Assembly: GCA_025350445.1 (NCBI GenBank)
Contig: JANXXV010000075.1
Coordinates: 1-19,177 of the forward strand
Reading direction: 5' to 3'
DNA length: 19,177 bases
Source: Bryobacteraceae bacterium
GTDB taxonomy: Bacteria > Acidobacteriota > Terriglobia > Bryobacterales > Bryobacteraceae
Shown here: positions 1 to 19,177 of the stretch, piece by piece
Position numbering within the stretch: the stretch's first letter is position 1
Layout: every line of letters begins with the position of its first letter
Notes under the pieces: model-generated
What the model was told of the DNA's origin: nothing
What the model saw: only the letters and a program-made list of their open reading frames with translations
Database searches by the model: none
Translations under genes and position numbers: made by a program

Positions 1-97
1 GCCGCGATCTTTCGATCACGGAAGGCTCGCCGGACCTCGTCGGGACGCTGCAAATCATCTTGCTTCAATGGGGCCGCGATCTTTCGATCACGGAAGG
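1..97 (-). CRISPR. Leader end of a type I-G CRISPR array (partial; continues left of the window)
   Basis: A complete 36-bp repeat lies at 62-97, and the last 25 bp of an identical repeat at 1-25. The spacer between them (26-61) is 36 bp, giving a 72-bp unit. Read on the minus strand, the repeat ends in CCCCATTGAAGC, which would leave the usual 8-nt handle AUUGAAGC on crRNA. It contains an 8-bp stem (CCGTGATC with GATCGCGG, one G-T wobble) and a GAAA loop. The wobble pairs only in minus-strand RNA, supporting minus-strand transcription, the same direction as the cas genes. The repeat at 62-97 would be the leader-proximal one. Only one spacer is fully visible and its target is not recognisable by eye. 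Confidence 0.95.
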
Positions 98-279
98 TGC
101 CGCATATCTAACTATTCTATTATCAAATACCTGGCGGCGCAATCGCGAGCGCCTCACAAAAATCACCCTCATCAACCGTACAAAATCCAAAACCCCAAAA
201 CCTCCCCCTCTATTTTCTGTCATTTACACCTCGCGAGCGACCCCCACACTTTCTTCACCACCACACCGCTCGCGCCACC
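98..279 (-). promoter_or_regulatory. CRISPR leader with candidate crRNA promoter
   Basis: This 182-bp stretch separates the cas4-cas1 stop from the first repeat and holds no convincing gene. On the minus strand, TTGCGC (142-137) and TAGAAT (119-114) are 17 bp apart, which predicts a start near 107, about 10 nt before the first repeat. TCGCGAGCG occurs twice (143-151 and 231-239), with a related inverted CGCTCGCG near 267-274. These could be leader motifs used during spacer integration, but that is inference. The plus strand here is C-rich and G-poor. Confidence 0.7.
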
Positions 280-2040
280 CTACCGCGTTGTGAACACCGG
301 ATACTCCGCAATCTCTCCCTGCACCACCCGCGCCAAAAGCCGCACCTGAATCTCCAACAATCGCCGGTAACTCACCCTATAATCGAAAAGCGGATGCGTC
401 ACCAAGGAGTCCATCCGCAACTCGTACGCCCGGAAGAACCCCTTCCTCCCAGCCGCACTCAACGCCACCGCCGGCCCGGACTGCACAAAATCTTTCGGCG
501 TGATCATCCGCGTGTTAATCGCGTTCACAACCGCCGAATCCGCGATCAACGGCCGGAACGGCTCCATCAAGTCTAACGCCAAAGCAGGCCGCCCGAACCG
601 GGGCGCGTGATAAAACCCAATAAACGGATCAAAGCCCACCGCATAGCACGCAATCGTCAGATCTTTCGCCAGCATGCTGTAAGCCAGAGACAGCAACGCA
701 TTCACCGCATCCTTCGGCGGCCTCCGGTTTCGTGCCGAAAAGTCAAACCGGAATTGCGCCTGCTCTCCTCCCTCATCGTCCGCCTTGATCAGCCCCGGAA
801 AGTTCGAAAAGTAGATTCGCGCCGCGTTCCCCTCAATGCCCAGCAATTGCTCCAACCCGTTGGCCCGCTCCGCCGCCTCTGCCATCTGCTTCATCCCCAG
901 CAGCGCCTCGGGTTTTGGTTCCACATGATTGCGCTGAAGCATCGTGCGCTGATTTCGAATTTTCCCCGCCACCAGTTGACCAGCCACTGATACCTTGAAC
1001 CGCTCCGAATCCGCCAGCCGGAATTGCGACTGGCGCAGAAAAACATTCTTCGTGTTCAGCCCGCTCGTGATTCCATAGAACCACCCACCCTGCGAAAAGT
1101 AACAAATCGGAACATCGGCCTCGCACAACGTCTGGATCGCCTGCGTCGTCAACTGCACATTGCCCATCAGGTTCACTTGGCAGACCTCTCCGATGCGGAT
1201 CTCCTGCTTCAAGTCGTCCTTCTCGCGAATTTGCAGCACCTCGCCCGATTTCCCCACGCGCGTCCCCTGCGTATTTAGATAGACCGGCTTTCGTTCGCTT
1301 CGCGGCGTTACCAGCCTGCGGATCAGCACTTGCGCCGGCGTCCTTTCCTGCGGCGGTTCACCAAACAACAGCAGTTGCTCGTGCGCCGGACCGCCAAGCT
1401 GAATCGCGATCAGCGAATTCGTCTCGTCCGGCAGGCAGATGCCCACCATCGAACACGCCGGGCACTTCGGCGAATCCACCAGCGGCGAAGGCATAATCCC
1501 CAGCTTCGCCGTTTGCCACGCTTCTGCAATCAGACGCTCGGTCTCCGCCATTACGTCGGCGTCGAAGCGCACCCGGACACGTTGCCGGGTCTTCGCATAG
1601 TAGGCGACTCCCTCTTCGCACACATAGCCCGCCTCGCGCAGCACCAGGCCTTGAATCGCCAGTTGCACGCGGTCGCTCGGCCACAACTCCAGCCCATCTT
1701 TGGTTTCTCGCGGCTTCCCGTGTTTGTAGTCTACCGGCGTAACCACGCCGCCTACTGACTCCACCAGGTCCATCTTCGCGATCACCCGGCACCGTTCGCT
1801 CGCCAGTGTGACAGACCGGGAGTGAATCGTCTCGCCTTCCGCCGCTTCTTCCGGAGTCGCCAGCTTGGTGGGCTTGGCATCCACCTTCGCATGTTGCGCG
1901 CTGCCCTCAAGGGTGTCCACGCTTTCTCGAAACAGTCCCTCTACGAATTCGAAGAAGAACAGCCGTGGGCAATACACGAATTCGTTCACCATTCTGGCGG
2001 GCAGATAGTCCGGTAGCAGCCGTTCTTCGGAAGCGTCCAT
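280..2040 (-). CDS. cas4-cas1: Cas4-Cas1 fusion (spacer acquisition)
   Basis: This 586-aa fusion is the adaptation enzyme typical of type I-G/I-U. The Cas4 part (about 1-210) trims prespacers and reads the PAM. It keeps four iron-sulfur cysteines (C24 in YCPRLF, then C193, C196 and C202) and the nuclease residues D91 and D104-Y105-K106. The Cas1 integrase part (about 250-586) begins at PVYLNTQGTRVGKSG. It keeps the metal ligands E403 (GIEGNAAR), H478 (FYHAPRFGRP) and D490/E493 (LDLMEPFRP). Length and domain order are normal and no frameshift is seen. It lies 39 bp after cas2 as the last cas gene, with the array immediately beyond. In the characterised Geobacter sulfurreducens relative, such fusions select TTN PAMs. 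Confidence 0.96.
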   Translation of the reverse strand: MDASEERLLPDYLPARMVNEFVYCPRLFFFEFVEGLFRESVDTLEGSAQHAKVDAKPTKLATPEEAAEGETIHSRSVTLASERCRVIAKMDLVESVGGVVTPVDYKHGKPRETKDGLELWPSDRVQLAIQGLVLREAGYVCEEGVAYYAKTRQRVRVRFDADVMAETERLIAEAWQTAKLGIMPSPLVDSPKCPACSMVGICLPDETNSLIAIQLGGPAHEQLLLFGEPPQERTPAQVLIRRLVTPRSERKPVYLNTQGTRVGKSGEVLQIREKDDLKQEIRIGEVCQVNLMGNVQLTTQAIQTLCEADVPICYFSQGGWFYGITSGLNTKNVFLRQSQFRLADSERFKVSVAGQLVAGKIRNQRTMLQRNHVEPKPEALLGMKQMAEAAERANGLEQLLGIEGNAARIYFSNFPGLIKADDEGGEQAQFRFDFSARNRRPPKDAVNALLSLAYSMLAKDLTIACYAVGFDPFIGFYHAPRFGRPALALDLMEPFRPLIADSAVVNAINTRMITPKDFVQSGPAVALSAAGRKGFFRAYELRMDSLVTHPLFDYRVSYRRLLEIQVRLLARVVQGEIAEYPVFTTR

Positions 2041-2079
2041 GGGTTACCTCGCGAAATGGGGTGCGGATATTCTTGTCGG

Positions 2080-3271
<1,192 letters not shown>

Positions 3272-3275
<4 letters not shown>

Positions 3276-6088
3276 AACTCCTCCTGCTCGCGACGAGACT
3301 GCACGCAGTCGGCTCGTCTGACGATTGCCTCAAGGTACGCAAGTCCCCATGCTCCGTACCGTGCGTTCAAAGACCAGAACCGGTCCACCCACCCGGAATC
3401 AAGTTGGTGGAGACGAGGCGCTGCATTCGCCGACAGCATCAACCCGTTATATCGAATACTCAATTCGGGCGCATCCGGATCATTCCAGACGGGAACGAAA
3501 GGACGTCCGAAGCCATGGTGGGTTCCGATTAGATGAATCACAAGATCGCGGTCGTGAGCACAATCTAGGGCGGAAGATTGCGAGACTAGCGCTACCGACG
3601 AAAACTCATGCCGAGCCCCTTTCGGGTATCCAGAACGTTTCTGCCTTTCCTTCAAAGTCTTGGGTGTAATCACTCCACCGCCCGGAGATTTGGCCAGTAG
3701 CTCCGATTCGCTTGCAACCTTAACTCCGGCAAGAAATGCCTGAAAGCGGCCGTCGCATTTGCCAAGATCGTGAAGTTGCGCCGTTAGCTCCAAGTCCTCA
3801 ATCAATTCGGCGGAGAGTCGAATCCCTTTTGCGAATATACGTGCAATCTCCCGGACTCCGTTGGTATGCGCAACCAGTGTGAATCTCTCAGTCAGCGAGG
3901 ATGAATCACCCTCGTCCGTTTCCTCGATCCGCATCTCCTTCAATCCCGCCCACAGCGATCCTGGAGGCTTCTTCAATTGTTTTCGCGAGAGAAGTACAAA
4001 CGACGATCCCGAAGGGTAGGGCGCAACCCTTGCGTCGGCGAGCATGGATCGTTGATCCCGAGCTGCTTGCGAGAACTCAACGAGCCAATCGAGCAACTCG
4101 GAACGTAGCTCTTTGGAATCCTCCCCGGCCTCAGTCGCTTTCTGGATCACTTCCAGGCGTGCCTTGAACTCATCCGCATTTTCAGGCCGCAGAACATCTG
4201 GATGGACACGAAGACGCGCCTTGCGCAAGCCTTGCTGTGCTGCCTCGGCCGTGCAGAGATCGCCAATATCGGGAACGGGGTCGGTAGATTCCGGATGCCA
4301 CCGGCCATCTTCGTCGCATCCGCCATAGACAGATGGAACAAGGATCGTAGCTCCCGGATAGAGTCTATCCCATTCAATCCGATCTGGGCCATTCCATGCA
4401 AGGCAACGCCGAAGCTTCTTACCGGGCTTATCGGATTCAGACCGGACTCCTTCGAGATCGGCTACCGCGGGTGGGTCTGACTCTTCCAGCCATCGGCGCG
4501 CCGCTCCTATCGGAACCGATAGAGTTTCACGAGTAACCGGTGGGGCGGCGGCTATTATCTCTTCCCACTCGTCCTCATTTCCGGGGTTGATGTCTGCGCG
4601 CCAGACTACCTGCACATCGGCGGAATCAAGTGCATCTGCGCCATGTAAAAACGGGGCGATGTCGGGATCGGGATCAGGTGTCGGATTAGTCTGCACCCAA
4701 GTGTCGATGTGAACGGGAAACATCAGAGGTGCAGATTGGCGCTCGCCTCTCAAAGCGTCCGAATTCGTCGACTTCAGTTTTTCCCGGAGAGCCAAAATGC
4801 CGAATTCAACTTTTCTGCGCCCGTCCTCAGTCGCCGCGACCGAATTCAGCCATCGCCATGTCGCGTCCAGCGCGCTCCCATAAATGGGATCCTTGCCATC
4901 CAGCGTTCCCTTGCGAAGCATAATTGCGGCGCTCGTCTTTCCTCTGAAACCAAGTCGGTCGAGACGTCCGAATCGCTGCTGAAGAGCGTCGATCGGCGCA
5001 GCTTCCGTGATAAGGGCGTCGAAATCGAGATTCGCTCCGACTTCTATGGTTTGAGTGGCAACCACGTATATCGGCTCTTCAGAAGCACGATCGCGCCCCG
5101 CTTGTATCCTCGGCAACCACTTCGCCATGAGCTGATCCCTGTCATACGGGCGAATGCGCCCAATAAGCAGAACAGATGACGCTTTCGGAAGCTGCATGAA
5201 AATAGCCCGAGCGGAGGCGATGCGATTGACAACGATCCCGACAACTCTAACGTTTGGGATCTTCATGAACTGCTGTGCCAACTTTGCGGCGTCGTTCTCG
5301 AAGCTTGCGGGTTCCAGGATCTCAGCCAACTTGGAAGCGGACCAACGCTTGCCCAGTTCCAAATTCGCAAAGTCGTTTGAATCCGGCACGAAAGCATCTC
5401 CGGTGGAGTTTGGTGTTGCCGACATCTCCACTAACTTCAATCGCGGAACTACGGTGCGCTGTGCTCGCGACTGAAATTGCCGGACGGCTTCAACGGTCTC
5501 GACAAACGGAGTGGACAAATGCGCTTCATCAAGGATGATTAGGGAATCGGTTCCCGTCAGGCCTGCATGAACGGGACGTTGCGATTCACTTAAGCCATAA
5601 CCCCGGAACAGCAGGCGCGATCCAATCTGATCTACGGTGGAAACGCAAATAAGTGGTTGGTTCGGTGCGTCAGCCCATGTCTGATCACGGTAAACGCCGC
5701 CGCGAAGCGCGGTCACTCGCAACGGAACTTCGGTGCCGAACCGCTTCAATCTCTGAGCGACAGCGGAAACAGTTGGGGTGCGGGCGGCTTCGAGTGCGCT
5801 AGCGATCCCCCTTGCATGCTCGGCTGCTTCGTCTACGACCACACGGCGATCTATAACGAAAAAAGTCCGGAGCGCGGCCGCGCGATCGCACGCATCAATG
5901 TCGGCTTCGAGCGCGAGCAAGAAAACCGCAATATCGATGAGAGATGTCTTACCGGAACTGGTCGGCAGGGAGATGGTTCCCGGCCATCGGCGCGACGCAT
6001 AGACCGTTTCCGCCAACCGCACCTGCCACGGAAACGGCTCGTAACCGTGAACCTCTTTGTAGTAGGAGGCAAAATCATGGATCGTCAT
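3272..6088 (-). CDS. cas3: Cas3 helicase-nuclease with C-terminal HD domain (type I-G)
   Basis: A 938-aa effector nuclease-helicase recruited after target binding to unwind and degrade DNA. The SF2 helicase comes first: Walker A LPTSSGKTS (41-49), DEAH 187-190, MSATP (222-226) and motif VI QQRFGRLDR (370-378). The HD nuclease is C-terminal, the reverse of the common type I order and normal for I-G/I-U. It keeps H741, H773-D774 (LHDLGKCDGRF), H827 (GARHEFSS), H857-H858 (IGTHHGFGRP) and D927 (RRADCVQSR). All key residues are present, so it should be active. The start overlaps the csb2 stop by ATGA and its stop overlaps the next start by ATGA, indicating tight translational coupling. Confidence 0.96.
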
Positions 6089-7422
6089 GATTGCCTCTGA
6101 GCGGGCCGGAACAACCCTAGTCCGAAGTATCTTCCCGCGCCAAGGACCAACGGACCTTCGATTTCCTCGTCAAAAGTGATCGTTACATGGACTCCCCAGC
6201 GCGGTTTTTCCGAAGAACTGCGCAAAAGGCGGAACTGAGGGACCGGAGGCACTCCAGGCACATCGGACCAAGGACTCGTTTCAATAGCCGTTGGTCTCGG
6301 TAGCCCTACGCGTTCACAACTGCGGGTGATAATCATTTCGACAGAAAGCTTAGCCTTCGGGAACTGATCGAGCAGTACAGGAGTTACGCTCTTCCAAATC
6401 CGTGCTGGCTTGCACCAGGTGGCTGCACGAAGCGTTTCGGGAAGGGGCTCTTCGTCGGCAAGTTCGACTATCCATTTGCCTAGGTCCCCCGTTAGCGCGA
6501 TCTGGTTCAGTGCTGCCGCAACCTCGAACACCCGCTTGGCCTGTTGTGGATCGCGCTCGCGTGGAATCAATAACGCGCACCCCATGATTCTTCCGTCTGC
6601 GTAAGTCCCAGATGTGAACGGCAATGCTACGAAGGCGCAATGTGGGCCCGGTACGTGCCCATGGAGGAGATCGGGGATCGTATCGTCGTCACCGGCAAGA
6701 GACATCAAGGCGTTGCGCAACGCTTCTGTGAGGGTGAGAGTCGATTCATTGGTTAGCGGGTAACCTGTCCGGCGGCGGAAAATGATCATGTCCGAAAAAA
6801 AACTGGGGTGCCGTTTTGGGTCGCTGACGCTCACGCGCCCGTAACGTTGTTGTGCGGCGCGAGGATCCCAACGGCCGGAATCATGAAGCCTTTGAAGTTC
6901 TTCAAGCCTCCCGATTGCCGGCACTCGCAGTACCATGTCCCCGGTGTCGGAAGGCACCAACGTTGCGGGGGGCACCTGCTGCGTCGTACGGATCCTTACA
7001 AACGAAGCGGATTTTCCAAGGTATGCCACCCGCGCGGCGATGCTATCCAGTGCGGTAGCGATTTCCGGTGAAGGAGCAGCGTCGTGCCAGATGAAATAGA
7101 CCGGCGAGTCAGACAATGTAGTCGCCGGAAATTGGCGCGGCTGCTTTGTGTGTATTCCATTCTTGTCAATGTAGTTCGTTGGAACAAAACCGGAATAGCG
7201 CGCGCACTCCTCGGAGTCCGGAACGGAGATTGCCGGGCTCGGCTGCTGCTCAAGCCACTGCAGCGCCGCCGTGGCTTCGGAGCCCATCTCGGTTTCAAAG
7301 CATGCGGACGCAAGAGCGGAAAACAAACGCGCAGGATGAGGTGGCCATTCGGCTTCACCTCGATCTCGAAAGTCCCCGGCATACGCCTTGCTCATAAGAT
7401 ACTCAACTTCGAGAGCAAACAT
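6085..7422 (-). CDS. csb2: Csb2, Cas5-Cas6 fusion subunit of type I-G Cascade
   Basis: A 445-aa protein matching the Csb2 (GSU0054-type) family, which combines a Cas5-like part with a Cas6-like crRNA-processing part. The N-terminus has the typical EWPPHPARLFSALASA (25-40). WKSVTPVLLD (343-352) is also characteristic. The C-terminus has HVTITF (412-417) followed by the glycine-rich RNA-binding loop GPLVLGAGRYFGLGLF (423-438). It would cut the repeat transcript, stay bound to the crRNA stem and cap the Cascade backbone. GGAGGA sits 8 nt before the ATG at 7422. It lies 24 bp after csb1 and overlaps cas3 by 4 bp. Assignment is from motifs and gene order. Confidence 0.92.
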   Translation of the reverse strand: MFALEVEYLMSKAYAGDFRDRGEAEWPPHPARLFSALASACFETEMGSEATAALQWLEQQPSPAISVPDSEECARYSGFVPTNYIDKNGIHTKQPRQFPATTLSDSPVYFIWHDAAPSPEIATALDSIAARVAYLGKSASFVRIRTTQQVPPATLVPSDTGDMVLRVPAIGRLEELQRLHDSGRWDPRAAQQRYGRVSVSDPKRHPSFFSDMIIFRRRTGYPLTNESTLTLTEALRNALMSLAGDDDTIPDLLHGHVPGPHCAFVALPFTSGTYADGRIMGCALLIPRERDPQQAKRVFEVAAALNQIALTGDLGKWIVELADEEPLPETLRAATWCKPARIWKSVTPVLLDQFPKAKLSVEMIITRSCERVGLPRPTAIETSPWSDVPGVPPVPQFRLLRSSSEKPRWGVHVTITFDEEIEGPLVLGAGRYFGLGLFRPAQRQS

Positions 7423-7446
7423 TTTAAATTCCTCCGCGAACTTTGC

Positions 7447-8631
7447 TTAGCCAGCTTCCTCAGTTCCCGCCGATTGATCGCTGAGCTGAACCAACTGCAG
7501 AAGCTTGTCTGTCGGTGTCAGTTTAATCGGTCCGGCGTTCCACACTAGTCCCTCCGACTTTGCTGCGGCTAAGGCTTCGTCAAGAAGTTCCTTTACCATC
7601 GACGAGTCTGCTGAGAAGGTTTCGGGCTCGCCGAGAACGCGGCGAATAACTTCGAACTGCGGAGCATGAGAAGCAACGAGGTGACAACGCGAGCGGAGAT
7701 CAAGGCCTTCCTCGCAGGCAAGCAGGAATGCGTATAGCCCTAGCGCCCCTAGCACCGCACGCCCAGCGGCGTCCCGGTGTGGGTTGACCGTGCCATCGTC
7801 CAGAGGGAAACGTGTTCGGCGAAGCTGCGTCAAGGACAAGACAACCGTTTGCAGAGCCTCACGGATCGTCACGCCGCCTGGTGTTATCGAAGGTGCGATG
7901 TTGCCGTGGTTGATTTCCGACGGCTTCCCTTTCTTATTGAACAGCAAAGCTTTCCCTTTGACCTTCTCAGCCTTCGCCTCGTCAAGTGTCCAAAACTCTT
8001 CGGCACTGGCGGCCTTATAGATTACGCCTTCGCTGGCCTTGATTCCTAGCGGATCAAGACGGGATGACGTCCGAACTCCCACTACAGCGTCTAAGCCGAC
8101 AATTTCCGATCCAATGGCGCGGGGTACCTTTGCGCCGTTTACACCCGCTCCACTTTGTGAGTCCCATGTTCCGAACAATAGGGCCGTGGGACAGAAACGG
8201 AAGAACGCCGTCGCGTTCGCAGTGCGGGAAGCTACGAGGTCTTTACCATTGAGCGACTGCCGAAACGGCTTACCGTCCCAAAGGGAATCACGGAAAATCG
8301 CGTCATGCACCCGGTGGGGAACATCGAGTGCAGTAAGCGTCCCATGGCCCGGAATCTCAAGCTGGAAAAGCGGTAAGTCGAGCTTGCCGTCCCGGCAAGC
8401 ATTTAATAACGCTAATTCCATACGATTTGCTTGTGACTGGATTGAATCGAGAAGCACTGCGTCAACACGCTGCCCATTAAGCCACCGCGACTCGGTAGCA
8501 TATTTACCAGATTCATAAGTGGGGGGGAAGACCTTCGAGGTAGGTCCTCCCACGGGCTCCAAGCGAATGTTTGCCCGGATTGCCGTCACGTCACCAGTGA
8601 CATATTCTGCAAACTTCTTGTACAAACTCAT
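7447..8631 (-). CDS. csb1: Csb1, Cas7-type backbone subunit of type I-G Cascade
   Basis: A 394-aa Csb1 (GSU0053-type Cas7), which polymerises along the crRNA spacer to form the Cascade backbone. Family motifs include RLEPVGG (23-29), FPPTYESGKY (35-44), VLLDSIQSQANRMELAL (59-75) and PTALLFGTWDSQSG (148-161), followed by PRAIGSEIVG. The ATG at 8631 is preceded by AGAGGAG five nt away, a good ribosome binding site that fixes the start. It is the first gene of the cas operon. The roughly 160 bp upstream carry the cas promoter region and the site matched by the mini-CRISPR guide. Confidence 0.94.
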   Translation of the reverse strand: MSLYKKFAEYVTGDVTAIRANIRLEPVGGPTSKVFPPTYESGKYATESRWLNGQRVDAVLLDSIQSQANRMELALLNACRDGKLDLPLFQLEIPGHGTLTALDVPHRVHDAIFRDSLWDGKPFRQSLNGKDLVASRTANATAFFRFCPTALLFGTWDSQSGAGVNGAKVPRAIGSEIVGLDAVVGVRTSSRLDPLGIKASEGVIYKAASAEEFWTLDEAKAEKVKGKALLFNKKGKPSEINHGNIAPSITPGGVTIREALQTVVLSLTQLRRTRFPLDDGTVNPHRDAAGRAVLGALGLYAFLLACEEGLDLRSRCHLVASHAPQFEVIRRVLGEPETFSADSSMVKELLDEALAAAKSEGLVWNAGPIKLTPTDKLLQLVQLSDQSAGTEEAG

Positions 8632-8733
8632 GAGATCTCCTCTATCTTGGTATCCAGGTGCATATTTACTGGTACGCCGGACACCGGTCCTTTTACGGCT
8701 CGTTCATGATGTTCTCAAGTGGGGAGAGTGTCA

Positions 8734-8772
8734 ACCAGGATTTTCTCTAAATACTCCTTGAACTCACAATAA
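8734..8772 (-). promoter_or_regulatory. Predicted Cascade target site (partial protospacer plus TTA PAM) in the cas promoter
   Basis: Read on the minus strand from 8769, this site matches the mini-CRISPR spacer (8832 onward) at positions 1-5, 7-8, 10-11, 13-17 and 20-24: 19 of the first 24. Mismatches are at 6, 9, 12, 18 and 19, and beyond 24 the match disappears (1 of 12). Positions 6, 12 and 18 are those flipped out and not read by type I Cascade. TTA (8772-8770) lies immediately 5' of the match and fits the TTN PAM known for a type I-U relative. Pairing limited to the PAM-proximal part would favour binding without cutting. The functional role is inferred. Confidence 0.8.
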
Positions 8773-8786
8773 GTGTGTGTTATCGA
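8758..8786 (+). promoter_or_regulatory. Candidate promoter of the mini-CRISPR RNA
   Basis: TTGAAC (8758-8763) and TATCGA (8781-8786) are spaced by 17 bp on the plus strand, predicting a start near 8793, just before the repeat-like element at 8796. The -35 lies inside the guide-matched site (8734-8772), so Cascade bound there would also hinder this promoter. The -10 is weak (3 of 6 to consensus). Confidence 0.5.
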
Positions 8787-8800
8787 AGAACAAGTTCTTC
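8785..8800. repeat. Perfect 16-bp dyad GAAGAACAAGTTCTTC
   Basis: Two 7-bp arms (8785-8791 and 8794-8800) are exact inverted copies separated by AA. The dyad overlaps the plus-strand -10, the minus-strand TTGTTC hexamer, and the first five bases of the repeat-like element. It could be an operator for a dimeric regulator shared by the two divergent transcripts. No regulator gene adjoins it. Confidence 0.6.
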
Positions 8801-8902
8801 CGTGATCAGAAGATCGCGGCCCCATTGAAGCTTGTGCGTGCATGGAGTTCTTAGATTGCGAGACGTAAATTCCGGGGTCCCAGACCCCGGCCTCATTCTT
8901 GA
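8796..8902 (+). ncRNA. CreR/CreA-like mini-CRISPR (repeat, 36-nt spacer, degenerate repeat)
   Basis: The first repeat-like part (8796-8831) matches the array repeat at 33 of 36 positions. The stem halves CCGTGATC/GATCGCGG and the handle ATTGAAGC are intact; the three changes are the first base and two loop bases. A 36-nt spacer (8832-8867) follows, the same length as the array spacer. The second repeat-like part (about 8868-8902) is degenerate but keeps the fold: an 8-bp stem CCGGGGTC/GACCCCGG (8872-8879, 8883-8890), a 3-nt loop, then CCTCATT in place of CCCCATT. It points away from the cas operon, opposite to the main array. The spacer matches the cas promoter. Csb2 should process it like a pre-crRNA. 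It resembles known CreR guides that make Cascade repress cas genes; an old array remnant is the alternative. Confidence 0.82.
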
Positions 8903-9038
8903 GGTGATGTAATGCGGCTCAAGATTACCGTTCCCAAAAAAGTGAAAACTCAATTTCCCGCCGAATCATAAATTTACGGCAAATTCCCTCTCCACCCGGC
9001 ACGGCCCTCGCCTACTCTACACGCAGGAGGCAACACCC
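8903..9038 (+). other. Intergenic region before the 213-aa gene
   Basis: This 136-bp stretch starts right after a 5-bp hairpin CCTCA-TTCT-TGAGG (8891-8904) that adjoins the second repeat-like stem. It ends with a strong ribosome binding site AGGAGG (9025-9030), eight nt before the ATG at 9039. An A-rich segment lies around 8934-8948. No convincing promoter pair or small gene was found. Confidence 0.4.
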
Positions 9039-9680
9039 ATGTCGTCACGTCAGAAGAGAAAGATCGCACGCACCAACGGCGCAAAATCCGCCGGCACAAA
9101 ATCCCCGGAAGGACTCCACAAATCCTCCCAAAACGCGCTCCGTCACGGATTAACCGCCAAAACCCTCGTCCTTTCCAATGAATCCCAATCGAAATTCGAC
9201 GAATTACTCGACTCTTTCATCCAGAAATTCCTACCCCAAGACGCCGTCGAACTCGAACTCGTCACCGAAATGGTTGCCGCCCGCTGGCGTCTCCGCCGCA
9301 TCTGGCTCATCCAAACCACTACCCTCGACTACCAAATGGACAAAATGGAAGAAGAACTTTCCGGAAAATTCACCCTCCTCACCGAACCCACCCGCCTCAG
9401 CCTCGCCTTCACTACCCTGGCAAACCAGGAAAAGTCTCTCCAACTCCTCTTGCGCTATGAATCCGCCTATCGCCGCATGTACAACCAGGCTCAACGCGAC
9501 CTGCTAAAGCTCCGCGAATCAGAACCTTCCAAGAAAATACCAAACGAACCCAAACCAGCTTCCAAACCCACACGGGAAGCCACAATCCGCACCCCGAAGC
9601 CGCCAAAACTACCAGCCGAAACACCACAAAGCCAACCGGAACCGCTCTCACACCCCGAAACGGACACCAAAGTCGAATGA
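9039..9680 (+). CDS. Unknown protein of the NGAKS...SSQNALRHGL family
   Basis: A 213-aa basic protein with a strong AGGAGG Shine-Dalgarno at the right spacing. Its N-terminus, NGAKSAGTKSPEGLHKSSQNALRHGL (residues 14-39, split as NGAKSAGTKSPEGL and HKSSQNALRHGL), is the signature of an uncharacterised family I recall as abundant, often in many copies, in Solibacter-like Acidobacteriota and Planctomycetota. The middle (about 60-150) is charged and predicted helical. The last 50 residues are a proline/lysine/threonine-rich tail that looks disordered. No enzyme motif, signal peptide or membrane segment is visible. Binding to nucleic acid is plausible from its charge but unproven. It sits between the mini-CRISPR and gatB with no evident link to either. 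Confidence 0.8.
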   Translation: MSSRQKRKIARTNGAKSAGTKSPEGLHKSSQNALRHGLTAKTLVLSNESQSKFDELLDSFIQKFLPQDAVELELVTEMVAARWRLRRIWLIQTTTLDYQMDKMEEELSGKFTLLTEPTRLSLAFTTLANQEKSLQLLLRYESAYRRMYNQAQRDLLKLRESEPSKKIPNEPKPASKPTREATIRTPKPPKLPAETPQSQPEPLSHPETDTKVE

Positions 9681-9748
9681 CCCCCACCCCAAATCACTCA
9701 CGAACCCAAATAACCAAGCCCAAATACCGCCCGCCCAACCCGTTCTCT

Positions 9749-9754
9749 TATAAT
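9749..9754 (+). promoter_or_regulatory. Consensus -10 box TATAAT just before the gatB start
   Basis: A perfect TATAAT ends seven bases before the ATG at 9761, so transcription would start at or next to the start codon. No -35 consensus is visible and no Shine-Dalgarno lies between, which suggests a leaderless gatB mRNA. Confidence 0.5.
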
Positions 9755-9760
9755 GAAGCG

Positions 9761-11239
9761 ATGCCGTCCACCGAAATCGAGGCCCTCTCCCCCGCCACCA
9801 TCGCCAAGTACGAACCCGTCATCGGTCTCGAAGTCCACGTCCAACTCGCCACCCGCACCAAAATCTACTGCGGCTGCCCCACCAGCTTCGGCGCGCCCCC
9901 CAACACCAACGTTTGCCCTGTCTGCCTCGGCCTCCCCGGCGCGCTCCCCGTGCTCAGCAAACCCGCCGTGGAAATGGCCATCAAAGCGTCCCTAGCCCTC
10001 AACTGCCAGGTCCGCACCCTCTCCCGCATGGCCCGCAAAAACTACTTTTACCCCGACCTCCCAAAGGGCTATCAGATCTCCCAATACGACCAGCCCCTTG
10101 CTGAACACGGCCACGTAGATATCACCGTCAACGATCAACCTAAGCGCATCGGTGTCACCCGCGTCCACATGGAAGACGACGCCGGCAAGAGCATCCACGA
10201 CGGTTTCAAAGACTCCGACCGCTACTCCTACGTCGACCTCAACCGCTCCGGCACGCCCCTCATCGAGATCGTTAGCGAGCCCGACATCGGCAACGCCGAT
10301 GAAGCCTACGCCTACCTCACCGAACTTAAGCAAATGATGCAATTCGTCGCCGTCTCCGATTGCGATATGGAGAAAGGCCAGCTCCGTTGCGACGCCAACG
10401 TCTCCGTCCGCCTTAAAGGCGCGCCCAAATTCGGCACCAAGGCCGAGGTCAAAAACCTCAACTCCTTCCGCCACGTCAAGCTCGGCATCGAGTACGAAAT
10501 TCTCCGCCAGATCGCCCTCATCGAAGGCGGCGGTCGGGTAGTCCAGGAATCCCGCCTCTACAATGTGGACTTGGGCGAAACCGTCAGCATGCGTAGTAAA
10601 GAGGAGGCTCACGACTACCGCTATTTTCCCGAGCCCGACCTGGTGCCGCTCCACGTTAGCGACGCTTGGCGCGAACGTGTACACGCCGGGATGCCGGAGC
10701 TCCCCGCCGCCATGCGAACCCGCTTCATCGAAACCTACGGCCTCCGCGAATATGACGCCCAGGTCCTGACGCTAACCCGCGCCGGCAGCGAATACTTCGA
10801 ACGCGCCCTGAAAATCTCCGCCGACCCAAGAGCCACCGCCAACTGGGTGATGGGCGACCTCGCGGCAGCCCTCAAAGCCGAAAACAAAGACTTCTCCGAA
10901 GCTACGGTGACCCCCGAAAACCTCGGCGAACTGGTCGCCCTCATCACCAAAGGCGAGATCTCCGGCAAACTCGCCAAAGACATCTTCGCCAGGATGCTGA
11001 CCACCGGCGACGCCCCGCGCGCCATCATGGATCGCGAAGGCTTGGCCCAAATTAACGACACCAGCGCGCTGGATAAAATAATCGACGAAGTACTAGCCGC
11101 CAACACCAAACAAGTGGAACAATACAAGAGTGGGAAGACGGCCGTGATCGGTTTCCTGGTGGGTCAGGTCATGAAAGCATCCCGCGGCCAGGCTAACCCC
11201 GGCGTTCTCAACGAAATGTTAAAGGCGAAGCTCCAATAA
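9761..11239 (+). CDS. gatB: Aspartyl/glutamyl-tRNA amidotransferase subunit B
   Basis: GatB is the kinase/tRNA-binding subunit of the GatCAB complex, which converts misacylated Glu-tRNA(Gln) and Asp-tRNA(Asn) to the correct forms. From ATG 9761 it is 492 aa, normal for the family. Motifs include YEPVIGLEVHVQL near the start, the zinc-type cysteines around CGCPTSFGAPPNTNVCPVC, the family block RKNYFYPDLPKGYQISQYDQP, RVHMEDDAGKS, and a C-terminal YqeY-like tail ending GVLNEMLKAKL. An ATG further upstream (9677) is in frame but adds a low-complexity, non-homologous leader and would place the TATAAT inside the gene. GatA and GatC are not in the window. The coding strand is strikingly C-rich. Confidence 0.96.
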   Translation: MPSTEIEALSPATIAKYEPVIGLEVHVQLATRTKIYCGCPTSFGAPPNTNVCPVCLGLPGALPVLSKPAVEMAIKASLALNCQVRTLSRMARKNYFYPDLPKGYQISQYDQPLAEHGHVDITVNDQPKRIGVTRVHMEDDAGKSIHDGFKDSDRYSYVDLNRSGTPLIEIVSEPDIGNADEAYAYLTELKQMMQFVAVSDCDMEKGQLRCDANVSVRLKGAPKFGTKAEVKNLNSFRHVKLGIEYEILRQIALIEGGGRVVQESRLYNVDLGETVSMRSKEEAHDYRYFPEPDLVPLHVSDAWRERVHAGMPELPAAMRTRFIETYGLREYDAQVLTLTRAGSEYFERALKISADPRATANWVMGDLAAALKAENKDFSEATVTPENLGELVALITKGEISGKLAKDIFARMLTTGDAPRAIMDREGLAQINDTSALDKIIDEVLAANTKQVEQYKSGKTAVIGFLVGQVMKASRGQANPGVLNEMLKAKLQ

Positions 11240-11263
11240 GATGCAAATGGACGGACCTGGTAG

Positions 11264-12508
11264 ATGGCCGCGGACACCATACTTTTCTGCACCGAACTCA
11301 TGGGCCTCCGCGTCTACGATACCCGCGGCCGCAAGATCGGCCGTGTGCGCGACGCCGCGCTGGTTCCCCTCGTAGACGCCACCCGCATCGATCGTTTCCT
11401 TGTCGGCGGCGGATGGGCTTGGCTCAGCATCCGTCACGATCAGGTCCGCTCCATCTCGCTCAAAGGCATCTACCTCAAAGACGAGGTCCTCACCCCCTAT
11501 CACGCCGATGAGTACATGCTCCGCATGGTCCGCGATCTTCTCGATCAGCAGATCATCGATGCCCAAGGCCGCAAAGTAGTCCGCGTTACCGACGTGACTT
11601 TCAGCATCCGTCACGAACCTGACGGCGACCTGCTCTATGTGGACGAAGTGGATATCGGCCTGCGTAGTATCTTCCGCCGCCTGGTCCAGGGCGTTCTTCC
11701 GCCCTTCATCGTCCGCCGCTTGCAGGGCCCCATCCCGCCCAACTCCATCGGTTGGCAGTACTGCAACATCGTCGAGCCTGATCCGCAGCGCCGTTTGCGC
11801 CTCAACATCACCAACCTCGCGCTGGAAAAGATGCACCCCGCCGACCTCGCCGATATCGTCGAAAACCTGGGTCCCGACGATCGCGAAGCCATCATCGAAA
11901 CCATCGATGCCGAAGTCGCCGCCGATGCCCTTTCTGAGATGGACCCCGACGTTCAGGCCAGCATTCTGGAATCGCTGGAAACCGAAAAGGCCGCCGAGAT
12001 TATCGAAGAGATGTCGCCCGATGAGGCCGCCAACGCGCTCGCTGAACTCGAAGACGAAACCTCCCAGGAAATCCTGGACGAGATGACCGACGAGTCCAAG
12101 GACGAAGTCAGCGAGCTGATCGAATACAAGAACAACACCGCCGGCGCCATGATGAACACGGAATATGTGGCTCTTCAGGAGACCGCCACCATTCACGAAG
12201 CCATGGATTCGCTGAAGGCCAACGAAGAGCTTCTGGAATCGCTAAACACGCTGTTTCTGGTCGACGCTCACGAACGTCTGGTAGGCGCAGTGCCCTTGGC
12301 GAAACTCTTCTTCGTCCCCGGAACGGCTCCACTCAAGGAACTCGCCACTAAGACGCTCATCAAAGTGAAGGTCAACGAGAAGGTAAACCGAATCACCGAG
12401 TTGTTCGACAAATACAACCTCCTCACCCTCCCCGTCGTGGACGACGACAACAGGCTCGAAGGCGTCATCACCGCTGACGACGTAATCACGGCGCTCCGGC
12501 ATAAGTAG
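11264..12508 (+). CDS. PRC-barrel / MgtE_N / CBS-domain protein, putative Mg2+-sensing partner of the transporter
   Basis: A 414-aa soluble protein. It has two PRC-barrel-like segments (about 8-70 and 85-140), an MgtE N-domain of acidic helical repeats (about 185-285, starting MHPADLADIVENL), the MgtE-type junction NNTAGAMMNTEYVAL (290-304) and a CBS pair (about 295-414). It lacks the MgtE membrane channel. In MgtE these cytosolic domains sense magnesium and close the pore. Here they are separate, and the next gene, seven bp on, encodes an NRAMP-family transporter. A regulatory partnership is inferred from domain content and coupling. It starts 24 bp after gatB and may be co-transcribed with it. 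Confidence 0.85.
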   Translation: MAADTILFCTELMGLRVYDTRGRKIGRVRDAALVPLVDATRIDRFLVGGGWAWLSIRHDQVRSISLKGIYLKDEVLTPYHADEYMLRMVRDLLDQQIIDAQGRKVVRVTDVTFSIRHEPDGDLLYVDEVDIGLRSIFRRLVQGVLPPFIVRRLQGPIPPNSIGWQYCNIVEPDPQRRLRLNITNLALEKMHPADLADIVENLGPDDREAIIETIDAEVAADALSEMDPDVQASILESLETEKAAEIIEEMSPDEAANALAELEDETSQEILDEMTDESKDEVSELIEYKNNTAGAMMNTEYVALQETATIHEAMDSLKANEELLESLNTLFLVDAHERLVGAVPLAKLFFVPGTAPLKELATKTLIKVKVNEKVNRITELFDKYNLLTLPVVDDDNRLEGVITADDVITALRHK

Positions 12509-12515
12509 ATCCGCC

Positions 12516-13757
12516 ATGATCAAGCGCTTCCGCTACCATATCGCGATCTTCTTCTCCGTCATCGGACCGGGCTTCATCACCGCGGTGGTCGATAACGACG
12601 CCGGCGGCATCTTCACCTACTCGCAGGCCGGCGCGAAGTTCGGTTACCTGCCCCTGTGGACACTGCTGCCCATCACCATCCTGTTAATCGTCGCCCAGGA
12701 GATGTGCTCCCGCATGGGCGCAGTCACCGGCAAAGGTTTATCCGATTTAATTAGAGAGGAATTCGGTCTTCGCACCACCTTCTTTATGATGGCCGCGTTG
12801 GTTCTTGCGAACCTCACCAACGTGATGGCCAACTTCGCGGGCGTTGCCAGTTCTCTCGGACTGTTTGGCGTCAGCAAATTTGTATCCGTACCACTGGCAG
12901 CCGTCGCGGTATGGTTCCTGATCGTGAAATCGAGCTACCAGAGCGTAGAGAAGATTTTTCTCTTCGCCTGCTCCTTGTACATCTGTTACATCATATCGGG
13001 CATCCTTGTGAAGCCCGATTGGAAAGAAGCAGCCATCTATAGCGTCAAGCCCGTCCTTATCCTCGATAAGGAGTACATCGGGATGTTGATCGCCATGGTG
13101 GGCACCTCGGTGGCCCCGTGGATGCAGTTCTATCTACAGGCGGCCGTGGTGGAGAAGGGCATCAGCGCCAAGGCCTACAACGAGTCCCGCGTTGAGGTCA
13201 TCGTCGGCTGTATCGTGATGAGCGTAATCGCGTTCTTCATTATTGTGGCTTGTGCCGGCGCCATCTGGGCGAACAAGCCACAGGACATCACCGATGCCAG
13301 CGACGCGGCCATCGCCCTGAAGCCCTTCGGCAACTGGGCGTTCCTGCTCTTCAGCGCCGGCTTGTTCAACGCGTCGATCTTCGCTGCCTCCATCCAGCCG
13401 CTGTCTACGGCCTACACCGTTTGCGAAGGCCTGGGCTTTGAATCCGGTGTCAACAAGAGCTTCCGCGAAGCCCCCATCTTCTACTGGCTCTTCACCTTCC
13501 TGGTGGTTGTCGGCGCTGGCGTCATCCTGCTGCCGAACTTCCCGTTGATCAAGATGATCCTCTGGTCTCAGGTGATCAACGGCATCCTGCTCCCGTTCGT
13601 GCTAATCTACATGATCCTGATTATCAACAAGAAAGGCCTCATGAAGGAGTGGACTAACTCCCGCGGCTACAATCTGGTCGCCTGGAGCGCGGTTGCCGTA
13701 ATGATCGGCCTCACGTTGGCTCTGGTCGGAATCAGCGTGAAGGACTTGCTCAAATAA
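12516..13757 (+). CDS. NRAMP-family divalent metal transporter, possibly a magnesium-type (NRMT-like) variant
   Basis: A 413-aa polytopic membrane protein with about 11 hydrophobic segments and the NRAMP start GPGFITAVVDNDAGGIFTYS. The canonical TM1 DPGN is replaced by DAGG (28-31). The TM6 metal motif (normally A/V-MPH-N) reads VAPWMQ (199-204), so the sulfur ligand methionine and the histidine are missing. Such losses are known in NRAMP-related magnesium transporters. The adjacent MgtE_N/CBS protein supports magnesium or another hard ion rather than manganese or iron. I therefore do not use the name mntH. It lies seven bp after the CBS gene and two bp before the cyclophilin gene, suggesting one operon. 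Confidence 0.88.
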   Translation: MIKRFRYHIAIFFSVIGPGFITAVVDNDAGGIFTYSQAGAKFGYLPLWTLLPITILLIVAQEMCSRMGAVTGKGLSDLIREEFGLRTTFFMMAALVLANLTNVMANFAGVASSLGLFGVSKFVSVPLAAVAVWFLIVKSSYQSVEKIFLFACSLYICYIISGILVKPDWKEAAIYSVKPVLILDKEYIGMLIAMVGTSVAPWMQFYLQAAVVEKGISAKAYNESRVEVIVGCIVMSVIAFFIIVACAGAIWANKPQDITDASDAAIALKPFGNWAFLLFSAGLFNASIFAASIQPLSTAYTVCEGLGFESGVNKSFREAPIFYWLFTFLVVVGAGVILLPNFPLIKMILWSQVINGILLPFVLIYMILIINKKGLMKEWTNSRGYNLVAWSAVAVMIGLTLALVGISVKDLLK

Positions 13758-13759
13758 TT

Positions 13760-14284
13760 ATGATGCTGGCCATGGTATTGGTGGTGCTGACCACTGAGAT
13801 GGGGAAGATCGAGTTGCAACTGGACCAGGCGCACGCGCCAATCACCACAGCGAACTTCATGCAGTACGTCTCGGACGGCTTCTTCGACGGCGGCGGCTTC
13901 TTCCGCTCCGTCACCAGTACCAACCAGCCGCTGGACAAGGTGAAGATCGCCGTCATCCAAGCCACCGCCGACCCGGAGCGGAAAGAAACCGACCCGGCTA
14001 TTAAGCTCGAACGAACCAGCGTCACCGGCCTGAAGCACAAGGACGGAACCGTCTCCATGGCCCGCAGCGCTCCGGACACCGCCACCATCGACTTCTTCAT
14101 CTGCATCGGCGATCAGCCTGAGTTGGATTTCGGCGGCAAACGCAACCCCGACGGCCAGGGCTTCGCCGCCTTCGGCAAGGTGGTCGGCGGTATGGACATT
14201 GTCCGCAAGATCCACCAGTCGAAGGCGCAGGGCCAGCAACTGATTCCACCCATCAAAATCCTCAAGGCCGAGATCAAAAACTAG
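13760..14284 (+). CDS. Cyclophilin-type peptidyl-prolyl cis-trans isomerase
   Basis: A 174-aa cyclophilin, which catalyses cis-trans isomerisation of prolyl bonds. The fold begins VLVVLTTEMGKIELQLDQAHAPITTANF. Conserved parts include FFDGGGFFRSV with the catalytic arginine (R49), AVIQ (Q67), GTVSMARSAPDTATIDFFI (97-115) and GFAAFGKVVGGMDIVRKI. The usual F-M-I-Q-G-G-D segment is degenerate (KVKIAVIQATADP), so activity may be weakened. The N-terminus is hydrophobic but too short for a clear signal peptide, and the second ATG (13763) is an equally good start. Two bp separate it from the transporter stop, implying co-translation. Its 3' end overlaps the convergent neighbour by 11 bp. Confidence 0.9.
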   Translation: MMLAMVLVVLTTEMGKIELQLDQAHAPITTANFMQYVSDGFFDGGGFFRSVTSTNQPLDKVKIAVIQATADPERKETDPAIKLERTSVTGLKHKDGTVSMARSAPDTATIDFFICIGDQPELDFGGKRNPDGQGFAAFGKVVGGMDIVRKIHQSKAQGQQLIPPIKILKAEIKN

Positions 14285-14738
14285 CCGGCGGCGCAAGCCC
14301 GTGGGCCATGGACTGCACCTTGCCCTCGGGATCGATGATCACGATGTAGGCCTCTTTCTCGTTCTGCACCCCGAACCGCTTCTTCCAAGGGTCTACCCCG
14401 CCGTAAACCGTAATCACGTTCTCGTGCAGTGCTTTCGGAGTACCTTTGCGCATCCCGCTGTCGATGATCGGCGCACCCAAACGCGCCATCCCTCCAATCA
14501 TCGGAATCTCATAGTAGGTGAACTTTGGGTCGCCCTTGTGTTTCTTGTCCCAAGCCTTCACCCACGCCTCCACTGCAAATCGGGAGTCGTAGCTGAAACC
14601 GAACGCCAGCATCGCCGTCTTCCCCCTGGCATCGTCGGGCAGCGTCGCCTTGCGCTTGGTCAGATAGTCGCCCTGCAACTTCGGCAGAGGCTCGCCCGCC
14701 GTTATCATCAACAGAATCGCACCGAGTATAGTGGGCAT
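14274..14738 (-). CDS. Small exported redoxin-like protein (possibly ATP10-like)
   Basis: A 154-aa protein with a short hydrophobic start MPTILGAILLMITAGEP resembling a signal peptide. The body has TLPDDARGKTAMLAFGFSYDS (split as TLPDDARGK and TAMLAFGFSYDS), VEAWVKAWDKKH, a central YYEIPMIGG and a final strand EAYIVIIDPEGKV. This order resembles thioredoxin-fold proteins, particularly the ATP10-like group, in which a hydrophobic strand precedes a serine or cysteine loop. There is no C-x-x-C motif, so classical redox activity is unlikely. It is divergent from the next gene with only eight bp between start codons, and convergent with the cyclophilin gene. Function is unproven. Confidence 0.72.
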   Translation of the reverse strand: MPTILGAILLMITAGEPLPKLQGDYLTKRKATLPDDARGKTAMLAFGFSYDSRFAVEAWVKAWDKKHKGDPKFTYYEIPMIGGMARLGAPIIDSGMRKGTPKALHENVITVYGGVDPWKKRFGVQNEKEAYIVIIDPEGKVQSMAHGLAPPASF

Positions 14739-14749
14739 AGACGTCTATG
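14736..14749. repeat. 14-bp perfect palindrome CATAGACGTCTATG spanning both divergent start codons
   Basis: The palindrome includes the minus-strand start (CAT, 14736-14738) and the plus-strand ATG (14747-14749). ATGATCAT, an 8-bp palindrome, overlaps its right end. A TATAGT box (14727-14732) on the plus strand predicts a start near 14739, within the palindrome. It could be a shared operator or a coincidence of two facing start codons. Confidence 0.5.
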
Positions 14750-15157
14750 ATCATGATGACCCGCCGGGCATGTTGGACGCTTTTCCTCACCGTCTCGCTC
14801 TCCGCCTTCGGGCAAAAGAAAGGCAAGGAGTCCAAGCCGCCCGAAGTGGAACTCGTTGAGGCCGCCGCGCACCGCCAGGAAGGGATTGTCTCCATCGACG
14901 CCAAGATAAAGAACTGCGGCCGGAAACCCATCAAGTCGCTTCAGATCATCGTCGATTTCATCGCCCCCGATCACAAACAGGTCATCACCACCAAGCGCGG
15001 CAGCATAGCGGCGGAGGTGCTCGATCCAGGCGAAGAAGCCTCCTTTCACGCCCAGATCGAAGACCCCTCGCGCGCCACCGAGTTCCAGATCCGCTTTGAA
15101 GATGGCGGCGCCAAGTACCTGCGCGCGGTAAATACCGGGCCTTTTCCGATCGACTGA
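14747..15157 (+). CDS. Small secreted protein of unknown function
   Basis: A 136-aa protein with a signal peptide: basic RR at residues 6-7, a hydrophobic run to about residue 20, and likely cleavage after SAFG or nearby. The mature part looks like one small beta-sandwich: VSIDAKIKNCGRKPIKSLQIIVDF (split VSIDAKIKNCGRK and PIKSLQIIVDF), then a loop, then VLDPGEEASFHAQI. The pattern of strand, K-N-x-G, strand, L-x-P-G-E, strand resembles FxLYD-type domains, but I cannot assign a function. In-frame ATGs at 14753 and 14756 are alternative starts. It is followed 29 bp later by aroA. Confidence 0.75.
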   Translation: MIMMTRRACWTLFLTVSLSAFGQKKGKESKPPEVELVEAAAHRQEGIVSIDAKIKNCGRKPIKSLQIIVDFIAPDHKQVITTKRGSIAAEVLDPGEEASFHAQIEDPSRATEFQIRFEDGGAKYLRAVNTGPFPID

Positions 15158-15166
15158 CTGCCGCTT

Positions 15167-15172
15167 GATAGA
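15167..15172 (+). promoter_or_regulatory. Candidate -10 box TAGAAT for aroA
   Basis: TAGAAT ends 14 bases before the aroA ATG at 15187, predicting a start near 15179 and a leader of about eight nt without a Shine-Dalgarno. No good -35 is visible. The layout resembles that of gatB. Confidence 0.4.
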
Positions 15173-15186
15173 ATAGCGGTTTCCAC

Positions 15187-16467
15187 ATGAAAATCACGAT
15201 CTCCCCCGCCCGCAGTGTCAGCGGTTCCATCCTTATCCCGGGCGACAAGTCCGTCTCCCACCGCTATGCCATGCTGGCCTCTATCGCGGAAGGCCCCAGC
15301 AAGATCCAAAACTACTCCACCGGCGCCGACTGCCAATCCACTCTTGGCTGCATGCGCGCCCTCGGGATCCAGATCGACAAGACCGGCAACGAAGTCCACG
15401 TACACGGCAAAGGGCTGAACGGATTAACCCAGCCGGCGGATACGCTCGATGCCGGTAATTCCGGCTCTACGATTCGAATGCTCTCCGGCATCCTGGCCGC
15501 TCAGCCGTTCCGCAGCCGCATTGCCGGCGATGAATCGCTGTCACGCCGACCCATGGCCCGCATCATGAAGCCGCTCGCCGAAATGGGCGCGACCATCACC
15601 GCGCACGACGGCAAGTTCCCGCCCCTGGAAATCCAGGGTGGCCCGCTCAAGGCAATTGACTACACTCTTCCGGTCGCCAGTGCGCAGGTGAAGACATGCA
15701 TCCTGTTCGCCGGTCTTTACGCCGAAGGCGCCACGACCGTTCGCGAATCCATCCGCACCCGCGATCACAGCGAACTGGCCCTGCGCGAATTCGGCGCCGA
15801 CATCACCAGTGCCGGCGGTGTGATTACCATCGAAGGCAAGCCCACCTTGCAAGCCCGTGAGTTGATGGTTCCCGGCGATCTCTCTTCGGCGGCATTCTTT
15901 CTTGTTGCCGCGATGATTCTACCCGGCTCTGAACTCACGCTCCAGGCCGTCGGGTTGAATCCCACCCGTTCCGCTCTGATCGACTTTCTGATCTCGATGG
16001 GCACGGATATTAAGGTCCCGATGATTCAGGAAATCGGCGGCGAACTGATTGGCAACCTGAAAGTTCGCGGCGGCGGGATCACCGGCGGGCTGATCGAAAA
16101 AGCTCTTACCGCGGCCGTGATCGACGAGATTCCGGTGCTTGCCGTTCTGGGAGCCCTTAGCGAATCGGGACTTACCGTGCGCGATGCCTCCGAACTCCGC
16201 ATCAAAGAAACCGACCGCATCGCGACCATCGCCGAGAACTTCTCGCGCATGGGAGTGACCATGGAAGTTCTGGAAGACGGCTTCCACGTTCCCGGCCAAC
16301 AGAAGTTCCACGCGGCGCAACTGGACTCGTTCGGCGATCACCGCATTGCCATGGCGTGCGCGGTGGCCGCTCTGGCGGCGGACGGCGATTGCACCATCGA
16401 TAACGCCGATGCCGCGTCCGTCTCCTACCCCGAGTTTTACTCGACACTGCGCTCCATTACGCGCTGA
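15187..16467 (+). CDS. aroA: 3-phosphoshikimate 1-carboxyvinyltransferase (EPSP synthase)
   Basis: A 426-aa cytosolic shikimate-pathway enzyme joining shikimate-3-phosphate and phosphoenolpyruvate to make EPSP for aromatic amino acids. It has PGDKSVSHR (18-26), LDAGNSGSTIRM (87-98), ESLSRRPM (116-123), the late LRIKETDRIA and the C-terminal DSFGDHRIAMA. All expected substrate-binding segments are present. The glycine-rich segment AGNSGSTIRM resembles Gram-positive-type enzymes rather than the E. coli GNAGTAMR form. The start ATG gives the expected N-terminus MKITISPA. It converges with tag, and the two stops overlap by 11 bp. Confidence 0.96.
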   Translation: MKITISPARSVSGSILIPGDKSVSHRYAMLASIAEGPSKIQNYSTGADCQSTLGCMRALGIQIDKTGNEVHVHGKGLNGLTQPADTLDAGNSGSTIRMLSGILAAQPFRSRIAGDESLSRRPMARIMKPLAEMGATITAHDGKFPPLEIQGGPLKAIDYTLPVASAQVKTCILFAGLYAEGATTVRESIRTRDHSELALREFGADITSAGGVITIEGKPTLQARELMVPGDLSSAAFFLVAAMILPGSELTLQAVGLNPTRSALIDFLISMGTDIKVPMIQEIGGELIGNLKVRGGGITGGLIEKALTAAVIDEIPVLAVLGALSESGLTVRDASELRIKETDRIATIAENFSRMGVTMEVLEDGFHVPGQQKFHAAQLDSFGDHRIAMACAVAALAADGDCTIDNADAASVSYPEFYSTLRSITR

Positions 16468-17020
16468 CTTTGAACCGAAAGCAATTCGCGGTGTGGTCGT
16501 TCACCATCCCGGTTGCCTGCATGAATGCGTAACAAATCGTCGTTCCCACGAAGCGGAATCCGCGCTTCTTCAGGTCGCGGCTCATCGCGTCCGATTCGGG
16601 CGTGGACGCCGGCACCTGTTCGTGGCTCTGCCAGCCGTTGACCCGCGGTTTGCCACCCACGAATCTCCATATATAGCGGTCAAAGCTGCCCAACTCCTGT
16701 TGGACGCCGAGAAACAGCTTGGCATTGCCGATTGCCGACCCAATCTTCAGCCGGTTGCGGACAATGCCGGCGTCATTCAGTAATCTGGTGACATCGCTTT
16801 CCGGGTAGCGCGCTACCCGCTCCACATCGAAATCGTGAAACGCGGCGCGATAGCTCTCACGCTTCTTCAAGATCGTGTCCCAACTGAGGCCCGCTTGCGC
16901 GCCTTCGAGAATCAGAAACTCGAACAGCTTGCGGTCGTCATGCTGAGGTACGCCCCACTCTTCGTCATGGTACGGGATCGACAGTCCGTTCGCGGCCCAC
17001 TTACACCGAATCCTGATCAT
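16457..17020 (-). CDS. tag: DNA-3-methyladenine glycosylase I
   Basis: A base-excision-repair glycosylase that removes 3-methyladenine from alkylated DNA. From ATG 17020 it is 187 aa, matching family length. The zinc-site residues are present: the cysteine in MIRIRCKWA, the histidine in YHDEEWGVP, and the histidine and cysteine of VNDHTANCF. GLSWDTILKKRESYRAAF and RNRLKI are also typical. An ATG further upstream (17074) is in frame, but its 18 extra residues read through the tail of a histidine-kinase remnant in another frame, so it is not the likely start. The chosen start overlaps that remnant's stop by ATGA. Confidence 0.94.
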   Translation of the reverse strand: MIRIRCKWAANGLSIPYHDEEWGVPQHDDRKLFEFLILEGAQAGLSWDTILKKRESYRAAFHDFDVERVARYPESDVTRLLNDAGIVRNRLKIGSAIGNAKLFLGVQQELGSFDRYIWRFVGGKPRVNGWQSHEQVPASTPESDAMSRDLKKRGFRFVGTTICYAFMQATGMVNDHTANCFRFKVSA

Positions 17021-17160
17021 ACGTTTAGCGTAAGCCGGAAGACCGACCCGCTGCGTACTTCCGATTCCACCCAAGACCAGCCGTTATGCTTCCCGAAGAT
17101 CTTGCGGCAGATTGCGAGACCGATTCCGGCGCCGGGGAACTCGGACCATAGTGAGCTGCC
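17017..17160 (-). pseudogene. Histidine kinase C-terminal remnant (HATPase G2 box)
   Basis: On the minus strand this reads GSSLWSEFPGAGIGLAICRK...IFGKHNGWSWVESEVRSG...SVFRLTLNV then a stop. GAGIGLAICRK followed by HNG-x-x-WVES and a final F-x-L-T-L is the G2 box and last strand of a sensor histidine kinase ATPase domain. An in-frame stop lies upstream (near 17190) and no kinase core is present, so this is only the tail. Its TGA overlaps the tag ATG as ATGA. Confidence 0.75.
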
Positions 17161-17452
17161 GGCCAGTGACATCTTGCGAAAACGTGGCTGGCATTACCAC
17201 GGAAGCTGGAGCCAACTCGCTCAATCGCCGGACCTCAAAGGCAAGGCGAAAACTTTCCAAGCCTTCTACATCAGGGACGCTGTTGGCGGCAACTATGCTC
17301 ACTATCATCCTCGTGGACGGGTGCAGTTTGAGAACTAGGCAATGCCATGCAAAAGCAGCGGACGGGCGGTGGTCGCCTCCGTATGCCGGTTCGGAATAAC
17401 CAAACGGGCGAACAGACTCCACCAGTTGTAGATTAGCTGTACTGTGTCAAGG
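17161..17452. other. Gene-poor segment between kinase remnant and esterase
   Basis: About 290 bp with only unsupported frames on either strand. The single recognisable item is the left copy of a 48-bp inverted duplication at 17339-17386. The rest looks like decayed coding sequence of unknown origin. Confidence 0.5.
17339..17386 (+). repeat. 48-bp duplication, left copy (inverted relative to 19120-19167)
   Basis: This copy matches the reverse complement of 19120-19167 at 41 of 48 positions. Most differences fall at the third codon position of the frame reading HTEATT-x-RPLLLHG-x-A (minus strand here, plus strand in the right copy), so both copies seem to derive from a once-coding sequence. 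In this copy the frame ends in TAG directly afterwards. I do not recognise the protein. Confidence 0.7.
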
Positions 17453-18286
17453 CTAGCGGCCCAATGTCTTATGAAGCCAGTCGACCATCGCGGTTTTATA
17501 CCCCTGCAACGCCGGCTCCTTTTCCCAATTCATCACGCCGTGGACGCCGTCCTTAACGGTGATCAGATCGCAACGCTGGCCCAGTTTCTTAAACAGATCA
17601 ACAGTGAGCGTAGCCTGGGAATAGTCGACGGCTTGATCTTTGGTGCCGTGAATCACCAGAAAGGGGGGAGTCTTCGCGTTTAGATAGATGGCGGGTGAAG
17701 CCTCCCGAATTTTCGCAAGCCCCGCGGCATCCAGTTCATGAATCTGGAAGAAATCCACCACACCCTCGGGCAGGGGCTTGCCCTCGAAACGCTTGGCCCA
17801 CTCGAGCATGTCGATTGGGCCGTAGAAACAAACTACCGCCGCAACCCCCGCCTGATTCCGCGCTCCGATAAGATTGACCAGGTGCCCGCCGGCGGACTCG
17901 CCCATCAAGGCGATCCGCCTAATATCCACCTTGTACTCCCGCGCATGTTGCTTCACAAAACGCACCGCAGCCTCCAGATCGTCGGCAGCGGCGGGGTACG
18001 GGTATTCCGGCGCAAGCCGGTAGTTGATGCTAAACCAGGTGAAGCCGCCGCTGGTCAGAGGTTCGAAGAGTGGCTCAATAATTTTTCCAGCCTTGTCGCC
18101 GCCCGTCCAGCCTCCCCCGTGTACGAGAATCACCGTGGGAAATGGGCCTTTGCCTGGCGGAATGTGGGCGTCTAGTTTCACGCTTGTGCCCAGCGGGCGC
18201 GTGTACTCGACGTCGGTGGAAACGGTGTAATTTTCGGCCGCAATCGCGACGGAGCCGAACAGGATCAGAAATGGAAGGAGGCGCAT
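17453..18286 (-). CDS. Secreted alpha/beta-hydrolase esterase (BD-FAE/HSL-like)
   Basis: A 277-aa hydrolase with a signal peptide (MRLLPFLILFGSVAIAAE, cleavage near residue 17), so probably periplasmic or exported. The oxyanion-hole motif HGGGW is at 56-60, the nucleophile elbow GESAG at 129-133 (S131), the acid D217 in HGTKD and the base H249 in DGVHG. This is a complete catalytic triad. INYRLAPEYPYPAAADD (87-103) is typical of carbohydrate-ester or short-chain carboxylesterases. Substrate is unknown; acetyl-xylan-like activity is one possibility. It stands alone, flanked by pseudogenes, with a perfect hairpin 20 bp upstream of the start. Confidence 0.92.
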   Translation of the reverse strand: MRLLPFLILFGSVAIAAENYTVSTDVEYTRPLGTSVKLDAHIPPGKGPFPTVILVHGGGWTGGDKAGKIIEPLFEPLTSGGFTWFSINYRLAPEYPYPAAADDLEAAVRFVKQHAREYKVDIRRIALMGESAGGHLVNLIGARNQAGVAAVVCFYGPIDMLEWAKRFEGKPLPEGVVDFFQIHELDAAGLAKIREASPAIYLNAKTPPFLVIHGTKDQAVDYSQATLTVDLFKKLGQRCDLITVKDGVHGVMNWEKEPALQGYKTAMVDWLHKTLGR

Positions 18287-18305
18287 GAGGAGGATGTTAT
18301 CAATA

Positions 18306-18351
18306 TCCAGCGCTTCAGAGAGCGGCTTCTGCCGCTCTCTGAAGCGCTGGA
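18306..18351. repeat. Perfect 20-bp inverted repeat with 6-nt loop
   Basis: Arms 18306-18325 and 18332-18351 are exactly complementary around CTTCTG. Starting 18 bp past the TonB-remnant stop on the minus strand, it could act as a terminator, but no T-run follows (ATATTGATAACA). Its perfection suggests recent mobility or strong selection, for example a REP/MITE-like element or a cruciform site. Confidence 0.8.
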
Positions 18352-18369
18352 CGGAGTGAACCGTGCAGA

Positions 18370-18859
18370 TTAGAACAAGATCTTTAAGCCGATCTGTACC
18401 TGCCGGGGACTGTTTTCCTGGCTGGCGACCACTCCAAACGTCGGAGTATTCAGCACGGTGCCAGGATTGCCAAGCAACGCAGTATTGGTGAGGTCAAACG
18501 CTTCCCCTCTCAATTCCGCCCTCATTCGTTCCATAATCCGGAAGCTCTTGAAGATCGAGGAGTCTTGCATTCGCGTTGGGTAACTGCGCGGTGCTGCGGG
18601 CCATGTTCCCGAACGTATATACGGCTGGCTGGGAGAACTGTGAAGGATCGAACCAGCGGTCGATGATCCGCCCGCTGCCGAGATTGGCGCTCACGCCGGT
18701 AGTATTGGGAGTCTGTCCGCCGCCGAATGAATTGCTCGTATTCTGCGCAACTGTGAATCGAAGCGGTTGACCCTGGTACAAGGTCAGAATTCCATTCATC
18801 CCAAATCCGGCAGTTGAAAAGAGACTATCCAGGTGCAAGGTATTGGTACTTTGAGACAT
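18370..18859 (-). pseudogene. C-terminal remnant of a Solibacter-type TonB-dependent receptor, frameshifted
   Basis: The first frame (18859 to about 18560) reads LFSTAGFGMNGILTLYQG...QPLRFTV and later RWFDPSQFSQPAVYTFGNMA...LPNANA. The typical continuation is found in a second frame: DSSIFKSFRIMERMRAELRG...EAFDLTN, ending PRQVQIGLKILF then TAA. This is the last third of an outer-membrane receptor barrel, including the aromatic C-terminal residue used for membrane insertion. A frameshift with loss of a few codons lies around 18548-18575. The N-terminal plug and most of the barrel are missing, and upstream sequence is unrelated (transposase remnant on the opposite strand). Confidence 0.85.
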
Positions 18860-19112
18860 CGACGAGAACGAAGGGAATCTTTCGGCTCACCCGGAGGATG
18901 CGGTAAAGAGCGTTGAATCGGAGCTGGATCGAGCGGGGCGCGGCCAGCCTGTAGAAACGTTCGGGGGCAAGATATTCGTCCGCTGGGATCCAGACGCAGC
19001 ACTGACGGCATATTGACCTGTAACATATTTCGTTGAGTTTCTGAAGGCCAACGGTCTGTGGCAGGAATGGGTGAAGGATTGTCCGCCGACTTACCGCATC
19101 CGGAACGCTCCG
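18855..19112 (+). pseudogene. Transposase N-terminal remnant (IS1380/IS4-like) with internal stop
   Basis: The open frame reads QPVETFGGKIFVRWDPDAAL then TAY, a TGA stop (19014-19016), then PVTYFVEFLKANGLWQEWVK followed by DCPPTYRIRNAP. This resembles the N-terminal region of IS1380-like DDE transposases frequent in Acidobacteriota, in which a phenylalanine-glycine-lysine start is followed by a Y-G, F-x-E-F-L and D-C-P...NAP. The TGA replaces the expected glycine codon. After NAP the similarity stops, and sequence related to 17339-17386 begins. No start codon is evident. Family name is from memory of the motif only. Confidence 0.6.
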
Positions 19113-19119
19113 CCCCTCC

Positions 19120-19167
19120 CATACAGAGGCGACCACCACACGGCCACTGCTTTTGCATGGCGTAGCC
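19120..19167 (-). repeat. 48-bp duplication, right copy
   Basis: Inverted relative to 17339-17386 (41 of 48 identical). It begins just after the transposase-like similarity ends, so it may mark a recombination junction or an element end. The sequence continues beyond the window. Confidence 0.7.
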
Positions 19168-19177
19168 CGTCAGACAA

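Follow-up and report, generated by a model that had tools for sequence, protein, structure and literature searches.

The window, by which we mean the whole 19,177-base stretch of Bryobacteraceae DNA analysed here, carries a minus-strand cas operon with csb1 as its first gene and, divergent from csb1, a plus-strand two-repeat mini-CRISPR at 8796-8900 (Table 1). Judged by its sequence matches the operon is of type I-G, with csb1, csb2, cas3g, a Cas8g of the short form, cas4/cas1 and cas2 all present. The closest Csb1 proteins are 83, 70 and 61% identical to that of the window. Type I-G is called the least well understood type I subtype in the abstract of the paper on the I-G structure. Elsewhere in the window, the two copies of a 48-nt inverted repeat (17338-17385 and 19120-19167) are 85% complementary and have 1.7 kb between them.

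Table 1. Features of the cas operon, the csb1 upstream region and the mini-CRISPR in the window.
Feature	Position	Strand	Remarks
Start of ordinary CRISPR array	1-97	-	One full repeat, one spacer, partial second repeat
cas4/cas1 fusion	280-2040	-	NF049935
cas2	2080-2370	-	TIGR01573; Cas2g
Short Cas8g-type protein	2352-3275	-	PADLOC Cas8g, E 2.7e-68; NF049934 ("Cas3-extension family" in NCBIfam)
cas3g	3272-6088	-	TIGR02621
csb2	6085-7422	-	TIGR02165; Cas5-Cas6 fusion, predicted transcript cutter
csb1/cas7g	7447-8631	-	TIGR02570, PF09617
Predicted sigma-70-like csb1 promoter	8706-8734	-	TTGACA 8734-8729, 17 nt, CATCAT 8711-8706; 10/12 consensus
Weaker promoter candidate	starts 8718	-	TTGAGA-17-TAAAAG
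Target	8734-8772	-	TTA PAM 8772-8770; 36-nt protospacer 8769-8734; paired part 8769-8746
R1, ectopic CRISPR repeat	8796-8831	+	33/36 identical to array repeat; detected as inverted repeat
8-nt handle	8824-8831	+	ATTGAAGC; 3′ end of R1
Guide	8832-8867	+	36 nt
Predicted mature guide RNA	8824-8894	+	71 nt, from the Csb2 cleavage rule
R2, second repeat	8868-8900	+	Perfect 8-bp stem; CCTCATT retained, GAAGC end gone
Terminator-like hairpin, as first listed	8872-8890	+	Within R2

The mini-CRISPR consists of a repeat (R1), a guide and a second repeat (R2). In sequence it has the build of a crRNA-like gene, with a guide enclosed by CRISPR repeat-like sequences and a position adjoining the cas genes. 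R2, which the first-pass annotation of this DNA did not mention, closes the mini-CRISPR and gives the guide its length of 36 nt. Two features set the element apart from an ordinary array: the stem sequence of R2 is unlike that of R1, and the guide matches local cas upstream DNA. The RNA from 8790 to 8906 folds better than its shuffles (z -3.0, with 1 of 200 shuffles equally good), and no Rfam family was matched. Csb2 is described as cutting 4 nt 3′ of the hairpin base, which leaves an 8-nt handle, and the type I-G effector, which has been reconstituted, as having no Cas5 at the 5′ handle (PMC9638904). On the same strand, 3′ of the mini-CRISPR, lies a 213-aa ORF (9039-9680) that has no NCBIfam, Pfam or PADLOC match.

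The first part of the guide matches a site upstream of csb1. Guide bases 8832-8855 and the minus-strand site 8769-8746 are identical at 19 of 24 positions, with mismatches at 6, 9, 12, 18 and 19, exactly as the first-pass annotation had aligned them, and the TTA that it placed at the PAM position is indeed found there. Similarity also ends as abruptly after position 24 as had been stated, guide positions 25-36 agreeing at 1 of 12. Type I-G is reported to use a TTN PAM and to flip out every sixth base (PMC9638904), and outside the multiples of six 18 of 20 guide positions match the target. The next-best other site in the window reaches 13/20. Against the 200-nt region 8632-8831, 5000 letter-shuffled guides gave a maximum of 15/20, and a binomial estimate for this region is about 6e-7 (p = 0.25) or 1e-5 (p = 0.30). 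The earlier judgement that chance agreement is very unlikely is borne out by these values.

The target lies in the csb1 upstream region and extends to the predicted promoter. The first-pass annotation had the guide matching the cas promoter itself. Its placement upstream of csb1 stands, but pairing stops at 8746, which leaves 11 nt to the -35-like box, and this box is touched only by the full 36-nt protospacer, whose last base is the first base of TTGACA. What is present is a partial match that runs from guide position 1 into the predicted cas promoter region next to a proper PAM.

The two divergent genes flank the target, which is 62-63 nt upstream of the guide, and a complex bound there might mainly repress the divergent promoter of the mini-CRISPR itself and so form a loop on guide RNA supply. 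The plus strand has no clear promoter for the mini-CRISPR, the best candidate having 8/12 consensus matches, whereas on the minus strand the TTGACA box abuts the protospacer, and we consider such a loop very improbable as the main function. A double effect, on the mini-CRISPR promoter and on the cas genes, is possible.

A further reading takes the element for a CreA-type antitoxin, in which the target promoter would drive a small toxin (RNA or protein) that Cascade silences, leaving the cell addicted to CRISPR. Haloarchaeal CreA likewise has two degenerate repeats, pairs at guide positions 1-5 and 7-11 and uses a TTC PAM (PMC8501985). The window element shares with CreTA/CreA the repeat-like pair enclosing a guide with pairing at 1-5 and 7-11, the retained PAM and the freedom of positions 6 and 12 (PMC8501985, PMC9458426). 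In several relatives, moreover, additional ORFs separate the target from csb1, and one of these, in L094, is weakly Cas2-like. What CreA represses, however, is a toxin gene, and the window target precedes csb1, which is the first convincing ORF after it; the single other ORF of at least 40 aa in between encodes 42 aa and starts opposite the mini-CRISPR. Reckoned from the predicted promoter, csb1 transcription would start near 8699 and the leader would be about 70 nt long. A CreA-type role in the window is unlikely in our judgement, although a toxin in the form of an RNA is possible there.

We surveyed the upstream regions of related csb1 genes for the same arrangement. The loci comprised the best 80 of 344 relatives in genome contigs and 118 from whole genomes. 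From 199 sequences including the window we removed 1 without a csb1 match, 27 duplicates, 31 with a weak Csb1 (E not below 1e-25), 4 with less than 300 nt upstream and L070, which left 135 loci. Wherever a handle-like sequence occurred upstream of csb1, we treated the 36 nt that follow the 8-nt handle as a guide and scored its best match up to 350 nt away by a running sum from position 1 (match +1, mismatch -1.5, multiples of six skipped; threshold 10), a PAM being required only in some runs. The scoring was fixed after the first 130 loci had been examined, and the extension contributed 4 of the 27 matches described below. L031 and L106 belong to an earlier 25-match set and lie outside the 27, L031 because its score of 9.0 is below 10 and L106 (10.0) because its Csb1 match is weak. 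The least certain of the 27 are L069 (10.5, 309 nt away) and L040 (244 nt away). A first survey without a PAM requirement was topped by L070, where a repetitive upstream stretch matches itself. Requiring a good R1 hairpin found 4 loci only; it missed much because R1 has a perfect stem of at least 6 bp in just 4 of the 27, as against 20 of 27 for R2. Alignment of array repeats to upstream DNA often picks R2 instead.

Matches between guide and csb1 upstream DNA recur in relatives and come with the expected PAM. The handle ATTGAAG occurs at 93 sites in 66 loci and, with no PAM required, yields 27 matches of at least 10 in 27 loci, the window included. All 27 have a TT PAM although none was demanded, and the third PAM base is spread over A (10), C (7), T (6) and G (4), which fits a TTN PAM. 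Permuted guides at the same sites gave 1.30 matches per run (26 in 20 runs, 9 of them with TT); the TT cases may be explained by shuffles that leave a guide at its home locus. A control handle, ATTGA without AG, gave 10 matches in 9 loci from 455 sites in 116 loci, none with TT; its permuted guides gave 3.65 per run, fewer than the 10 observed. With TT required at all 808 handle-like sites, 27 loci reach 10 compared with 0.38 per guide permutation (50 permutations), and at a threshold of 12.5 there are 20 loci compared with 0.10. None of 454 ordinary array spacers from 34 loci reaches 10 against its own csb1 upstream region. On the strength of the shuffles, the guide permutations and the unrequired TT PAM we rejected chance similarity, whose probability we regard as negligible.

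The guides differ among loci, the most alike pair (L096 and L152) sharing 23 of 36 positions, and each fits its own upstream DNA, which is the guide-promoter covariation that the first-pass annotation had proposed to look for. An R2-type hairpin stands at the right distance from 26 of the 27 matched sites, compared with 11 of the 66 other ATTGAAG sites, and R2 as a plain terminator was rejected on this distribution. The same annotation had named conserved elements lacking a guide-promoter match as the finding that would speak against it. Among the 37 ATTGAAG sites with an R2-type hairpin, 26 have a match with a TT PAM within 350 nt, and three more (L031, L063 and L116) match at 871, 857 and 427 nt when a TT PAM is required. 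These three are R1-guide-R2 elements whose TT-PAM matches are distant. Two of the other eight sites belong to a true array (L023, plus strand), the one in L091 has the look of an element lacking a target, and the remaining five R2-type sites without a match look like chance occurrences. The distribution is patchy, as 108 of the 135 loci gave no match in the survey, including those of the close relatives L006 and L074.

The matches follow a six-base rhythm. When multiples of six are exempt from scoring, 27 matches reach at least 10 and 21 at least 12, compared with 19 and 12 under no exemption and with 7-13 and 0-4 under the other five exemption phases. Plain scoring, with nothing exempt, finds 25 sites of at least 14/20 with a TT PAM, 24 of them among the 27 and the last in L034, which passes at 14/20 but does not pass the main score. 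In these 25 sites, positions 6, 12 and 18 are mismatched 19, 15 and 18 times and positions 5, 7, 11 and 13 only 0, 1, 2 and 0 times. The proposal that the window mismatches at 6, 12 and 18 are flipped-out positions thus gains from the relatives, where mismatches cluster at the same places. In the earlier 25 matches, for which these positions were unscored, guide and target differ there in 20, 19 and 20 of 25, close to the three quarters expected without constraint. Matches end at position 17 in 12 of the 27 and at position 23 in 5, both being ends of five-base segments. As a separate observation, the 25 plain-scored pairs have mismatches also raised at positions 9 (9/25) and 15 (6/25), and position 3 has 4; these are the middle positions of five-base segments, and phase-3 exemption was the second best (13 matches).

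This pattern bears on the view that the element is a functionless remnant, a spacer of self origin left behind in a decaying fragment of array. The handle end of R2 has been lost and the match is partial, as decay would have it. The loss of matching is, however, non-random, falling at multiples of six and past segment ends, all 27 sites retain the TT PAM, and R2 has lost sequence only 3′ of the predicted cut. We give an inert relic hardly any weight.

The match, the PAM, the six-base mismatch rhythm and the flanking repeats are present in the window, and the same arrangement is found in 26 other csb1 loci. In support of the first-pass annotation, which had Cascade repressing its own operon, we predict with considerable confidence that the mini-CRISPR guide loads the type I-G Cascade of its own locus at the site upstream of csb1 and thereby represses the cas operon. 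Csb2 would cut the transcript at R1 and R2 to yield an RNA of about 71 nt. Cascade carrying this RNA would pair with about 24 nt from the PAM, its full footprint would reach the TTGACA box, and RNA polymerase would be blocked at the -35 box or immediately upstream of it. Given the 11-nt gap between paired part and box, the block would depend on how far the entire complex extends. With no pairing in the PAM-distal third, Cas3 would not be recruited and the chromosome would stay uncut. True crRNAs or anti-CRISPRs that occupy Cascade would free the promoter, by analogy with CreR of other subtypes, for which release by crRNA competition or by anti-CRISPRs is described (PMC12737573, PMC13131331). 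With guide, PAM and promoter all defined, the element offers a directly testable case of type I-G self-control. Should anti-CRISPRs relieve repression here as they do in other CreR systems, the csb1 promoter would in effect sense them. The 26 other natural guide-target pairs reveal which guide positions are kept paired in nature.

On its sequence features, the mini-CRISPR is very probably a cas-regulating RNA (CreR) of type I-G. The primary CreR paper is reportedly that of Liu et al. (2023), and Shmakov et al. (2023) are said to describe, for many type I systems, crRNA-like mini-arrays, isolated pairs of repeats whose guides have partial complementarity to cas promoters. The literature searched, which did not cover these two papers, contained no case of a type I-G CreR, and no account of self-control of type I-G expression was found in it. 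CreR has been named for types I-B, I-E and V-A (PMC13131331). The window element is like CreR in its predicted crRNA-like RNA and in a guide that partly matches the predicted cas promoter region; no convincing ORF for a toxin was found between target and csb1. It differs in its type I-G effector, Csb1/Csb2, and its TTN PAM. Racr is likewise a CRISPR repeat outside an array, but is described as a viral solitary repeat that traps Cas proteins (PMC10651486), whereas the window element has two repeats, a matching guide and a position at the cas locus. A structured-RNA survey lists a palindromic candidate, CRISPRCas_50, beside I-G arrays and about 50 bases from the array (PMC9067536), a location unlike that of the window mini-CRISPR.

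The matched loci are taxonomically scattered and vary in the gene that follows the target. Those with a named source are from Bryobacteraceae or Solibacter (L001, L002, L069), Planctomycetota (L011, L020, L050, L051), Acidimicrobiia (L026, L066), Caldilineaceae (L027), Thiococcus pfennigii (L040), Nitrospira (L056) and an alphaproteobacterium (L075), which we take to span six phyla; the remaining 13 matched relatives come from the whole-genome set. The element is opposite to csb1 in 25 of the 27 loci. The distance from target to csb1 is 303-1052 nt in 19 of the 27, and in those loci a gene other than csb1 may be the one repressed. The ORF that separates target from csb1 encodes a sigma-70 region 4, scored above the Pfam cut-off in L050 and L051 and just below it in L011; at these three loci the guide may hold down a sigma factor on which the operon depends. 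If so, a cas-linked sigma factor under CreR control would make a two-step switch. Similar sigma-70 region 4 pieces were seen by eye in L020, and the ORF between target and csb1 in L031 has no sigma domain in Pfam. Taken more broadly, RNA-guided self-control may be built into type I-G across at least six phyla, with guides that keep changing so as to track the promoter on which the cas genes depend, be it that of the sigma-factor gene as in Planctomycetota, where free Cascade would throttle the sigma switch above its own operon. We offer this wider picture tentatively and put it at somewhat below even chances.

Small ORFs precede csb1 in other relatives. L094 has a 77-aa ORF 298-65 nt upstream of csb1 that is weakly Cas2-like (PADLOC E 5.8e-5), and by eye a 69-aa ORF in L150 resembles it. 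The small ORFs of L150 and L092 have no PADLOC match. Those of L094 and L150 could be the genes repressed there, and for L094 an antitoxin role is possible. In L040 the mini-CRISPR has the direction of csb1, with the guide about 106 nt and the target about 350 nt upstream of it; if the two are co-transcribed, Csb2 would cut the csb1 leader.
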